Part shown: positions 1 to 64,000 of the stretch, one piece after another | Layout: the number at the start of each line of letters is the position of its first letter | Position numbering within the stretch: the first letter of the stretch is position 1 | From: Pedobacter suwonensis | GTDB lineage: Bacteria; Bacteroidota; Bacteroidia; Sphingobacteriales; Sphingobacteriaceae | Direction: 5' to 3' | DNA: 64,000 bases | NCBI RefSeq assembly: GCF_900111825.1 | Contig: NZ_FOJM01000003.1 | Location: 124,001-188,000 of the forward strand | Position numbers and translations under genes: made by a program | The notes under the pieces: generated by a model | What the model saw: the letters and a program-made list of their open reading frames with translations, nothing else | Databases searched by the model: none | Told to the model about the DNA's origin: nothing

Positions 1-1
1 T

Positions 2-292
2 GACGGTAAACAAATTTATTTTGCAGGCGATACCGGTTTAACCATCGAGATGAAAGTTTTAGCGGATATTTATAACCTGGATTATGCCATCTTACCGATT
101 GGTGGAAATTATACCATGGATGTTGATGATGCTTTGATTGCAACAAAATATTTCGATTGCGATAAAGTAATTGGCGTTCACTATAATACTTTTCCGGTGA
201 TCGAAATTGATACCCAGACCGCGTTAGATAAATTTGCACGCGAGCAGAAAACCTTATTACTACCAGAAATTGGTGAAACCATAAGTTTATAG
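2..292 (+). CDS. UPF0173-type metal-dependent hydrolase, C-terminal part (truncated by window edge)
   Basis: The reading frame is open from the first bases of the window, so this is the C-terminal end (about 96 residues) of a longer gene. The FAGDTGLT stretch at the left edge, followed by LPIGGNYTMD and a GVHYNTFPVIE segment, matches the end of the UPF0173/YtkL branch of the metallo-beta-lactamase fold, where the Asp of the GDT motif and the late His are metal ligands. These proteins are cytoplasmic and their substrate is mostly unknown. The internal ATG at 50 is not the start. The N-terminal HxHxDH motif lies outside the window and cannot be checked. Family assignment is fairly secure; function is not. 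Confidence 0.8.
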   Translation, partial: DGKQIYFAGDTGLTIEMKVLADIYNLDYAILPIGGNYTMDVDDALIATKYFDCDKVIGVHYNTFPVIEIDTQTALDKFAREQKTLLLPEIGETISL

Positions 293-303
293 TTTCGCCG
301 AAC

Positions 304-398
304 CGTCATTTCGACTGAAGTGCAATCCCGAATGTTCGGGAGAGAAATCTATCTCAAGGTAGATTTCTCCGCTACACTGCGTTCCGGTCGGGATGACG
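304..398. repeat. Dispersed inverted repeat with CGTCAT...ATGACG ends
   Basis: The element begins CGTCATTTCGAC and ends GTCGGGATGACG. Inner arms AGAAATCTA and TAGATTTCT also pair, so the whole element can fold into one long hairpin. Related elements with the same terminal GTCAT/ATGAC signature occur at 11186-11268, 25864-25952, 46366-46432, 48367-48474 and 49025-49126. It fills the gap between two genes and has no coding potential. Confidence 0.7.
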
Positions 399-441
399 AT
401 TTTTTTCAGGGTGACGCCACTAAGATTAAATTATCTTAAAC

Positions 442-475
442 AAAAAAAGGCCTCCAGTTTTCATTGGAGACCTTT
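442..475 (-). terminator. Rho-independent terminator of the small Ala/Lys-rich gene
   Basis: On the minus strand a 10-bp stem (AAGGTCTCCA with TGGAGGCCTT, one G-T pair) around an 8-nt loop is followed by seven T residues. It lies 19 bp after the stop codon at 494. Confidence 0.8.
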
Positions 476-493
476 CAAATTATAAACCTGAAC

Positions 494-835
494 CTAATTT
501 TTTTTAGCGGCAGCTTTATTTGCTTTGTAACGCATATCTGCTGTACCGTCTTTTTTAGTTGGGCCGGCAACTTTGGTTACTGCTTTGGCTTTATTTTCTT
601 TAAAACGCATATCTGGTGTACCGTCTGCTTTTACTTTAGCAGCCGTAGTAGTCGTTTTAGTCTCTACTTTTTTAGCTTCCTGTTTTGCTCCTGCTTTAAC
701 TGGTGCTGTTGTTGTTTTAACTTCTTTTTTTACAACGGTTTTAGCTTTAGCTGGAGTGGCTGTTGCTGGTGTTTGAGCAAATGCTGTTGTTAAACCAAAT
801 GCTGCGATTGCGATTAAACTCAATAACTTTTTCAT
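494..835 (-). CDS. Small secreted Ala/Lys/Thr-rich protein with two DGTxDMRxK repeats
   Basis: A 113-residue protein. The ATG at 835 is chosen because it begins a good signal peptide (MKKLLSLIAIAAFG, cleavage after AFAQ); the longer frame to 880 adds a charged, non-conserved leader. The mature part is low-complexity Ala, Lys, Thr and Val, very basic, then carries two near-identical blocks: DGTPDMRFKENKAKA around residue 70 and DGTADMRYKANKAAA at the C-terminus. No enzymatic motif is visible. It is probably exported to the periplasm or surface. It stands alone, with its own terminator just downstream. I do not recognise a named family; similar short proteins are common in Pedobacter-like genomes, and the function is unknown. 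Confidence 0.75.
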   Translation of the reverse strand: MKKLLSLIAIAAFGLTTAFAQTPATATPAKAKTVVKKEVKTTTAPVKAGAKQEAKKVETKTTTTAAKVKADGTPDMRFKENKAKAVTKVAGPTKKDGTADMRYKANKAAAKKN

Positions 836-1018
836 AATTTTTAGATTTTTTTTAATTGTTATGAAGCTTCTTCGTTTCACTCCGAGGTTTCATAATTTCT
901 GATTTTTTATTTTACTCGTTTATTTTGTTGATATAAAATTCTAAAATCGATATGAAGTTTTAATGAAGATAATAAACATTTTGATTTAAGGTAGGTCTAC
1001 ACCAATTCCATTATGAAT

Positions 1019-3826
1019 TTAATGCGCCTCAAGCCAATTATTGCCCTCACCAATTTCTACCACAATGGGTACGGTTAATTTAATGGCATTGGCCATCTTA
1101 TCCTGGATAATTGCCTTCATTGCCTCTTTTTCCGATCTAAGCACATCAAAAACCAACTCGTCATGTACCTGCATGGTCATGGTTGATTGCAGATTCTGTG
1201 CTTTCATCTCTTTATGGATATTAATCATGGCAATCTTGATCATATCGGCCGCGGAGCCCTGTATAGGTGCATTGATGGCATTTCGTTCAGCAAAACCCCT
1301 TACGGTCTGGTTAGCCGAATTAATATCTCTCAAATAACGTCTTCTACCCATTATGGTTTCTACATAGCCATTCTCCCGTGCAAAATTCATGGTATCGCTC
1401 ATGTAACGTTTAATACCAGGATACTGGGCAAAATACTGCTCAATAATCTCAGCCGCTTCTTTACGCGGAATACCTAAGTTCTGCGATAAACCAAAGGCAG
1501 ATTGGCCATAAATGATCCCAAAATTAACCGCCTTGGCATTTCTGCGTTGCGTTCCATCCACTTCTTCAATACTAACGCCATATACTTTGGCTGCTGTTGC
1601 CGTGTGGATATCAATCCCTTTGCTAAAAGCATCAAGCATGTTTTCTTCCTTGCTTATCTCTGCAATAATGCGCAACTCTATCTGCGAATAATCGGCTGAT
1701 AACAAAATGTGGTTTTCATCTCTTGCAATAAAAGCTTTACGCACTTCTCTTCCCCGCTCGGTACGGATCGGGATATTCTGTAAATTGGGATTATTGGAAC
1801 TCAATCTTCCGGTTGCAGCAACCGCTTGATTATAAGAAGTATGCACCCTCCCGGTTTTAGGATTAACCATAAGTGGCAATGCATCCACGTAGGTTGATTT
1901 AAGTTTTTGTAACTGACGGAAATCTAAAATATCCTGTACAATATCACTTTTACTGGCTAAGGCCATTAAAATATCTTCTCCGGTTTGGTACTGACCGGTT
2001 TTTGTTTTTTTGGCCTTCGGATCGAGCTGAAGTTTATCAAATAAAACCTCTCCCAATTGCTTTGGTGATGCGAGGTTAAATTTAATTCCGGCTTTGTCGT
2101 ACACATTCTGTTCGAATTTGATAATTTCAGTCTCCAGCTCTTTGGAATAAGCCTGTAAGGTTTCAATATCAATCCGAACACCTTCTTTCTCTATATCTGC
2201 CAATACATAAACCAAAGGGTTTTCAATTTCTTCGGCAAGTTTGGCTGCATTTAGTTCTTTTAATTTGGGTTCGAAGATGTGTGCCAGCCGCAAAGTTACA
2301 TCGGCATCTTCAGCGGCATAATCTACTACATCTGCCACAGGAACATCACGCATCGTAAGCTGGTTTTTACCTTTTGCCCCGATCAGTTTGGTAATCGAGA
2401 TTGGTGAGTAACCAAGATAGTTTTCCGATAGAACGTCCATTCCATGGCGTGTATCTGGATCAATCAGGTAATGCGCCAGCATGGTATCAAAAACTTTTCC
2501 TTTTACTTCTACGCCATACCATTTTAATACCAGGATATCGTATTTGGTATTCTGACCGATTTTCTCGATAGCTTCATTTTCCAATACGGCTCTAAATTCA
2601 TCAATAATTGACTGTGCCGCTGCTCTTTCGGCAGGAACCGGAATATAATAACCTGTTCCAGGTTTAATGGAAAACGATAGCCCCACCAAATCGGCCATGT
2701 TTGCATCGGTACCTGTAGTCTCAGTATCGAATGATATACGCTTTTCGGCAAGCAACAATTTAATCAGGTCAGCACGCTGTTCGGCAGAATCAACCAATTG
2801 GTAATCATGTTCCGTGTTTTCAATGGTTTTAGCTGGTAATTTTTCTGCTGGTTCTTCCTCCAGCGTATTGGTATATTGGATGGTTTCTCCAGATTGATTG
2901 CCAAACAAATCGGTTTGAGTACCTTCCTGGAAGCGGGCTGTGGTTACCGAGAATTCATCACCAAATACCCTGCGCCCTAAAGTCCTGAATTCCAATTCGG
3001 TGAATAATGGCTCCAACAAATCGCGGCTTGGATCGCAAAGTTCTAAACTGGCTTCGTCAAGTTCAACCGGAACATCTAACAGAATGGTGGCTAGTTTTTT
3101 AGATATTAATCCCTGTTCTGCAAAATTTTCTACGTTCTCACGTTGTTTTCCTTTTAGTTCATGTGAATGGGCAATAATGTTCTCCATAGAACCGTATTGC
3201 TTGATCAGGGCTTTTGCGGTTTTCTCCCCAATCCCCGGAATACCCGGAATATTATCTACAGCATCGCCCCATAATCCCAGGATATCAATAACCTGTAATA
3301 CATTTTCGACTTCCCACTTAGCCAATACTTCTTTTACACCCAATATTTCCATATCGTTGCCCATGCGGGCTGGTTTATAAATAAAGATATTTTCAGAAAC
3401 CAACTGGGCAAAATCCTTGTCAGGTGTCATACAATAAACCTGATAACCTTTTTGTTCCGCTTTTTTAGCCATTGTACCTATAATATCATCAGCTTCGTAG
3501 CCATCAGAAGTAATTACCGGAATATTAAAACCTGTAATTAATTTAAGTACATAAGGCATTGCTGCAGCCAGGTCTTCAGGCATGGCCTGGCGGTGTGCTT
3601 TATAGGCTTCGAAAGAAGTATGTCTTTCGGTTGGTGCGTCCGTATCGAAAACTACGGCAATATGTGTCGGTTTTTCTTTCTTCAAAACATCCAGCAAGGT
3701 ATTGGTAAAGCCCATTACTGCAGATGTATTGATGCCTGTTGAGGTAAAACGCGGATTTTTACTGAGCGCAAAATGCGCCCTGTACATAAGCGCCATACCA
3801 TCGAGGAGAAAGAGTTTTTTATTCAT
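1019..3826 (-). CDS. polA: DNA polymerase I
   Basis: A 935-residue family A DNA polymerase, the usual length. The N-terminal third is the 5'-3' exonuclease/flap domain (MNKKLFLLDGMALMYRAH, then VFDTDAPTER and the GYEADDIIGT metal site). The middle is a 3'-5' proofreading exonuclease that looks active: FDTETTGT near residue 367 supplies the metal-binding Asp and Glu, and YAAEDADVTLRL supplies the late Asp. The C-terminal third has the polymerase motifs: SADYSQIELRI (motif A), AVNFGIIYG (motif B) and MQVHDELVFD (motif C). It fills gaps and removes primers during replication and repair. It is monocistronic. A doubled TGATTACACNGAT repeat lies just upstream of the start. Confidence 0.97.
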   Translation of the reverse strand: MNKKLFLLDGMALMYRAHFALSKNPRFTSTGINTSAVMGFTNTLLDVLKKEKPTHIAVVFDTDAPTERHTSFEAYKAHRQAMPEDLAAAMPYVLKLITGFNIPVITSDGYEADDIIGTMAKKAEQKGYQVYCMTPDKDFAQLVSENIFIYKPARMGNDMEILGVKEVLAKWEVENVLQVIDILGLWGDAVDNIPGIPGIGEKTAKALIKQYGSMENIIAHSHELKGKQRENVENFAEQGLISKKLATILLDVPVELDEASLELCDPSRDLLEPLFTELEFRTLGRRVFGDEFSVTTARFQEGTQTDLFGNQSGETIQYTNTLEEEPAEKLPAKTIENTEHDYQLVDSAEQRADLIKLLLAEKRISFDTETTGTDANMADLVGLSFSIKPGTGYYIPVPAERAAAQSIIDEFRAVLENEAIEKIGQNTKYDILVLKWYGVEVKGKVFDTMLAHYLIDPDTRHGMDVLSENYLGYSPISITKLIGAKGKNQLTMRDVPVADVVDYAAEDADVTLRLAHIFEPKLKELNAAKLAEEIENPLVYVLADIEKEGVRIDIETLQAYSKELETEIIKFEQNVYDKAGIKFNLASPKQLGEVLFDKLQLDPKAKKTKTGQYQTGEDILMALASKSDIVQDILDFRQLQKLKSTYVDALPLMVNPKTGRVHTSYNQAVAATGRLSSNNPNLQNIPIRTERGREVRKAFIARDENHILLSADYSQIELRIIAEISKEENMLDAFSKGIDIHTATAAKVYGVSIEEVDGTQRRNAKAVNFGIIYGQSAFGLSQNLGIPRKEAAEIIEQYFAQYPGIKRYMSDTMNFARENGYVETIMGRRRYLRDINSANQTVRGFAERNAINAPIQGSAADMIKIAMINIHKEMKAQNLQSTMTMQVHDELVFDVLRSEKEAMKAIIQDKMANAIKLTVPIVVEIGEGNNWLEAH

Positions 3827-3831
3827 GTGAT

Positions 3832-3858
3832 TACACTGATTTAATGATTACACCGATA
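3832..3858. repeat. Short degenerate direct repeat (TGATTACACNGAT twice)
   Basis: Two copies of TGATTACAC followed by TGAT or CGAT, about 18 bp apart, sit directly upstream of the polA start. It is one of several short-period repeat families seen in the gaps of this window. Confidence 0.45.
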
Positions 3859-3921
3859 AATGAATTTACCGGATGATAAAAGTAACCAAAGTTAAAGGTT
3901 TAGAAAAGATATAGTTTCAAT

Positions 3922-4596
3922 TTAACTGAAAAAGAACTCTAGTAATATCATTATAAAATTAAAGATGCTGTGTAGTAAGATGGAGTAGATTAAACCATAT
4001 TTAATGCGCATATAGCCCATAGATAGTCCGGAAAAGAATTGCGAAATTATAAATATAATGAAGACCGGATCGCTAAGCGTTAAGTCTTTAATGTTGGTTA
4101 AATGGATTAAACCAAATATGATGGCTGAATAATAAAAGAGGTATCCAAACGATTGCCGCTGAAAAACCACCTTTTTACGGATATCCATTCTTTTAAAATA
4201 TCCGCGTATAATGAGGGATATGAAAAAGAAAAAAGTATAAATTGGCCATTTTAGAAAGGGGCTGTTTATAAAATAATCGGCTATTAAGGCTAAAGTAAAA
4301 CAAACAAAATATATAGATAGGTATTTACTTCTTAAATGCCACCTAAACAATGATTCTTCTAATAAAGGAGCTAAAATACAGGCAATAAGTAGCGCTACCG
4401 TTAAACCGAGTTTTTTCAGAATATCGAATTTTTCAACATATTCATCTATAATTTCGAAATGTAGCAGCGTATAATAAATGCCCATTATTATGCCGGCAAA
4501 TAATAAATCGAGTATAATCAACCATACTAGATCTCTCCAAAGAGATTTATTATCTTTACTGAGTTTTAGAAGTTTGGCTTTTTTAAGAAATCCCAA
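3922..4596 (-). CDS. CPBP-family intramembrane protease (Abi/Rce1-like)
   Basis: A 224-residue integral membrane protein with about six hydrophobic segments. It carries the three CPBP motifs: EESLFR at residues 80-85 (EExxxR), FGLIHL around 162-167 (FxxxH) and HSIFNF near the C-terminus (HxxxN). In this family (Rce1, MroQ and relatives) these Glu and His residues form the glutamate protease site inside the membrane; substrates of bacterial members are mostly unknown. It lies between polA and the divergent secreted protein at 4677 and has no operon partner. Family call is confident; role is not known. Confidence 0.85.
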   Translation of the reverse strand: MGFLKKAKLLKLSKDNKSLWRDLVWLIILDLLFAGIIMGIYYTLLHFEIIDEYVEKFDILKKLGLTVALLIACILAPLLEESLFRWHLRSKYLSIYFVCFTLALIADYFINSPFLKWPIYTFFFFISLIIRGYFKRMDIRKKVVFQRQSFGYLFYYSAIIFGLIHLTNIKDLTLSDPVFIIFIISQFFSGLSMGYMRIKYGLIYSILLHSIFNFIMILLEFFFS

Positions 4597-4676
4597 AATG
4601 CTGAGAGCGTTTCAATCATTACTGTTTTTGGATATTATTTTTAAATAATCTACGTTGTATCCGATATTGCTAACTT

Positions 4677-5357
4677 ATGAAGATTTTTAACCTTTTTATT
4701 TTATTTTTTTCAATAACGTTTACCACTTATGCACAAGATTTTATTGTTAAAAACAATGATGAAGTCATCCGTGGAACGATAAAAGGCACGGATTATTTTT
4801 CTGTTTTCATCAGCGCCAACGATGAAGCGGATATGATTTTGCCGGCAAAGGATGTAAAAAACTTCTTCTGGAATGGGGATAGCTTTGTAAGCAAAGGATT
4901 TGCCAATGGCCGCAATTTCGAATATCGTTTTGTAAAGGTCATTGAAATGGGAACGGTTAATCTTTACTCTTTTGGCGGAGGTACACTCGTGCCACAGGTG
5001 AAAGAGAAAAAGGTAAAATTCAGGCCATCAATTGGGATTGGAACAGGAACCGGTGGTTTTGGAGGCATGGGTATGGGTGGCGGTATCAGTATTGGCGGCG
5101 GACGAAACTCAGCTCCCGAAAGACCTGCAGGAGCACCTGCTGTTCGCTATTTTATCGAGAAACCCGGCGCGGGGCCTTTAAAGGAAGTACCGATGAAAGC
5201 AATAACTGAGGAGGCTAAAAAGTTAGAGGTTAAAAATATCCTGCTGCAGAAAATAGGGGATCAGCCGGAATTAAAAGCCAAAGTTGAAGCGGGAATAGAT
5301 TTTAATAGCAGGGATGTTATTGAATGGGTTAAGGAATATAATGCGGCAAAAAAATAA
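4677..5357 (+). CDS. Secreted protein of unknown function with a glycine-rich segment
   Basis: A 226-residue protein with a clear signal peptide (MKIFNLFILFFSITFTTYAQ, cleavage after YAQ). The mature part starts with IVKNNDEVIRGTIKGTDY, resembling the small beta-rich modules of secreted Bacteroidota proteins that respond to a nearby stimulus gene or bind surfaces. A Gly/Met-rich stretch at about residues 120-145 (GTGTGGFGGMGMGGG) separates it from a charged helical C-terminus. No catalytic motif is seen. It diverges from the CPBP protease gene, with about 80 bp between them. I do not recognise a named family. Confidence 0.7.
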   Translation: MKIFNLFILFFSITFTTYAQDFIVKNNDEVIRGTIKGTDYFSVFISANDEADMILPAKDVKNFFWNGDSFVSKGFANGRNFEYRFVKVIEMGTVNLYSFGGGTLVPQVKEKKVKFRPSIGIGTGTGGFGGMGMGGGISIGGGRNSAPERPAGAPAVRYFIEKPGAGPLKEVPMKAITEEAKKLEVKNILLQKIGDQPELKAKVEAGIDFNSRDVIEWVKEYNAAKK

Positions 5358-5409
5358 AGCCAGAATTAATAATAGATTTTTAGGATTATAGGATCGTTTT
5401 GCATAAAAA

Positions 5410-5997
5410 TCATCTTGCACAACAATTTAATAAATGATCGTTCACCATTCCGGTTGCCTGCATAAATGCATAACAGATGGTGGTGCCGAAAAACTTGAAG
5501 CCACGTTTTTTCATGTCTTTACTGATTTGGTCGGACAGTTCCGTTCTAGGCGGAACATCGCTCATCTTCTCAATATGGTTTATGATGGGCTTGCTTTCCG
5601 GAACAAAACTCCATATATATTTAGAAAAGCTACCAAATTCTTTCTGGATTTCCATAAACAATTTGGCATTGGTAATGGCACCAGTCACTTTTAAACGGTT
5701 ACGGATAATGCCTTCATCGTTCATCAGTCTCTCTACATCTTTTTCGGTAAAAGCAGCTACCTTCTTTACATCAAAATCTGCAAAGGCCTTACGGTAGTTT
5801 TCGCGTCTTCTGAGGATGGTAATCCAGTTCAAACCAGCTTGTGCGCCTTCGAGTATCAAAAATTCGAATAAAATCTGATCATCGTAAACAGGTTTTCCCC
5901 ACTCTTCATCATGGTACTTAATATAAAGCGGATCGGAACCGGCCCAGGAGCAGCATGTTACTGAGTCCTTAGTCTTGAGTCCGGAGTCGTGAGTCAT
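5410..5997 (-). CDS. tag: DNA-3-methyladenine glycosylase I
   Basis: A 195-residue protein matching Tag, which removes 3-methyladenine from alkylated DNA as the first step of base excision repair. The CSWAGSDPLYIKYHDEEWG segment supplies the N-terminal zinc Cys and His plus the conserved base-pocket residues; GMVNDHLLNC near the C-terminus supplies the other two zinc ligands. The start is awkward: the first 14 codons (MTHDSGLKTKDSVT) are read from an AGTCNNN heptad repeat, and there is no other ATG before CSW. The stop of the four-helix gene upstream (5999) is adjacent. The nearby alkyltransferase-like gene at 6828 is another alkylation-repair function. Confidence 0.93.
   Translation of the reverse strand: MTHDSGLKTKDSVTCCSWAGSDPLYIKYHDEEWGKPVYDDQILFEFLILEGAQAGLNWITILRRRENYRKAFADFDVKKVAAFTEKDVERLMNDEGIIRNRLKVTGAITNAKLFMEIQKEFGSFSKYIWSFVPESKPIINHIEKMSDVPPRTELSDQISKDMKKRGFKFFGTTICYAFMQATGMVNDHLLNCCAR
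5960..5997. repeat. Heptad-period AGTCNNN repeat overlapping the tag start
   Basis: On the plus strand the tetramer AGTC recurs every 7 bp five times (AGTCCTT, AGTCTTG, AGTCCGG, AGTCGTG, AGTCAT). It forms the first codons of tag. A second copy of the same pattern lies at 6402-6436 and a diverged one at 55899-55935. Confidence 0.65.
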
Positions 5998-5998
5998 A

Positions 5999-6361
5999 CT
6001 AAGCGAATTTTGAAGGATGGCTGATCATGAAATTTAATAATTTGCTTATCTCTTCACATTGAGCGTCCAAATAATTGAATTTTTCTTCAGTGATATAATT
6101 ACAGGCTAGCGCTACATCTAACCAAACTTGCGTTTCACCATTTTCCATATCTGCATCTGAAAGTTTACTTACAAAGTGATTTGGGTATCTTCTCTTTTTG
6201 TATGCTTCACCGATACTGCTACAAACAGACCTTGAAGATCTACGGATCTGATCTACTAAACTGTATTGCTCTGACTTTGGGAAATCTTTCGTCAAATTAA
6301 AGATGTCCATCAAAAGAGCGAATCCTTTTTTATAAGCGATTAATTCTCTAAACTTTCCCAT
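5999..6361 (-). CDS. Four-helix bundle protein of the 23S rRNA intervening-sequence (S23) family
   Basis: A 120-residue all-helical protein beginning MGKFRELIAYKKGFALLMDI. The pattern FRELIAYKKGFALLM..TKDFPKSEQYSLVDQIRRSSRSVCSSIGEAY is the hallmark of the S23/IVP family first found encoded within spirochaete 23S rRNA intervening sequences. Members form homopentamers of four-helix bundles and their function is unknown; many Bacteroidota carry several copies as free-standing genes. Here it sits between tag and a decarboxylase-like gene and is flanked on both sides by AGTCNNN heptad repeats (5960-5997 and 6402-6436), which suggests it arrived as a unit with its flanks. No rRNA gene is nearby. 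Confidence 0.88.
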   Translation of the reverse strand: MGKFRELIAYKKGFALLMDIFNLTKDFPKSEQYSLVDQIRRSSRSVCSSIGEAYKKRRYPNHFVSKLSDADMENGETQVWLDVALACNYITEEKFNYLDAQCEEISKLLNFMISHPSKFA

Positions 6362-6401
6362 ATTTTTTTAACCAATATAATCATTTGGGAAGAGAAAAAG
6401 A

Positions 6402-6436
6402 CTATAGACTTAGGACTTAAGACTCCGGACTAGAAC
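6402..6436. repeat. Heptad-period AGTCNNN repeat overlapping the end of the decarboxylase-like gene
   Basis: Read on the minus strand, AGTC recurs every 7 bp (TAGTCCG, GAGTCTT, AAGTCCT, AAGTCTA, TAGTC). It encodes the last residues (SSSPES) and the stop of the gene ending at 6417. It is the same family as 5960-5997 but in the opposite orientation, so the two copies bracket the four-helix gene. Confidence 0.65.
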
Positions 6437-6770
6437 TCAACTCATCCCAATACTCTACAGCTCTCCGGTAATGCGGTATTACAATGCTACCACCTACCAG
6501 ATTGGCGATCATGAAAATTTCGTTCATTTCATCATGGTTTACACCGGCATCGAAACATTTGCCCAGGTGGTATTTAATACAATCATCGCAACGCAAAACC
6601 ATTGAGGCCACCAGACCCAACATCTCTTTCGTTTTAACGTCTAAAGCTCCATCGGCATAAGTGGTTGTATCAAGTGCAAAAAAACGTTTGATATTTGTAT
6701 TTGCCGTTTCCATAATCCTATCGTTCATTTTTTCACGATAGCCGTTAAACTCTTCTACAAGCTTTCCCAT
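6417..6770 (-). CDS. Carboxymuconolactone decarboxylase-family protein (AhpD-like fold)
   Basis: A 117-residue protein with the CMD fold: a helix with VASMVLRCDDCIKYHLGKCFDAG, containing the CxxC-like RCDDCIKYH signature (two Cys and a His), then ANLVGGSIVIPHYRRAVEYW. The redox-active CxxC plus His is typical of AhpD-type peroxidase partners; strict decarboxylases lack the pair. A cytoplasmic thiol-redox role is plausible but the substrate is unknown. The last residues are translated from a heptad repeat, so the C-terminus may have been rewritten by repeat insertion. Confidence 0.85.
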   Translation of the reverse strand: MGKLVEEFNGYREKMNDRIMETANTNIKRFFALDTTTYADGALDVKTKEMLGLVASMVLRCDDCIKYHLGKCFDAGVNHDEMNEIFMIANLVGGSIVIPHYRRAVEYWDELSSSPES

Positions 6771-6827
6771 AAATAATTAATTATTGAATGAATGATTTTT
6801 TGAGTGAGCGCATGACGTTAATTTTAT

Positions 6828-7163
6828 TCAATCAAAGTTGATTTCTTCCAGCGGATTCCAGAATACTTTTTTAAAGTTTACCACCTTATCGTTCTTCACT
6901 TCAATGCCTTCTTGTTTCAACAATTCTTCCATTAGTTCCGGTGGCTTAAAATGGAACTTTCCGGTAAGCAATCCACTGCTGTTTACTACCCGATGTGCAG
7001 GCACCTGGGGATGGACGGCACCGGCATAAAGCATGGCATGCCCTACCATTCTTGATGATTTTGCCGCACCTAAACTTTTCGCGATGGCTCCATAAGAAGT
7101 TACCCTTCCTTTCGGAATTAACCGGGCAATCTCATAAACCTGTTCATAAAAATTGGTATTCAT
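6828..7163 (-). CDS. Alkyltransferase-like (ATL) DNA-damage sensor, MGMT family without the catalytic Cys
   Basis: A 111-residue protein of the O6-alkylguanine DNA alkyltransferase C-terminal family. It has the helix-turn-helix (GRVTSYGAIAKSLG) and the Arg finger region (SSRMVGHAML), but the active-site motif PCHR reads PAHR at residues 55-58, so the alkyl-acceptor Cys is Ala. In the family this defines ATL proteins (E. coli YbaZ/Atl1 type), which bind alkylated guanine and hand it to nucleotide excision repair rather than reversing it. The start ATG overlaps the trmB stop by one base (TAATG), so the two are translationally coupled. tag lies about 0.8 kb downstream. Confidence 0.88.
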   Translation of the reverse strand: MNTNFYEQVYEIARLIPKGRVTSYGAIAKSLGAAKSSRMVGHAMLYAGAVHPQVPAHRVVNSSGLLTGKFHFKPPELMEELLKQEGIEVKNDKVVNFKKVFWNPLEEINFD

Positions 7164-7813
7164 TATTCAAAAGAAAACTGAATATAATTAATATTTTTAT
7201 CGTGTAGTAAGTATTTCTTCTCATAATAGGTTTTGATAGACAGTACCTCATCAACCAGATCTGAAGTATACAAATGATCGGTATTTTTATGTACAGGCAG
7301 GTTTAATTCTGCAACCTTTTCGCAAGTGTAAGCATATAACTGATCATTATCTGTTTTCAGATTAACATATCCACCTGGTTTTAACACCAATTTATAACGG
7401 TCCAAAAATGCCGGAAAAGTTAAACGTTTTTTCTCACGGCTATCCTGAGGCTGTGGATCCGGAAAGGTGATCCAGATTTCGTCGATTTCTCCTTCATTAA
7501 AATAATCCAGTATGTTTTCAATCTGTATCCTTAAAAAAGCAACATTATCTATTCCATCTTCAATAGCCGTTTTGGCTCCGCGCCAGATGCGGTTGCCCTT
7601 GTAATCCACCCCAATAAAGTTCTTCTCCGGAAAAAGCCTCGCCAGATTTACCGAGTATTCACCCTTTCCACAGGCCAGTTCCAGTACAATAGGGTTTGCA
7701 TTTTTAAAATGCGCTGAAGCCCAATTGCCCTTTAAAGCTTTTCCTTGTTCTAATTGATATACGTTTGCAAATGTTTCTATTTCTGCAAAACGCCTAAGTT
7801 TATCTTTACCCAA
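7163..7813 (-). CDS. trmB: tRNA (guanosine(46)-N7)-methyltransferase
   Basis: A 216-residue class I SAM methyltransferase. The SAM loop is ELACGKGEYSVNLAR, with the acidic ribose-binding residue in NFIGVDYKGNR. The TrmB signature WITFPDPQPQDSREKKRL follows; here Gln stands where Trp is usual in the PDPWP motif. TrmB adds the 7-methyl group to G46 in the variable loop of tRNA using SAM. It is the first gene of a two-gene unit with the ATL gene (one-base overlap). The start ATG at 7813 follows closely on an AT-rich stretch and gives the typical N-terminus GKDKLRRFAEIET. Confidence 0.95.
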   Translation of the reverse strand: MGKDKLRRFAEIETFANVYQLEQGKALKGNWASAHFKNANPIVLELACGKGEYSVNLARLFPEKNFIGVDYKGNRIWRGAKTAIEDGIDNVAFLRIQIENILDYFNEGEIDEIWITFPDPQPQDSREKKRLTFPAFLDRYKLVLKPGGYVNLKTDNDQLYAYTCEKVAELNLPVHKNTDHLYTSDLVDEVLSIKTYYEKKYLLHDKNINYIQFSFE

Positions 7814-7874
7814 AAGTTTTTTTTCTGCAAAAATACAATTAAATCAATAATCGGGGTTTCTTTTGCCGCAAAGA

Positions 7875-7908
7875 TTGGTGCCAATTTTATTTAGGAATCG
7901 TATTTTTG
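7875..7908 (+). promoter_or_regulatory. Bacteroidota-type promoter of the GDP-fucose synthase gene
   Basis: The -7 box TATTTTTG (7901-7908) matches TAnnTTTG exactly. A possible -33 TTG lies at 7875-7877, 23 bp upstream, at the long end of the normal spacing. The -7 box overlaps the TTG codon at 7906, so translation must start further on, at the GTG at 7927. Confidence 0.55.
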
Positions 7909-7926
7909 TGCCTTATAAAAATTACC

Positions 7927-8853
7927 GTGGAAAAAAACGCAAAAATATATGTTGCAGGCCATCGTGGTATGGTAGGCTCGGCCATTTACCGCAAACTGCA
8001 AAAAGAGGGTTACGAAAACATCATTACCAGAACTTCATCAGAGCTTGATCTGCGCAGCCAACAGGCGGTTACTGATTTCTTTACTGAAGAAAAACCGGAT
8101 TATGTCTTTCTTGCAGCAGCAAAAGTTGGTGGTATCGTAGCCAACAACACTTACAGAGCCGATTTTCTTTATGAAAATTTAGCCATCCAGAATAATGTTA
8201 TCCATAACGCGTACTTAAATAACGTTAAGAAACTGATGTTTTTGGGTTCGAGCTGTATTTACCCAAAAATGGCTCCGCAACCTCTCAAAGAAGATTACCT
8301 TTTAACAGGCACTTTAGAACACACCAACGAGCCTTATGCCATTGCCAAAATTGCAGGGATTAAAATGTGCGATGCCTATCGCGATCAGTACGGCTGTAAT
8401 TTCATATCCGTAATGCCCACAAATTTATATGGCTTTAATGATAACTATCATCCTCAAAACTCACATGTTTTGCCCGCTTTGATCCGTAAGGTGCATGAGG
8501 CAAAAGTTAACAATGAAAAAGAAGTTGTGGTTTGGGGTTCGGGTTCACCCATGCGCGAATTTTTATTTGCAGATGATTTAGCTGATGCCTGCTATTTCTT
8601 AATGCAAAACTATAACGAGCCACACTTGATCAACATTGGTACCGGACAGGATCTAACCATCAAAGACCTGGCTTTGCTAATCAAAGATGTTCTGGGATTT
8701 GATGGGGAACTGGTATTCGATGCCACAAAACCAGATGGCACCCCACGCAAATTAATGGATGTTAGTAAACTTCATCGTTTAGGCTGGAAACATACAACCG
8801 AGCTTAAAGAAGGTATTGCCCTGGCTTATCAGGATTTCGAAAGCCGATATTAA
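7927..8853 (+). CDS. fcl: GDP-L-fucose synthase
   Basis: A protein of about 308 residues of the extended short-chain dehydrogenase family. It converts GDP-4-keto-6-deoxymannose to GDP-L-fucose with NADPH for surface glycans. Seen: the Rossmann motif [16 protein letters not shown], the KVGGI..N region, the Ser in LGSSCIYP, and the catalytic pair in [11 protein letters not shown] (YxxxK). The open frame can be extended to a TTG at 7906, but that codon lies inside the -7 promoter box, so GTG at 7927 (protein starting [11 protein letters not shown]) is preferred. No gmd gene is next to it. A bidirectional hairpin terminator follows. Confidence 0.93.
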
Positions 8854-8861
8854 ATAAATTT

Positions 8862-8894
8862 ACAAGGGCGTTTAACATACCGTTGCGCCCTTGT
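8862..8894. terminator. Bidirectional hairpin terminator between fcl and the GH130 gene
   Basis: A perfect 9-bp stem ACAAGGGCG / CGCCCTTGT with a 15-nt loop lies between two convergent stop codons (8853 and 8905). T-rich DNA follows on the plus side. Confidence 0.7.
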
Positions 8895-8904
8895 GATTTG
8901 CACT

Positions 8905-10035
8905 TTATTTTGGGGAAGCAGGATTATAAATGGCTACTGCTACCCGGCTATCTGCACAGCCATAATATAAAAACCACTTCTTTTTGAAATAGACCAACCC
9001 CTCCATAAAAACCGTACCGGAAGGGTATTGCCCACTTTTTTCGAAAGGGGCTGTAGGCACAAAAAAAGGTTGATCGAGCCGCGCAATCAATTTTGAAGGA
9101 TTTTTAAGATCGAATAACACCTGCCCGGCCGAATAGGTATTGGCTACATAATTGGTATCCCTTCTGGCATCGCCCCTATTTTTGCCATTATAAAGTACCA
9201 ATATGCCCTGGTCGGTAACAATCGCCGGCGGACCACATTCTGTTAAATCGCTATCGAAATAGTGTTCCCTGGGCTTCACAATCATATCCAGTTCATTCTT
9301 TGCGTTTAATGCAGGCTCCCAGTTAACAAGGTCAGTTGAGGTTGCAATATTCATAAAACGTTCGCCCCAGTACATCATGTATTTGCCGTTTATTTTGGCA
9401 ATTACCTGTTTACCGTTTCCTAACTTCGTAACAATTGAACCAGATTTACATTTAAGGTCTTTAAATTTACCATTATAGGCTTTACCAAACGCCGGACCGT
9501 GTTTGGTCCAGTGTTTTAAATCTTTGGAAGTGGCCACGGCGAGGCGGAATATATTGCGGTTCCATTGTGTATATAACATTACATATATACCCTCTGCAGT
9601 AACCGCAATACGTGGATCTTCGCAACCACCCGGCCATTCGTTTGCTTTCTGCTCATCTTCACCGGGATAGAACACCGGCTCCGGACTACGTTTCATTTTA
9701 ATGCCGTCACTGCTTTCTGCCATTCCTATCCTGGAAGTACGCATACCTATTCCATTGCCAGAACGATCTTCACTACGGTATAATACATAGATCTTATTTT
9801 TATGTACAGCGGCAGCGGGATTAAAGACATCGCCGGCCTCCCAGGCTATTTTTTGCCTGAGTATGGGATCCATAAAAAAACTTTCTGCACTTGGCCAAAT
9901 AATGGGATTTACGTTTTCTGGCCTTAGAAACGGCCCTAGTGCCCAATCTGGGAGTTTATCCTGGGCATTTACCGCGAAGGCTAGCGGAAGAAAAACAACA
10001 AAAAGGAATAAACGCAAAATGGTCCTGTTCATCAT
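8905..10035 (-). CDS. Secreted glycoside hydrolase/phosphorylase family 130-like protein
   Basis: A 376-residue protein with a signal peptide (LRLFLFVVFLPLAFAVNAQ) and a five-bladed beta-propeller. WEAGDVFNPAAAVHKNKIY and the WPGGCEDPRIAV block match GH130, whose members phosphorolyse or hydrolyse beta-mannosides. The export signal suggests a periplasmic hydrolase rather than a cytoplasmic phosphorylase, as known for some Bacteroides GH130 proteins, but the substrate cannot be read from sequence; GH43-like propellers are a remoter alternative. Two start codons lie in tandem (10035 and 10032). It is divergent from oxyR and convergent with fcl, with no operon partners. Confidence 0.8.
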   Translation of the reverse strand: MMNRTILRLFLFVVFLPLAFAVNAQDKLPDWALGPFLRPENVNPIIWPSAESFFMDPILRQKIAWEAGDVFNPAAAVHKNKIYVLYRSEDRSGNGIGMRTSRIGMAESSDGIKMKRSPEPVFYPGEDEQKANEWPGGCEDPRIAVTAEGIYVMLYTQWNRNIFRLAVATSKDLKHWTKHGPAFGKAYNGKFKDLKCKSGSIVTKLGNGKQVIAKINGKYMMYWGERFMNIATSTDLVNWEPALNAKNELDMIVKPREHYFDSDLTECGPPAIVTDQGILVLYNGKNRGDARRDTNYVANTYSAGQVLFDLKNPSKLIARLDQPFFVPTAPFEKSGQYPSGTVFMEGLVYFKKKWFLYYGCADSRVAVAIYNPASPK

Positions 10036-10200
10036 ACTAAAATACTAATTAATCTGCTAAGCTGATAATAGTATAATTACCTGAAATTAATCAGATCAAA
10101 ATCGCTCTTCAACTTTTGTTTACAGAATCATATAATTCGATTATTTTGGTTGAAATCATGCTACAAAATGCCAATCATTTTTAATTATAGTTAAAATTGA

Positions 10201-10208
10201 TATATTTG
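10201..10208 (+). promoter_or_regulatory. -7 box of the oxyR promoter
   Basis: TATATTTG is an exact TAnnTTTG box, 24 bp before the oxyR ATG. No clear -33 TTG is seen at the usual distance. OxyR-type regulators often control themselves from this position. Confidence 0.5.
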
Positions 10209-10232
10209 AAATGATCAATCAATTTTGCCTAT

Positions 10233-11165
10233 ATGACTTTAGTTCAGCTCGAATATATTGTTGCCGTAGATACTTATAGAAGTTTCGTAACTGCAGCCGA
10301 AAAGTGTTTTGTAACCCAGCCTACCTTAAGTATGCAGGTACAAAAATTGGAGGAATTAATCAGTGTTAAAATTTTCGACAGGAGCAAACAGCCTGTAAGT
10401 CCGACAGAAATTGGTGCGCAGATTATTGCCCAGGCAAGAATTATCTTACAGGAAAGCGGAAAAATTAAAGAGTTGATCAGCAGTCAGCAGCAAGATGTAA
10501 TGGGCGAGCTGAAAATCGGAGTGATCCCAACTATTGCCCCATATTTATTGCCAGAGGTGATTTCGGCCATGCTGGATAAATACCCTGAATTAAAGCTTTT
10601 AATCTGGGAATATACCACCGAAGACATCATTCATCACTTAAAAACCGGTGTGCTGGATTGCGGTATTTTAGCTACGCCGCTCACCGATCCAAACATTACA
10701 GAAACTCCCCTGTACTATGAAAATTTTGTAAGTTACATCAGTAAAAACAGCAAGCTGTACAAAAAGAAATCACTTGATGCCGAAGACCTGAACGACGAAA
10801 ATATCTGGCTCTTAAATGAAGGTCATTGTATGCGAAACCAGGTATTGAACATTTGCCGTTCTACAAAAAACAACAGGCTACAGGGACTCGAATACAATAC
10901 AGGTAGTGTAGAAACCCTCGTGCGTATGGTTGATTTAAATGGGGGTGCAACACTATTACCCGAATTGGCCATCGCACAACTGGATGCGAAGCAAACCAAC
11001 AAGGTACGCCATTTTAAATCACCAGAGCCTGTACGAGAGATTAGTTTGGTGACCCATAAAAACTTTATTAAGAAACGGATGCTTAACGCGTTAAAAGATG
11101 AGATTTTAGTCATTATCCCAAAAGCGATGAAGCAAAAAAAGAAAAAAGATATTGTTGGGATTTAA
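10233..11165 (+). CDS. oxyR: Hydrogen-peroxide-sensing LysR-family regulator OxyR
   Basis: A 310-residue LysR-type regulator. The N-terminal winged helix-turn-helix is YRSFVTAAEKCFVTQPTLSM. The sensing domain contains EGHCMRNQVLNIC: the first Cys is residue 199 and the second residue 208, exactly the numbering and spacing of the peroxide-reactive disulfide pair of E. coli OxyR (GHCLRDQAMGFC). This makes a peroxide-sensing role much more likely than a generic LysR function. The superoxide dismutase gene is nearby at 11970. The C-terminus is Lys-rich. The start ATG follows an exact -7 promoter box at a sensible distance. Confidence 0.95.
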   Translation: MTLVQLEYIVAVDTYRSFVTAAEKCFVTQPTLSMQVQKLEELISVKIFDRSKQPVSPTEIGAQIIAQARIILQESGKIKELISSQQQDVMGELKIGVIPTIAPYLLPEVISAMLDKYPELKLLIWEYTTEDIIHHLKTGVLDCGILATPLTDPNITETPLYYENFVSYISKNSKLYKKKSLDAEDLNDENIWLLNEGHCMRNQVLNICRSTKNNRLQGLEYNTGSVETLVRMVDLNGGATLLPELAIAQLDAKQTNKVRHFKSPEPVREISLVTHKNFIKKRMLNALKDEILVIIPKAMKQKKKKDIVGI

Positions 11166-11185
11166 TTCCTTGCTTGCTTCGCTAC

Positions 11186-11268
11186 CGTCATGCTGAATTT
11201 ATTTCAGCGTCTTTCTTGATGTAAAGACCCTGAAATAAATCCGATAGCAATCGGATCAGGGTGACGAC
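11186..11268. repeat. Dispersed inverted repeat with GTCAT...GTGACGAC ends
   Basis: Begins GTCATGCTGAATTTATTTCAG and ends CAGGGTGACGAC. Internal arms CTGAATTTATTTCAG, CCTGAAATAAAT and CCGATAGCAATCGG allow nested hairpins. It is related by its ends to the element at 304-398. Confidence 0.65.
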
Positions 11269-11411
11269 ACTCCAGTAAGTGCCTACATCAAATAAAACAG
11301 ATCTTTTAAATTTAGTGAATTAACTTTTGATCCTTATCTAAATGCCACGCCAGTTTACAACCTGTTGCCGCAGGATTTTTATCTTCTAAAAAGCTCAGAT
11401 AATTAAAAAAA

Positions 11412-11873
11412 TTACTGATTTTGTTTTTCTACCGGAGGAGCAGATAGCAATCCTTTGATATCACTCTCCACTTCTTCCTCTTCGCCTTTTTTCTTTTTCT
11501 TGTTTTTTGATTTTAAACCTTTACCACTTAAACGCTCCTCAATAATTTTATCATATTCAGTTTGTTGCTCTGGCCTTAAAACGTTGCGGATATTTTTCGA
11601 GGTTTCGTTCTGAAGCTTATAAAATTTATCTACATCCTCCTCGCGTGAGTTACCGGCCTGTTGTCTTTTAATTAAATCAGCTTGTTCTTTTGCCTGGTTA
11701 TAAGTATAACTATAAATGACACTTTTTTGCGTACCATTTAGTTTTAATCGTTTTTCCAGATCATCTACATTCTTTTGAGCAATTTCTGCCGGGGTAGGCA
11801 TTTTATTCTGTTGTGCACGTACCAGCACATTTACGCCAACAATAATTAAAAATAAAACTACAAGCCTTTTCAT
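11412..11873 (-). CDS. Small exported helical protein, LTXXQ/Spy-like in character
   Basis: A 153-residue protein from the ATG at 11873, which begins a signal peptide (KRLVVLFLIIVGVNVLVRAQ). The longer frame to 11951 would run through the sodA terminator hairpin and is not chosen. The mature protein is helical and highly charged: DDLEKRLKLNGTQKSVIYSY, then LRPEQQTEYDKIIEERL, a pattern seen in Bacteroidota periplasmic proteins that resemble Spy/CpxP (two helices around an L-x-Q turn). A Lys-rich tail (KSKNKKKKKGEEEEVE) follows. Function unknown; a periplasmic chaperone-like or envelope stress role is a guess. Confidence 0.7.
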   Translation of the reverse strand: MKRLVVLFLIIVGVNVLVRAQQNKMPTPAEIAQKNVDDLEKRLKLNGTQKSVIYSYTYNQAKEQADLIKRQQAGNSREEDVDKFYKLQNETSKNIRNVLRPEQQTEYDKIIEERLSGKGLKSKNKKKKKGEEEEVESDIKGLLSAPPVEKQNQ

Positions 11874-11918
11874 TTTGAATATTTTATATGCGAAGTTACT
11901 TAAATATCTCAAAACAAG

Positions 11919-11944
11919 AAAGTCCCGATCTACACCGGGACTTC
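11919..11944 (-). terminator. Terminator hairpin after sodA
   Basis: An 8-bp stem AAGTCCCG / CGGGACTT with an 8-nt loop, followed on the minus strand by TCTTGTTTT. It lies about 25 bp past the sodA stop. Confidence 0.6.
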
Positions 11945-11969
11945 TCTTCAATTTTATAAAACGTTTCGC

Positions 11970-12578
11970 TTACAAAGCTTTTTTGTAAAGTTCAGCAACT
12001 GCATCCCAGTTGATTACATTCCAGATTGCTGCTAAATAATCAGGGCGTTTGTTTTGATATTTTAAATAATAAGCGTGCTCCCAAACATCAATACCCAAAA
12101 TTGGCGTTCCTTTTACTTCGGCAATATCCATTAAAGGATTATCCTGGTTAGGTGTAGAAGAAACCTGAAGTTTTTTATCTGCACTTACTGATAACCAGGC
12201 CCAGCCTGAACCAAAACGTGTAGCACCAGCCTCCTGTAATTTAGTTTTAAGCTCAGCAAACGAGCCAAAAGTTTCATTAATCGCTTTAGCTAAATCGCCG
12301 GTTGGCTCACCGCCTTTGTTCGGACCTAAAATGTTCCAGAATAAAGAGTGGTTATAGTGTCCACCGCCATTGTTTCTAACAGCTGCAGGGTATTTTGAAA
12401 TGTTTTTAACAATTTCCTCGATGCTTGAATTTGCCTCTGGCTTACCTTCTAACGCTTTGTTTAGGTTGGTAACATATGCCTGGTGGTGTTTATCATGGTG
12501 GATTTCCATGGTAGTTTTATCAATATGCGGTTCTAATGCATCGGTTGCGTAATGTAACGCAGGTAATTCAAAAGCCAT
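11970..12578 (-). CDS. sodA: Superoxide dismutase, Mn/Fe type
   Basis: A 202-residue cytoplasmic Mn/Fe superoxide dismutase, normal length. Metal ligands are visible: the first His in [13 protein letters not shown], the second in [10 protein letters not shown], and Asp and His in [12 protein letters not shown]. Gly in NNGGGHYNH and Gln in [11 protein letters not shown] follow the pattern typical of Mn or cambialistic enzymes rather than strict Fe enzymes, but metal use cannot be settled from sequence. There is no signal peptide. Together with the peroxide sensor gene oxyR 0.8 kb away it makes a small oxidative-stress neighbourhood, though the two are on opposite strands. Confidence 0.96.
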
Positions 12579-12728
12579 AGTTTTATGTTTAAAGATTAAA
12601 AAAATATTTCTGTAGCAAATATAACATTACAACGTTAAGATTTGTTCATGTTATTATCATCAAATCACTTTCTGGGTTAATGTTGTAATGTTGAAGGCTT
12701 TAATGCTGGAAGGTTTTTTGTAAAATCA

Positions 12729-12757
12729 GCATCGTCCTCCTTTACAACGAAGGATGC
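12729..12757. repeat. Single REP-like hairpin
   Basis: GCATCGTCCTCC and GAAGGATGC form a hairpin around TTTACAAC. It resembles the CCTCGTT...AACGAGG units of the array at 31097-31844 and looks like a diverged solitary copy. Confidence 0.45.
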
Positions 12758-12851
12758 TCACTATCGGCGATTGAATTGCTATACCAGCGCTTAACGCATT
12801 ACAAATACGCACCTCAATAATCCCCATTAAAAACGAGGACAATTAGACTAA

Positions 12852-13319
12852 CTACCTCTTCTTCGCAAAGAAATCCTTCATCAGCATACCGCATTCTTCA
12901 GCCATTACGCCGCCTTTTAAAAGCGTTTTAGGATGCAGCAGTTGAGCATTCCTGGAGATAAAGCCTCTTTTTTCTTCCCTTGCGCCATAAACAATGCGAC
13001 CGATCTGTGTCCAATAACTTGCTCCGGCACACATCACACAGGGCTCAACGGTTACATATAAAGTGCAATCCCTTAAATATTTACCTCCAATGGTTTGTGC
13101 GGCAGAGGTAAAAGCCTGCATTTCAGCATGTGCGGTCACATCGTTAAAACGTTCGGTTAAATTGTAGCCACGGCCTATAACCCTGTTTTTACTGACTACG
13201 ATTGCCCCGATCGGAATTTCATCTTCGGCAAGAGCCTTTTTTGCCTCTTCCAAAGCCAGTTTCATATAGTGAATATCTTCTTCTTCGGGATCGGTATTTT
13301 CGAAATTGTAAAAACTCAT
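12852..13319 (-). CDS. tadA: tRNA-specific adenosine(34) deaminase
   Basis: A 155-residue zinc deaminase that converts the wobble adenosine of tRNA-Arg to inosine. Zinc and catalytic motifs are intact: HAE at residues 64-66 and PCVMC at 93-97. The C-terminal LLKGGVMAEECGMLMKDFF is typical of TadA. The ATG at 13319 is chosen (protein starting MSFYNFEN); the frame runs open to 13385 but that extension reads into an intergenic repeat element. The gene stands alone, with repeat DNA upstream. Confidence 0.93.
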   Translation of the reverse strand: MSFYNFENTDPEEEDIHYMKLALEEAKKALAEDEIPIGAIVVSKNRVIGRGYNLTERFNDVTAHAEMQAFTSAAQTIGGKYLRDCTLYVTVEPCVMCAGASYWTQIGRIVYGAREEKRGFISRNAQLLHPKTLLKGGVMAEECGMLMKDFFAKKR

Positions 13320-13362
13320 GAGGCAAATATAGGGTAATAATGACCAAAAAGGCTTCCGGAGG

Positions 13363-13555
13363 CTCCAAAGGCAAAGGGCCGGCAAAACTGCTGAAGTCTG
13401 AGTTGAAAATTGGTTAGGTTTTGGAGCGCAGTATCAGCGCTTATCGGCTGCTTCAGTCCTGCTTTACGCTCCAAGTCCTCTCCCGGTGAAAAGCCGGGAT
13501 TGCGGGCTTTCCGCTGCAATCAGGGCTAATTGGCCGCAGCAATTACGTGTAAACT
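13363..13555. repeat. GC-rich intergenic element with AGTCCTGCTTTACGCTCC core
   Basis: A GC-richer stretch between csaA and tadA containing AGTCCTGCTTTACGCTCC, a CCCGG...CCGGG hairpin and GCGGGCTTTCCGC. A diverged copy with the same core lies in opposite orientation at 19010-19180. Short open frames through it are not credible genes. Confidence 0.5.
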
Positions 13556-13569
13556 CCGGAAGCTAACTA

Positions 13570-13905
13570 TTAAACCAATTTACTTCCGTTCGGCACTTTA
13601 CGTTCCACCGTAGTTAATACAATATCTCCGTTTTCATCAGCGAAACCGGTTACTAAAAATTCTGACATAAATTTCCCGATTTGTTTTTTAGGGAAATTGA
13701 TCACCCCGACAATCTGTTTTCCAGGTAATTCTTCCAATGTATAATGTTTGGTAATCTGCGCGCTGCTCATTTTGATACCATATTCGCCGAAATCTACCTT
13801 TAATTTATATGCTGGTCTTCGGGCTTCAGGAAATTCGAAAGCCTCAAGAATAGTACCTACCCGTAATTCAACCTTTTCGAAGTCGCCCCATGTAATTTGT
13901 TCCAT
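13570..13905 (-). CDS. csaA: CsaA-type tRNA-binding-domain protein (secretion chaperone-like)
   Basis: A 111-residue protein consisting of one OB-fold tRNA-binding domain (EMAP-II/Trbp111-like). DFEKVELRVGTILEAFEFP, then MSSAQITKHYTLEELPGKQIVGVINFPKKQIGKF, match CsaA, a homodimeric cytoplasmic protein that binds tRNA and, in Bacillus, can act as a chaperone for exported proteins. The size is right for CsaA and too small for methionyl-tRNA synthetase. It diverges from the xylose cluster promoter. Confidence 0.92.
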   Translation of the reverse strand: MEQITWGDFEKVELRVGTILEAFEFPEARRPAYKLKVDFGEYGIKMSSAQITKHYTLEELPGKQIVGVINFPKKQIGKFMSEFLVTGFADENGDIVLTTVERKVPNGSKLV

Positions 13906-14018
13906 ATGATTAATGTATATGACGCAAAAATATAAAATATTAAAGCATTAGACACAGCTTCAAATGATTCGAAGTATTTAACCGTTTGGCATTAAACACA
14001 ACAGGAATTTACAAAAAA

Positions 14019-14065
14019 TTTGCGTTTTATATTTTTACCACTATCTTTATGCAACCGTTTGCATA
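14019..14065 (+). promoter_or_regulatory. Promoter and LacI-type operator of the xylose cluster
   Basis: A -33 TTTG at 14019-14022 and a -7-like TATCTTTA at 14043-14050 are 20 bp apart. The palindrome TATGCAACCGTTTGCATA at 14048-14065 (8 of 9 positions paired, centre CG) overlaps the -7 box and start point, as expected for repression by a LacI-family protein. Similar sites lie in front of the pectin susC gene at 39574-39587 and 39700-39713. Confidence 0.65.
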
Positions 14066-14091
14066 ACCAAATATTAAATTAAGATGAAAGC

Positions 14092-15576
14092 ATGTATTTA
14101 TTAGGAATTGATTTAGGTACCTCATCCATTAAAGTTGCAGTTGTTGATGCAGCTACACAAAAAAATATAGCCACCGCTCAATATCCGGAACAAGAAACAG
14201 CCATCAAATCTTTACAATCAGGCTGGGCAGAACAGTCGCCTGATGAGTGGTGGGAAAATGTTCAGCAGGCCATCCTCAAATTAAATTCAACCGGTCTTTT
14301 TGATCCGAAAGAGATCAAGGCCATTGGCATTGCCTATCAAATGCACGGACTTGTTGTGGTAGATCAAAATCAGCAGGTACTCCGTGATAGTATTATCTGG
14401 TGCGACAGCAGGGCTGTTGAACTGGGCAATAGCGCTTTTGACGCTATCGGTCACGAAAAATCGTTAAAACACCTATTAAACTCACCTGGAAATTTTACGG
14501 CATCGAAACTGGCCTGGGTAAAAGCAAACGAACCCGATATCTATAACTGCATCGATAAAATCATGCTTCCCGGCGATTTTATTGCGATGAAATTAACCGG
14601 AGAAATCACTACAAGTATTTCGGCCCTATCCGAAGGTATTTTCTGGGATTTTGAAAACCACGAAATCTCTAAAGATGTAATGGATTATTACGGCATCTCC
14701 AGCAACCTGATCCCAACCGTAAAACCTTTATTTTCGGAACATGGTTATTTAAAAACGGATATTGCACATGCATTAAATTTAACTGCCGGCATCCCGGTAG
14801 CTTATAAATCTGGCGACCAACCGAATAATGCACTTTCCTTAAACGTGTTAAAACCTGGAGAGGTTGCCGCTACAGCCGGAACATCGGGGGTAATTTATGG
14901 TGTAAGCGATGAACTTACTTATGATAAGCAATCAAGAGTCAATACCTTTGCGCACGTAACCTATTCAGGAGAAAAAAAGCACACTGGAGTTTTGCTATGT
15001 ATTAATGGTACCGGAAGCATGTACCGTTGGGCAAAACATAATTTCGCGCCACTGTCTAGCTATGCTGAACTCAATATACAGGCCTCGAAAGCACCAATAG
15101 GCAGCAATGGTTTAAAAGTACTTCCTTTCGGCAACGGTGCAGAACGGATGTTAAATAATCAATATACAGGTGCAGAGTTATTGGGCATCGACCTAAACCT
15201 CCACAATCAATCAGACATCTTCCGGGCTATACAAGAGGGGATTGCTTTTGCTTTCCGTTATGGATTGGATATTATGCGGGAAAATGGCATGCAGCCTAAA
15301 GTTATCCGTGCCGGAAAGGCCAATCTGTTTTTAAGTGAGGTATTTGCACAAACGTTTGTAGATGTTACGGGCATTCCGGTTGAACTTTATGAAAACGATG
15401 GCAGTGTGGGCGCAGCCTTGGGTGCTGGTATAGGTGCCAGCATTTTCAAAAGCGCAGAAGAGGCTTTTAGCAATCACAAAGTCATCAAAACTTTAATGCC
15501 TCAACATTCAGCTGAGTATGAGCCGGTCTATCAGGATTGGAAAGAAATATTAGAAAAACAATTAGCAACTGGTTAA
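14092..15576 (+). CDS. xylB: Xylulokinase
   Basis: A 494-residue FGGY-family sugar kinase, normal length, that phosphorylates D-xylulose with ATP. Seen: the first phosphate loop [17 protein letters not shown] at the N-terminus, the substrate region [11 protein letters not shown] with IIWCDSRA, the catalytic Asp in [10 protein letters not shown], and the adenosine motif GTSGVIYG. It is the first gene of the cluster; xylose isomerase follows 74 bp later. Control by a LacI-type repressor is inferred from the operator at 14048. No regulator gene lies beside it. Confidence 0.95.
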
Positions 15577-15650
15577 CGGTTGATCGCTTTATCGTGAGTT
15601 TTTATCACGAACTATTGACCAACAAACCATCAATCAAAAAACAAAAAAAC

Positions 15651-16982
15651 ATGACAAAAGTAGTAACCGGAGCAACGGAATTTTTCAAAGGCATTGAGCA
15701 GATCAAATTTGAAGGCCTGGAAAGTGATAATCCATTAGCATTTAGATGGTATGACGCCAACAAAGTAGTCGCTGGCAAAACCATGAGTGAGCATTTTAAA
15801 TTTGCTTGTGCTTACTGGCATTCATTTAATGGTAATGGAGCAGATCCGTTTGGAGGTGCAACACACGTTTTCCCTTGGGATGAAAAAAAAGATGCAGTAG
15901 AAAGGGCTAAAGATAAAATGGATGCAGCCTTTGAATTTATCACGAAAATGCAGATTCCTTATTATTGTTTCCATGATGTGGATGTGGTAGATTATAGCGA
16001 TGACGTTGCCGAAAACGAGCGCAGATTACAGGCCCTTGTTGAATATGCAAAACAAAAACAAGCAGATAGCGGCGTAAAACTGCTATGGGGAACAGCGAAT
16101 TTATTTAGCCACAAGCGTTATATGAATGGTGCATCTACCAATCCTGATTTTCATGTACTGGCCCATGGCGCTGCCCAGGTTAAAGCTGCTTTAGACGCCA
16201 CCATTGCCCTTGGTGGTGAAAATTATGTTTTCTGGGGTGGAAGAGAAGGCTATATGAGCTTATTAAACACCAATATGAAACGTGAGCAGGAGCATCTGGC
16301 AAAATTCTTACATACGGCTAAAGATTATGCACGCAAACAAGGTTTTAAAGGAACATTTTTTATTGAACCGAAACCATGTGAGCCTTCTAAACACCAATAC
16401 GATTACGACGCGGCAACAGTAAAAGGCTTTTTACAGGAATACGATCTGTTGTCAGACTTTAAACTAAACCTGGAGGTAAACCATGCTACACTTGCCGGCC
16501 ATACTTTCCAGCATGAGCTACAAGTTGCGGTAGATAATGGCTTGTTAGGCTCTATCGATGCAAACCGTGGCGATTATCAAAATGGATGGGACACCGATCA
16601 GTTCCCAAATGATATTAATGAATTAACCGAAGCCATGTTAATCATTTTAGAAGGTGGTGGTTTGCAAGGTGGTGGTGTAAACTTCGATGCGAAAATCCGC
16701 CGTAACTCTACTGATCAGAAAGACTTGTTTTATGCACATGTAGGCGGAATGGATATCTTTGCAAGGGCATTGGTTACTGCAGATGCCATTCTTCAGAAAT
16801 CTGAATACAAAAAGGTAAGGGCCGACCGCTATGCCTCATTTGATAGCGGAAAGGGAGCCGAATTTGAACAAGGAAAATTAAGTTTAGAAGACTTAAGGAA
16901 TTACGCTGCAGAAAACGGCGAACCAGAGGTACGCAGCGGAAAGCAGGAATATCTTGAGAACCTTATTAACCGGTATATTTAA
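15651..16982 (+). CDS. xylA: Xylose isomerase
   Basis: A 443-residue class II xylose isomerase converting D-xylose to D-xylulose in the cytoplasm. The catalytic His is in [12 protein letters not shown], and metal-site residues are in [16 protein letters not shown] and [16 protein letters not shown]. The ATG at 15651 gives the normal N-terminus ([21 protein letters not shown]); the open frame reaches back into xylB but that extension overlaps the upstream gene and is rejected. It is second in the xylB-xylA-symporter cluster. Confidence 0.97.
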
Positions 16983-17003
16983 TTATCCCAATAAATATAT
17001 TAT

Positions 17004-17031
17004 CCGCGGTCTGTGTATGCACAGACTGCGG
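17004..17031. repeat. Palindromic element of the GGTCTGTG...CACAGACC family
   Basis: CCGCGGTCTGTG and CACAGACTGCGG form a hairpin around TATG. It is placed just after xylA and could act as a terminator or processing site. Four related copies lie at 55668-55840 and one at 60208-60227. Confidence 0.6.
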
Positions 17032-17242
17032 TAGTACCCAAACCAAGCAAACTTAAATTTCTCTTCCACTGAAGGGTGCATTCTATTGCGAATGACAATC
17101 AAATAACCCATCTTAGCCGAATAATCTTTAATTGGAGGAAGACCAAAATTAATAAACGTCATTTTAACATTTTTTAATTCAAAAAAAGCGGAGATTAATT
17201 TATGATTTTGCTACATTTAGATTTCTAAACCAAATAACTTAA

Positions 17243-18910
17243 ATGAAAGTCACAGATTACATTATTTTTTTAGCCTACTTTGCCATTGTGGCAGTTTATG
17301 GCTTTTGGATTTACCATCGTAAAAAGCAGAAGCAGATGAGCAGCAAGGATTATTTTCTTGCAGAAGGTTCACTCACCTGGTGGGCCATTGGTACCTCTTT
17401 AATTGCCTCGAATATTAGTGCCGAGCAATTCGTAGCCATGAGCGGCGATGGATTTAAAATGGGATTAGCCATTTCTACTTACGAATGGATGGCAGCTGCA
17501 ACATTAGTAATTGTAGCCACATTTTTTATTCCCGTATATCTTAAAAATAAGATCTACACCATGCCACAATTCTTGAGTCAGCGTTATAATGGCACGGTAG
17601 CCATGATTATGGCTGTGTTTTGGTTGTTATTGTATGTTGTGGTAAACTTAACCTCTATCTTGTACCTTGGTGCACTCGCCGTAAGCAGTATTTCGGGTAT
17701 TGGCTTTTGGTATTGTATGATCGGCCTCGCCATTTTTTCTGTAATCATAGCGTTGGGTGGCATGAAAGTAATTGGTTACACGGATGTAATTCAGGTGGCG
17801 TTTTTAATTTTTGGCGGTTTAGCAACTACTTATCTGGCACTTAACTTGGTGAGCGACCATTTTGGTGGCCATGGCGTGTTAGATGGTCTATCGTTCTTAA
17901 GGGAAAAAGCACCCGATCATTTCCACATGATTTTCAAAAAAGATAGTGCCAATTATGCCTCATTACCAGGTATGACGGTATTGCTTGGCGGTATGTGGAT
18001 CGTGAACCTAAACTATTGGGGCTGTAACCAGTACATCACTCAACGTGCTTTAGGTGCTGATCTGAAAACGGCTAGGGCAGGTATCTTATTTGCCGCATTT
18101 TTAAAGCTTTTAATGCCATTAATTGTGGTATTACCAGGTATTGCAGTATATATGTTATATACAGAAAAAACAGGTATTGATGTAAATTCAATGATGCCGG
18201 GTGGAGAACTTCGTCCGGACAGGGCTTACCCTACTTTATTGAATATTCTGCCTACAGGCCTTAAAGGTTTATCTTTCGCGGCGTTAACCGCAGCAATTGT
18301 TGCTTCACTGGCGGGTAAAATCAATAGTATCTCTACTATTTTTACCCTTGATATTTTTAAGAAACACATTAATACGGCAGCCTCTGAAAAGAAACTGGTA
18401 GGTACCGGACGCGTAGTTGTTATTGTTGCAATGGCTATCGCAATTGCCATTTCTCCTTTCTTAGGTATTGATAAAAAAGGTGGTTTCGAATTTATTCAGG
18501 AATATACAGGTTTTGTAAGTCCTGGTATTTTTGCGATGTTTATCTTAGGCTTCTTCTGGAAAAAAACTACTTCTAATGCAGCTTTATTTGCCACTATAGG
18601 TGGTTTTGGTTTATCGGTATTACTAAAATTCTTACCAGGAATGATGGATTTATCTTTCCTTCACAATTTTGGATTTTCGGTAGCCAATGCAGATGGAGTT
18701 TATGAAATACCTTTCCTGGATAGAATGGGAATTGTATTTGTAGTTTGTATAATCGTGATGTTTGCCATCAGTATGTTCGAGAACAGCAAAGGCGATAAAT
18801 CTAATGGTTTAGAAGTAGATTCAAGCATGTTCAAAGTTCATCCTTCGTTTGCCGTTGGATCACTGATTGTATTTGGAATTTTAGTAGCGCTTTACTCTAC
18901 TTTCTGGTAA
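17243..18910 (+). CDS. Sodium/sugar symporter (SSS family), probable xylose transporter
   Basis: A 555-residue inner-membrane protein of the sodium:solute symporter family (SGLT-like), with about 14 hydrophobic segments. SLIASNISAEQFVAMSGDGF is the conserved first helix with the sodium site, and WGCNQYITQRALGA is the sugar-binding helix signature of vSGLT-like sugar carriers. Its place after xylB and xylA points to D-xylose as substrate, by context only. The 260-bp gap before it contains a hairpin at 17004-17031, so it may have its own promoter. A strong terminator follows. Confidence 0.9.
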   Translation: MKVTDYIIFLAYFAIVAVYGFWIYHRKKQKQMSSKDYFLAEGSLTWWAIGTSLIASNISAEQFVAMSGDGFKMGLAISTYEWMAAATLVIVATFFIPVYLKNKIYTMPQFLSQRYNGTVAMIMAVFWLLLYVVVNLTSILYLGALAVSSISGIGFWYCMIGLAIFSVIIALGGMKVIGYTDVIQVAFLIFGGLATTYLALNLVSDHFGGHGVLDGLSFLREKAPDHFHMIFKKDSANYASLPGMTVLLGGMWIVNLNYWGCNQYITQRALGADLKTARAGILFAAFLKLLMPLIVVLPGIAVYMLYTEKTGIDVNSMMPGGELRPDRAYPTLLNILPTGLKGLSFAALTAAIVASLAGKINSISTIFTLDIFKKHINTAASEKKLVGTGRVVVIVAMAIAIAISPFLGIDKKGGFEFIQEYTGFVSPGIFAMFILGFFWKKTTSNAALFATIGGFGLSVLLKFLPGMMDLSFLHNFGFSVANADGVYEIPFLDRMGIVFVVCIIVMFAISMFENSKGDKSNGLEVDSSMFKVHPSFAVGSLIVFGILVALYSTFW

Positions 18911-18930
18911 AATTAAAATCAATAGTATAC

Positions 18931-18966
18931 AAAAGGCTCGCGATGAAAATTGCGGGCCTTTTTTGT
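18931..18966 (+). terminator. Rho-independent terminator of the xylose cluster
   Basis: An 11-bp stem (AAAAGGCTCGC with GCGGGCCTTTT, one mismatch) is followed by TTTGTTTTT, 20 bp after the symporter stop. Confidence 0.85.
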
Positions 18967-19004
18967 TTTTCTAAATAATATTATAATAACGCTCAATTTT
19001 TCAC

Positions 19005-19345
19005 CTACCCGTAGAGACGCTGCGCTTAACTCTACGGACAGGCAGGAAAGGCGATTAATAGCAGCCCAGACGCCAGCCAAAATAGCGCTGATCCGATAAC
19101 CATAGGATGAAATGGAAGCCCGCAAGCTAAGCATGAGCGCGGACTTATAACGGAAAGCAGGACTGCAATTACCAGTCAGTATTGCAATTGTGCTTTAAAA
19201 AACAGAATAAGACTATTTAATTAACCAAACCCGGCTTACCCGGACTTAATCGAAAAATTGAACTCTGTTTAACTGAAATATTGAGTTTGAAAACCCAACT
19301 CTGTTTATTAATCCGTAGAGAGCTGCGCTTAACTCTATGGATAGA
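19005..19345. repeat. Gene-free stretch holding repeat elements
   Basis: About 430 bp between the terminator and the next gene hold no gene. Two copies of a hairpin-forming element, GTAGAGACGCTGCGCTTAAC at 19011 and GTAGAGAGCTGCGCTTAAC near 19315, each closed by CTCTACGG or CTCTATGG, flank a diverged inverted copy of the GC-rich element of 13363-13555. Short frames here are not credible. Confidence 0.5.
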
Positions 19346-19348
19346 AAA

Positions 19349-19732
19349 TTATTGTGCGCAAGGTCCGTCTGGAATTTCTTTGCTTATTTTGATCACTTTA
19401 GTAACCACCAGGGTAGAATCGAAATCGGCCGCAACGGTAGCGGTGTCGGTTTTGGTAAAATAACCTTCTAGTTCTACATATACAGGCTCATAAGGCTTTT
19501 CGAAGCCTAAATTACTGTACGATAACTCTAATTTTTTCACGCTGTCTGTAACCCAAAATTCGCGGGTATCCTCACATAGCGTAATTGATTTCATTTCAGG
19601 GCCAAATGTATACAAACCCTTTACAATTTTAAGATTGTTCTTTTCTCCCTCGGCTTTATCATTCCTGTTACAAGCTGTAGCGGCTACGCCAAGGAGCACA
19701 ACAAGTACAATTGCTTGCTTAAATAACTTCAT
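19349..19732 (-). CDS. Small lipoprotein of unknown function
   Basis: A 127-residue protein with a lipoprotein signal peptide: KLFKQAIVLVVLLGVAATAC ends in a lipobox with the acylated Cys. The mature part starts NRNDKAEGEK, is rich in beta strands and contains KSITLCEDTREFWVTDSV and YVELEGYFTKTDTATV, reminiscent of small NlpE/META-like copper- or envelope-associated lipoproteins, but the match is only in style. It overlaps nothing and starts one base from the stop of the permease gene at 19734, so the two are likely co-transcribed, with the permease first. Confidence 0.75.
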   Translation of the reverse strand: MKLFKQAIVLVVLLGVAATACNRNDKAEGEKNNLKIVKGLYTFGPEMKSITLCEDTREFWVTDSVKKLELSYSNLGFEKPYEPVYVELEGYFTKTDTATVAADFDSTLVVTKVIKISKEIPDGPCAQ

Positions 19733-19733
19733 T

Positions 19734-20969
19734 TTATATCGTTTGATTAATTTGATCTATCTTTTTAACGCTTAAATTGGATGACAAAGCGGATGCCAAA
19801 AATGAGAAGATACCTACCGTAATAAAAACTAATACAAAATCTTTCCATTTTAATGCAATCGGATAAGAACTTACCAATGTTTTATTTACTTCATCGCCCA
19901 TTTTAATCAATCCATAGGTATGTTGAAAATAATAAAATATAATTCCTATGATTAGCCCCAATACACAGCCAGACATGGTAATCATCATGCCCTCAAATAA
20001 AAATATACGTTTGATTAATTTCTTTCCTGCGCCTAAACTGCTTAGAATGGCAACATCCTTTACCTTATCGATTACTAACATGGTTAACGACCCTATGATA
20101 TTAAATATAGCAATAATCAGGATAAAAGTAAGGATAATATACACGGCCCATTTCTCGGTATTTAAAATATGGTAGAGTGACTTATTTTGTTCGGCCTGAT
20201 TTCTGACTTCATAATCTTTACCGGCCTTTTCGATTATTTCATCTTTAAAATCATCTACATCAACACCTGGTTGCAGATTAATTTCGATAGCAGATACATT
20301 TTTATCTTCCCCAAGCAGCTCACGTGCAAAATCGAGTGGAACAATAATCCCATTGTCGAAATCTTGTTGCACTTCGAAAACACCGCTAACCCGGATATTT
20401 TTGACCACAAAATCATCAGCTGGATTGATCGTATTTACAGCGATATCCTTTTTTGGCGAATAAATTTCCAGCTCGGTAAAAGGATCAACTGTATTAACAG
20501 CCAAATAACTTTGTAATGCAGAACCGATTACCGCATTATCACCGCTTTTGTTATGCAATATAAAACGGCCTTCCTTAATGGTACTGTCTAGTTTTGTGTT
20601 CTTTAAGTAATCTAAACTTACCCCTTTTACCATTCCCACAGCCTGCTTATTGTTGTATTTCAACAATGCATTTTCCTGCAGCACTTCGGTAAAAGCCGCC
20701 ACATCTTTATTTTTTCTAAGCTGATTAAAATAACCTGTATTCGGATCAAAAGTCTTCCCCTTAGCTGGTGTAATCGCAATTTGCGGCGTAATGGTATCAA
20801 ACATATTCAGCACCACGGTTTCTAACCCGTTAAAAACCGACAAGATAATAATCAAAGCTGCGCTGCCAACCATTACGCCTACCATTGATATGCCCGAAAT
20901 CAGATTAATGGCATTGGTTGACTTTTTGGCAAAAAGATACCTTTTGGCAATGTAAAACGATGTATTCAC
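19734..20969 (-). CDS. FtsX/LolE-like ABC transporter permease
   Basis: A protein of about 411 residues with an N-terminal membrane helix (INLISGISMVGVMVGSAALIIILSVFNG), a large periplasmic MacB-like domain, then three C-terminal helices beginning WAVYIILTFILIIAIFNIIGS. LSSLGAGKKLIKRIFLFEG is the coupling-helix motif of LolC/LolE-type permeases, which extract lipoproteins or work with a MacB-type ATPase. No ATPase gene is adjacent. The GTG at 20969 (MNTSFYIAKRYLF) is preferred: the in-frame ATG at 21047 adds 26 residues translated from a TAAGATG-type repeat. It is followed directly by a lipoprotein gene, consistent with envelope function. Confidence 0.85.
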   Translation of the reverse strand: MNTSFYIAKRYLFAKKSTNAINLISGISMVGVMVGSAALIIILSVFNGLETVVLNMFDTITPQIAITPAKGKTFDPNTGYFNQLRKNKDVAAFTEVLQENALLKYNNKQAVGMVKGVSLDYLKNTKLDSTIKEGRFILHNKSGDNAVIGSALQSYLAVNTVDPFTELEIYSPKKDIAVNTINPADDFVVKNIRVSGVFEVQQDFDNGIIVPLDFARELLGEDKNVSAIEINLQPGVDVDDFKDEIIEKAGKDYEVRNQAEQNKSLYHILNTEKWAVYIILTFILIIAIFNIIGSLTMLVIDKVKDVAILSSLGAGKKLIKRIFLFEGMMITMSGCVLGLIIGIIFYYFQHTYGLIKMGDEVNKTLVSSYPIALKWKDFVLVFITVGIFSFLASALSSNLSVKKIDQINQTI

Positions 20970-20984
20970 AGCAGTAAATATAGT

Positions 20985-21057
20985 TAAAATGTAAGATGCA
21001 ATGATGTAAGATGGAATATACGAGCGGGTTATTACATCATCCCCCATCCATTACACA
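20985..21057. repeat. Short-period repeat (TAAGATG/ATGATG type)
   Basis: TAAGATG occurs twice, interleaved with AATGATG, and the right half (TTACATCATCC, ATCCATTACACA) repeats it in inverted form. It lies upstream of the likely GTG start of the permease and creates a false in-frame extension. Confidence 0.5.
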
Positions 21058-21064
21058 TTTCACC

Positions 21065-21703
21065 TTAAAAAAACGGGTTATGTTGTTTTTCAAAACCAAT
21101 GCTCGTTGCTGGTCCGTGGCCAGGATAAACTTTGGTTTCATCAGGTAAGACAAAAAGTTTATCAGAAATGTTTTGAATTAATTGCTGATGGTTGCCGCCT
21201 GGCAAATCAGTACGCCCGATACTGCCATAAAAAAGCACATCGCCGCCTATTAACATATGATCAGCCGCACTGTAAAAACAAAGGTGTGCCGGCGAATGTC
21301 CTGGAGCAAAAATCAGTTCCAGTTTGCTATTACCAAAAGAAATCGTCCCTGTTTCAGGCAAAAAGGTATCTGGCAAAGGAGACACTTCATAACGGGTAAA
21401 GCCCATTGATGGTGCATAGCCCGGAACGGCATTTAAAACCGGCAATTCACCTTCATGAAACTGTGGTTTTAAACCATAGGTTTCAGCCACAAATTTATTG
21501 CCGAAAACATGATCAAGATGGCAATGTGTATTAAGCAACAAAACAGGATTCAATTCTTCCTGTTTAATGAAAGCGGCCAATTCATTTTGCTCAAAACCTT
21601 CGTACATACCTGGATCAATAATGGCGCATTCCTTTGTTTCATCATAAAGCACATAGGTATTTTCGCTGTAAGCGTTAAAAGTGAAGGTTTTTACTGTAAT
21701 CAT
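21065..21703 (-). CDS. Metallo-beta-lactamase fold hydrolase (glyoxalase II-like)
   Basis: A 212-residue cytoplasmic enzyme with the MBL zinc motif NTHCHLDHVFG (HxHxDH) at about residue 60, then the later His in FAPGHSPAHL, Asp in MLIGGDVLFYGSIGRTD and the final His in VYPGHGPAT. This order and length match the YcbL/hydroxyacylglutathione-hydrolase-like group, often annotated as glyoxalase II-like thioester hydrolases. Pedobacter-type bacteria generally lack glutathione, so the true substrate may be another thioester. It is followed upstream by gldD in the same direction, 43 bp apart. Confidence 0.9.
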   Translation of the reverse strand: MITVKTFTFNAYSENTYVLYDETKECAIIDPGMYEGFEQNELAAFIKQEELNPVLLLNTHCHLDHVFGNKFVAETYGLKPQFHEGELPVLNAVPGYAPSMGFTRYEVSPLPDTFLPETGTISFGNSKLELIFAPGHSPAHLCFYSAADHMLIGGDVLFYGSIGRTDLPGGNHQQLIQNISDKLFVLPDETKVYPGHGPATSIGFEKQHNPFF

Positions 21704-21746
21704 AAGTATTTAGAAAAAATCTGTTCAAAGGAACAGAAATAATAAA

Positions 21747-22334
21747 CTAATTTTTCCACCTGAAAGTAGAAATCAAGGTATCGATATCTTTTTTAATAAA
21801 TTTAACAACGGGTTCAATAGAATCGTATTGTGGGCGTTCATTAAAGTATAAAGCTCCTCTAAAGTAATGTTTAGCACTATCTGTTAAAAAAAACTGAACG
21901 GAAGATGCCGTATTCCCTTCAATGGCATAGTAAATGCCATAAACGTTATGGTCAGGGTAATTAATCATTTTTTGATCTATCGCACTTGCTTTTATGGTGT
22001 GTTTAAAGGCAAGCTTCCTGGCATCTTCCACCATTTCATCATACTCACTTTTACCTGAAACATCATAATAAGTTAAATGCAGAAAGCCGTTAAATTGTTT
22101 AAAGTGCAAATTGTACCAGTTTTTTTGAGCATCGCGGCTTTGATCTTGCTCTACCGTAGCATAACTCGGGTATTTAAACGTAAAGGGAACTGCTTTGGTA
22201 AATGTGGTATAATCTTTCTTAGGGAATACAATCCTGAAATAGGCTTTTGGTTTCGGGCTGTAATCGCGGTTTTGACAAGCTGTTACGCATAAAAGCAGTG
22301 CAAAGAGTAAAAAAATCAACTGGTTTACTTTCAT
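21747..22334 (-). CDS. gldD: Gliding motility lipoprotein GldD
   Basis: A 195-residue lipoprotein with the signal and lipobox VNQLIFLLFALLLCVTAC. The mature part starts QNRDYSPKPKAYFRIVFPKKDY, the characteristic opening of GldD, followed by VPFTFKYPSYATVE and a conserved C-terminal region ending KKDIDTLISTFRWKN. GldD is required for gliding in Flavobacterium and is linked to the type 9 secretion machinery, although it also occurs in non-gliding relatives. Other gld genes are not in the window. Its neighbours aroE (upstream) and the MBL hydrolase (downstream) are on the same strand. Confidence 0.92.
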   Translation of the reverse strand: MKVNQLIFLLFALLLCVTACQNRDYSPKPKAYFRIVFPKKDYTTFTKAVPFTFKYPSYATVEQDQSRDAQKNWYNLHFKQFNGFLHLTYYDVSGKSEYDEMVEDARKLAFKHTIKASAIDQKMINYPDHNVYGIYYAIEGNTASSVQFFLTDSAKHYFRGALYFNERPQYDSIEPVVKFIKKDIDTLISTFRWKN

Positions 22335-22381
22335 TCCTCAAAAAATCTGCTTACTGGTTAACAGGATAAAGATAAGCTAAA

Positions 22382-23125
22382 TTATTTATTCCAGATGGCC
22401 CAGGCTTTTTCAGCTTGCTGATGCAACATTTCAAGTCCGTTTTTTGTTCTTGCACCGCCAGCAGCAGCCTTAACCAGAAATGCAGTTTCGAGTGGGTTAT
22501 AAACCAGGTCGTAAGCCAGGTGTTCAGGCCCGATTAAACTGTAATCAATATCCGGAAAGGTATCTACATTTGGCGACATGCCCAACGGCGTGGTATTGAT
22601 TAATAATTTATGCGAATCCAAAATTTCTGGTGTAATCTCCGAATATAATATGTTTCCTGCAGTTGCCTTACGCACCACTGTCTGGTATTCGATATTCAAC
22701 TTTTCCAAAACATACTTTACCGCTTTTGCTGCGCCACCATCGCCAAAAACAAGCGCTTTGTTATGTTGCGGTCCTAACAGTGGTTTTAGCGATTCTTCAA
22801 AGCCATAAGCATCGGTATTATAACCTTTTAAATAGCTTTCACCTTCAAAGCTTCTGATTGAAATACAATTTACAGCACCAATTTTTTCTGCAGCTTCATC
22901 TACTTCATTTAAATAACACAGCACATTAACCTTATGCGGAATGGTTACATTAAGGCCAAAAAGTGATGGATTTTCACTCAGCAGGTCAGGCAACGATTTT
23001 ATATCTGCGATCGGGAAAAGCTCATATTGATGATCGGTAATGCCTTCATTTTGAAATTTTTCCGTGAAATATTTTTTTGAGAACGAGTGAGAAAGTGGGT
23101 AACCGATTAAACCGTATGTTTTCAT
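22382..23125 (-). CDS. aroE: Shikimate dehydrogenase
   Basis: A 247-residue enzyme reducing 3-dehydroshikimate to shikimate with NADPH in aromatic amino acid synthesis. The substrate Ser pair is in GYPLSHSFSKKYF, the catalytic Lys in NVTIPHKVNVL and the Asp in YNTDAYGFEESL. The nucleotide loop is FGDGGAAKAVKYVL. The length is slightly short (E. coli AroE has 272) but all motifs are present. It lies in a long minus-strand run with the ComA-like gene upstream and gldD downstream. Confidence 0.95.
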   Translation of the reverse strand: MKTYGLIGYPLSHSFSKKYFTEKFQNEGITDHQYELFPIADIKSLPDLLSENPSLFGLNVTIPHKVNVLCYLNEVDEAAEKIGAVNCISIRSFEGESYLKGYNTDAYGFEESLKPLLGPQHNKALVFGDGGAAKAVKYVLEKLNIEYQTVVRKATAGNILYSEITPEILDSHKLLINTTPLGMSPNVDTFPDIDYSLIGPEHLAYDLVYNPLETAFLVKAAAGGARTKNGLEMLHQQAEKAWAIWNK

Positions 23126-23209
23126 ATTGATATAACAAGCAAACCTTACAGGCTTTTGAAACCTGTAAGATTTATTTAACTATGCGCCTCGCAATGACGA
23201 ATTTTGTCT

Positions 23210-23977
23210 TTATTTTACCTTATTCAGGAAATAATCGAAAGTATCACCACGTAATCCTAAACGAATGGTTTCCAGCGGAATTACTTCTGCCGGGGCAATA
23301 TTACCCAGGTTTACATTACTGCCAATCAACTTAATGAACCAAACCTGTTGTTCTTTTTGAGGAGCTTCCCAGATAATGGTTTCTTCCGGAATCTGCGTTA
23401 AAATTTCATCAACCAATCCTTCGCGTACTTCACCGCTTCCACGGTAAATACCAACGTTACCACCTTCGCGGGCCTCTGCAATTACTTTCCATGAGCCTGC
23501 CTCAATTTCGGCCTGCATTAATTTGATCCACTTGTAAGGGGCAAATATTTTAGCGGCATCTTTACTGCCTACTTCAGAAATAACGGTAACCTGTTTAGCC
23601 AGTTCGCTAATGAATCCACATTTTTTGTCGTGCTCAATTTCGATAGACCCATCAGATACTTCTGCATATTCCATTCCGTATTGATCTAAAACACGCTGGT
23701 AATCTGAAAACTGGTTACGGATAATAAAAGCTTCAAATAATGTTCCACCAAAATAGGTAGGAATGCCTGCGCTTTTATATAAAGCCAGTTTTTCTTTAAG
23801 GTTTGGCGTAACATGCGATGTTGCCCAACCTAATTTTACAATATCTGTATGTATGCCGGCAACTTCAATAAAATCTTCAACCTGGCGTAGGCTCAATCCC
23901 TTATCCATAACCATTGTTAAGCCCTTTTGGCGCGGTTTAGTCGGACGTTCGGGAACGTTTAATAAAGGATAATTCAT
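23210..23977 (-). CDS. ComA-family protein (phosphosulfolactate synthase-like)
   Basis: A 255-residue TIM-barrel protein matching the ComA family (PF02679): RPTKPRQKGLTMVMDKGLS, VDIVKLGW-type strand (HTDIVKLGWATSH), GIPTYFGGTLFEAFI and EAREGGNVGIYRG. ComA adds sulfite to phosphoenolpyruvate in coenzyme M synthesis in methanogens. No comB, comC or other coenzyme M gene is here, and a homologous plant protein (HSA32) is a heat-stress factor, so the true reaction in this organism is open. A sulfolactate or sulfonate role is only a possibility. Neighbours are aroE and a TPR protein on the same strand. Confidence 0.85.
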   Translation of the reverse strand: MNYPLLNVPERPTKPRQKGLTMVMDKGLSLRQVEDFIEVAGIHTDIVKLGWATSHVTPNLKEKLALYKSAGIPTYFGGTLFEAFIIRNQFSDYQRVLDQYGMEYAEVSDGSIEIEHDKKCGFISELAKQVTVISEVGSKDAAKIFAPYKWIKLMQAEIEAGSWKVIAEAREGGNVGIYRGSGEVREGLVDEILTQIPEETIIWEAPQKEQQVWFIKLIGSNVNLGNIAPAEVIPLETIRLGLRGDTFDYFLNKVK

Positions 23978-24037
23978 ATGCGTACAAAAGTGAAAAAAAT
24001 TTTCAGATTTATTTGTTAAATTTTTCTCACAAGGTCG

Positions 24038-25441
24038 TTACCTTATATATCTGTTTATAACACTCAAAATGGCACTATTATCCTGTAATTGCGGTAGGTA
24101 TTCAAACAAAATATAATGTTTATCTGGGTCGGTTGTTAAAGCGGTTTCCAAGTAACCCAATGCATCAGCATAGTTTCCTATGGCGAAAAGATAGGCTACC
24201 ATCCTATAATACAGTTCTGCAGCTTCAGGGTTATTTTTAATTGCCTCCGCCATTGTTTCCGCTGCTTCACGCAATTTTCCCTGTTCATAGAGCACAGTAC
24301 TAAAATCCAGCCAGGCTTCAACATCCAAAGGATTAAACTCCAGTACTTTTTCATATGCTTCGATCGACTCATCAATCTGGCCCAGCTTATAATAAGCATC
24401 GGCCATGGCGAACCAGAAATCTGCATTCTCCGCTTCCAGGTCTATCGCTTTTTTATAAAAGTGTAATGATTCGAAATAACGTTCCTCAAAATTAAGTGTA
24501 ACCCCGATCCCAAACCAGGCATCAGCCATTTTAGGATCCATTTTTACCGATTTTTTATAGTAAGAACGGGCCTCATCCATTTTCTCCAGTTTCTCGTAAC
24601 ATTCGCCAATGGCACAATAAGTATCGGCATTGGGCTGTTCGTACTCAAAAGTCTGTTTATAAACTTCTATCGCCTCATCATATTTATCAAGCTGCACCAG
24701 CGCATTTCCTTTGTTAAAATAGGCTGAACTGAAATCTTCTTTAATCAAGATGGCATAGTCATAAGCATCAATCGCTTTTTCGAAAAGATTTAACTTATGG
24801 AAACTATTGCCCAGATTGTACCAGGCCGCATAAGAATATGGATCAGTATCAATATATTGCTGATAAAATTTGATACTTTCTTCTTGTTTGTCTAACACAT
24901 CATAACAGAAAGCAAGCTCATACAAACCATCCTGGTTTTCCATATTCTGCTCTAAGCTAAGCTTGATATAGGTAATGGCACTTTCATAATCGCCCATACT
25001 CTGGTAAACATAAGCCATCTGCAATAATATCTCATCCGTACTTTCGGCCAGTCCCAAAGCTTTTTCATAATTTTCCAAAGCCTCGTCAAAACGTTCGGTA
25101 TTCTGAAAAATATTACCGCGGAGCAGATAAATATCTGGTTCTGATGGTTCTAAAAGCTCAGCTTTTTGCAAAGCGATAAAAGCCTTTTCGCTATTGTTCG
25201 TTAAGATGTAAAGGTGAGCCTGTTTAATTAAAAAAATTGTGGCATAAGGGTGTTGACTGATTGCAAAATCAACTACCTGCAAAGCTTTGACCGGATCATT
25301 TTTCTCAATGTAAAAATCTACAATGTATTCGAATGCCCCTGCATCGAAAAAATACTGATCCTGGTTCCGCAGCATTTCTTCGTAACGTTCTACTGAACGT
25401 TGTGCATCTTCGTTGGATTCAAAAAAGAATTCTTCTTCCAT
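24038..25441 (-). CDS. Tetratricopeptide repeat protein
   Basis: A 467-residue soluble acidic protein made almost entirely of TPR units, about 12 of them, recognisable by repeated A-x-x-x-Y/F-x-x-A-x-x-x-x-P patterns such as AWYNLGNSFHKLNLFEKAID and AYFNKGNALVQLDKYDEAIE. There is no signal peptide or membrane segment, so it is likely a cytoplasmic protein-protein scaffold. It begins MEEEFFFESNEDAQRSVERY. It lies upstream of the ComA-like gene with about 60 bp between them. Partners cannot be inferred. Confidence 0.9.
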   Translation of the reverse strand: MEEEFFFESNEDAQRSVERYEEMLRNQDQYFFDAGAFEYIVDFYIEKNDPVKALQVVDFAISQHPYATIFLIKQAHLYILTNNSEKAFIALQKAELLEPSEPDIYLLRGNIFQNTERFDEALENYEKALGLAESTDEILLQMAYVYQSMGDYESAITYIKLSLEQNMENQDGLYELAFCYDVLDKQEESIKFYQQYIDTDPYSYAAWYNLGNSFHKLNLFEKAIDAYDYAILIKEDFSSAYFNKGNALVQLDKYDEAIEVYKQTFEYEQPNADTYCAIGECYEKLEKMDEARSYYKKSVKMDPKMADAWFGIGVTLNFEERYFESLHFYKKAIDLEAENADFWFAMADAYYKLGQIDESIEAYEKVLEFNPLDVEAWLDFSTVLYEQGKLREAAETMAEAIKNNPEAAELYYRMVAYLFAIGNYADALGYLETALTTDPDKHYILFEYLPQLQDNSAILSVINRYIR

Positions 25442-25689
25442 ATATTATACTATTAAAGAACCGTGCCAATAAGCAGAAAAACACATTATAATTTTAGCAA
25501 TTTTAATTATCCGTTTTTAAAATAATTATTAACATCAATAGCCGCAAAAGCGCTAAACAGCTGAATATAAAGCCTGTTAACTATAGTTAAGATGTGTGGA
25601 TAATCGATAGATTTGTTGCAACATCGCGGTTCCTTTTCCCTTCTTCCACAAAAATACTATAAATTTATGGCATATACTAATGAAGAGGG
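25442..25689. other. AT-rich gap with no recognised feature
   Basis: Between the TPR gene start and the possible pseudogene at 25690 I see no gene, RNA or clear repeat; it may hold the promoter of the TPR gene. Confidence 0.4.
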
Positions 25690-25817
25690 ATGAAAGGATT
25701 AACCGTGTTTGCCCTGTTTTTGTCTGCTTTATTATAAGGGGATTTGCTCAAAGCGATGAAGAAACCAGGACTGGCAAACCGTTTACGTTATTGATACGGG
25801 GGAAAAATAGGCTGTAA
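25690..25817 (+). pseudogene. Possible frameshifted remnant of a small exported protein
   Basis: An ATG at 25690 opens MKGLTVFALFLSALL, a good signal-peptide start, then hits TAA. In another frame from about 25728 the sequence continues FIIRGFAQSDEETRTGKPF and stops at 25817. Joined by a one-base shift it would read as signal peptide, FAQ cleavage site and a short mature tail of about 20 residues. There is no match to a known family, so this could be chance. Confidence 0.3.
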
Positions 25818-25863
25818 ATAGATCTTGTATAATCCTAGGAGTTACTGCATATCAATAAAAAAA

Positions 25864-25952
25864 GTCGTCATCTCGACTGAAACGCAGTGGAATGGAGAGA
25901 TCTATCAAACACAGATTTCTCCACTTCGTTGCACTCCGGTCGAAATGACGAC
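25864..25952. repeat. Dispersed inverted repeat with GTCGTCAT...ATGACGAC ends
   Basis: Ends GTCGTCATCTCGAC and GTCGAAATGACGAC pair over 14 positions with one mismatch. Inner arms GGAGAGATCT / AGATTTCTCC also pair. It is placed 18 bp after the aminopeptidase stop, and is the closest relative of the element at 304-398. Confidence 0.7.
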
Positions 25953-25970
25953 CTGCTGGAGGAATAAGAA

Positions 25971-28478
25971 TTACTCCCTTCCTAAATCGGCAGCTCCTTT
26001 TTTAAATAACTCCGCCTGCTTATTCAATTTGACTTTTTCTTCTCCGCTTGCAGCATTTGCCTGTTTAGTTTTGCCTTGGGCAGTAGCATTATAAGCACCA
26101 GCAAGTTGTTTGTTTAAATAAGGCTGCAATTTTAATCTTTCAATAGCATTACCAATATTCGTTATACCTTGCTCGGTAACTGCAGGGTTGGTATTTGCTC
26201 TTAAATACTGAAAATACTGACCAATTACACCAAATATCTTATCCCTATCACCTGTAAGCATAATATTATCATAAAATGCCTGATAGTCATCTTTTGGATC
26301 GCTGACGTATAAGGTAGCGATTGACGGTGCGATATGCGCCCTCGTCTCTTCATCTAACGCTGCTATGGCCGACGTCGTTTCCTTCGGTGCCAGTTTAGCC
26401 AAACCATCAACGCCCGCAGCAATTACCCTGTAAGATCTGTCTTTTAAACTTTCTGACATTAAAGCTTTATAGGCCTGGTCTCCGGTTTCTGCTAACTTCA
26501 CAATTGCAGCTGCTCTGGCATCTGTATTTTTATCTGTTTTGGCAATCTGAAGCAAAACAGGTAACGCTGCTGCTTTAATCTGGGCATCTTCTAAATTAAT
26601 GCCGGCAATACTTAATGCGCGTAAATCTGCCGATTTATCTTTCAAACCCTCTAATAGCACCATTTGACCGCTGTTGGCTTTGCTCTGCATAATAAACTGT
26701 ATAGCCTCAATCCTATTGGCATAACTTGGCGCATTTTTGTATTGAAAATAATAGTTTTCGGCCGTTTTATTGTCATTGGTTTCGCCAACTAAAATTTTAT
26801 CTACATCAAAATCGATTAAATCTGGTTTGGCACTTACCTCAAAACTAAAATCCTGCTCACGGCTATTGATCAGAATTTCTTTCCTGATTTTTTTACCTCC
26901 TGCATAAATATCAAGTTTAACCGGCAACGTAAAGGTTTGTACGCTGGTATCTTGTGTTTGTTTAACTTTAATGGTTGCTTTTCCATTTTCATAACCATAA
27001 TCGATACTTAAAATCGGGTGACCACCATTGTAATACCATTGATTGAAATAAGGGCTCCAGTCTTTTCCGGTAACATCTTCCATTGCCAGACGCAACTGGT
27101 GCGTTTCGCCATTTTTAAAGGCATTGGTAGTGAGGTAGCGGTTAAGCGATTTGTAGAAAGCTTCATCGCCCATTTGGTTTTTTAGGGCATACAGAATGAC
27201 CGAGCCTTTGGCATAACTAATATTATCGAACATGTCTTCCTTATCATTGTAATAGAAGCGGGCCAAAACCGGGCTTTCGCCTTTTTTAGTTGAACCGAGA
27301 TAAGACTGTAATTTTTCGTAACGCGATTTATCTTCCGCATCCTTGCCGGCATCACGCCCATGCCAGATGATCTCGCCAAAAGTGGCGAAAGATTCATTCA
27401 TGGTTAAATTAGACCACGATTCAGCGGTGACATAATCTCCAAACCATTGGTGAAAAAGCTCATGTGCAATGGTACCTTCTTCGTTTCCATCCAACAGCTC
27501 GCGGTCTGTTTTTTGTACCTGTTCGCCATGTAAAGTGGCTGTAGTATTTTCCATCGCCCCTGAAACATAATCTCTGGCTACCACCTGCGCATATTTATTC
27601 CATGGATAATCTACGCCCAATAAATTGCTATAAAACTGGATCATATCAGGCGTCTTACCAAAAATCTGTTTCGCGTATGGTGCGTACTTCGGCTCCAGGT
27701 AATAACTAACTTCTTTGCCTTTATAATTGTCTTTGGTGATTTTAAAATCGCCTATAGCCATCATAAATAAGTATGGCGAGTGGGGTAAATCCATTTTCCA
27801 GGTATCGGTTCTTGTACCATCGGCATTATTTTTTTGGCTTACCAGTTTCCCGTTCGACAGGGTAGTGTATTTCGATTTTACCGTCATCGAAATTTCCTGG
27901 GTTGTTTTCTGATCGGGTTTGTCAATTGTTGGAAACCAGGCCGATGAAGATTCTGTTTCGCCCTGCGTCCAGATCTGGGTAGGCTTGTTTTTATCGGTAC
28001 CATCAGGGTTGATAAAATATAAACCTTTGGCATCGGTTATGGCCGCACTTCCCTTTACTTTTAATTCGTCAGGTTTAGCTGTATAAGCGATGTATATTGT
28101 ATATTTTTCGTTATTGGCATACTTTTTATTTAAATTGATATACAACTTATTATCGTTATACGTGTACTTAAGGGGGGTATTTGCTTTGGCTCCAACCAGC
28201 GCAACGGTTTTAATGTCCATCCCCTGCGCATCTAGTGTGAGTGAATCGGTGGTGTAAAAATGAGGCTTTAAAGTTATCCAGGCTTTACCATACAGGTAGC
28301 GCTTGGCGTAATCAAATGAAACATCGAGTTTGGTATGCACCAGATCATTGATTTTGGTTGGGGTTACCCGATAAACGCCCAGGTTTGATTTTTCTATGGC
28401 TTTTTCCTGCGCCAAAAGCGGATTACTTGCAAAAACCGCTGCCAATAGTATGCCACAGGCAATAATTTTTTTATTCAT
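25971..28478 (-). CDS. Secreted M1-family zinc aminopeptidase
   Basis: An 835-residue protein with a signal peptide (KKIIACGILLAAVFASNPLLAQ). The M1 exopeptidase motif GAMEN precedes the zinc site AHELFHQWFGDYV near residue 340 (HExxH) and the third ligand in NLTMNESFATFGE. An N-terminal beta domain and a C-terminal helical repeat region (HEAT-like: KAAALPVLLQIAKTDK, DARAAAIVKLAETGD) complete the usual M1 architecture. It would trim N-terminal residues from peptides in the periplasm or outside. It stands between a TraB/GumN gene and a repeat element, and is probably monocistronic. Confidence 0.95.
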   Translation of the reverse strand: MNKKIIACGILLAAVFASNPLLAQEKAIEKSNLGVYRVTPTKINDLVHTKLDVSFDYAKRYLYGKAWITLKPHFYTTDSLTLDAQGMDIKTVALVGAKANTPLKYTYNDNKLYINLNKKYANNEKYTIYIAYTAKPDELKVKGSAAITDAKGLYFINPDGTDKNKPTQIWTQGETESSSAWFPTIDKPDQKTTQEISMTVKSKYTTLSNGKLVSQKNNADGTRTDTWKMDLPHSPYLFMMAIGDFKITKDNYKGKEVSYYLEPKYAPYAKQIFGKTPDMIQFYSNLLGVDYPWNKYAQVVARDYVSGAMENTTATLHGEQVQKTDRELLDGNEEGTIAHELFHQWFGDYVTAESWSNLTMNESFATFGEIIWHGRDAGKDAEDKSRYEKLQSYLGSTKKGESPVLARFYYNDKEDMFDNISYAKGSVILYALKNQMGDEAFYKSLNRYLTTNAFKNGETHQLRLAMEDVTGKDWSPYFNQWYYNGGHPILSIDYGYENGKATIKVKQTQDTSVQTFTLPVKLDIYAGGKKIRKEILINSREQDFSFEVSAKPDLIDFDVDKILVGETNDNKTAENYYFQYKNAPSYANRIEAIQFIMQSKANSGQMVLLEGLKDKSADLRALSIAGINLEDAQIKAAALPVLLQIAKTDKNTDARAAAIVKLAETGDQAYKALMSESLKDRSYRVIAAGVDGLAKLAPKETTSAIAALDEETRAHIAPSIATLYVSDPKDDYQAFYDNIMLTGDRDKIFGVIGQYFQYLRANTNPAVTEQGITNIGNAIERLKLQPYLNKQLAGAYNATAQGKTKQANAASGEEKVKLNKQAELFKKGAADLGRE

Positions 28479-28547
28479 TTTTATGATTTTAATAAGTCAG
28501 GATCTTGAAGGCAAGATATTAAGAATTGTGGTAATTACCATTTACTT

Positions 28548-29426
28548 TTATTTGGTTGCTATCGGTTTTAAGGTATAACCTTTAGCCTGCAGTCCCTTTA
28601 TCAAGCCCTCGTCACCCACTAAGTGACCGGCGCCAACGGCAATAAACAACGATTCCTTTTCCATCAGGGCAGGGAGCTGGTCCAGCCAGCGTTGATTTCG
28701 GTTTTTAAGCATCTCGGTCATAAACTCTTTAGTTTCTTCATCCTGTGCTTTAAAGAACTGGGTTAATTTATCGATATCCTGCGCCAGGTAATAACCCGTT
28801 AGTTCCTGCAATTTAATCTTATTCTTATCCGATTCCCTGACTGATTTAAGCAGGGCTTTTTTCTGTTTTTGCAGATCGTCATCAAATAACAATGCGCCCT
28901 GATATTCGGCCGTTTCTAAGCCGTGTATAGATTTAGCGTTGGCTTTTGCATATTTTTGAAAGCTTTCGTCTATGCCATTCATTAGACTTCTCATTTCAGG
29001 GTTGTCAAGAAGCATAATCAGCACACCAACCATTGCTGGCTTAAATCGGTTTAATTGCTTTAAGTTTACAGCGGGATTTCTGGCTTTAATATAATCGTCT
29101 ACCTCTTTGTATTCGGCTGGGGTAAATACACTGTCAAGTGTATTGTTTTTCATTACTAAAAATGGGGCCATCCGGCCCTGTAAGGTTCCATCCATTACAA
29201 TTTCGCCCACCACACCATTAACCGATTTTAATTTCTCCTGTAAAACCTGCATCGTATCTGCAAACTCTTTGTTTGTAAAATGATGTGTTCCAAATAAGTA
29301 AGAAGGTTTCTTTAATCCATTTCCTGATACTTCCCAAAGCAGGGTATTGGTATCCTTTTTAGGCTGCGCATTAAGGTTGAGTCCGAAGCATAAAAGCGCA
29401 ACCAATAATAGTTTAATGTTTTTCAT
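28548..29426 (-). CDS. Exported TraB/GumN-family protein
   Basis: A 292-residue protein with a signal peptide (KNIKLLLVALLCFGLNLNAQ). The N-terminal GTHHFTNKEFAD (the first conserved GxH region) and the C-terminal IAVGAGHLVGDEGLI are the two signature motifs of the TraB/GumN (Tiki-like) family, in which conserved Gly-His and Glu residues suggest a metal-dependent protease; Tiki proteins cleave Wnt in animals. The bacterial substrate is unknown. It lies 70 bp upstream of the aminopeptidase gene on the same strand, a suggestive pairing of two exported peptidase-like proteins. Confidence 0.88.
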   Translation of the reverse strand: MKNIKLLLVALLCFGLNLNAQPKKDTNTLLWEVSGNGLKKPSYLFGTHHFTNKEFADTMQVLQEKLKSVNGVVGEIVMDGTLQGRMAPFLVMKNNTLDSVFTPAEYKEVDDYIKARNPAVNLKQLNRFKPAMVGVLIMLLDNPEMRSLMNGIDESFQKYAKANAKSIHGLETAEYQGALLFDDDLQKQKKALLKSVRESDKNKIKLQELTGYYLAQDIDKLTQFFKAQDEETKEFMTEMLKNRNQRWLDQLPALMEKESLFIAVGAGHLVGDEGLIKGLQAKGYTLKPIATK

Positions 29427-29542
29427 TTAATACTGATGATGAGTAAAACTAGGGTAAGATATAAGAATTGTGATAAAGTTAAGGGCAAAATGTAGACTGC
29501 ATTCCCTTATTTTTTTGTTTTTTTGTATAAACCGTTAGAAAT

Positions 29543-31084
29543 ATGGCTACAGATATTCAATCTATTTTAAACAGATTAGGCATAAAAGCAGAAAATGCAG
29601 CCTACAGCACAGGAAGTAACTGGGGCGGGGCTGCAAACGCGAAAACATTGGAGAGTTATTCTCCTGTGGATGGCAAACTGATTGCTTCGGCTAAAGTTGC
29701 CAGCGCAGCCGATTATGATACTGTTGTAACCAAAGCACAGGAGGCATTTACGGCCTGGCGTTCGGTTCCAGCCCCTAAAAGGGGAGAAATGGTACGCCAG
29801 TTTGGCGATGCACTTCGTGAAAATAAAGATGCCCTGGGTACATTAGTTTCTTACGAAATGGGAAAGAGTTTACAGGAAGGCTTAGGCGAAGTGCAGGAAA
29901 TGATCGATATCTGTGATTTCGCCGTAGGTTTATCCAGGCAGCTGTATGGTTTAACCATGCACAGCGAACGCCCCAACCACCGGATGTACGAACAATGGCA
30001 TCCACTGGGAATTGTTGGCATTATCTCGGCCTTTAATTTCCCGGTAGCGGTTTGGAGCTGGAACGCAGCCCTGGCTTTGGTTTGCGGCAATGTATGCATC
30101 TGGAAACCATCAGAAAAAACACCCTTAACCGCTATAGCCTGCCAACATATTATAGCAAAAGTTTTTAATGATAATGATATAGCTGAAGGCGTATGCAGCC
30201 TGGTTTTAGGCGATCGGGAAATTGGCGAACTCATGACCAATGATGGAAGGATTCCTTTAATTTCTGCTACCGGATCAACACGCATGGGCAAGGCGGTAGG
30301 AGCTGCTGTGGGTGCAAGACTAGGGAAAAGCCTGTTGGAACTCGGCGGTAATAATGCCATTATTATTTCAGAACATGCCGATTTGGATATGAGTTTAATC
30401 GGTGCGGTATTTGGCGCGGTTGGTACTGCAGGCCAGCGGTGTACTTCAACCAGAAGGTTAATTATCCACGAAAGTGTATATGATGCTTTTACCGCAAAGC
30501 TGGTTAAAGCTTACGCACAGTTACGCATTGGCAACCCATTAGATCAACACAACCATGTAGGTCCGCTGATTGATACCGATGCGGTTGCAGCCTACTTAGA
30601 TTCGATAGCTAAATGTAAGGCTGAAGGCGGCCATTTTGTGGTAGAAGGTGGTGTTTTAGTGGGCGATGGATATGCGAGCGGATGCTACGTGAAGCCATGC
30701 ATTGCCGAGGTTCAGAATGATTATAAAATTGTTCAGCACGAAACCTTTGCACCCATTTTATATCTGATTAAATACAAAACGTTAGAGGAGGCTATTGCCT
30801 TACAAAACGCTGTCCCGCAAGGGTTATCATCAGCCATTATGACGCTAAATTTAAGAGAAGCAGAACAGTTCTTATCAGCTAAGGGATCTGACTGTGGTAT
30901 AGCCAACGTAAATATCGGTACTTCGGGCGCTGAAATAGGCGGGGCTTTTGGTGGGGAGAAAGAAACTGGCGGTGGCCGTGAAAGTGGATCGGATGCCTGG
31001 AGGGCTTATATGCGCCGGCAAACCAACACCATCAATTATTCGAATACCTTGCCATTGGCGCAGGGCATTAAATTTGATCTCTAA
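29543..31084 (+). CDS. amaB: Aldehyde dehydrogenase, ALDH7/L-piperidine-6-carboxylate dehydrogenase type
   Basis: A 513-residue ALDH. EQWHPLGIVGIISAFNFPVAVW, the general-base Glu in LLELGGNNAII and the catalytic Cys in GTAGQRCTSTRRL are intact, with the canonical 34 residues between Glu and Cys. Whole-protein resemblance is to ALDH7A1/antiquitin, which oxidises alpha-aminoadipic semialdehyde in lysine breakdown. A cytoplasmic lysine-catabolic role is likely by homology; no other lysine catabolic gene is here. It stands alone: upstream is the divergent TraB/GumN gene and downstream is the large repeat array. Confidence 0.9.
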   Translation: MATDIQSILNRLGIKAENAAYSTGSNWGGAANAKTLESYSPVDGKLIASAKVASAADYDTVVTKAQEAFTAWRSVPAPKRGEMVRQFGDALRENKDALGTLVSYEMGKSLQEGLGEVQEMIDICDFAVGLSRQLYGLTMHSERPNHRMYEQWHPLGIVGIISAFNFPVAVWSWNAALALVCGNVCIWKPSEKTPLTAIACQHIIAKVFNDNDIAEGVCSLVLGDREIGELMTNDGRIPLISATGSTRMGKAVGAAVGARLGKSLLELGGNNAIIISEHADLDMSLIGAVFGAVGTAGQRCTSTRRLIIHESVYDAFTAKLVKAYAQLRIGNPLDQHNHVGPLIDTDAVAAYLDSIAKCKAEGGHFVVEGGVLVGDGYASGCYVKPCIAEVQNDYKIVQHETFAPILYLIKYKTLEEAIALQNAVPQGLSSAIMTLNLREAEQFLSAKGSDCGIANVNIGTSGAEIGGAFGGEKETGGGRESGSDAWRAYMRRQTNTINYSNTLPLAQGIKFDL

Positions 31085-31096
31085 TCAGAAATATCC

Positions 31097-31844
31097 GGGA
31101 TTTGAAATTTTAAATCGTCTTCGTTTGTAACGGGGATGAATGAGAAACGCGCTTCCGGCGCAAACCTTTTTTCTATTGGTCAGGATTTGAATCCTGGCCA
31201 ACTAGATATCTTATCTGCATTAAAAATGCAGCACTCACCGATCCTCGTTTTAAAAGAGGACCACATACAAGTATGAAATTCAATCTGTAATTAAATGTTG
31301 TCGGGATTTAAATTATAAAAATCGTCCTTGTTTGTAACGAGGACCATACAAGTATAAAATTCGATCTGTAATTATATGCTGGCAGGGATTTGAAATGGTA
31401 AAATCGCCCTCGTTTGTAACGAGGATGAATAAGAAACGCGCTTCCAACGCAAAATTTTTCTATTGATCATGATTTGAAATCCTAACAAACTAGATTTCTT
31501 ATCCGCATTAAAAATGCAGCACTCAACGATCCTCGTTTTAAACGAGGACCATACAAGTCTGAAATTCAGTCTGTAATTAAATGTTGTCGGGATTTAAATT
31601 ATAAAAATCGCCCTTGTTTGTAACGAGGACCATACAAGTATAAAATTCGATCTGTAATTATATGCTGGCAGGATTTGAAATGGTAAAATCGTCCTCGTTT
31701 ATAACGAGGATGAATGAGAAACGCGCTTCCAGCGCAAACTTTTTCTATTGATCAGGATTTGAAATCCTAACAAACCAGATTTCTTATCCGCATTAAAAAT
31801 GCAGCACTCAACGATCCTCGTTTTAAACGAGGACCATACAAGTA
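31097..31844. repeat. Tandem array of 287-bp REP/BIME-like units (2.6 copies)
   Basis: Units start at 31097, 31385 and 31671 with (G)GGATTTGAAAT and are about 287 bp; the last stops at 31844. Each full unit holds three CCTCGTTTnnAACGAGG hairpins plus AGGATTTGAAATCCT, GCGCTTCCAGCGC and GCATTAAAAATGC hairpins. The layout resembles REP clusters mobilised by RAYT (REP-associated Y1 transposases), but no transposase is in the window. There are no coding frames of note and no CRISPR-like spacers. Confidence 0.75.
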
Positions 31845-31932
31845 ATTTTATCCAGGTTTTTAAAGAAGATAGCTCTTTAAACACTGCCATGAAGCATATT
31901 TTTTTGTTAAAAAAAGTTAAACTATTACAAAT

Positions 31933-31948
31933 AACTAATGCATTAGTT
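31933..31948. promoter_or_regulatory. Perfect 16-bp palindrome upstream of the beta-barrel gene
   Basis: AACTAATGCATTAGTT is an exact palindrome 32 bp before the ATG at 31980, a likely operator for a dimeric regulator or a transcript 5' hairpin. Confidence 0.45.
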
Positions 31949-31979
31949 TATATTCGGTAAACAAAACCAAATCCTATCT

Positions 31980-33962
31980 ATGAAACGTCTACTGCTCTCG
32001 CTATGCTTTTTTATTTTTATCACCATTTATTCCAAAGCGCAGGGTCTTCACAGCATTAAAGGCCGAACAATTGACACCGCATCTACAGCGCTTTTGTCAG
32101 GAGCATCAATAGCCATTTTAAATGCAAAAGATTCTACTTTGGTAAAATTTACCCGGGCAGCAGAGAATGGCACATTCGAACTTACCGGAATTAAAAACGG
32201 AAAATTTATTTTACTGGTTTCCTATCCGAAGTATGCCGATTTTGTAGACCATTTCACACTCGATTCTACCACCCATGTAAAAGATTTTGGTAACATTAAC
32301 CTTACGGGAATGGCGAAAATACTTGCTGATGTAATTATAAAGGGAGAAAAAGCAGCCATTAAAATTAAGGGCGACACTACAGAATTCAATGCTTCAAGCT
32401 ATAATATCCAGCCGAATGATAAGGTAGAAGATTTACTAAAAAAGCTGCCCGGTATACAGGTAGATAAAGATGGAAAGATAACCGCACAGGGTAAAACCGT
32501 ACCGAAAGTATTGGTTGATGGCGAAGAGTTTTTTGGCGATGATCCAACACTGGTCACTAAAAACTTACGGGCGGATATGGTAGATAAGGTACAACTCTAC
32601 GAAAAATCAAGCGACCAGGCGGCATTTACCGGGGTTGATGACGGGCAGAAAACACAGACAATCAATATTAAACTAAAAGAAGATAAAAAAAGCGGTTATT
32701 TCGGAAAAGTTGATGCGGGTTACGGTACGCATGATTTTTATAAGGGCCAGGTATTGTTCAATCGCTTTAAAGCAAAACAGAAGTTTTCTGTTTATGGCAC
32801 AGCTGGCAATAATGGTACAACGGGACTAAGCTGGCAGGACAACAACAAACTGGGTGCAGGAAACGATAATATGCAAATGGGTGATGATGGAAGTATCTGG
32901 TTTAGCTATGGTGGCGGAGATGAACTAGAAAGTGGTAATTATTATGGAGAGGGTATACCAAGGGCAATAACCGGGGGTGCACATTATGATAATAAATGGA
33001 ACAATGATAAGGAAACGATTAATACCAATTATAAACTGGGTGCTTTAGGGATTAAAACCACTAAAAATACCATAAGCCAAAATAATTTACCAGATGGGAT
33101 CATCAATACCAATACCAACGAAACTTCTGACCGGAATGTATTTAGGCAAAAACTGGATGCCACTTATACCGTGAAGTTGGATACTACAAGTAATTTAAAG
33201 GTATCCGTTGATGGGATGCTTAAAAACAGCGACAATACCTCTAATTCAAAAAGTGAGGGTTTAAGAGGCGACAACTCTAAGTTAAATAGTAATGACCAGA
33301 ATAACAGCAATGATGGTAAAGAGCAAAATTTTAACATCTCTGCACTTTATACCAAGAAGCTTAAAAAACCGGGCCGTAATTATTCGGTTAATATCAGTCA
33401 AAAGGTTAGCCAGATCACCAGTGAAGGTTTTTTATATTCGGATGTAAAATATTTTGACGAGGCTGGTGTAAAAAAGGGCGGTGCAGTAACCGATCAGTTT
33501 AAAACGAACACCACCCGTAATGCTGTCCTTAGTACCAATTTAACCTATAACGAGCCACTGAGCAAGTCGCTAGCTTTAGTTTTGAATTATGGATTTGGCC
33601 TTAATGACAGCCGTTCTGACCGCAAATCCTTTAATCAATCGACACCAGGAAATTATAATGTATTGGATAAAGAGTTTAGTAACGATTTTAAAGCCACACA
33701 ATATATCAATCAGGGTGGAGCAGTTTTTAATTATAAAACCACCAAAACAACCATTAGTTTAGGAAGTAAGTTAAGTGCTGTAAATTTCGATCAGCTGGAG
33801 CAGCTTTCCGGCCAGCGTTATAAAAGGAGTTTTGTTAACTGGTTGCCACAAGCCAGCTATCAGTATAAATTCTCTGCACAAAAATCTTTCCGCATCGGCT
33901 ATAACGGAAACACCAACCAACCAACCAACGGTAGACCAGTTGCAGCCTGTAAAAGTAAATGA
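31980..33962 (+). pseudogene. Outer-membrane beta-barrel protein (OMP_b-brl_3 type), N-terminal part, frameshifted
   Basis: This frame encodes 660 residues: a signal peptide (KRLLLSLCFFIFITIYSKAQ), a carboxypeptidase-regulatory-like beta domain (HSIKGRTIDTASTALLSGASI), a TonB-plug-like region (KVEDLLKKLPGIQVDKDGKI, VLVDGEEFFGDDP) and the first part of a barrel. It ends early in a short false tail just past a CCAA tract of four units at 33913-33928. The barrel continues in another frame (next entry). With three CCAA units instead of four, one frame of 936 codons would run to 34794 and would read NTNQPTVDQLQPV at the joint, the usual family sequence. This could be phase variation, a real mutation or an assembly error. 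Confidence 0.85.
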
Positions 33963-34794
33963 TAACCCACTGTATCAACCTTTAGGCAATCCTAACCTGG
34001 CCCCATCATTTAACAGCCGCTTTAATGCAAGTTATAATTCTTATAAAGTTTTAAGCCAACAATCAATATACATAAGCGGCGGTTTCGGGTTTGTAAATAA
34101 AGCCATTGTTAGCAATACGCAAACTGATAGCACTGGAAAAACAATTGCCCAGTCAGTTAATCTCTACGGAAAAACACCCATCAATTACAATATCTACAGC
34201 AGCATCAACAGAAAGCTGAAATTTTTATTTGATTCCGAGATAGGCTTAAGTTTAAACGCAGGTGGTAGTACCAGTTACAGTTATGTAAAAAGTCAGTTCA
34301 GCGATGAGGTAGAATTAAACCAGATAGTGAACACCAATTTTAGTCCTTCATTAAATATTAACCGATACAAAGATAAAAGTGAAATTTATTTAAGTTTTGG
34401 CCCAAGCTATAATGCACAGGTTGCTTCGTTACAAAAAGAACGGTCTAATAAAGGATGGGGCTTACAGGGTTGGGGAGGCATGAGCTTTACTTTACCAAAG
34501 AAAATCAAACTCCAGGCCGATGGCGAATATACCTATACCCCAAAATCGCCGGCATTTAACACTAGTTTTGAGCAAATCATCATTAATGCTTCGATTACAA
34601 AATCCTTCTTCAAAAAGGAAGATTTGAAATTCACCATCCGTGGAAATGACTTATTCAACCAAAACCGTGGATTTAGACGGTATGCCTATTCGAACATGAT
34701 TACACAAACCAATTACAATAATATCAGCCGATATTTTATGTTCTCTTTAGTTTGGGATTTTAATAAAATGGGTGGAGGAACACCTCAAAAATAA
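33832..34794 (+). pseudogene. Outer-membrane beta-barrel protein, C-terminal part (continuation after frameshift)
   Basis: The genuine sequence in this frame begins at about 33929 (VDQLQPVKVNDNPLYQPLGN), directly after the CCAA tract. It gives the second half of the barrel, with alternating strands such as LQADGEYTYTPKSPAFN, and the terminal YFMFSLVWDFNKMGGG, an aromatic barrel end. The start at 33832 is only the first ATG of the open frame and overlaps the N-terminal part. A GLPGLI-family gene follows 51 bp later, a common partner of these barrels, possibly handling a secreted peptide or metal; the ligand is unknown. Confidence 0.85.
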
Positions 34795-34845
34795 TTGCAT
34801 CAGCTATAACGAAACCGTATAAACAGACATTTTAAAGCATTATAA

Positions 34846-35619
34846 ATGAAACTAAAACACGCTATACTCACGCTAATCTGCACGATAAATTATGCAATGG
34901 CGCAAAATGCCAGATTTGTACACCAGGGTATTATTGAGTTTGAAAAGAAAATAAACATATATGCATTGCTAAAGGATCAGGCAAAACGTTACCCGGATAA
35001 TTTTTGGAGTGCCCAGGCCCTGGAACAGTACCAAAAAAATAACCCGCAGTTTAAAACTTTAAAAAGTGAGCTTATTTTTAAAAACGACCTGACGCTGTTT
35101 AATCCAATGGCTGATGAAAGCACTAATAACAGTTGGGCTAACAATTTCGCTTCTGCTAAACAGAACAATATTATATTAACAAATTTAAAGTCAGGTACGG
35201 GCATCAATCAAAAATCAGTTTACGAAGAAACCTACCTCGTTAAAGATTCTATCCGCAAGATTAACTGGAAAATAACAGACGAATTCAGAACCATTGCTGG
35301 TTACGATTGTCGTAGGGCAAACGCCCTGATAATGGATTCAATCTATGTGGTCGCTTTTTATGCAGAAAGCATTCCGATATCAGGAGGACCGGAAACCTTT
35401 AGCGGTTTGCCGGGCATGATATTAGGTGTGGCATTGCCGCGTGAACATATTACCTGGTTCGCCACCGGAGTAAAGGATGTAGAAATAGCTGACGACAAGC
35501 TTAAGGCACCCACTAAAGGAAAGCCTGTTAGTAAAAAACAGCTGAGCGATATTTTAAAAGGCGCATTAAAAGACTGGGGCAATTATGCAAGCGACATTTT
35601 AAAAGCCGCAGATATGTAA
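34846..35619 (+). CDS. GLPGLI-family exported protein
   Basis: A 257-residue protein with a signal peptide (KLKHAILTLICTINYAMAQ). The family motif occurs as ETFSGLPGMILGVALPREH near residue 190; CRRANALI within AGYDCRRANALIMDSIYVV is also typical. GLPGLI (Porph_ging, PF09697) proteins are exported proteins of Bacteroidota with unknown function, usually next to an outer-membrane beta-barrel gene, exactly as here. The pair is likely one transcription unit, so the upstream frameshift could also reduce its expression by polarity. Confidence 0.92.
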   Translation: MKLKHAILTLICTINYAMAQNARFVHQGIIEFEKKINIYALLKDQAKRYPDNFWSAQALEQYQKNNPQFKTLKSELIFKNDLTLFNPMADESTNNSWANNFASAKQNNIILTNLKSGTGINQKSVYEETYLVKDSIRKINWKITDEFRTIAGYDCRRANALIMDSIYVVAFYAESIPISGGPETFSGLPGMILGVALPREHITWFATGVKDVEIADDKLKAPTKGKPVSKKQLSDILKGALKDWGNYASDILKAADM

Positions 35620-35722
35620 GCGGTGAAGATTTACAGTATTCTGCTCTGATTTAAATTATCCTCAATCTAGTGAAGCCGAATCCTGATAGTTATCGTTATT
35701 TTCGCACAGTTAATGATCAATC

Positions 35723-36292
35723 ATGGGTAGCGCGCTTCATCAGCATATTAATAAATTTGTAAACCTGAATAAAGATGAGCAGAAAATTCTGGCGTCTTTT
35801 CTTCAATTTATTTCTGTTAAAAAGAAAGGTTTTTTACTAGAGCAAGGGCAAACCTGCAGGGCAAAATATTTTGTAGTAAAAGGCTGCCTAAGGCTATATT
35901 TTATAGATCTGAAAGGTACTGAACAGACTACTCAATTTGCGATAGAAAACTGGTGGATTACCGATCTAACCAGCTTTCTTTTTCAGGAACAATCTGAGTT
36001 TTATATACAGGCAGCAGAACCAACTGAAGTAATCGCCATTGAAAACCACCATTATGATGAAATGTTCCATAAATTGCCCAAGCTGGAACGGTATTTCAGA
36101 TTAATCCTTCAAAAAAACCATCAGGCTTCTCAACGCAGGATAAAATTCCTCTATAGCCAAACAGCGGAAGAAAGATACCGCAATTTCAATCGTTTATTTC
36201 CTGAATTTGTACAACGTGTGCCACAATATATGCTGGCTTCTTACCTGGGTTTTACCCCTGAATTTTTAAGTAAAATCAGGGCAAAGAAATAA
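35723..36292 (+). CDS. Crp/Fnr-family transcriptional regulator
   Basis: A 189-residue regulator with an N-terminal cyclic-nucleotide-binding-like beta roll (KKKGFLLEQGQTCRAKYFVVKGCLRLYF) and a C-terminal helix-turn-helix (VPQYMLASYLGFTPEFLSKIRA). It lacks the four Cys of Fnr and the Arg-Ser phosphate cassette typical of true cAMP binding, like many small Bacteroidota members whose signal is unknown. It precedes an AhpD-like gene at 36632 with a 340-bp gap; this regulator plus CMD-protein pairing is recurrent in Bacteroidota, so the second gene is its probable target. Confidence 0.9.
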   Translation: MGSALHQHINKFVNLNKDEQKILASFLQFISVKKKGFLLEQGQTCRAKYFVVKGCLRLYFIDLKGTEQTTQFAIENWWITDLTSFLFQEQSEFYIQAAEPTEVIAIENHHYDEMFHKLPKLERYFRLILQKNHQASQRRIKFLYSQTAEERYRNFNRLFPEFVQRVPQYMLASYLGFTPEFLSKIRAKK

Positions 36293-36300
36293 TCGTTGTA

Positions 36301-36551
36301 AACCGCAAAGTTCGCAGAGAAAGAAACGCGAAGCACGCAGGGCTGGGCTTACTGATTTTAATCATTTCGACCGGAGCAAAGCGGAATAGAGAAACCTGCA
36401 AGTTCTATATCAATAAATTACCTATAGATTTGTGCACTGAGATCGAAAGGAATCGCATCAATTTTCCCAGTAACATTTAAATGGCGAACTAAGAAGACTT
36501 TTAGCCCTACTTTGCGCACTTTGCGAAAGCCTTATTGCCCTTTGCGGTTAA
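36301..36551. repeat. Gene-free stretch bounded by inverted CGCAAAG-type repeats
   Basis: At 36301-36340 AACCGCAAAGTTCGCAGAG continues with CGCGAAG and CGCAG words. At 36509-36551 the reverse strand reads AACCGCAAAGGGC, then TCGCAAAG and GCGCAAAG. The two copies face each other about 170 bp apart. Between them lies a partial ATTTCGACCGGAG repeat. No gene is seen in the 340 bp. Confidence 0.5.
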
Positions 36552-36631
36552 ATAATTCATTTCTTAAACTACATTAAGTTTTTTCGATAACGGAATCAGG
36601 AACTTTACAATGTAATCAAAAAACAAATAAA

Positions 36632-37066
36632 ATGGAAAGTAGAATTGATATCGCAAAAGCAGAACCCGCAGCTTACCAGGCCATGTATGGTTTGGAGAAA
36701 TATTTATCAACCAGCAAACTGGATCCCATTCTTCTGGAATTGATTAAAATGCGTGCATCTCAAATTAACGGCTGCGCATTTTGCTTAAATATGCACGCAA
36801 CAGATGCCCGTAAAATAGGCGAGATTGAACAACGCTTGTATTTATTAAATGCCTGGCGGGAAACGACCTTGTTTACCCCGAAAGAGGAGGCTGTTTTAGC
36901 TTTAACAGAAGAAGTGACCTTAATCAGTCATCATGTTTCCGATGCGACTTATCAAAAAGCGTCCGGCTTTTTTAACGAACAGGAATTGGCGCAGATTATT
37001 ATGGCTATAGTGACCATTAATGCCTGGAACAGGTTGGCCATTACCGCTAAAGTGATGGTTGGATAA
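36632..37066 (+). CDS. AhpD-like carboxymuconolactone decarboxylase-family protein
   Basis: A 144-residue protein of the CMD/AhpD fold. The redox motif INGCAFCLNMHATDARKIG (CxxCxxxH) at about residue 47 is that of alkylhydroperoxidase AhpD-type proteins, in which the two Cys and the His form the peroxide-reducing site; AKLDPILLELIKMRAS precedes it and LALTEEVTLI follows, as usual. A cytoplasmic thiol-peroxidase role is inferred. The Crp-like regulator upstream probably controls it. A 12-bp hairpin separates it from the convergent rlmI gene. Confidence 0.92.
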   Translation: MESRIDIAKAEPAAYQAMYGLEKYLSTSKLDPILLELIKMRASQINGCAFCLNMHATDARKIGEIEQRLYLLNAWRETTLFTPKEEAVLALTEEVTLISHHVSDATYQKASGFFNEQELAQIIMAIVTINAWNRLAITAKVMVG

Positions 37067-37086
37067 TCTGTTATTGATTTCAATTT

Positions 37087-37148
37087 ACTACTAAGACACC
37101 TAATGCCCGTTATATTCAAAGTAACTTCAGGCTACTTGTCTTAGTAGT
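37087..37148. terminator. Long-loop hairpin between convergent genes
   Basis: A perfect 12-bp inverted repeat ACTACTAAGACA / TGTCTTAGTAGT with a 38-nt loop lies between the AhpD-like stop (37066) and the rlmI stop (37167). The position suits a bidirectional terminator, although the loop is long and no T run follows. Confidence 0.45.
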
Positions 37149-37166
37149 TAAAATAGTTTGCATGAC

Positions 37167-38351
37167 TTAAAGCACCCTTAACAACAATCCTTTCAAATAT
37201 TCTCCTTCAGGAAAGGAAATCCGTACGGGATGATCTTCTGGTTGGCAGAATTGTTTGATAATCTGCACTTCTTTGCCTGCATCAAGCGCTGCCCAGGCAA
37301 TAATCTGTTTAAAGGTTTCGATATCAACGGCACCAGAGCAGGAGAAAGTTGCCAAAAGACCACCTTTTTCCAGCATTAGCATGCCTAAACGGTTTAAATC
37401 TTTATAAGCCCTCGCTGCACGATCTAACGCTGAACGCGATGGCGCATATTTAGGGGGATCAAGCACAACCACATCAAACAACTTACCCGCTTCTTTAAAA
37501 GCCCGGAGTTGTTTATTCACATCCGATTGGATAGCCGTTACTGTTTTGCCATCAAATTGGTTGAGGGCAACGTTTTGCTTTAGCGTTTCAATGGCTAGGC
37601 CCGAGCTATCAACACTGGTAACACCTGCAGCGCCATTTGCCAGGCTGTTCAGGCTGAAACCACCACTATAGCTAAAACAGTCTAAAACTTTCTTCCCTTT
37701 TGTATAACTTGCTAAAATGTGTCTGTTATCACGTTGATCGCAGTAAAAACCTGATTTTTGCCCTTCGGCTATATTAATATGGTAAATAATCCCGTTTTCT
37801 TTTACCGCCAAAAACTCTGGTGGATTTTCTCCCCAAAGTAATCCATTCTCAACAGGCAAGCCCTCATGGTTACGGGCAGTTGCATCACTTTTATCGAATA
37901 TTCCTTTTGGATTTAATTCAGTTTTTAAAATTTCTACGATTTCTGCTTTTACTTTCTCTATTCCGGAACTTAAAATCTGCAACGAGAGGAAATCGGCATA
38001 CTGATCAACGATTAAACCCGGCAGAAAATCAGCCTCACTAAAAACCAAACGGCAAGTATCGGTTTGTTCGTTTAAAATGAATTGACGTGAGGCAATGGCC
38101 TGTTTTAAGCGGTTTTGATACCAGCTGTGATCAATCGTTTGCGTTTCATCCCATTCTAACAAACGAACGGCAACACGCGAATTGCTGTTGAAGTATCCAT
38201 AGGCGAGAAATTCATGATCGAAAGCAAAAACTTTTACCACATCACCGTCTTCGGGTTTTCCCTTAACTTTTTCTAATGCTCCGGAAAATACCCATGGATG
38301 CCTTTGTAGTGCTGCTTTTTCTTTACCCTTTTTTAATATGATTTCTACCAT
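37167..38351 (-). CDS. rlmI: 23S rRNA (cytosine-C5)-methyltransferase RlmI-like
   Basis: A 394-residue SAM methyltransferase of the RlmI/YccW family (m5C1962 of 23S rRNA). An N-terminal PUA domain (ILKKGKEKAALQRHPWVFSGALEKVKGKP) is followed by the EEHD-like linker and a Rossmann domain with VLDCFSYSGGFSLNSLA, the catalytic-loop DVVVLDPPKYAPSRS and the second Cys region LATFSCSGA. Normal length. It is cytoplasmic, acts on ribosomes and has no operon partner. The upstream gap of 120 bp leads to the LacI gene. Confidence 0.92.
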   Translation of the reverse strand: MVEIILKKGKEKAALQRHPWVFSGALEKVKGKPEDGDVVKVFAFDHEFLAYGYFNSNSRVAVRLLEWDETQTIDHSWYQNRLKQAIASRQFILNEQTDTCRLVFSEADFLPGLIVDQYADFLSLQILSSGIEKVKAEIVEILKTELNPKGIFDKSDATARNHEGLPVENGLLWGENPPEFLAVKENGIIYHINIAEGQKSGFYCDQRDNRHILASYTKGKKVLDCFSYSGGFSLNSLANGAAGVTSVDSSGLAIETLKQNVALNQFDGKTVTAIQSDVNKQLRAFKEAGKLFDVVVLDPPKYAPSRSALDRAARAYKDLNRLGMLMLEKGGLLATFSCSGAVDIETFKQIIAWAALDAGKEVQIIKQFCQPEDHPVRISFPEGEYLKGLLLRVL

Positions 38352-38474
38352 ACTGCAAAGGTAATAATTAGTTTGGAGTTGAGGGTTGGGAGTTTAGAGC
38401 AAAGCATTTGGGGGCTTAGCGATAAGCGTTCATAAGCGCTATACGCCCAGCGCCACCTGCTTAACACCAGTTGC

Positions 38475-39491
38475 TCAATGCTTCGTCATATGTACCAGCT
38501 CCGTATCCAAAACCTTTGTTTCGAACTCGGTAACAGGCCTTTTCGCTTCAATCATTGAAATTAATAATTCGGTTGCTACCCGTCCCATTTCAAATGCGGG
38601 CTGCTTTACAGAAGTGAGAGATGGCGAAAACAAATCGACAAGATTAGAATTGGTAAAACCTGCAATGGCAAGTTTATGTGCCACCTCAGGATTGGTTTTC
38701 TTTAGCGCCATAATACAGCCTGTGGTTAAGCGGTCGCTCGAAATGAAAATCCCATCGGGCTTAAGCGGCAACAATTCTTTCACTGCTTGTTCCAGTTCTG
38801 CGCTATGCATGCCGCCATGCTGGCAATATTTCACCAATTCGGACCTGAATTCGATATGATATTTGGCTAAAGCTGCTTTATAGCCCGCTAATCTTTCTTT
38901 CGTTATAGAGAGGTTTTCGGAATTGGTTAAATGCGCAATGGTTCTTTTTCCTGATAAAATAAGGTGTTCTGTAGCATCAAAAGAACCTTTAAAGTTATTG
39001 GCAATTACCTTATGGGTTTCAAAATCCCCCGGCACACGATCAAAGAACACAATGGGTAAGCCTTTGGCATATAATTCTCTTAAATAATCAATATCCTGCG
39101 TTTCAGACGAAAGTGCAATCAGCAAGCCATCAATAGAGCGTGATGCCAGATGCTCTACGTTTAGCTTTTCCTGCTTGTATGATTCATGGCTTTGTGAAAT
39201 AATCACATGATAATCCTTATCATAGGCTATCGATTCGATACCGTTAATCACCTGAGAAAAAAAGTTGTTTGCAATTTCGCTCACAATAATGCCGATAGAA
39301 TAACTTCTGCGTTCTTTTAAACTTCGTGCAATGGGATTGGCTCGGTAATTAACCTTTTCGGCATAGGCCAAAACCAGCTTTTTAGTCTCTTCACTTATTT
39401 CGTAACGGTCTCTTAAAGCACGGGACACTGTTGAAGTTGACAGCCCAAGTGCTTTAGCAATATCCTTAATGGTAGATGTTTCAAATCTCAT
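38475..39491 (-). CDS. LacI-family transcriptional regulator, likely regulator of the pectin locus
   Basis: A 338-residue LacI/GalR protein: helix-turn-helix and hinge TIKDIAKALGLSTSTVSRALRD with YRANPIARSLKERRS, then a periplasmic-binding-protein-like sensor domain (GIIVSEIANNFFSQVINGIE, PIVFFDRVPG, GIFISSDRLTTGCI). It diverges from the susC gene, and two LacI-type palindromes (39574-39587 and 39700-39713) occupy the gap, one near each gene. It therefore probably represses, or otherwise controls, susC and itself, with a pectin-derived sugar acid as inducer; the inducer is a guess. Whether it also binds the similar xylose operator at 14048 is open. Confidence 0.93.
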   Translation of the reverse strand: MRFETSTIKDIAKALGLSTSTVSRALRDRYEISEETKKLVLAYAEKVNYRANPIARSLKERRSYSIGIIVSEIANNFFSQVINGIESIAYDKDYHVIISQSHESYKQEKLNVEHLASRSIDGLLIALSSETQDIDYLRELYAKGLPIVFFDRVPGDFETHKVIANNFKGSFDATEHLILSGKRTIAHLTNSENLSITKERLAGYKAALAKYHIEFRSELVKYCQHGGMHSAELEQAVKELLPLKPDGIFISSDRLTTGCIMALKKTNPEVAHKLAIAGFTNSNLVDLFSPSLTSVKQPAFEMGRVATELLISMIEAKRPVTEFETKVLDTELVHMTKH

Positions 39492-39573
39492 GTTCGTATT
39501 GCGTACAAGTTACAAAAAATATCTTTTTAAGGCGATTTGTACCGCAATATTATAAACGTTAAGTCAACGTTTT

Positions 39574-39587
39574 TGGGAACGTTTGCA
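39574..39587. promoter_or_regulatory. LacI-type operator, regulator-proximal
   Basis: TGGGAACGTTTGCA shares the half-site CGTTTGCA and the central CG with the xylose operator at 14048-14065. It is 83 bp from the regulator start, so it could mediate autoregulation. Confidence 0.5.
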
Positions 39588-39699
39588 CACTTTTTTAGTT
39601 AAATCTGGTTTCAATTGCTTTTTAGTTTGTAAAATTGTTAATCTAATGTGACCAAATATAAACCAACTATAACATCTCAAAATAGAATTATATTCTACA

Positions 39700-39713
39700 T
39701 GCAAGCGATTGCA
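39700..39713. promoter_or_regulatory. LacI-type operator, susC-proximal
   Basis: TGCAAGCGATTGCA is a 14-bp palindrome (6 of 7 pairs) with central CG, the standard LacI-family form, 40 bp before the susC ATG. Confidence 0.65.
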
Positions 39714-39752
39714 ACAGCTTAAATAACCAAATCACTTTCAAATAAATAAATT

Positions 39753-42700
39753 ATGAGCAGAGTTCTACTCTTTTTAGCATTTTTCTCTTTTTTTGGATTA
39801 TCTGTAACTCATGCACAAACCAGGCAGGTTACCGGTACCGTAAAAGATAAAAAAGACGGCCAGCCGCTGGTTGGCGTGAGTGTTACCGTTGCTGGCACAA
39901 AAAATGGAGCCAGTACCGATACGAATGGTACTTTCAAGATCAGCATGCCTACAAATGCTGCAGTTTTAACTTTTACCTACATTGGTTATAAAACCAAAAA
40001 TGTTTCGGTTACAAATGAAACCAAACTATCAGTAACTTTAGATGAAGACGCCAACAATCTTCAAGAGGTAACTGTTAATGTTGGTTACGGCATTGTGCGT
40101 AAAAAAGACTTAACAGGTGCCGTTGGTTCTGTAGGTGCTGATGTAATCGCCGCCGCGCCGGTATCTTCTGCGCTCGAGGCCATACAGGGCCGGGTAGCTG
40201 GTATTAATATTTCCTCATCGGAAGGATCGCCGGATGCACAGATCAACGTAAGGGTAAGAGGAGGTGGATCTATTACGGGAGATAACTCCCCGCTTTATAT
40301 CGTTGATGGCTTTCCGGTAACTTCAATAGCCGACATCGCCCCACAGGACATCGAATCAATTGATGTGTTAAAAGATGCATCATCAACAGCCATTTACGGC
40401 TCAAGAGGGGCTAACGGTGTAATACTGGTTACCACCAAAAACAGTAAAGACGGAAAAACCAATATTACCTATAATGTTTTCGGGGGAATAAGAAAATTAG
40501 CCAAAAAACTAGACGTACTGTCCGCTTCAGATTATGTACACTGGCAATACGAACGCGCATTATTGGATGGTACCCCAACAGATTACACTCAATATTTCGG
40601 GAATTACCAGGATATAGATTTATATGATAATATTGCTGAAAACAATTGGCAAGACCTGGTATTCGGACGTACAGGAACCACTTTTAACCAGAACTTAAGC
40701 ATCACAGGTGGAAGCGACAAAACCAAATACAGCCTAAGCCATAGCTTTGTTACCGATAAGGCCATTATGCAAATGTCTGATTTTAAAAGACAGAACATTA
40801 ATTTTAAATTAAACCACAGATTATATGACGCCTTAACGTTAGATTTTGGTTTTCGCTATGCCGACACCAAGACCAATGGTGGTGGAGCAAATGAGCAAAA
40901 TGAAAAATCTTCAGCCGACTCCCGTTTAAAATATGCCATTCTATACCCATCCTTTCCAGTACCGGGCTTAACGGCATCGACAGATACCAATGATGAATTT
41001 AATTTATACAATCCACTGGTAGCCATTTCTGATAACGACCAGTATGTGCACCGTAAAACCTATAATATCAACGGAGCAGCAACTTATGAAATTATCGATA
41101 ATTTAAAACTTCGGTCTGAAGTAGGTTACGATGGATTTAGGAATGATCAGGACCGCTTTTACGGCATTACAACCTACTATGTAAAAAACCTTGCCGATTA
41201 TCCTAATCTGCCGACGCTGAACTCCATGAACACCACTAGAAATAGTTTTAGAAATACGAATACGCTTAATTATAACTTCAGTAAGATTCTTGGCAAAAGC
41301 CATAACCTTAATATTTTATTAGGTCAGGAATTTATTAAAACGGAGCAGAATACTTTAACTACTGAAGTGCATGGCTTTCCTAAAACTTTTGGATTCGAGC
41401 AAACCAGGGTATTAACCACTCAAGGTAAAGCTTCGATAATCGATAACAACTTTCTGCCTGATGATAAATTGTTTTCGTTTTTCGGCAGGGCCAATTACGA
41501 TTATAAAGGCAAGTACCTGTTAAGCGCAACATTCAGGGCGGATGGTTCTTCTAAATTTTCTGCCGAAAACCACTGGGGCTACTTTCCATCGGTTTCTGCC
41601 GGCTGGAGAATCTCTCAGGAAAACTTCATGAACGGTACAACATCGTGGTTAACAGATCTAAAATTAAGGGGAAGTTATGGTGCTGCAGGTAACAACAATA
41701 TCCCTCCAGGGCAAATTACCCAATCGTTCCAAAACTCCACTACAACCTGGATAAATGGTTTCAACAACTATTGGGCGGCATCTAAAATTATGGCAAACCC
41801 CGATCTAAAGTGGGAGACAACCATCACCAGAAACATCGGACTTGATTTTGCCTTATTTAATTCAAAAGTTACGGGAACAATTGATGCCTACTTAAATAAA
41901 ACAAAAGACCTTCTCATCTTATTCCCTGTTGGAGGTACGGGCTACGATGCACAATACCGTAACCTGGGCCAAACACAGAATAAAGGTTTAGAATTTTCTG
42001 TAAACTGGAATGCCATAAAAGAAAAAAATTTCGACCTAACGGTTAATGCGAACATCAGTTTTAACCGCAATAAGGTTATTTCTCTAGGTTCGGTTAAAAA
42101 CATTAATGGTACCTCGGGATGGGCATCAACAGAAATTGGTGTAGATTATCTGGTAGAGGAAGGCGCGTCAATTGGCCGTATTTACGGATATAAAAGTGCC
42201 GGAAGATATGAAGTCTCTGACTTTACAGGTTACAATGCCACCAGCGGCAAATGGATATTAAAACCAGGCGTAGTTGATGCTACTGCATTTGTAGGCACCG
42301 TACGCCCAGGTACAATGAAAATTGAAGATATCTCCGGGGATGGAAAAATTGATTTATCTGACCGATCTATCATCGGTAACACCAATCCGTTAAATACTGG
42401 CGGTTTCTCGCTTAACTCGAGAATTTACAATTTTGATCTTGGTGCGTATTTTAACTGGAGTTATGGAAACGATGTGTATAATGCCAATAAGATCGAATAT
42501 ACCTCTACCAGTAAATACGCTTCCAGAAACCTGATTTCGATTATGGAAAGCGGACAGCGCTGGACAAATTTAAGGGCAGACGGAACAATAAGTAACGATC
42601 CTGCTGAATTATCTGCCATGAATGCAAACACCACCCTATGGTCGCCATATACCAGAACTTTTGTTTTAAGCGATTGGGCTGTGGAAGATGGTTCATTTTT

Positions 42701-42935
42701 AAGGTTATCGACACTTACCCTTGGGTATACTTTACCTGAAAAAATATCGCGCAAGTTAAAGATGAAAAAATTAAGGTTTTATGCTTCTGCTTATAACGTT
42801 TGGTTATGGACTAATTATACCGGTTTCGACCCAGAGGTTTCAACGAGACGAAATACACCACTTACACCCGGAGTTGATTATTCTGCTTACCCAAGAAGTA
42901 AGTCTTACTTATTCGGACTAAACGTTAATTTTTAG
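39753..42935 (+). CDS. SusC/RagA-family TonB-dependent receptor
   Basis: A 1060-residue outer-membrane protein. A signal peptide (SRVLLFLAFFSFFGLSVTHAQ) is followed by a carboxypeptidase-like domain (GTVKDKKDGQPLVGVSVTV), a TonB plug (VIAAAPVSSALEAIQGRVAG, LYIVDGFPV, IDVLKDASSTAIYGSRGANG, the SusC signature) and a barrel ending FGLNVNF with the C-terminal aromatic. With the SusD protein next to it, it would import oligosaccharides through the outer membrane. Context (pectin esterases, GH28, PL10) predicts pectic oligogalacturonides as ligand. Two LacI-type sites lie upstream. It appears intact. Confidence 0.96.
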   Translation: MSRVLLFLAFFSFFGLSVTHAQTRQVTGTVKDKKDGQPLVGVSVTVAGTKNGASTDTNGTFKISMPTNAAVLTFTYIGYKTKNVSVTNETKLSVTLDEDANNLQEVTVNVGYGIVRKKDLTGAVGSVGADVIAAAPVSSALEAIQGRVAGINISSSEGSPDAQINVRVRGGGSITGDNSPLYIVDGFPVTSIADIAPQDIESIDVLKDASSTAIYGSRGANGVILVTTKNSKDGKTNITYNVFGGIRKLAKKLDVLSASDYVHWQYERALLDGTPTDYTQYFGNYQDIDLYDNIAENNWQDLVFGRTGTTFNQNLSITGGSDKTKYSLSHSFVTDKAIMQMSDFKRQNINFKLNHRLYDALTLDFGFRYADTKTNGGGANEQNEKSSADSRLKYAILYPSFPVPGLTASTDTNDEFNLYNPLVAISDNDQYVHRKTYNINGAATYEIIDNLKLRSEVGYDGFRNDQDRFYGITTYYVKNLADYPNLPTLNSMNTTRNSFRNTNTLNYNFSKILGKSHNLNILLGQEFIKTEQNTLTTEVHGFPKTFGFEQTRVLTTQGKASIIDNNFLPDDKLFSFFGRANYDYKGKYLLSATFRADGSSKFSAENHWGYFPSVSAGWRISQENFMNGTTSWLTDLKLRGSYGAAGNNNIPPGQITQSFQNSTTTWINGFNNYWAASKIMANPDLKWETTITRNIGLDFALFNSKVTGTIDAYLNKTKDLLILFPVGGTGYDAQYRNLGQTQNKGLEFSVNWNAIKEKNFDLTVNANISFNRNKVISLGSVKNINGTSGWASTEIGVDYLVEEGASIGRIYGYKSAGRYEVSDFTGYNATSGKWILKPGVVDATAFVGTVRPGTMKIEDISGDGKIDLSDRSIIGNTNPLNTGGFSLNSRIYNFDLGAYFNWSYGNDVYNANKIEYTSTSKYASRNLISIMESGQRWTNLRADGTISNDPAELSAMNANTTLWSPYTRTFVLSDWAVEDGSFLRLSTLTLGYTLPEKISRKLKMKKLRFYASAYNVWLWTNYTGFDPEVSTRRNTPLTPGVDYSAYPRSKSYLFGLNVNF

Positions 42936-42957
42936 AAGACCATTCAATTTCAAGAAA

Positions 42958-44754
42958 ATGAAAAAAGTTATATATACGTTATTTGTAATTGCAGGAATAG
43001 CATTTGTTAGTAGCTGTAAAAAAACGTTAGATGCACCAACAAAATCTTCATTAGATGAGTCTGTTATTTTCTCTACCCCAAGTTTAGCTGAAGGCTCTAT
43101 AGCTGGCGTACTTCAATCATTTGGGGAAACCAATTCGTACAGGGGCCGTTTTTTAGTGTTCTACGGACTTAACAATGATACAGAAGTATACAATACATTA
43201 AAATCAGTTGATGATGACAAAGCTAAACTCTCTAATTACAACTGTAATGTGAACAATAGCCAAATGAATACTACCGATAATGCATGGGCTAAATTTTACG
43301 AAGGTATTGAAAGAGCTAACCTGGCCATAAGAGGCATTAGAACCTATGGTAATATAGAAAGCAACCCTGCAATGGCGCAGATCCTCGGTGAGATTTTAAC
43401 CTTGAGGGCTGTGATATACAACGACCTTATAAAAGGCTGGGGCGATGTGCCGGCACGTTTTGAACCCATTACTACTGCAACCGCTTATCTGCCCAGAAGC
43501 GACCGTGATGTCATCTATAAACAATTATTAGCTGATTTAAATGAAGCTTCAGGTTACCTGCCATGGCCAGGCGAGAACACCACAACAGCGAGAGTTGAGC
43601 GGGTAAACAAGGCTTTTGCAAAAGGTTTAAGGGCGCGTTTGGCATTAGCCGCAGGAGGCTATGCGCAGCGCCTTGATGGAACAGTTAAATTAAGTTCTGA
43701 TCCTGAATTATCGCACGATAAAATGTATGCCATTGCCAAAAAAGAGTGCCTTGATATTATCAACAGTGGCAAATTAAGGCTTCTTGGATTTGAAGATGTT
43801 TTTAGAAAACTGAATGAGGAAACCGGTGCGGCAGGTTTGGAGTCGATGTGGGAAATTCCATTTAGCGATGGCCGGGGACGCGTAATTTTTGATCTGGGTG
43901 TAAGACACATTAAAACAGACCAGTACACAGGCCAGAATAAAGGCGGAACTGACGGACCGAACCCTATTATGCTGTACGAATATGACAATGATGATGTACG
44001 CAGGGATGTAACTGTTGTGCCTTATGAGTGGGACGGTGGCGATGGAACAAAAGGTGCGATACAGGTACCTTCGTCGCTTGGCCGTTTGTATTTTGGCAAA
44101 TACCGTTACGAGTGGATGAAAAGAAGGGTAACGGCAACCAATGATGATGGGTTAAACTGGATGTACATGCGTTATGCCGATGTGGTGCTCATGGCTGCTG
44201 AAGCCATTAACGATCTTGATGGGCCGGCAGCTGCTGCGCCATATCTAAAAATGATCAGAGACAGGGCCTTCCCTACAGCGCCTAATAAAGTTACCGCTTT
44301 TATGGCCACGGCAACTGCATCTAAATCGGCCTTTTTTGAGGCAATCGTGAATGAAAGAGCCCTGGAATTTACAGGTGAAATGTTGAGAAAAAGTGACCTG
44401 ATCCGATGGAATTTGCTGGGCACAAAACTGGCTGAAGCCAAAACTAAATTGCAGCAGTTAGAAAACAGGCAGGGTAAATATGCTGCCCTACCCGCCAAAA
44501 TCTATTACCGGACAGCTGCTAATGGCGAAACGGTGGAAATTTATGGGTTGAAATTGGGAGATACCGACGCGCAGGGAGTTGCTTTAGGGTACACTTCAAA
44601 TAAAGCCTGGACGATGGTTACAACCGGAGAAACGGTTTCATACTGGAACGCCCTCTATACAAAAGACCCCAACCTTCAGCAATATTGGCCAATATGGCAG
44701 GTATTTTTAGATTCATCTAACGGAATGTTAAATAATAAGCCTTTAAACTTATAA
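42958..44754 (+). CDS. SusD/RagB-family surface glycan-binding lipoprotein
   Basis: A 598-residue lipoprotein starting KKVIYTLFVIAGIAFVSSC, with the lipobox Cys at residue 20. The TPR-like SusD fold is supported by ARANLAIRG-type segments (IERANLAIRG), GEILTLRAVIYNDLIKGWGDVP (the RAxxYF/LxxxxGDVP hallmark) and the C-terminal NERALEFTGEMLRKSDLIRWN. It would cap the SusC barrel and bind oligosaccharide on the cell surface. It starts 22 bp after susC, so they are one operon. Intact by length. Confidence 0.96.
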   Translation: MKKVIYTLFVIAGIAFVSSCKKTLDAPTKSSLDESVIFSTPSLAEGSIAGVLQSFGETNSYRGRFLVFYGLNNDTEVYNTLKSVDDDKAKLSNYNCNVNNSQMNTTDNAWAKFYEGIERANLAIRGIRTYGNIESNPAMAQILGEILTLRAVIYNDLIKGWGDVPARFEPITTATAYLPRSDRDVIYKQLLADLNEASGYLPWPGENTTTARVERVNKAFAKGLRARLALAAGGYAQRLDGTVKLSSDPELSHDKMYAIAKKECLDIINSGKLRLLGFEDVFRKLNEETGAAGLESMWEIPFSDGRGRVIFDLGVRHIKTDQYTGQNKGGTDGPNPIMLYEYDNDDVRRDVTVVPYEWDGGDGTKGAIQVPSSLGRLYFGKYRYEWMKRRVTATNDDGLNWMYMRYADVVLMAAEAINDLDGPAAAAPYLKMIRDRAFPTAPNKVTAFMATATASKSAFFEAIVNERALEFTGEMLRKSDLIRWNLLGTKLAEAKTKLQQLENRQGKYAALPAKIYYRTAANGETVEIYGLKLGDTDAQGVALGYTSNKAWTMVTTGETVSYWNALYTKDPNLQQYWPIWQVFLDSSNGMLNNKPLNL

Positions 44755-44764
44755 ACCAGAGGTT

Positions 44765-46330
44765 ATGAAAAAGATTAATAGACATATATACCACTTCTTA
44801 CTCATGGCGACAGTTTGTTTATCGGCATGTAAAAAAAATAACTTAGAAGAAATTACCAAACTTGAGGTCGACCGGGTTTTTTCTACTCCTGGTTTAACAG
44901 CGACCATTGTAAATAAAACTGGTGTTAAATTAACATGGAACGCTGTACCGAATGCCACATCTTATACCGTTGAGGTATACGATAATGCTGATTTTACAGG
45001 TACTCCGGTAAAATCTATAACCAGCATTACCACTGCACAATTACCCTACACCATTACCGGATTAATAGGCGATACGCAATATGCAATCAGGGTAAAAGGT
45101 GTTGCACAGGGTATTGCAGATTCCAAATGGGTAAGCACATCTGCAAAAACAGATACTGAACAGATTTTTCAAACGGTAAACCAAACCAAACTAACCGCTA
45201 GTTCAGTTGTGCTGAACTGGCCCCCTGGCGAAACAGCAACAACAATTACCATATTACCGGGAAATATTACGCATACGGTTACCGCAGCAGAGATTGCTGC
45301 TGGGGAAGCAACCATAACAGGCTTAACCGGAGAAACAGATTACTCGGCAAAATTGCTTGCGGGAACCAAAGTTAGGGGAACAGCAACTTTTACCACACTT
45401 TATAATTTTACAGGTGCAACACTGGTAAGCCCGTCAGATAACCTGGCCACCCTGATTGCAAATGCCACTGCCGGGACTGTTTTTGGGCTTGCACCGGGAA
45501 CTTATACCGTAAACGCAGATGTTATTGCATCAAAATCAATTACCATCAGAGGAACAAAACCAAATGACAGACCGATTATTAACGGCATGGTTCTGAGATT
45601 AAAGGCCAATGCAGGTTTAACGGTGAAAGATGTAATATTGGATGGCACCGGATCGTTAAATGGGAATCAAACTTTTATCTACGATGAAGCATCTGATAAC
45701 GCTTACGGGAATTTTGTACTAGAGAATTCAGTTGTAAGAAACTATACCAAAGGGCTTTTCTATGTAAATTTAAAGGTACTTATCGAGTCGGTAACTTTTA
45801 AGGGAAATATCATTAACAATATCGAATGTAATGGCGGAGATTTTATCGATTTTAGATCGGGTTTAACCAAAACATTAAATTTTACCAACAATACAGTTTA
45901 TGCTGCTGTTCTGGCCAGAGATTTTATCAGGATGGACCCTGCAGGCTCAACCAATTTCCCTAGCATAATATCCGTTATAAATGTTTTTACAAATACCTTA
46001 AATGGAATTAGCAATGGCGCTTCAAACAGGTTGTTTTACGTTCGACTAGCGAAACATGAGATCTACTTTTCGAAAAATATAGTAGCCAGCTCTGGTGGCA
46101 TTTTAACCAATCAGCTTTCTACGAACATTGTAGCGGGCAATTTTACAGCGAACAACTATTTTGCTGCCCCAACTTTTATTTCGGGTAGTGCAACTGCCGG
46201 TGCTAAATATGATGCCGGAACATATACGACGCTTAATCCTGGTTTTACATCACCTGCTACAGGTAATTTTACCATCAGTCAGCAAGATTTAAAAACAAAT
46301 GGAATTGGCGACCCGAGATGGAGAAATTAA
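44765..46330 (+). CDS. Surface lipoprotein with Fn3-like and DUF4957/DUF5123-like domains
   Basis: A 521-residue lipoprotein (lipobox in FLLMATVCLSAC). Residues about 50-130 form a fibronectin type III module (GVKLTWNAVPNATSYTVEVY, ITGLIGDTQYAIRVKG), a second weaker one follows, and the rest is a right-handed beta-helix (DVILDGTGSLNGNQTF, LENSVVRNYTKGLFY, NNIECNGGDFIDFRSG) typical of DUF4957 and DUF5123, proteins found in pectin utilisation loci. The catalytic residues of pectate lyases are not recognisable, so it is more likely a surface glycan-binding protein (SGBP) than an enzyme. It starts 10 bp after susD: same operon. Confidence 0.82.
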   Translation: MKKINRHIYHFLLMATVCLSACKKNNLEEITKLEVDRVFSTPGLTATIVNKTGVKLTWNAVPNATSYTVEVYDNADFTGTPVKSITSITTAQLPYTITGLIGDTQYAIRVKGVAQGIADSKWVSTSAKTDTEQIFQTVNQTKLTASSVVLNWPPGETATTITILPGNITHTVTAAEIAAGEATITGLTGETDYSAKLLAGTKVRGTATFTTLYNFTGATLVSPSDNLATLIANATAGTVFGLAPGTYTVNADVIASKSITIRGTKPNDRPIINGMVLRLKANAGLTVKDVILDGTGSLNGNQTFIYDEASDNAYGNFVLENSVVRNYTKGLFYVNLKVLIESVTFKGNIINNIECNGGDFIDFRSGLTKTLNFTNNTVYAAVLARDFIRMDPAGSTNFPSIISVINVFTNTLNGISNGASNRLFYVRLAKHEIYFSKNIVASSGGILTNQLSTNIVAGNFTANNYFAAPTFISGSATAGAKYDAGTYTTLNPGFTSPATGNFTISQQDLKTNGIGDPRWRN

Positions 46331-46365
46331 TAGACTTATCTTAGTAGCTGTATCATAAGCATAAT

Positions 46366-46432
46366 GTCATCCTGAGCTTGTCGAAAGGCGTTCTTAAATT
46401 CTCACAGGGCGTTTCGACAGGCTCAACATGAC
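46366..46432. repeat. Dispersed inverted repeat with GTCAT...ATGAC ends
   Basis: GTCATCCTGAGCTTGTCGAAA pairs with TTTCGACAGGCTCAACATGAC. It separates the SusCD-DUF operon from the esterase genes and could end transcription from either side. Confidence 0.7.
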
Positions 46433-46506
46433 AAATTAGAGTTAAAATACAAGTGATGGTACAGTCTTTTTTTAATAGATTTAGCCTGAAGAATTTTTCC
46501 ACCTAA

Positions 46507-47529
46507 ATGATCAAATCAGTACTAATCCATATCGGCGCTACCTCGCTGCTTTACATCAGCGTTTGTTTAGGGGTTTATGCTCAGGATCCCAAATATCCAT
46601 CAACCATAACCGTTGCTCAGGATGGAAGTGCAAATTATAAAACCATACAGGAAGCCGTTAACTCAGTTCGCGATTTAGGGGAGAAAGAAATTAAGATTTA
46701 CGTGAAAAAGGGAATTTATAAAGAAAAGCTGATTATCCCATCATGGAAAACCAAAATTGCTTTAATTGGCGAAAGTGCTGAAAATACCATTATTACTAAC
46801 AATGATTATTCGGGGAAGCCAAATCCGACAGGCAAAGACCAATTTGGCAATGTTAACTTTAGCACATATACTTCTTTTACCATATTGGTTCAGGGGAATG
46901 ATATCCACCTTGAAAATTTAACCATTATCAATTCATCCGGAAGCGTTGGACAGGCTGTTGCTCTGCATGTAGAAGGCGATCGTTTTGTAGCAATAAACTG
47001 CAGATTTCTGGGCAATCAGGATACGCTTTATGCAGCAATTGAAAATAGCCGCCAGTATTACCAAAACTGTTATGTAGAAGGCACTACCGATTTCATATTT
47101 GGCAAGGCAACCGTTGTTTTTAATGACTGTACAATCAAAAGTTTAAGCAACTCTTATGTAACTGCGGCTTCAACTTCTGCAAAGCAAAAATTCGGATTTG
47201 TTTTTTTAAATTGTAGGCTCATTGCAGATTCAATGGTAACAAAAGCCTATCTCGGCAGACCATGGCGGCCTTATGCAAAAACAGTATTCATTAAATGTGA
47301 TTTGGGTAAACATATTTTGCCCGAAGGCTGGAACCCGTGGAAAGGCGATAAGATGTTTCCAAACAAAGAATTAACGGTGTTTTATGCGGAATATAAAAGT
47401 AAAGGCGCTGGAGCATCACCTAATACGAGATTGCCTTGGACAAGACAGCTCGCCGATCAAGAGGCAGGAAACTATACATTAAAAAATATACTGGGTGGAG
47501 CAGATCAATGGAATCCAATCAAAAATTAA
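46507..47529 (+). CDS. Pectin methylesterase (CE8)
   Basis: A 340-residue exported enzyme (signal peptide region ICVYA-type, cleavage after GVYAQ) with the beta-helix of CE8. Motifs in order: GIYKEKLIIP (GxYxE), GNQDTLYA with the oxyanion Gln and first Asp, YVEGTTDFIFGKA with the catalytic Asp nucleophile, and the Arg in YLGRPWRPYA. It removes methyl groups from homogalacturonan, giving pectate for PL10 and GH28. It is followed by the rhamnogalacturonan acetylesterase gene, whose ATG is 4 bp past this stop, so they are co-transcribed. Confidence 0.95.
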   Translation: MIKSVLIHIGATSLLYISVCLGVYAQDPKYPSTITVAQDGSANYKTIQEAVNSVRDLGEKEIKIYVKKGIYKEKLIIPSWKTKIALIGESAENTIITNNDYSGKPNPTGKDQFGNVNFSTYTSFTILVQGNDIHLENLTIINSSGSVGQAVALHVEGDRFVAINCRFLGNQDTLYAAIENSRQYYQNCYVEGTTDFIFGKATVVFNDCTIKSLSNSYVTAASTSAKQKFGFVFLNCRLIADSMVTKAYLGRPWRPYAKTVFIKCDLGKHILPEGWNPWKGDKMFPNKELTVFYAEYKSKGAGASPNTRLPWTRQLADQEAGNYTLKNILGGADQWNPIKN

Positions 47530-47533
47530 TAAA

Positions 47534-48274
47534 ATGAGAACAAATTGCCTTAAGTTTTTTGCAGTTGGAGCCTTATTCATTTTATGCTCCTTTGCTTTCA
47601 TACAAAAGAAAACAAAGCTATACATCATTGGTGATTCTACCGCAGCCAATAAAGAAGAAAAGGCCTATCCTGAAACGGGCTGGGGAATGGCACTACAATC
47701 TTATTTTAAAACCGATGTTACTGTTGATAACCGGGCATTAAACGGCAGGAGTACCAAATCGTTCAGGGCCGAAAAATATTGGGATCCGGTATTGGCACAG
47801 TTAAATCCAGGTGATTATGTGTTCATCGAGTTTGGACATAACGATGAGAAAGTGGATAAGCCGGCGGTTGGTGTTTCGCTGGCCGATTTTAAAACAAATC
47901 TGATTAATTATATTAAAGAAACGAGAAACAAAAATGCCTTTCCGGTTTTACTCACGCCAATCTCCCGCAGAAGCTTCAAAAACGGTGTGCTGGTGGATTC
48001 ACATGGCGATTATCCGCGCATAACCCGTCAGGTGGCCGATTCACTTCAGGTACCCATAATTGATATGCTGGCAAAAACGGAAAGTTTATTAATTCGACTG
48101 GGAGATAAACCATCCATCAAATTATTCAACTATGTTGATTCGGGAAACGTAAATTATCCAAAAGGCAAAAAAGATGATACGCATCTAAGTCCGGAGGGCG
48201 CCAAACAAGTTGCTGGCTTGGTAGTGAAAGGGATTAAGGAGTTGAAGTTGGATCTGGCGAAGAGTTTAAAGTAA
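47534..48274 (+). CDS. Rhamnogalacturonan acetylesterase (CE12, SGNH hydrolase)
   Basis: A 246-residue exported SGNH esterase. The ATG at 47534 begins a signal peptide (NCLKFFAVGALFILCSFAF); the open frame reaches back to 47495 into the previous gene and is not used. Block I is YIIGDSTAANKEE with the catalytic Ser, Gly in RALNGRSTKSF, Asn in EFGHNDEK and the Asp-His pair in DDTHLSPEGAK. CE12 enzymes deacetylate rhamnogalacturonan I. Partner of the CE8 gene in a two-gene unit for pectin de-esterification. Confidence 0.94.
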   Translation: MRTNCLKFFAVGALFILCSFAFIQKKTKLYIIGDSTAANKEEKAYPETGWGMALQSYFKTDVTVDNRALNGRSTKSFRAEKYWDPVLAQLNPGDYVFIEFGHNDEKVDKPAVGVSLADFKTNLINYIKETRNKNAFPVLLTPISRRSFKNGVLVDSHGDYPRITRQVADSLQVPIIDMLAKTESLLIRLGDKPSIKLFNYVDSGNVNYPKGKKDDTHLSPEGAKQVAGLVVKGIKELKLDLAKSLK

Positions 48275-49147
48275 AAAAATTATTTGTCATCCTGAGGGAT
48301 AATTTATTTTATAAAAATCAATATGTTTGACAGATAAATTTTAAGTAGGTATATCTCTTGAGAGATCGTCATCCCCAACTTGATCCGATAGCTATCGGAT
48401 GGGAATCTTAATACAAGGGCTTTAAGATTAGCTTCGCTGAGCACTCCGTGGTTCCCGCATGCGCGAGAATGACGATTCTTCTATAAGATTCTGTCAATGG
48501 TAGTGCAGTGAAGGATCTTTTTTTACCACCGAGTACACCGAGAAATTCACTGAGTACACAGCGTTAGGCGTATAACTTCATTAATTGTCATCCTGAGGGA
48601 TAATTTATGATATAAAAATTAATATGATTGACGTTTTTTCCTTCGCACAATTCTTGCCTCGGCTCACCGCCGCCGAAGGGCTCTTACTTTTTGGCATCAA
48701 AAAGTAACAAAAAATGCCGGCTGAAAATTTTTCTTTCAAAGCCAGTGTTATGGCTAGAACAGTGCAGTCCGAAAAATTTATTAGGCCGGTTTAAGTAGAA
48801 CGGTGATACGGTGCTATGGCCTAGCTATACGGAAATGCATGATTCCGCATTCTGCTCATTAATAGGTAATTACAAAAACGTCAATGGTAACGGCAGTGAA
48901 GGATCTTTTTTTAAACGATCGAGTATGAGAATAACATCTTCTTAAAAATAAGTTGATCTGGATTCTGCCTTTCATCTTTTGGGGATTCTTCAGAATGACA
49001 GCTGAGAATACGAAATTGAAAAATCGTCATTGCGAGAAGGCTTTTTCAGCCGATGAAGCAATCTTACAACGATCGCTATTGGCTTACGCATTAAGATTGC
49101 TTCGTTTTTCCTCCTCGCAATGACGATCTATGTTAGTTAACTAACCA
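48275..49147. repeat. 870-bp gene-free block of mixed intergenic repeats
   Basis: No gene is seen. Contents: a GTCATCCTGAGGGATAATTT word at 48284 and again at 48587; a GCAGTGAAGGATCTTTTTTT word at 48505 and 48892; hairpin elements 48367-48474 and 49025-49126; an ACCACCGAGTACACCGAG short-period repeat at 48524-48566; and a CTTACTTTTTGGCATC stretch at 48683. It separates the plus-strand import/esterase operon from the minus-strand degradation operon. Confidence 0.6.
49025..49126. repeat. Inverted repeat CGTCATTGCGAG...CTCGCAATGACGA
   Basis: The 12-bp ends CGTCATTGCGAG and CTCGCAATGACG pair exactly, with inner arms GAAGCAATCTTA / TAAGATTGCTTC also exact. It could form a long cruciform or a terminator after gapN (stop at 49148). 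Confidence 0.8.
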
Positions 49148-50773
49148 CTAGAAAATATACTTTGTGCTTAAAAAGTTTGAATCATCTCCTTTAACAATCT
49201 CGTTCAATAACTTTTTATTATCATCTGTAAATTTGGTTGCCACCAAAGAACGGATCGAGAATGAACGCAATGCATCCACTACGGAAAGTGTACCTTCAGC
49301 ACTGTCTTTACGGCCTGTAAAAGGAAAAACATCCGGTCCGCGCTGGCACTGGCAATTGATATTCACACGGCTTACCTGATTAACCAAAGGATCAATCAAC
49401 GAAGAAATCACCGCAGCATTATTGCTGAAAATACTTACCTGCTGACCATGTGGCGAATCAATTAAATACTCGATAGGCTCTTCCAGGTCATCAAATGGTA
49501 CCACCGGAACAATCGGGCCAAACTGTTCTTCTCGATAAAGTTTCATATTACCATTTACAGGATAAACAATTGCCGGATAAACAAATGTTTCCAAGGTTTG
49601 TCCCCCATTTGTATTGATCACTTTAGCACCATGTGAAACAGCATCATCAATACATTCCTTTAAATATTCGGGCTTGTTCAGCTCGGGCAATGGCGTAAGG
49701 TTTACGCCTTTTTCCCAAGGCATGCCAAATTTTAGTTTTTCTACTTCGGCAGATAAGCGCTTTAAGAATTCCTGCGCCAAACTGCGGTGCACATAAACGA
49801 TTTTAATGGCGGTACACCGTTGTCCGTTAAAAGAAAGCGAACCCAGTACCGTTTCGGAAACTGCCAGATCAAGATCGGCGTCTTTAGTGATGATGGCCGC
49901 ATTTTTGGCATCCAAACCTAAAATCGCCCTCAAACGGTTTACCTTAGGATGTAATTTTTTCAGTTCATTAGCAACCTTACTTGAACCAATTAAGGTAAGC
50001 ACATTGATTTTACCAGATTTCATCAAACCTGGAACGATGGTATTGCCGCGGCCATAAATGGTATTCACCACACCTTTAGGAAAACTAGAACGGAAAGCCT
50101 CTAACAAAGGATAGTGTAACAGGGTACCGTGCTTAGGTGGTTTGAATAAAAGGGTATTGCCCATAATCAAAGCCGGGATAAGGGTGGTAAAAGTCTCGTT
50201 TAAAGGATAGTTGAAAGGCCCCATACAAAGTACAACACCGAGGGGAGAACGGCGCACCTGGGCCACAATGCCCTGCTCTATTTCAAAACGTGACGACTGC
50301 CTGTCGATATCTTTTAACGCATCAATAGTGGCGTAGATATACTCCACCGTACGGTCAAATTCTTTAACCGAATCGGCATAAGATTTTCCAATCTCCCACA
50401 TAATCAGTTTGGCAACAATTTCCTTTTGCTCAATCATCTTCTGTGTAAAGTTTTCTACACAGCTAATGCGATCGGCAACACTCATGGTAGGCCACTGTCC
50501 GCGACCATTATCATAGGCTGCTACGGCTGCATCTAATGCTTCTGCCGACTCTTTCTCCGTACAAACAGGAAAACTACCAATGCGTTTTCGTTTTAAACCC
50601 TCAGGGGTTTTTACGCATACAGGAGAAAACACTTCATTACATGGTCCATTCCATGGCTTCATTTCTCCATTAGAAAGAAACTCCTTTTGATTGATTTCTT
50701 CCTTGAGCCTAAATTCATCTGGAATCTGGCTCTCTTCAACGAAAATACTTTCGAGGTTTAGCAATGTACTCAA
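49148..50773 (-). CDS. gapN: GapN-like NADP-dependent glyceraldehyde-3-phosphate dehydrogenase with altered general base
   Basis: A 541-residue ALDH-superfamily protein, longer than usual GapN (about 475-500) by an N-terminal extension. MGPFNYPLNETFTTLIPAL and NCQCQRGPDVFPF are GapN signatures for the phosphate-binding site, and the catalytic Cys is in FNGQRCTAIK. The position 34 residues before that Cys, Glu in nearly all ALDHs (ELGGK), is Gly here: the stretch reads ILGLDAKNAA. GapN would oxidise glyceraldehyde 3-phosphate from KDPG directly to 3-phosphoglycerate with NADPH. Its place at the end of the galacturonate operon supports this, but its activity is not assured. Confidence 0.82.
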   Translation of the reverse strand: MSTLLNLESIFVEESQIPDEFRLKEEINQKEFLSNGEMKPWNGPCNEVFSPVCVKTPEGLKRKRIGSFPVCTEKESAEALDAAVAAYDNGRGQWPTMSVADRISCVENFTQKMIEQKEIVAKLIMWEIGKSYADSVKEFDRTVEYIYATIDALKDIDRQSSRFEIEQGIVAQVRRSPLGVVLCMGPFNYPLNETFTTLIPALIMGNTLLFKPPKHGTLLHYPLLEAFRSSFPKGVVNTIYGRGNTIVPGLMKSGKINVLTLIGSSKVANELKKLHPKVNRLRAILGLDAKNAAIITKDADLDLAVSETVLGSLSFNGQRCTAIKIVYVHRSLAQEFLKRLSAEVEKLKFGMPWEKGVNLTPLPELNKPEYLKECIDDAVSHGAKVINTNGGQTLETFVYPAIVYPVNGNMKLYREEQFGPIVPVVPFDDLEEPIEYLIDSPHGQQVSIFSNNAAVISSLIDPLVNQVSRVNINCQCQRGPDVFPFTGRKDSAEGTLSVVDALRSFSIRSLVATKFTDDNKKLLNEIVKGDDSNFLSTKYIF

Positions 50774-50893
50774 TTTGGGTTTGTGATTAGGTTAAATTAA
50801 TGTTAATTCTATAGTTTAAGTATAGATTAGCACTTTAAAAAAGATATCAAAGATTTAAGCACAATTATATTGCCTAAATCTTTTAGGGTTGAA

Positions 50894-52339
50894 TTATTTA
50901 ACTTCTATTACCTTATATTTTGGAACAAGGGCTTTCATTACCGTCCAGCCGATGAGATAAGCAACCGCACAGAAAGAGAAAACGATAAAATAACCAGCTT
51001 CTTTACCTTGAAACCCCATAAAAGCCATCTGTGTATCGCCGGCGTAGGTAAACAGTACACCAGAACCTTTGTTAATGAAAAAAGATCCTACACCTCCGGC
51101 CATACCACCAATTCCGGTTACGGTTGCAATGGCCTGTCGAGGAAACATATCACTCACCGTGGTAAATATATTAGCCGACCATGCCTGGTGTGCAGCACCT
51201 GCAATACCGATGATAATTACCGGCAGCCAGTAGCTGTAAAGACCTAAAGGCTGGGCCAACAATGCCAATAATGGAAAAAAAGCGAAAATTAGCATTGATT
51301 TCATCCTGCCATCGTAAGGGTTCATGTTTTTCTTATCGATAAAATAGGATGGCAGCCAGCCTCCAATAATGGATAACAAGGTAATTACGTAGAGTATAAA
51401 TAGGGGAAAAGCACTTTCGGTACCGCTCATTTTATAAATATCTTTAAGGTATGCGGGCGACCAAAACAGATAAAACCACCAAACTCCATCGGTCATAAAT
51501 TTACCAAAAGCAAAGGCCCAGGTTTGTTTAAATTTAAGGCAATCAACAAAAGATAGTTTTTTTACAGGTGATGCTGCGGTAACCGTTTCGCTAACCTGAT
51601 CGTGTGCTACAATATCCTGTTGAATATAAGCCAGCTCTGCCTTACTTACCCTTGAGTGGTTTTCAGGTTTGCCATAAAGTAAAATCCAGAAAAGCATCCA
51701 GATAAAACCTAAGGCACCGATGATAATAAACGACATTTCCCAGCCATAAGCATCGGCAATGTAGGGAATCGTAACCGGGGCAGCCAAGGCGCCAACTGTT
51801 GCGCCTGCATTAAAAATACTGGTGGCAAATGCGCGGTCTTTTTTAGGAAAATATTCGGCTGTAGCTTTAATGGCTGCCGGAAAGTTTCCGGCCTCACCAA
51901 GGGCCAGTACAAAACGGGCAAAAATAAATAGCGAAAGACTGGTTGATAGAATTAATGTAGTATTGCCAACAGTAGATAATGCCTCTTTTGCACCTGCAAA
52001 GCTCATCACCCACGAACCGGTAATGATTCCCGAAGTAGCAATACCGCAAAAAGCATGAATACAGGCACCCACAGACCAAATTCCAATTGCCCAAAGAAAA
52101 CCTTTTTTGGTATCCATCCAATCAACAAACCGTCCTGCTACCAACATCGATCCGGCATAAAAAAGGGAAAATAATGCCGTAATGGTTCCGTAGTCACTAT
52201 CTGTCCAATGAAATTCGGGAACAAAATAGTCTTTCCATGTAAGTGAGAGTACCTGTCGATCTAAATAGTTAATGGTAGTGGCAACAAATAACAGCGCACA
52301 TATAGTCCATCTGTAATTGCTGATTTTTGGTTGGCTCAT
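50894..52339 (-). CDS. exuT: Hexuronate (galacturonate) transporter, MFS anion:cation symporter family
   Basis: A 481-residue inner-membrane transporter with 12 hydrophobic segments. The first helix region IDNYLDRQVLSL-type (NYLDRQVLSLTW) and ARFVLALGEAGNFPAAIKATAEYFPKKDRA are signatures of the ACS family that includes ExuT and related hexuronate carriers. A long middle loop ends PVKKLSFVDCLKFKQTWAFAFG. Proton-coupled galacturonate import is predicted from family and from kdgA, kdgK, uxaC, uxaA and uxaB next to it. It starts 29 bp after the kdgA stop. Confidence 0.92.
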   Translation of the reverse strand: MSQPKISNYRWTICALLFVATTINYLDRQVLSLTWKDYFVPEFHWTDSDYGTITALFSLFYAGSMLVAGRFVDWMDTKKGFLWAIGIWSVGACIHAFCGIATSGIITGSWVMSFAGAKEALSTVGNTTLILSTSLSLFIFARFVLALGEAGNFPAAIKATAEYFPKKDRAFATSIFNAGATVGALAAPVTIPYIADAYGWEMSFIIIGALGFIWMLFWILLYGKPENHSRVSKAELAYIQQDIVAHDQVSETVTAASPVKKLSFVDCLKFKQTWAFAFGKFMTDGVWWFYLFWSPAYLKDIYKMSGTESAFPLFILYVITLLSIIGGWLPSYFIDKKNMNPYDGRMKSMLIFAFFPLLALLAQPLGLYSYWLPVIIIGIAGAAHQAWSANIFTTVSDMFPRQAIATVTGIGGMAGGVGSFFINKGSGVLFTYAGDTQMAFMGFQGKEAGYFIVFSFCAVAYLIGWTVMKALVPKYKVIEVK

Positions 52340-52367
52340 TTCGTTTGTGTGTGGTTAGGGGTTGGGG

Positions 52368-53030
52368 TTATTTACTTTGCTTGATAAGTTCAAGTGCCAG
52401 CTGGGTATTGTCGAAAAGCTCATCGTAAAGCCCTTTGCTCATTACATCCTTACTGATTAGTTTGCTTCCCATTCCAACGGCACAAACACCAGCTTTAAAC
52501 CAGGTTTTTAGGTTATCAGCATTTATTTCTACCCCACCTGTTGGCATAAACAGTTGTCCGGCAAAAAGATCTTTAATTGAAGAAATAAATTCAGGACCCA
52601 AAATATTTGCCGGGAAAATTTTAATCAGCATAGCTTTGTGTTCCTGTGCAACACTGATTTCTGTCGGTGTCATACACCCCGGTACCCAAAGCATTCCGAT
52701 TTTGTTTGCAATTTCGGCAACCGCCGGATTTACAATCGGTGCCACAATAAAATCAGTTCCAGCTTCGATAAAAGCATTGGCATCAGCAGGCGTTTTAATG
52801 GTTCCGATACCCAGATAAAGATCAGGCATTTCTGCATCACGGATTTCTTTTAACTTTTTAAAGTTTGACAATGCCGATTTACCACGATTGGTGTATTCGA
52901 AAACACGAACACCGGCTTTATACAAGGTGCGTAATATTTCTATGCTACCTGATTCGCTATCCTGATAAAAAAGCGGTAACATGCCCTGCTCTAAAATGGC
53001 ATCTAAAATTTTGTGCTTGTTGCTAATCAT
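52368..53030 (-). CDS. kdgA: KDPG aldolase (2-dehydro-3-deoxy-6-phosphogluconate aldolase)
   Basis: A 220-residue class I aldolase, also called Eda, cleaving KDPG to pyruvate and glyceraldehyde 3-phosphate. The Schiff-base Lys is in AMLIKIFPANILGPE; the active-site Glu region is YTNRGKSALSNF and the strand GTIKTPADANAFIEAGTDFIV is typical. The start ATG at 53030 overlaps the kdgK stop by four bases (ATGA), so the two enzymes are translationally coupled. Both pathway neighbours and length support the call. Confidence 0.95.
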   Translation of the reverse strand: MISNKHKILDAILEQGMLPLFYQDSESGSIEILRTLYKAGVRVFEYTNRGKSALSNFKKLKEIRDAEMPDLYLGIGTIKTPADANAFIEAGTDFIVAPIVNPAVAEIANKIGMLWVPGCMTPTEISVAQEHKAMLIKIFPANILGPEFISSIKDLFAGQLFMPTGGVEINADNLKTWFKAGVCAVGMGSKLISKDVMSKGLYDELFDNTQLALELIKQSK

Positions 53031-54076
53031 CTTATTATTCTTTTTTCTATATCAGCTACAGTACTGGTTGTAGCATCGCTTGGAATGTACAATTTATCGT
53101 ATGCCGCTGCTGTGGCAAAACTTATGGTTTCTTGGGCCGGTAACTGGTTGTAAAAGCCATAAATCAGGCCAGCCATAAAACAATCTCCACTGCCCACCTT
53201 ATCCAAAATTTCATCAGAAACGTATTCTTCCGAAACCGTTAATTCGTTGTCTGTATAAATGGCGGTATAATAACGTATGCCCTTTCCATGATCGAACCTG
53301 AAAGTATTGGCAACCGCTTTACACGCCGGAAACAAACTTAATATTTCTTTAGAAGTATCAGTCGCCTGTTGCAGTAACGTTTCCTTTGCATAACCCTCTG
53401 CCACTGTTAAATCTTCGTGAAGCGCAGTGCCCAGCATTTTATTGGCTGCCCAAACATTCCCCATAATCAGTGTGCAATATTGAGCCAGCTCAGGCAAAAC
53501 ATCAATCGGTTCCTTTCCATATTTCCAAAGCTTTGCCCGATAGTTTAAATCAAGTGAAATGGTAATATTTTTAGCACTTGCTACTTTTAAGGCTTCCAAA
53601 CAAACGTCAGCAATATTTTGGTTAATGGCAGGGCAAATGGCACTGAAATGGAACCAGGCAACATCTTCAAAAACTTCGTCCCAGTTAATCTGTCCAACTT
53701 TTAAACCCGCATAGGCCGAATTGGCCCTGTCGTAAATTACCCCGGCATTTTTAAGGTCTTTCCCTTTAGGCAAATAGTACAAACCTAAACGTTCGCCATG
53801 GTAAACCATAGGTGTAGTATCAATATTGCGTACATTAAGGTATTCCACAATTTCGCGGGTAACCGAATTATCAGGCACCGCCGAAAGGTAGGCCGAAGGT
53901 ACGTTCCATAAGGCTAAGGCAGTGGCCACATTGAGTTCGGCGCCACCCACGTAAAACGGTAATTTATTTTCTTTTAACCATGCCCCATCCATATCCGGAC
54001 AGATGCGTAAAAGTATTTCACCAAAGCTTAAAACTTTTTTTCCTTTTTCTGATGAAGCGAATATCTGGGTACTCAT
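53027..54076 (-). CDS. kdgK: 2-dehydro-3-deoxygluconate kinase
   Basis: A 349-residue PfkB-family sugar kinase that phosphorylates KDG to KDPG. Seen: VLSFGEILLRICPDMDG, the substrate region FYVGGAELNVATALALW, and the catalytic Asp and anion hole in DKVGSGDCFMAGLIYG. The longer-than-usual length (E. coli KdgK is 309) is spread over loops. It overlaps kdgA by four bases and is in the same operon as uxaA, uxaB and uxaC. Confidence 0.93.
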   Translation of the reverse strand: MSTQIFASSEKGKKVLSFGEILLRICPDMDGAWLKENKLPFYVGGAELNVATALALWNVPSAYLSAVPDNSVTREIVEYLNVRNIDTTPMVYHGERLGLYYLPKGKDLKNAGVIYDRANSAYAGLKVGQINWDEVFEDVAWFHFSAICPAINQNIADVCLEALKVASAKNITISLDLNYRAKLWKYGKEPIDVLPELAQYCTLIMGNVWAANKMLGTALHEDLTVAEGYAKETLLQQATDTSKEILSLFPACKAVANTFRFDHGKGIRYYTAIYTDNELTVSEEYVSDEILDKVGSGDCFMAGLIYGFYNQLPAQETISFATAAAYDKLYIPSDATTSTVADIEKRIIR

Positions 54077-54190
54077 TTTTATATCTGATCGGCGTATTTC
54101 ATCCTGTTTTCGGCAACCGAATGAAAATGAAAGGAAAACGATTGAAATGATTTGATTCCAATAAAATACCCTTCTAAAGCCTGATTTTGG

Positions 54191-55591
54191 TTAAAATTTA
54201 AAGTAATTTTTTGCGTTAAAATACGAAATATCCTGCACAATCTTGCCCACCCATTCCAAATCATTAGGCAATTCGCCATTCTCCATATCTTCTCCAAACA
54301 GGTTACAAACAATCCTCCTGAAATATTCGTGACGGGGAAAGGAAAGGAAACTGCGCGAATCGGTAAGCATTCCTACCAGGCGGCTTAAAAGCCCCATGTT
54401 TGATAAGGCATTTAACTGTTTGATCATCCCATCTTTTTGGTCTAAAAACCACCATGCTGAACCAAACTGCACTTTACCGGCTACAGAACCATCGTTAAAG
54501 TTACCAATCATGGTGGCAATCAACTCATTATCAGCCGGGTTAAGGTTATAGATAATGGTTTTAGCCAGTTTATCCTGGTTATCCAGGCGATTTAGAAATT
54601 TCGATAGCATACGGGCCTGGCTAAAATCGCCGATTGAGTCCCAACCGGTATCAGGTCCCAATTGTCTTAACATACGGGCATTGTTGTTACGCAGAGCACC
54701 AAGGTGATATTGTTGTACCCAGCCCTTTTCATGATCCCATTCTGCAAAATAAACCAGCATAGCCGATTTGAATTTCAGGTTTTCCTGATAGGAAATAGTT
54801 TGTTTACTGCGGATTTTATCAAAGATTGATGCAATTTCAGCTTCGGTATAGTCTTCAGCATAAATCTGCTCTAAACCATGATCGGAAACCGAGCAGCCGT
54901 TTGCTGCAAAGTAATCATGGCGGCCTTTTAAAGCATCAATATAATCCTGTAAACTGCTAATGCTTTTATCGGCAACCGTTTCCAGTTTGTCGATATATTC
55001 ATTTAAGCCTTCAATATCATCACTGTTCATGGCCTTATCCGGACGGAAAGCCGGTAACATTTTAAGGTTAGCGCCTTCTCTTGCCAGTTGTTGATGAAAG
55101 TTCAGGCTATCTAAAGGATCGTCGGTAGTACAAACGACCTCTACATTCATTTTGGCTAACAAACCACGTACTGAATATTCAGGCGTTTGCAGTTTAGCAG
55201 CGCATTCATCATAAATTTTCCGGGCCGTTTTGCCCGAAAGCAGGTCGTTTATACCAAAATAACGTTGAAGTTCCAAATGTGTCCAGTGGTATAACGGATT
55301 GCGTAAGGTATAAGGAACGGTTTCGGCCCATTTTTCAAATTTTTCGTAATCAGATCCTACACCAGTAATGTATTTTTCATCCACTCCATTAGCACGCATG
55401 GCCCTCCATTTGTAATGATCGCCTGCAAGCCAAACCTGGCTGATGTTGGCAAATTGCGTATTATTGGCAATCTGCTCCGGTATCAGGTGGTTATGGTAAT
55501 CGATAATGGGTAGTGATTTTGCAAAATGGTGATAAAGCTTTTCAGCAGTTTTGCTTTGCAAAAGAAAATTTTCGTCTAAAAAAGGTTTCAT
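54191..55591 (-). CDS. uxaC: Glucuronate/galacturonate isomerase
   Basis: A 466-residue uronate isomerase, normal length. MKPFLDENFLLQSKTAEKLYHHFAKSLPIIDYHNHLIPEQIA contains the metal-binding His pair (DYHNHL); CTTDDPLDSL and the C-terminal SFPRHEYFRRI follow the family. It converts D-galacturonate to D-tagaturonate (and glucuronate to fructuronate) as the first step after import. It is followed by kdgK after 114 bp and preceded by uxaA after a 334-bp repeat-filled gap, so it may have its own promoter within the locus. Confidence 0.95.
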   Translation of the reverse strand: MKPFLDENFLLQSKTAEKLYHHFAKSLPIIDYHNHLIPEQIANNTQFANISQVWLAGDHYKWRAMRANGVDEKYITGVGSDYEKFEKWAETVPYTLRNPLYHWTHLELQRYFGINDLLSGKTARKIYDECAAKLQTPEYSVRGLLAKMNVEVVCTTDDPLDSLNFHQQLAREGANLKMLPAFRPDKAMNSDDIEGLNEYIDKLETVADKSISSLQDYIDALKGRHDYFAANGCSVSDHGLEQIYAEDYTEAEIASIFDKIRSKQTISYQENLKFKSAMLVYFAEWDHEKGWVQQYHLGALRNNNARMLRQLGPDTGWDSIGDFSQARMLSKFLNRLDNQDKLAKTIIYNLNPADNELIATMIGNFNDGSVAGKVQFGSAWWFLDQKDGMIKQLNALSNMGLLSRLVGMLTDSRSFLSFPRHEYFRRIVCNLFGEDMENGELPNDLEWVGKIVQDISYFNAKNYFKF

Positions 55592-55925
55592 TCTATGTTA
55601 TTTGAGACAGTAGATTTGAGATGATCAAAACACTTATCTATTCATGTTTTATTTATGCTCCGACTATGTCCTCACAGACCGGAACTCAATTTGTATTTTA
55701 TCTATTGGTGGTCTGAGGGAACACAGACCACGGTAAATAGTATATTGTATTCATTTTATCATCGTTTTATCACCGGTCTGTGTCCCCACAGACCGGAACC
55801 CTATTCATTTTGTGGTCTGTGGGGACACAGACCACGGCAATGGGACACAAACACGGCAACTGCAAGCTAAAGGCGGCTACAAGGATAGCCACGCAAACCT
55901 CCGACCTCGGTCTTCCGACTTCGGA
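55592..55925. repeat. Gene-free gap filled with palindromic and heptad repeats
   Basis: Four copies of the GGTCTGTG/CACAGACC palindrome lie in it: a part copy at 55668, then 55711-55736, 55770-55798 and 55815-55840. A heptad repeat, CCGACCTCGGTCTTCCGACT, follows at 55910 and overlaps the uxaA stop. No gene is present; short frames here only read repeat DNA. Confidence 0.65.
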
Positions 55926-57572
55926 CTACAAACTCACCCCCCTTTTCCATGGGATAAAATCATCCTGATTAAGCAACACCGCTTTAGGAATTACTTCACC
56001 GCTAGCCGCTTTAATGCAATATTCCAAGATATCTTCGCCCATTTGTTCGATTGTTTTTTCGCCTTCAATTACAGGACCACAGTTGATATCAATGATATCG
56101 CTCATTCGCTTCGTTAAAGCATGATTAGTTGATACCTTGATGGTTGGACAAACCGGATTGCCTGTTGGCGTTCCTAAACCGGTGGTGAACAAAATTAAGG
56201 TTGCACCTGATGCAGCCTTTCCTGTAGTGGCTTCCACGTCGTTTCCAGGTGTGCAAACTAAATTTAATCCGGGCTTAGTTGCAGGCTCGGTATAATCCAA
56301 CACATCTTCTACCGGTGATGTCCCGCCCTTTTTGGCTGCTCCGGTACTTTTAATGGCATCAGTGATTAAACCATCTTTAATATTGCCCGGTGATGGATTC
56401 ATAAAAAATCCGGAACCTACATTTTCTGCAGCCTGGTTATAAGCCGTCATTAGCTGAATAAACTTACGTGCTGCTGTTTCATCTTTAGTGCGATCAATCA
56501 ACTGTTGTTCAGCGCCACAAAGCTCAGGGAACTCAGCAAGGAGCACGGTACCTCCTAAAGCCACCAATAAATCGGAAGTATAGCCCACGGCAGGGTTGGC
56601 ACTGATCCCGCTAAAACCATCACTACCGCCGCATTTTACACCCAGCACCAGTTTACTTAAGGGCGCCGGCTGACGCTCGATTTTATTGATCTCGGTTAAA
56701 CCGATAAAGGTTTTACGGATGGCTTCTTTAATCAGCTGTTCCTCGCTCTGCGATTGTTGTTGTTCAAAAACAAACAAAGGTTTATCGAAATTAGGGTTAC
56801 GATGCTTCAAATCTTCCATAAAATCGTGCACCTGAAGGTTCTGGCAGCCTAAACTCAATACCGTTACACCAGCCACATTAGGATGATCGGCATATGCAGC
56901 CAACAACTTACTTAGCACAGCAGCATCCTGACGCGTACCACCACAACCGCCCTGGTGATTCAAGAATTTAATGCCATCAACGTTTTTAAACACCCTGTTG
57001 GCAGATGGATTAGCCATACCCATAGATTCCGGATCGGCTTCACCTAAAACTTCACCATTTTTATAGGCTTCAACCAGTTGATGCGCGTATGATTTGTATT
57101 TATCTGTTACTGCATAGCCCAGTTCGTTGTGTAAGGCTTCGCGGATGACATCCAGATTGCGGTTTTCGCAGAAAACGGTCGGTATGAACAGCCAATAATT
57201 TGCAGTACCTACCCTGCCATCGCTACGGATGTAACCATTAAAGGTTCTGCCTTCAAACTTAGCCACGTCAGGTGCCTGCCATTCGTAATGGTACGGACGG
57301 AATTCAAAAGGATCAGACGCATGTTTGGTATTTTCGGTATCCATTAAACCACCTTTAAGGATAAAGTGCTGTGCTTTTCCCACCAATACGCCATACATCA
57401 TGATGTGATCGCCTGGATTCATATCCTGCATAAAAAATTTATGCTTGGCCGGAATGTCATCCTGTAAAATATATTCCTGTCCCTCGTGAATAATGGTTTC
57501 GCCTTTTGCCAGGTTTTGTAAAGCAACCAATACATTATCGTTAGGATGGATTTTTAAAATTCTAGTAACCAT
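55926..57572 (-). CDS. uxaA: Altronate dehydratase
   Basis: A 548-residue UxaA-family enzyme dehydrating D-altronate to KDG. The N-terminal SAF domain (ILKIHPNDNVLVALQNLAKG) and the C-terminal GD/UxaA domain (GYIRSDGRVGTANYWLFIPTVFCENRNLD, LGVKCGGSDGFSGISANPAVG) are in the usual order and on one chain. It is longer than E. coli UxaA (495). The last residues and stop codon lie within a heptad repeat (GVSL then TAG), so the native C-terminus may have been altered. uxaB stops one base before its start. Confidence 0.93.
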   Translation of the reverse strand: MVTRILKIHPNDNVLVALQNLAKGETIIHEGQEYILQDDIPAKHKFFMQDMNPGDHIMMYGVLVGKAQHFILKGGLMDTENTKHASDPFEFRPYHYEWQAPDVAKFEGRTFNGYIRSDGRVGTANYWLFIPTVFCENRNLDVIREALHNELGYAVTDKYKSYAHQLVEAYKNGEVLGEADPESMGMANPSANRVFKNVDGIKFLNHQGGCGGTRQDAAVLSKLLAAYADHPNVAGVTVLSLGCQNLQVHDFMEDLKHRNPNFDKPLFVFEQQQSQSEEQLIKEAIRKTFIGLTEINKIERQPAPLSKLVLGVKCGGSDGFSGISANPAVGYTSDLLVALGGTVLLAEFPELCGAEQQLIDRTKDETAARKFIQLMTAYNQAAENVGSGFFMNPSPGNIKDGLITDAIKSTGAAKKGGTSPVEDVLDYTEPATKPGLNLVCTPGNDVEATTGKAASGATLILFTTGLGTPTGNPVCPTIKVSTNHALTKRMSDIIDINCGPVIEGEKTIEQMGEDILEYCIKAASGEVIPKAVLLNQDDFIPWKRGVSL

Positions 57573-57573
57573 T

Positions 57574-59085
57574 TTAAATTTCTGTTTCTGAATGCAAGTT
57601 ACTTAAAGTTTCTTTTGCTCCTTTGTTCTGTAATAAATCAACGTACGATTTTACGGCTGCGTTAAAGCCTGGATAATTATTAAGGTTTTTATCCCACAGA
57701 CGCCTGTCGCCTAGGGTATTATCTATAACGGTTTCTGGGTTTTTCCAGTATTCATATAAAATTTCTGCAAATTCGTCCTGTATGGGGTAGGTTTTTCCGT
57801 TTACACTTGCTGTGTAAGTATCACCCTGTTTATCCACATTCATGAAAAGGATGTAGGCAGCTACACCCAAAGCAGTAAGCTGAGGCACTTCATTTTTTAA
57901 AGCATAATATCTCCTGATGAGCGGCATATTACGCATTTGCATTTTTGAGGTAAAATTTAGCGTAATGGCCTGCCACTGGTGTGCTAAAGATGGATTGCTA
58001 AAACGGTCGATTACACTTTCTGCAAAGGCAATTGCTTCACTGTAGGTAATATCCTCATTCACCACCACAGGCGCAATTTCATCTTTCATCAGTTTTAATA
58101 CATTGGCCGAGAAATCTTTATTTGCCATGGCCTCTTTCACGGTATCGAAGCCTGCTAAAATAGCCAGCCCGCAGCTAATGGTATGTGTACCATTAAGCAA
58201 ACGGAGTTTAAGTTCTTTAAATTTATCAATGGAAGGAACAATAAAGATACCTTTATCTGCTTTTGCAAAAGATAATACTTCTTTCACTTTTTTGCTTGAT
58301 GATTCGATCGCCCAAAGCCGGAAAGGCTCGGCCATGATCATCAGTTCATCTTCATAACCCAGTTCATTTTCAACGGCTTTTTGCGCTGCTTCCGGAAGTT
58401 TTCCTGGCACAATTCTGTCAACTAAGGTTTTGCAAAAATGATTGGCTGTTTTTAACCAGTTTTCAAAATCCCAGCCTAATTTATTGTGGATAGCCAGATC
58501 AAGCAAAATTTCTTTCAGTTTGTCGGCATTATCACTAATGAGTTCTGTTGGCACGATCACCATTCCGCTTTCTACTGACCCGTTAAAGGCTTTATAGCGT
58601 TCGTGCAAAAAGGCAAGCAGTTTGCCAGGGTAAGATTGTGGAGGATAATCAGTGATTTTATCTTCGCTTTTTACAATGCCTACTTCTGTGGTATTAGAAA
58701 TTACGACCTGCATTTCGGGCTGGTGAGCAGCTTTTAAAATTTCTGTCCAATCCTGCGAAGCTGCTAAAACCCGGCTTATCGAAGCATTAATCGAATTTTC
58801 TTCAACATTAACCCCATCCTCAATGCCTTTTACACAAAGTGTATATAAATTATCCTGTTTCGAAAAGGCATCAGCACCACCTTTTGCTGTAGATTTAACA
58901 ACAAGTACACGACCGTTGAAAATTCCTTTCTGATTGGCTTTATCAATAAAATAATCAGGTAAACCACGCAGTAAAACCCCGGTACCAAACTGGATTACCC
59001 GCTCTGGTAATGCTAAAATTTCGGGTGTAGGTTTTGTAACCTTTTCGCCGTTAATGTTCTTTAAATTTTCTTTGTTTAAAATCAT
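57574..59085 (-). CDS. uxaB: Tagaturonate reductase
   Basis: A 503-residue long-chain mannitol-dehydrogenase-family enzyme reducing D-tagaturonate to D-altronate with NADH. The nucleotide-binding start is VIQFGTGVLLRGLPDYFIDKAN; the mid-region LRLLNGTHTISCGLAILAG contains the catalytic-domain NGxH motif, and a Lys-rich site region is AEKAKKV-like. ATG at 59085 is chosen (MILNKENLKNINGEK); the frame to 59121 adds MPRCPGG... from repeat-like DNA. First gene of the uxaB-uxaA pair, separated from PL10 by 76 bp. Confidence 0.94.
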   Translation of the reverse strand: MILNKENLKNINGEKVTKPTPEILALPERVIQFGTGVLLRGLPDYFIDKANQKGIFNGRVLVVKSTAKGGADAFSKQDNLYTLCVKGIEDGVNVEENSINASISRVLAASQDWTEILKAAHQPEMQVVISNTTEVGIVKSEDKITDYPPQSYPGKLLAFLHERYKAFNGSVESGMVIVPTELISDNADKLKEILLDLAIHNKLGWDFENWLKTANHFCKTLVDRIVPGKLPEAAQKAVENELGYEDELMIMAEPFRLWAIESSSKKVKEVLSFAKADKGIFIVPSIDKFKELKLRLLNGTHTISCGLAILAGFDTVKEAMANKDFSANVLKLMKDEIAPVVVNEDITYSEAIAFAESVIDRFSNPSLAHQWQAITLNFTSKMQMRNMPLIRRYYALKNEVPQLTALGVAAYILFMNVDKQGDTYTASVNGKTYPIQDEFAEILYEYWKNPETVIDNTLGDRRLWDKNLNNYPGFNAAVKSYVDLLQNKGAKETLSNLHSETEI

Positions 59086-59160
59086 TGCTAATGTTATTTG
59101 GCCACCAGGGCAACGAGGCACAAGGTGAATTATATTTCTTTTTGAAGAGTATACTTCTGT

Positions 59161-60192
59161 TTATTTGCCATTTGTGGTTAACCACTTCGGGTACTCTTTT
59201 TCAATTAATTTCTGCGCCCAGTTGCCATACCAGGCATACCCATTGCGCCTTTCAAGGCTTAATTCTTCTAATTTTGCTTTAATCGTATTGTCGCGATCAC
59301 CAAAAATCGGGGTATTTTGATCAAGGTCGTAAAAGCGCGCCCAGGCAATTGCCGTTGAATCTTGGATCAAGGCCGCAGCTTTGACATTGGCTTTAGGATT
59401 TTTCGGCCTATCAAAACGGAAGCCTACAATTTTATAGGTATCGAACCATTTTACTGCAGCGGTAATGGCATTTTTTTCTGCAACAGAAGGATTTTTGATC
59501 CGCATTAAAAAGCGTACAATCCCTACAGATTCGCTGGTACTCAATGAGGCTGGCTCAAAAGCCCTGGCCTTTGCGGGCAACATCGAATCTTTATCATACT
59601 GTGCAGCCCAAATGCTTAATACGCCATTTTGTTTCACCTGCGTTTTTAAAATACAATCAATTCCCTTCGCAACTGCTTTTCCTGCTTTTTTCATGTAGAC
59701 TGGGTTTACCACATCGAAATCATTTGTTTGCGTGGCAATATCCTGTAATATGTTCAGCACATTGATCATTGCATCATCGTTGTAAGTAATCTCCGATCGG
59801 TAAGAAGATTGATCAGGATAATATTGTGGCCAGCCACCATTGGCATACTGTGCCGATAAAATATAATCGAGGCCTTTTTCAGCAGCAGCTAAATAAGCTT
59901 TGTTCTGCGTTTTTTTATATGCCTTTACCAGGTAAACAACTTCTCTACTGGTAGCTTTATTATCGAAAGTGGCATGTAAATCTTTAGTTGCCTTTATTTT
60001 ATCCAACAAGGCTGGTGTTAAATCCGCGTCGTAGTTAACTACACTTTTATCTTCCAGTTGCTTTGGCCAGCCGCCATTGCCTAATTGATAAACCAGCATT
60101 TTATCTGCTGTAGAATCAACAGATTGTTGTGCATAACACGACAATAATAAAGTGCTGCAGATTAGGCTTAACAATATTCTCATTTTCATCAT
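59161..60192 (-). CDS. Secreted pectate lyase, PL10 family
   Basis: A protein of about 343 residues with a signal peptide (ILLSLICSTLLLSCYAQ; the Cys may also be a lipobox). The (alpha/alpha)3 toroid of PL10 is shown by GNGGWPKQLED, YANGGWPQYYPD, ITYNDDAMINVLNIL and the C-terminal RNGYAWYGNWAQKLIE. It cleaves polygalacturonate by beta-elimination, producing unsaturated oligogalacturonides for GH105. Starts at 60192, 60189 or 60183 are possible; the frame to 60228 reads a GGTCTGCG-CACAGACC palindrome and is rejected. Confidence 0.92.
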   Translation of the reverse strand: MMKMRILLSLICSTLLLSCYAQQSVDSTADKMLVYQLGNGGWPKQLEDKSVVNYDADLTPALLDKIKATKDLHATFDNKATSREVVYLVKAYKKTQNKAYLAAAEKGLDYILSAQYANGGWPQYYPDQSSYRSEITYNDDAMINVLNILQDIATQTNDFDVVNPVYMKKAGKAVAKGIDCILKTQVKQNGVLSIWAAQYDKDSMLPAKARAFEPASLSTSESVGIVRFLMRIKNPSVAEKNAITAAVKWFDTYKIVGFRFDRPKNPKANVKAAALIQDSTAIAWARFYDLDQNTPIFGDRDNTIKAKLEELSLERRNGYAWYGNWAQKLIEKEYPKWLTTNGK

Positions 60193-60207
60193 TCTGTTTG
60201 TTCCGTG

Positions 60208-60227
60208 GTCTGCGTCATCACAGACCA
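60208..60227. repeat. Palindrome of the GGTCTGTG...CACAGACC family
   Basis: GGTCTGCGTCATCACAGACC can form a hairpin with one mismatch in the stem. It sits just upstream of the PL10 start and supplies its false N-terminal extension. Confidence 0.6.
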
Positions 60228-60252
60228 TTAATTTTATTTTACGCCATGGTTA

Positions 60253-60366
60253 GTTTTTACCACCGAGACACAGATTAGCACGGAGTACTTTTCCTTCTCT
60301 TATACCGCGGTTCTTGTCTCTACAAACCACTATTTATCTGTGTTCATCCACTTCATCTGTGGTTAA
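60253..60366. repeat. Short-period degenerate repeat (ACCACCGAGACACAGA type)
   Basis: ACCACCGAGACACAGATTAG at 60259 and ATCTGTGTTCATCC and TTCATCTGTGGTTAA at 60337-60366 are near-inverse copies of each other, with a 65-bp gap. A similar ACCACCGAGTACACCGAG lies at 48524. No gene. Confidence 0.5.
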
Positions 60367-60371
60367 TAAAT

Positions 60372-62306
60372 CTATTTCTTCCCCGGCACTTGCTTGATCA
60401 ACCAATTCACCAGATCATTCGTGGCTTTAAAATTTTCAAACTCTGCAGGTAGTTTTCTACCATCGATATATTCATTATAAAACCATGGATCACCGACGGC
60501 GAAAACTGTCCCTTTGCCATATTTTGCGGTGGCAACAATCACGTCTCCCTTATCGGCTAAAGCAGAAACAGCGGGACTCTTAGCCACAAGAGTCGATATT
60601 TCTTTGATGTATACTTTCTTAGCTGTTTTGAAAATAACGTTTCCTTCCGGGATTTTTATTGCTCCTTGTTCAAAATTCATACCCTGAACTTTGTTTCGGC
60701 TATCCTCATTAAAATGGATTCCGAAGGTTTCGGGCAAAACATTGAATTTTGAAATTTCGCAATTGCCTGCATCGTTTAGGAGCAGTACCAAAACCCCACC
60801 AGCTTTCACCCAGTCTGCAATTTGTTTCGCATGCTCAGCATTCATGTAGTTGGGCTTCGCAGTTTCTTTTTCAGTATCCGGATCTACAATAATATAAATA
60901 TTGCTGCCTTTTAAGTTTACAGTTGTTGGTGCAACTTTAAGCGTATTGGTTTTTACACCAGCATCGTTAAACATTTTTCCGAATAGAGAAAATCCATTGT
61001 TATCATCTTCTTCCCATAAGTAATGGAAAGGGATTTTATCTCCGGTTGGGCCAACCATATACTCATTATTGAAAAAATTATCAATGGTAACGGTTAATCC
61101 TTTTCCCGGTTTTGGCAACTGGTTTATTTCCATTTCAGCAGCAGCGCAAATAAATGCGCCTACGCCTTTCGGATCATTGGTAATTACTTTTTCACTAATG
61201 TAGTAGTCGAAGCTTCCATCCCGGTATTTTGGTTTTCCACCCAAACCGGATACGGAAACTGTTTTAGTCAAATTTATCCTTTCAGTTCCTGCTTGTTCCA
61301 CAAACTCTTTCTTTAAACCCGCATAACCTTTATTAGCCGCAGCCATAAAAGATGATGCTAACCAGCCTTTACGAATGCCTTTAGCCAAACCATACACAAA
61401 CATGCTCGATGCCGAACTTTCCAGGTAATTTCCTCTTCGGGTTGGCATATCTAGAATATCAAACCAAACACCTGATTTTGGATCCTGGTATTTCACTACT
61501 GCAGTTGCCGTACGATTTAAAATAGCCAGTAGTTCTTTCCTTTGCGGATGATCTGCAGGAAAATTATCCAGCACATCCACCAAAGCCATAATGTACCAGC
61601 CCATTGCCCTGGCCCAAAAATTTGGCGAACGCCCGGTTATCTTGTCTGCCCACTGTTCGGTTTTGCTTTCATCATAGCCATGGTAAAGCAACCCTGTTTT
61701 TGCATCACGCGAGTTTTTTTCCATCAGGATAAACTGTTTAGCAATGTCATCAAAAGCAGCATCCTTTTTCATCAGTTTAGCATATTCAGCGTAGAATGGC
61801 TCACCCATGTATAAACCATCCAGCCACATCTGGTTTGGATAAATTTTCTTGTGCCAGAAACCACCCTCTCTGGTACGCGGTTGTTTTTGCAGCTGATCGT
61901 ATAATTTAGTTGCGGCTAACAGGTATTTCTGCTGCCCGGTAACTTTATACAACAGCAATAATGAGCGGCCATTTTTGATGTTATCAATATTAAAATCTTC
62001 CGGTTTATATGTAGCAATGTTACCTTCCTTATCCAGATAGGCATCCATCGAACTTTGGATATATTTAAAATACCTCCCGTCGCCGGTATTTCGCCAAACG
62101 GCAGCTGCACCTTCCAGAACAACCCCCATGTCGTAAGTCCATTTGGGGCCTTTGGCACCTTTTAGCAGCGTCGTATCCTGAAACAGTTTTTCCATCGCAG
62201 TTAAGGTTAACTGTTCAGATAACTTTTTTTGGGCAAACCCACGTTGTGTTAAAACAGAAAAACCAATAAATGCAACTATTGTATATAAGATCGATTGTTT
62301 CATCAT
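60372..62306 (-). CDS. GH88/GH105 unsaturated (rhamno)galacturonyl hydrolase with C-terminal GATase-like domain
   Basis: A 644-residue exported protein (signal peptide to GFAQ). Residues about 30-400 are the (alpha/alpha)6 GH105 barrel: the catalytic Asp is in MWLDGLYMGEPFY near 159, and WARAMGWYIMALVD and YLESSASSMFVYGLAKGIRKG are typical. Residues about 420-644 are an extra DUF4350/GATase-like domain (IYIIVDPDTEKE, IADWVKAGGVLVLLLNDAGN, GTVFAVGDPWFYNEY). The enzyme hydrates the 4,5-unsaturated sugar at the non-reducing end of lyase products. Role of the second domain is unknown. GH28 ends five bases upstream of this start, so the two are one transcript. Confidence 0.9.
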   Translation of the reverse strand: MMKQSILYTIVAFIGFSVLTQRGFAQKKLSEQLTLTAMEKLFQDTTLLKGAKGPKWTYDMGVVLEGAAAVWRNTGDGRYFKYIQSSMDAYLDKEGNIATYKPEDFNIDNIKNGRSLLLLYKVTGQQKYLLAATKLYDQLQKQPRTREGGFWHKKIYPNQMWLDGLYMGEPFYAEYAKLMKKDAAFDDIAKQFILMEKNSRDAKTGLLYHGYDESKTEQWADKITGRSPNFWARAMGWYIMALVDVLDNFPADHPQRKELLAILNRTATAVVKYQDPKSGVWFDILDMPTRRGNYLESSASSMFVYGLAKGIRKGWLASSFMAAANKGYAGLKKEFVEQAGTERINLTKTVSVSGLGGKPKYRDGSFDYYISEKVITNDPKGVGAFICAAAEMEINQLPKPGKGLTVTIDNFFNNEYMVGPTGDKIPFHYLWEEDDNNGFSLFGKMFNDAGVKTNTLKVAPTTVNLKGSNIYIIVDPDTEKETAKPNYMNAEHAKQIADWVKAGGVLVLLLNDAGNCEISKFNVLPETFGIHFNEDSRNKVQGMNFEQGAIKIPEGNVIFKTAKKVYIKEISTLVAKSPAVSALADKGDVIVATAKYGKGTVFAVGDPWFYNEYIDGRKLPAEFENFKATNDLVNWLIKQVPGKK

Positions 62307-62310
62307 GTTG

Positions 62311-63984
62311 TTATTTTGAAATTTCCAGTGCTTTTTTTGCTACACCTGTACCTAAAACGACAGCTGTTTTAGCTTTAGAAACATCCGTTGCAACAATTTT
62401 TACACCTTTTGTTTTTTCGCCGGAAACATCAAAAAGCAATTTGCTGTTATCAGGGTACTTTAAGCTGCTGATATTGATATTTGATCCATTCTGGATCATC
62501 ACCAAGGGACTGGTATTTTCTGCAATGATGTTGATGTTCTTCAGAAAAATTCCGGTAGCTTCAATGATTTCGATTCCTTTTTTCGCTTTGATGGTTACGT
62601 TTTCCAGGTAGATATCCTTAATGTTCATTTCAGGTAAACCTCTAAAAAATATCGCTTTTTCGGCACCACTAGCCACTACATCCTTGATATAAAAGTTCCG
62701 GAACTGTGGGGTAGCTTCGGTAACAGGAACGGTAACGGTTTTAATGGCTTCCCGCTTTTCGCCAGCCAGGGGAACCGGATCAACAGCTGCATAATACATA
62801 TCGAATAAAATGGCCTCGCCGGGAATATCAATCATGTTGATGTTATTGATATAAATATTCTCGACCACACCGCCACGGCCACGAGTAGTTTTAAAGCGTA
62901 AACCAATATCAGTACCGATAAAAGAACAGTTGTACACCCAGATGTTTTTTGCCCCGCCACTCATTTCGCTACCGATTACAAAACCGCCATGTGCATGGTA
63001 AACCACATTGTTTCTAACGATCACGTTTTCAGTTGGTATACCCCGTTTGCGGCCCGCTTCATCTCTTCCTGATTTAATGCAGATTCCGTCGTCTCCAACG
63101 TCAAAAGTGTTGCCTTCAATCAATACGTTTTTACATGATTCTACATCAACACCATCGCCATTTTGTGCAAACCAAGGGTTTTTTACCTGCAAATTTCTTA
63201 AGGTTAGATCTTCACAAAGCAAAGGGTGTAAATTCCACGCCGGCGAATTCTGAAAGGTAACCCCTTCTAAAAGTATTTTTTTACAGCCTGTTAACACCAA
63301 TAAATTCGGACGAAGAAAATCTTTGATATCATCATAGTCTGCGGCAGTTTTGCCAGCTTCAATTACACCGGCGTTTTTGGTATTCGAGCCTTTAAGGGTT
63401 TTTTCAGATGGGTACCACATCTTTCCGTCGGCTTTAACGATGCCTCCGGATGCTACGAGATTCTTCCACTGTGTTTCAGTAAGTTTATCTTTTTTAACCA
63501 TACGCCAGGCACCACCATTCCCGTCGATAATTCCTGTTCCGGTAATGGCAATGTTTTCAAGGTTCATCCCTGAAATCGGGCTTTGGTTCCGCCATGCGGG
63601 TTGACCTTCCCAGTTTCCCTCTACCAATTTGTATTGATTAAAATCTGCCGTAAATTGTAGGATGGCATCGCGTTTAAGGTGCAGGTTTACGTTGCTTTTT
63701 AGTTCGATAGGACCAGTTAACCATAAACCCGACGGGATTAACACCACTCCTCCGCCTTTTTCACTCACGCTGCTAATGGTTTTATTAATGCTTTCGGTAT
63801 TTAAGGTAATACCATCGCCTTTTGCGCCAAAAGCAACAATACTCGTGGTATCTTCTTTAAATTTAACCTGCCGGATAATGGGTAAGCCTGGCTTTTGTTG
63901 CGCCATGGCAGAACCAGCTGCTGTTAAAACTAAGCAAGCGAGAGCTACTTTAATATGGCATAAACGGCCAGAAATATGTTTCAT
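62311..63984 (-). CDS. Secreted polygalacturonase-like GH28
   Basis: A 557-residue exported beta-helix enzyme (signal region ALACLVLTAAGSAMAQ). GH28 catalytic Asp residues are in QNGDGVDVES and VGDDGICIKSG, the His in HAHGGFVIGSEMSGG and the Arg-Lys pair in GLRFKTTRGRGG. The N-terminal DTTSIVAFGAKGDGIT is the usual GH28 opening. It hydrolyses homogalacturonan or rhamnogalacturonan; exo or endo mode is unclear. It is the most upstream gene of the minus-strand operon in view; its promoter and any earlier genes lie past the right edge (16 bp remain). Confidence 0.93.
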   Translation of the reverse strand: MKHISGRLCHIKVALACLVLTAAGSAMAQQKPGLPIIRQVKFKEDTTSIVAFGAKGDGITLNTESINKTISSVSEKGGGVVLIPSGLWLTGPIELKSNVNLHLKRDAILQFTADFNQYKLVEGNWEGQPAWRNQSPISGMNLENIAITGTGIIDGNGGAWRMVKKDKLTETQWKNLVASGGIVKADGKMWYPSEKTLKGSNTKNAGVIEAGKTAADYDDIKDFLRPNLLVLTGCKKILLEGVTFQNSPAWNLHPLLCEDLTLRNLQVKNPWFAQNGDGVDVESCKNVLIEGNTFDVGDDGICIKSGRDEAGRKRGIPTENVIVRNNVVYHAHGGFVIGSEMSGGAKNIWVYNCSFIGTDIGLRFKTTRGRGGVVENIYINNINMIDIPGEAILFDMYYAAVDPVPLAGEKREAIKTVTVPVTEATPQFRNFYIKDVVASGAEKAIFFRGLPEMNIKDIYLENVTIKAKKGIEIIEATGIFLKNINIIAENTSPLVMIQNGSNINISSLKYPDNSKLLFDVSGEKTKGVKIVATDVSKAKTAVVLGTGVAKKALEISK

Positions 63985-64000
63985 TATTTGCGCTGTTAAA

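Follow-up and report, generated by a model that had tools for sequence, protein, structure and literature searches.

An outer-membrane beta-barrel gene of the soil bacterium Pedobacter suwonensis is broken by a run of CCAA units, and the break is probably a real, young and recent slippage mutation from three units to four, which could revert but would do so rarely. The two parts of the gene lie in different reading frames of the window, by which we mean the whole stretch of 64,000 nucleotides that was analysed and whose coordinates are used below. The main import of this result as it stands is for annotation: what reads as two gene fragments is a single gene that broke recently.

The CCAA tract and the two reading frames

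The sequence CCAACCAACCAACCAA, four CCAA units, is located at 33913-33928, as a previous sequence-only reading of this DNA had reported, except that the perfect run comes to 4.5 units rather than four. The features of the locus are the following.

31980-33962, + strand: 5' part of the barrel gene, ATG at 31980, a 660-aa frame with a short out-of-frame tail at its end
33912-33929, + strand: perfect period-4 run of 18 bp, (CCAA)4 plus two bases (4.5 units), site of the frame switch
33931-34794, + strand: 3' part of the barrel gene, read in the second frame, open and conserved, 287 codons plus stop
33960-33962, + strand: stop codon reached by the upstream frame past the tract
34846-35619, + strand: GLPGLI-family gene (NCBIfam TIGR01200, E=2.4e-43), 51 bp downstream of the barrel gene

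The list of open reading frames showed that the downstream frame reads open across the tract through 34794 with no further stops, in agreement with the earlier claim that two frames of one barrel protein meet exactly at the tract. The stretch from 31980 to 34794 contains 2815 bases; minus four, these make 937 codons including the stop, or 936 residues, which is the frame that had been proposed for the removal of one unit. The repeat is of a non-triplet unit, is located inside the barrel ORF and changes its frame, as do the repeats of simple sequence repeat (SSR) contingency loci.

Both parts matched the Pfam family OMP_b-brl_3 (PF14905), with scores of 54.3 and 69.1 bits (curated cut-off 27), and we therefore take them as the two halves of one gene. 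The 5' part has a signal-peptide-like N-terminus (by inspection), a carboxypeptidase-regulatory-like domain (CarboxypepD_reg) and the start of the barrel, at positions 2-189 of the 408 of the OMP_b-brl_3 profile, while the best stretch of the 3' part covers profile positions 272-408 of 408. A structure model of an intact 936-residue orthologue, built from ten orthologues, was unusable (mean pLDDT 28.8), so the break was placed within the barrel by the Pfam profile positions alone. A sequence search of the PDB with the barrel protein gave zero matches.

A cell with four units would yield at most a 660-residue product without the last ~287 residues, the end of the barrel included. A working barrel protein is not expected from the four-unit gene, which points to loss of function, and the broken gene may also cut expression of the GLPGLI gene by polarity. 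Restart of translation past the break was considered and rejected: there are few in-frame start codons after the tract, and the resulting fragments would be without the N-terminal signal peptide.

Orthologues of the barrel gene

Syntenic orthologues were compared from 11 Pedobacter genomes (L085-L095), one genome per species. All 11 are intact and each is exactly 936 aa, the same length as that obtained above by arithmetic. The order of the genes (aldehyde dehydrogenase, barrel gene, then GLPGLI, Crp-like and AhpD-like genes) is kept in 11 of 11. No out-of-frame barrel orthologue was found among those examined, so that the comparison with close relatives, proposed earlier as a check, did not reveal a shared fixed frameshift. 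Ten remoter members of the family with a recognisable motif, eight from other genomes of the genus and two from the genome of the window, are also open across the motif.

The nearest orthologue, that of the uncultured Pedobacter MAG S3C1012_SP226 (G130), shares 95% DNA identity with the gene of the window, and its sequence at the tract site is identical except for the presence of three perfect units instead of four. The amino acid identity to G130 is about 96% for the 5' part and 97% for the 3' part, and the genes neighbouring the barrel gene match those of G130 essentially over their full length. Three units were found in G130 alone; the other 10 of the 11 orthologues have no perfect repeat at this site, where G113 has ACCAATCAACCTAC and the others diverge further. 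The tract is neither conserved nor recurrent in several lengths and states among the orthologues, as that of a contingency locus would be.

The intact length in every relative is also what would be seen if the true sequence had three units and an intact gene, the fourth unit having been introduced by an assembly or sequencing error. The assembly is a good one (5.8 Mb, 40 contigs, 99.96% complete, 0.09% contamination) and, as noted, the neighbouring genes find essentially full-length counterparts in G130. Moreover, a clean duplication of a 4-bp unit is atypical of base-calling errors, and a run of 18 bp can be spanned by ordinary reads. We consider such an error unlikely.

The interval that separates the barrel gene from the aldehyde dehydrogenase gene before it is about 900 bp in the window vs about 410 bp in G130. 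It includes, at 31097-31844, 2.6 copies of a 285-bp repeat that bears palindromes of the form CCTCGTTTNNAACGAGGA. Palindromes of this type are REP-like: they gave 22 strand matches genome-wide, which are spread over several loci, often form clusters and include some sites counted once for each strand.

Age of the break

The dN/dS ratios against G130 were 0.052 for the upstream part and 0.049 for the downstream part. On the branch leading to the window, the downstream part accumulated 3 non-synonymous and 18 synonymous changes, for 687 and 174 sites, respectively, when non-synonymous changes would dominate in a part left untranslated for long. There is no decay after the frameshift of the kind that marks a decaying pseudogene, either in dN/dS against G130 or as an extra stop in the 3' frame. 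Downstream decay was one of the outcomes named beforehand as refuting phase variation; it was looked for and is absent, so the break must be very young or reversible, and this comparison fits a recent slip and a reversible switch alike. A gene that alternated between the two states would leave its downstream part just as free of decay.

The persistence of conservation in both halves would likewise follow from programmed recoding, with ribosomes shifting frame at the tract, so that even a gene with four units would yield the complete protein. The frameshift is absent from all relatives, and a conserved signal for recoding therefore does not exist, for which reason this explanation was rejected. 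To our knowledge, the tract is not among the recognised slippery sequences either, and we hold recoding to be extremely improbable.

Origin and rarity of the repeat

The barrel tract is the only exact (CCAA)4 match in the 5.8 Mb of the genome; (CCAA)3 was found at two further places. No tetranucleotide run of at least 14 bp was present in 395 kb sampled elsewhere in the genome (20 stretches). The chance expectation was obtained from a first-order Markov simulation of 60 Mb with the composition of the window. Tetranucleotide (period-4) runs of at least 14 bp arose about 11 times per 5.8 Mb, and those of at least 18 bp about 0.1 times, an imprecise figure that comes from one event in 60 Mb. The reversed pattern, used as a control in the CCAA search, was uninformative, being the identical repeat in another phase.

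The tract encodes a conserved TNQPT-like peptide motif. Under the codon usage of the window, the spelling ACC AAC CAA CCA ACN of TNQPT has a probability of about 0.02 per occurrence. Given this probability and the 11 or so runs expected per genome, a 14-bp precursor is unremarkable and needs no special cause. Since runs of 18 bp are rare and those of 14 bp are ordinary in the simulation, the 18-bp run is best explained as such a precursor grown by one unit. Judged from sequence, the repeat appears to have arisen incidentally from the codons used in the lineage that the window shares with G130, and not from selection for mutability.

Other repeats of the same or similar type were seen. The window has a 15-bp pentanucleotide run, (GGAAA)3, at 54336-54350. 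In further genomes from the genus and family, intergenic (CCAA)n arrays range from 4.5 to 55 units (loci including L051, L067, L047, L052, L082, L084, L055, L059, L063 and L064). Fourteen of the 30 arrays examined have CCAA on the coding strand and precede a start codon by 2-41 bp. At three locus pairs, arrays that differ in length occupy the same position in two genomes (species). None of the 30 interrupts a conserved gene. These intergenic arrays, which may act as leader microsatellites in the tuning of translation, differ from the in-gene barrel tract of the window.

Discussion

Our results are best accounted for by a short series of events. Codon choice for the TNQPT-like motif would have given a run of three CCAA units, to which replication slippage would then have added one in the lineage of the window, and the extra unit would have put the barrel gene out of frame recently, in the present isolate. 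The lesion can revert, since a return to three units would bring the gene back into frame, presumably at the low rate expected of a short tract and not with the high frequency of phase variation.

Published rates for AGTC tracts, per division, are 1e-9 to 1e-7 for 2-4 units (proto-mutable), 1e-7 to 1e-5 for 3-12 units (mutable) and 1e-5 to 1e-2 for more than 10 units (hypermutable) (PMC4235727), although they belong to other repeats and bacteria and the classes overlap, so that four CCAA units in Pedobacter could mutate faster. Short tracts are described in the same review as chance-born precursors that inactivate genes. The barrel run has 4.5 units vs the threshold of about 10 or more tetranucleotide units for hypermutation (PMC4235727 Table 1). 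We take the recent slip from three to four units as the most likely explanation because four CCAA units fit this description of short tracts, the tract is not conserved, no orthologue examined is out of frame and similar tracts are lacking in the genome.

The sequence-only reading had proposed a contingency locus as a candidate. In a true contingency locus, the tract would be maintained and the barrel switched on and off at high frequency, for instance for escape from phages that use it as a receptor. Several observations are in line with it: the tetranucleotide unit sits inside the ORF of a surface protein, the 3' part remains under purifying selection, the hgp receptor genes of Haemophilus influenzae also carry CCAA repeats, down to 4 units in some strains (PMC2651432), and CCAA tracts are able to grow in the genus, to judge from the long arrays of its other genomes. 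However, the perfect tract is absent from 10 of the 11 orthologues and all of those examined are in frame, the genome holds no second (CCAA)4, four units are short for phase variation and not hypermutable (PMC4235727), and the long CCAA arrays examined in the genus leave conserved genes uninterrupted. A true contingency locus thus seems quite improbable, and the evidence for an evolved on/off switch is weak. A nascent one, in which a codon-derived CCAA run has just reached the length where reversible switching starts to count and is seen midway from chance repeat to phase-variable gene, perhaps under selection by phages, is distinctly unlikely. What stood of the former interpretation was the gene split by one unit, together with the fixed mutation and the assembly error that it had named as alternatives.

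If the recent slip is real, the locus is a clean example of an ordinary codon run turning into a frameshifting repeat, with the three-unit state surviving in G130 and remoter relatives keeping the motif without the perfect repeat. If the gene were switching, an environmental genus of Bacteroidota would have a surface barrel that is phase-variable through a tetranucleotide repeat. No directly relevant paper was found on repeat-based phase variation in Bacteroidota, and the portions available to us of the literature on Pedobacter and phase variation held nothing evidently about repeat switching in Pedobacter.

Among known systems, phase-variable surface proteins of Bacteroides (PMC4747536) resemble the contingency reading in being Bacteroidota surface proteins with on/off states; their switching occurs by DNA inversion, whereas the barrel locus is a candidate for repeat slippage. 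The hgp haemoglobin/haptoglobin-binding genes of H. influenzae are similar to the barrel gene in that they encode outer-membrane proteins and have CCAA within the ORF, so that a change by one unit shifts the frame. Their tracts are usually long (4-39 units in the tabulated strains) and vary among strains (PMC2651432), while the barrel tract has 3 or 4 units and is not conserved in the genus. The proto-mutable and mutable short SSRs (PMC4235727) are like the barrel tract in their few units and in their chance origin, which composition and codon usage explain. Such tracts can also knock out genes and give rise to longer ones, although their rates were given for units other than CCAA.
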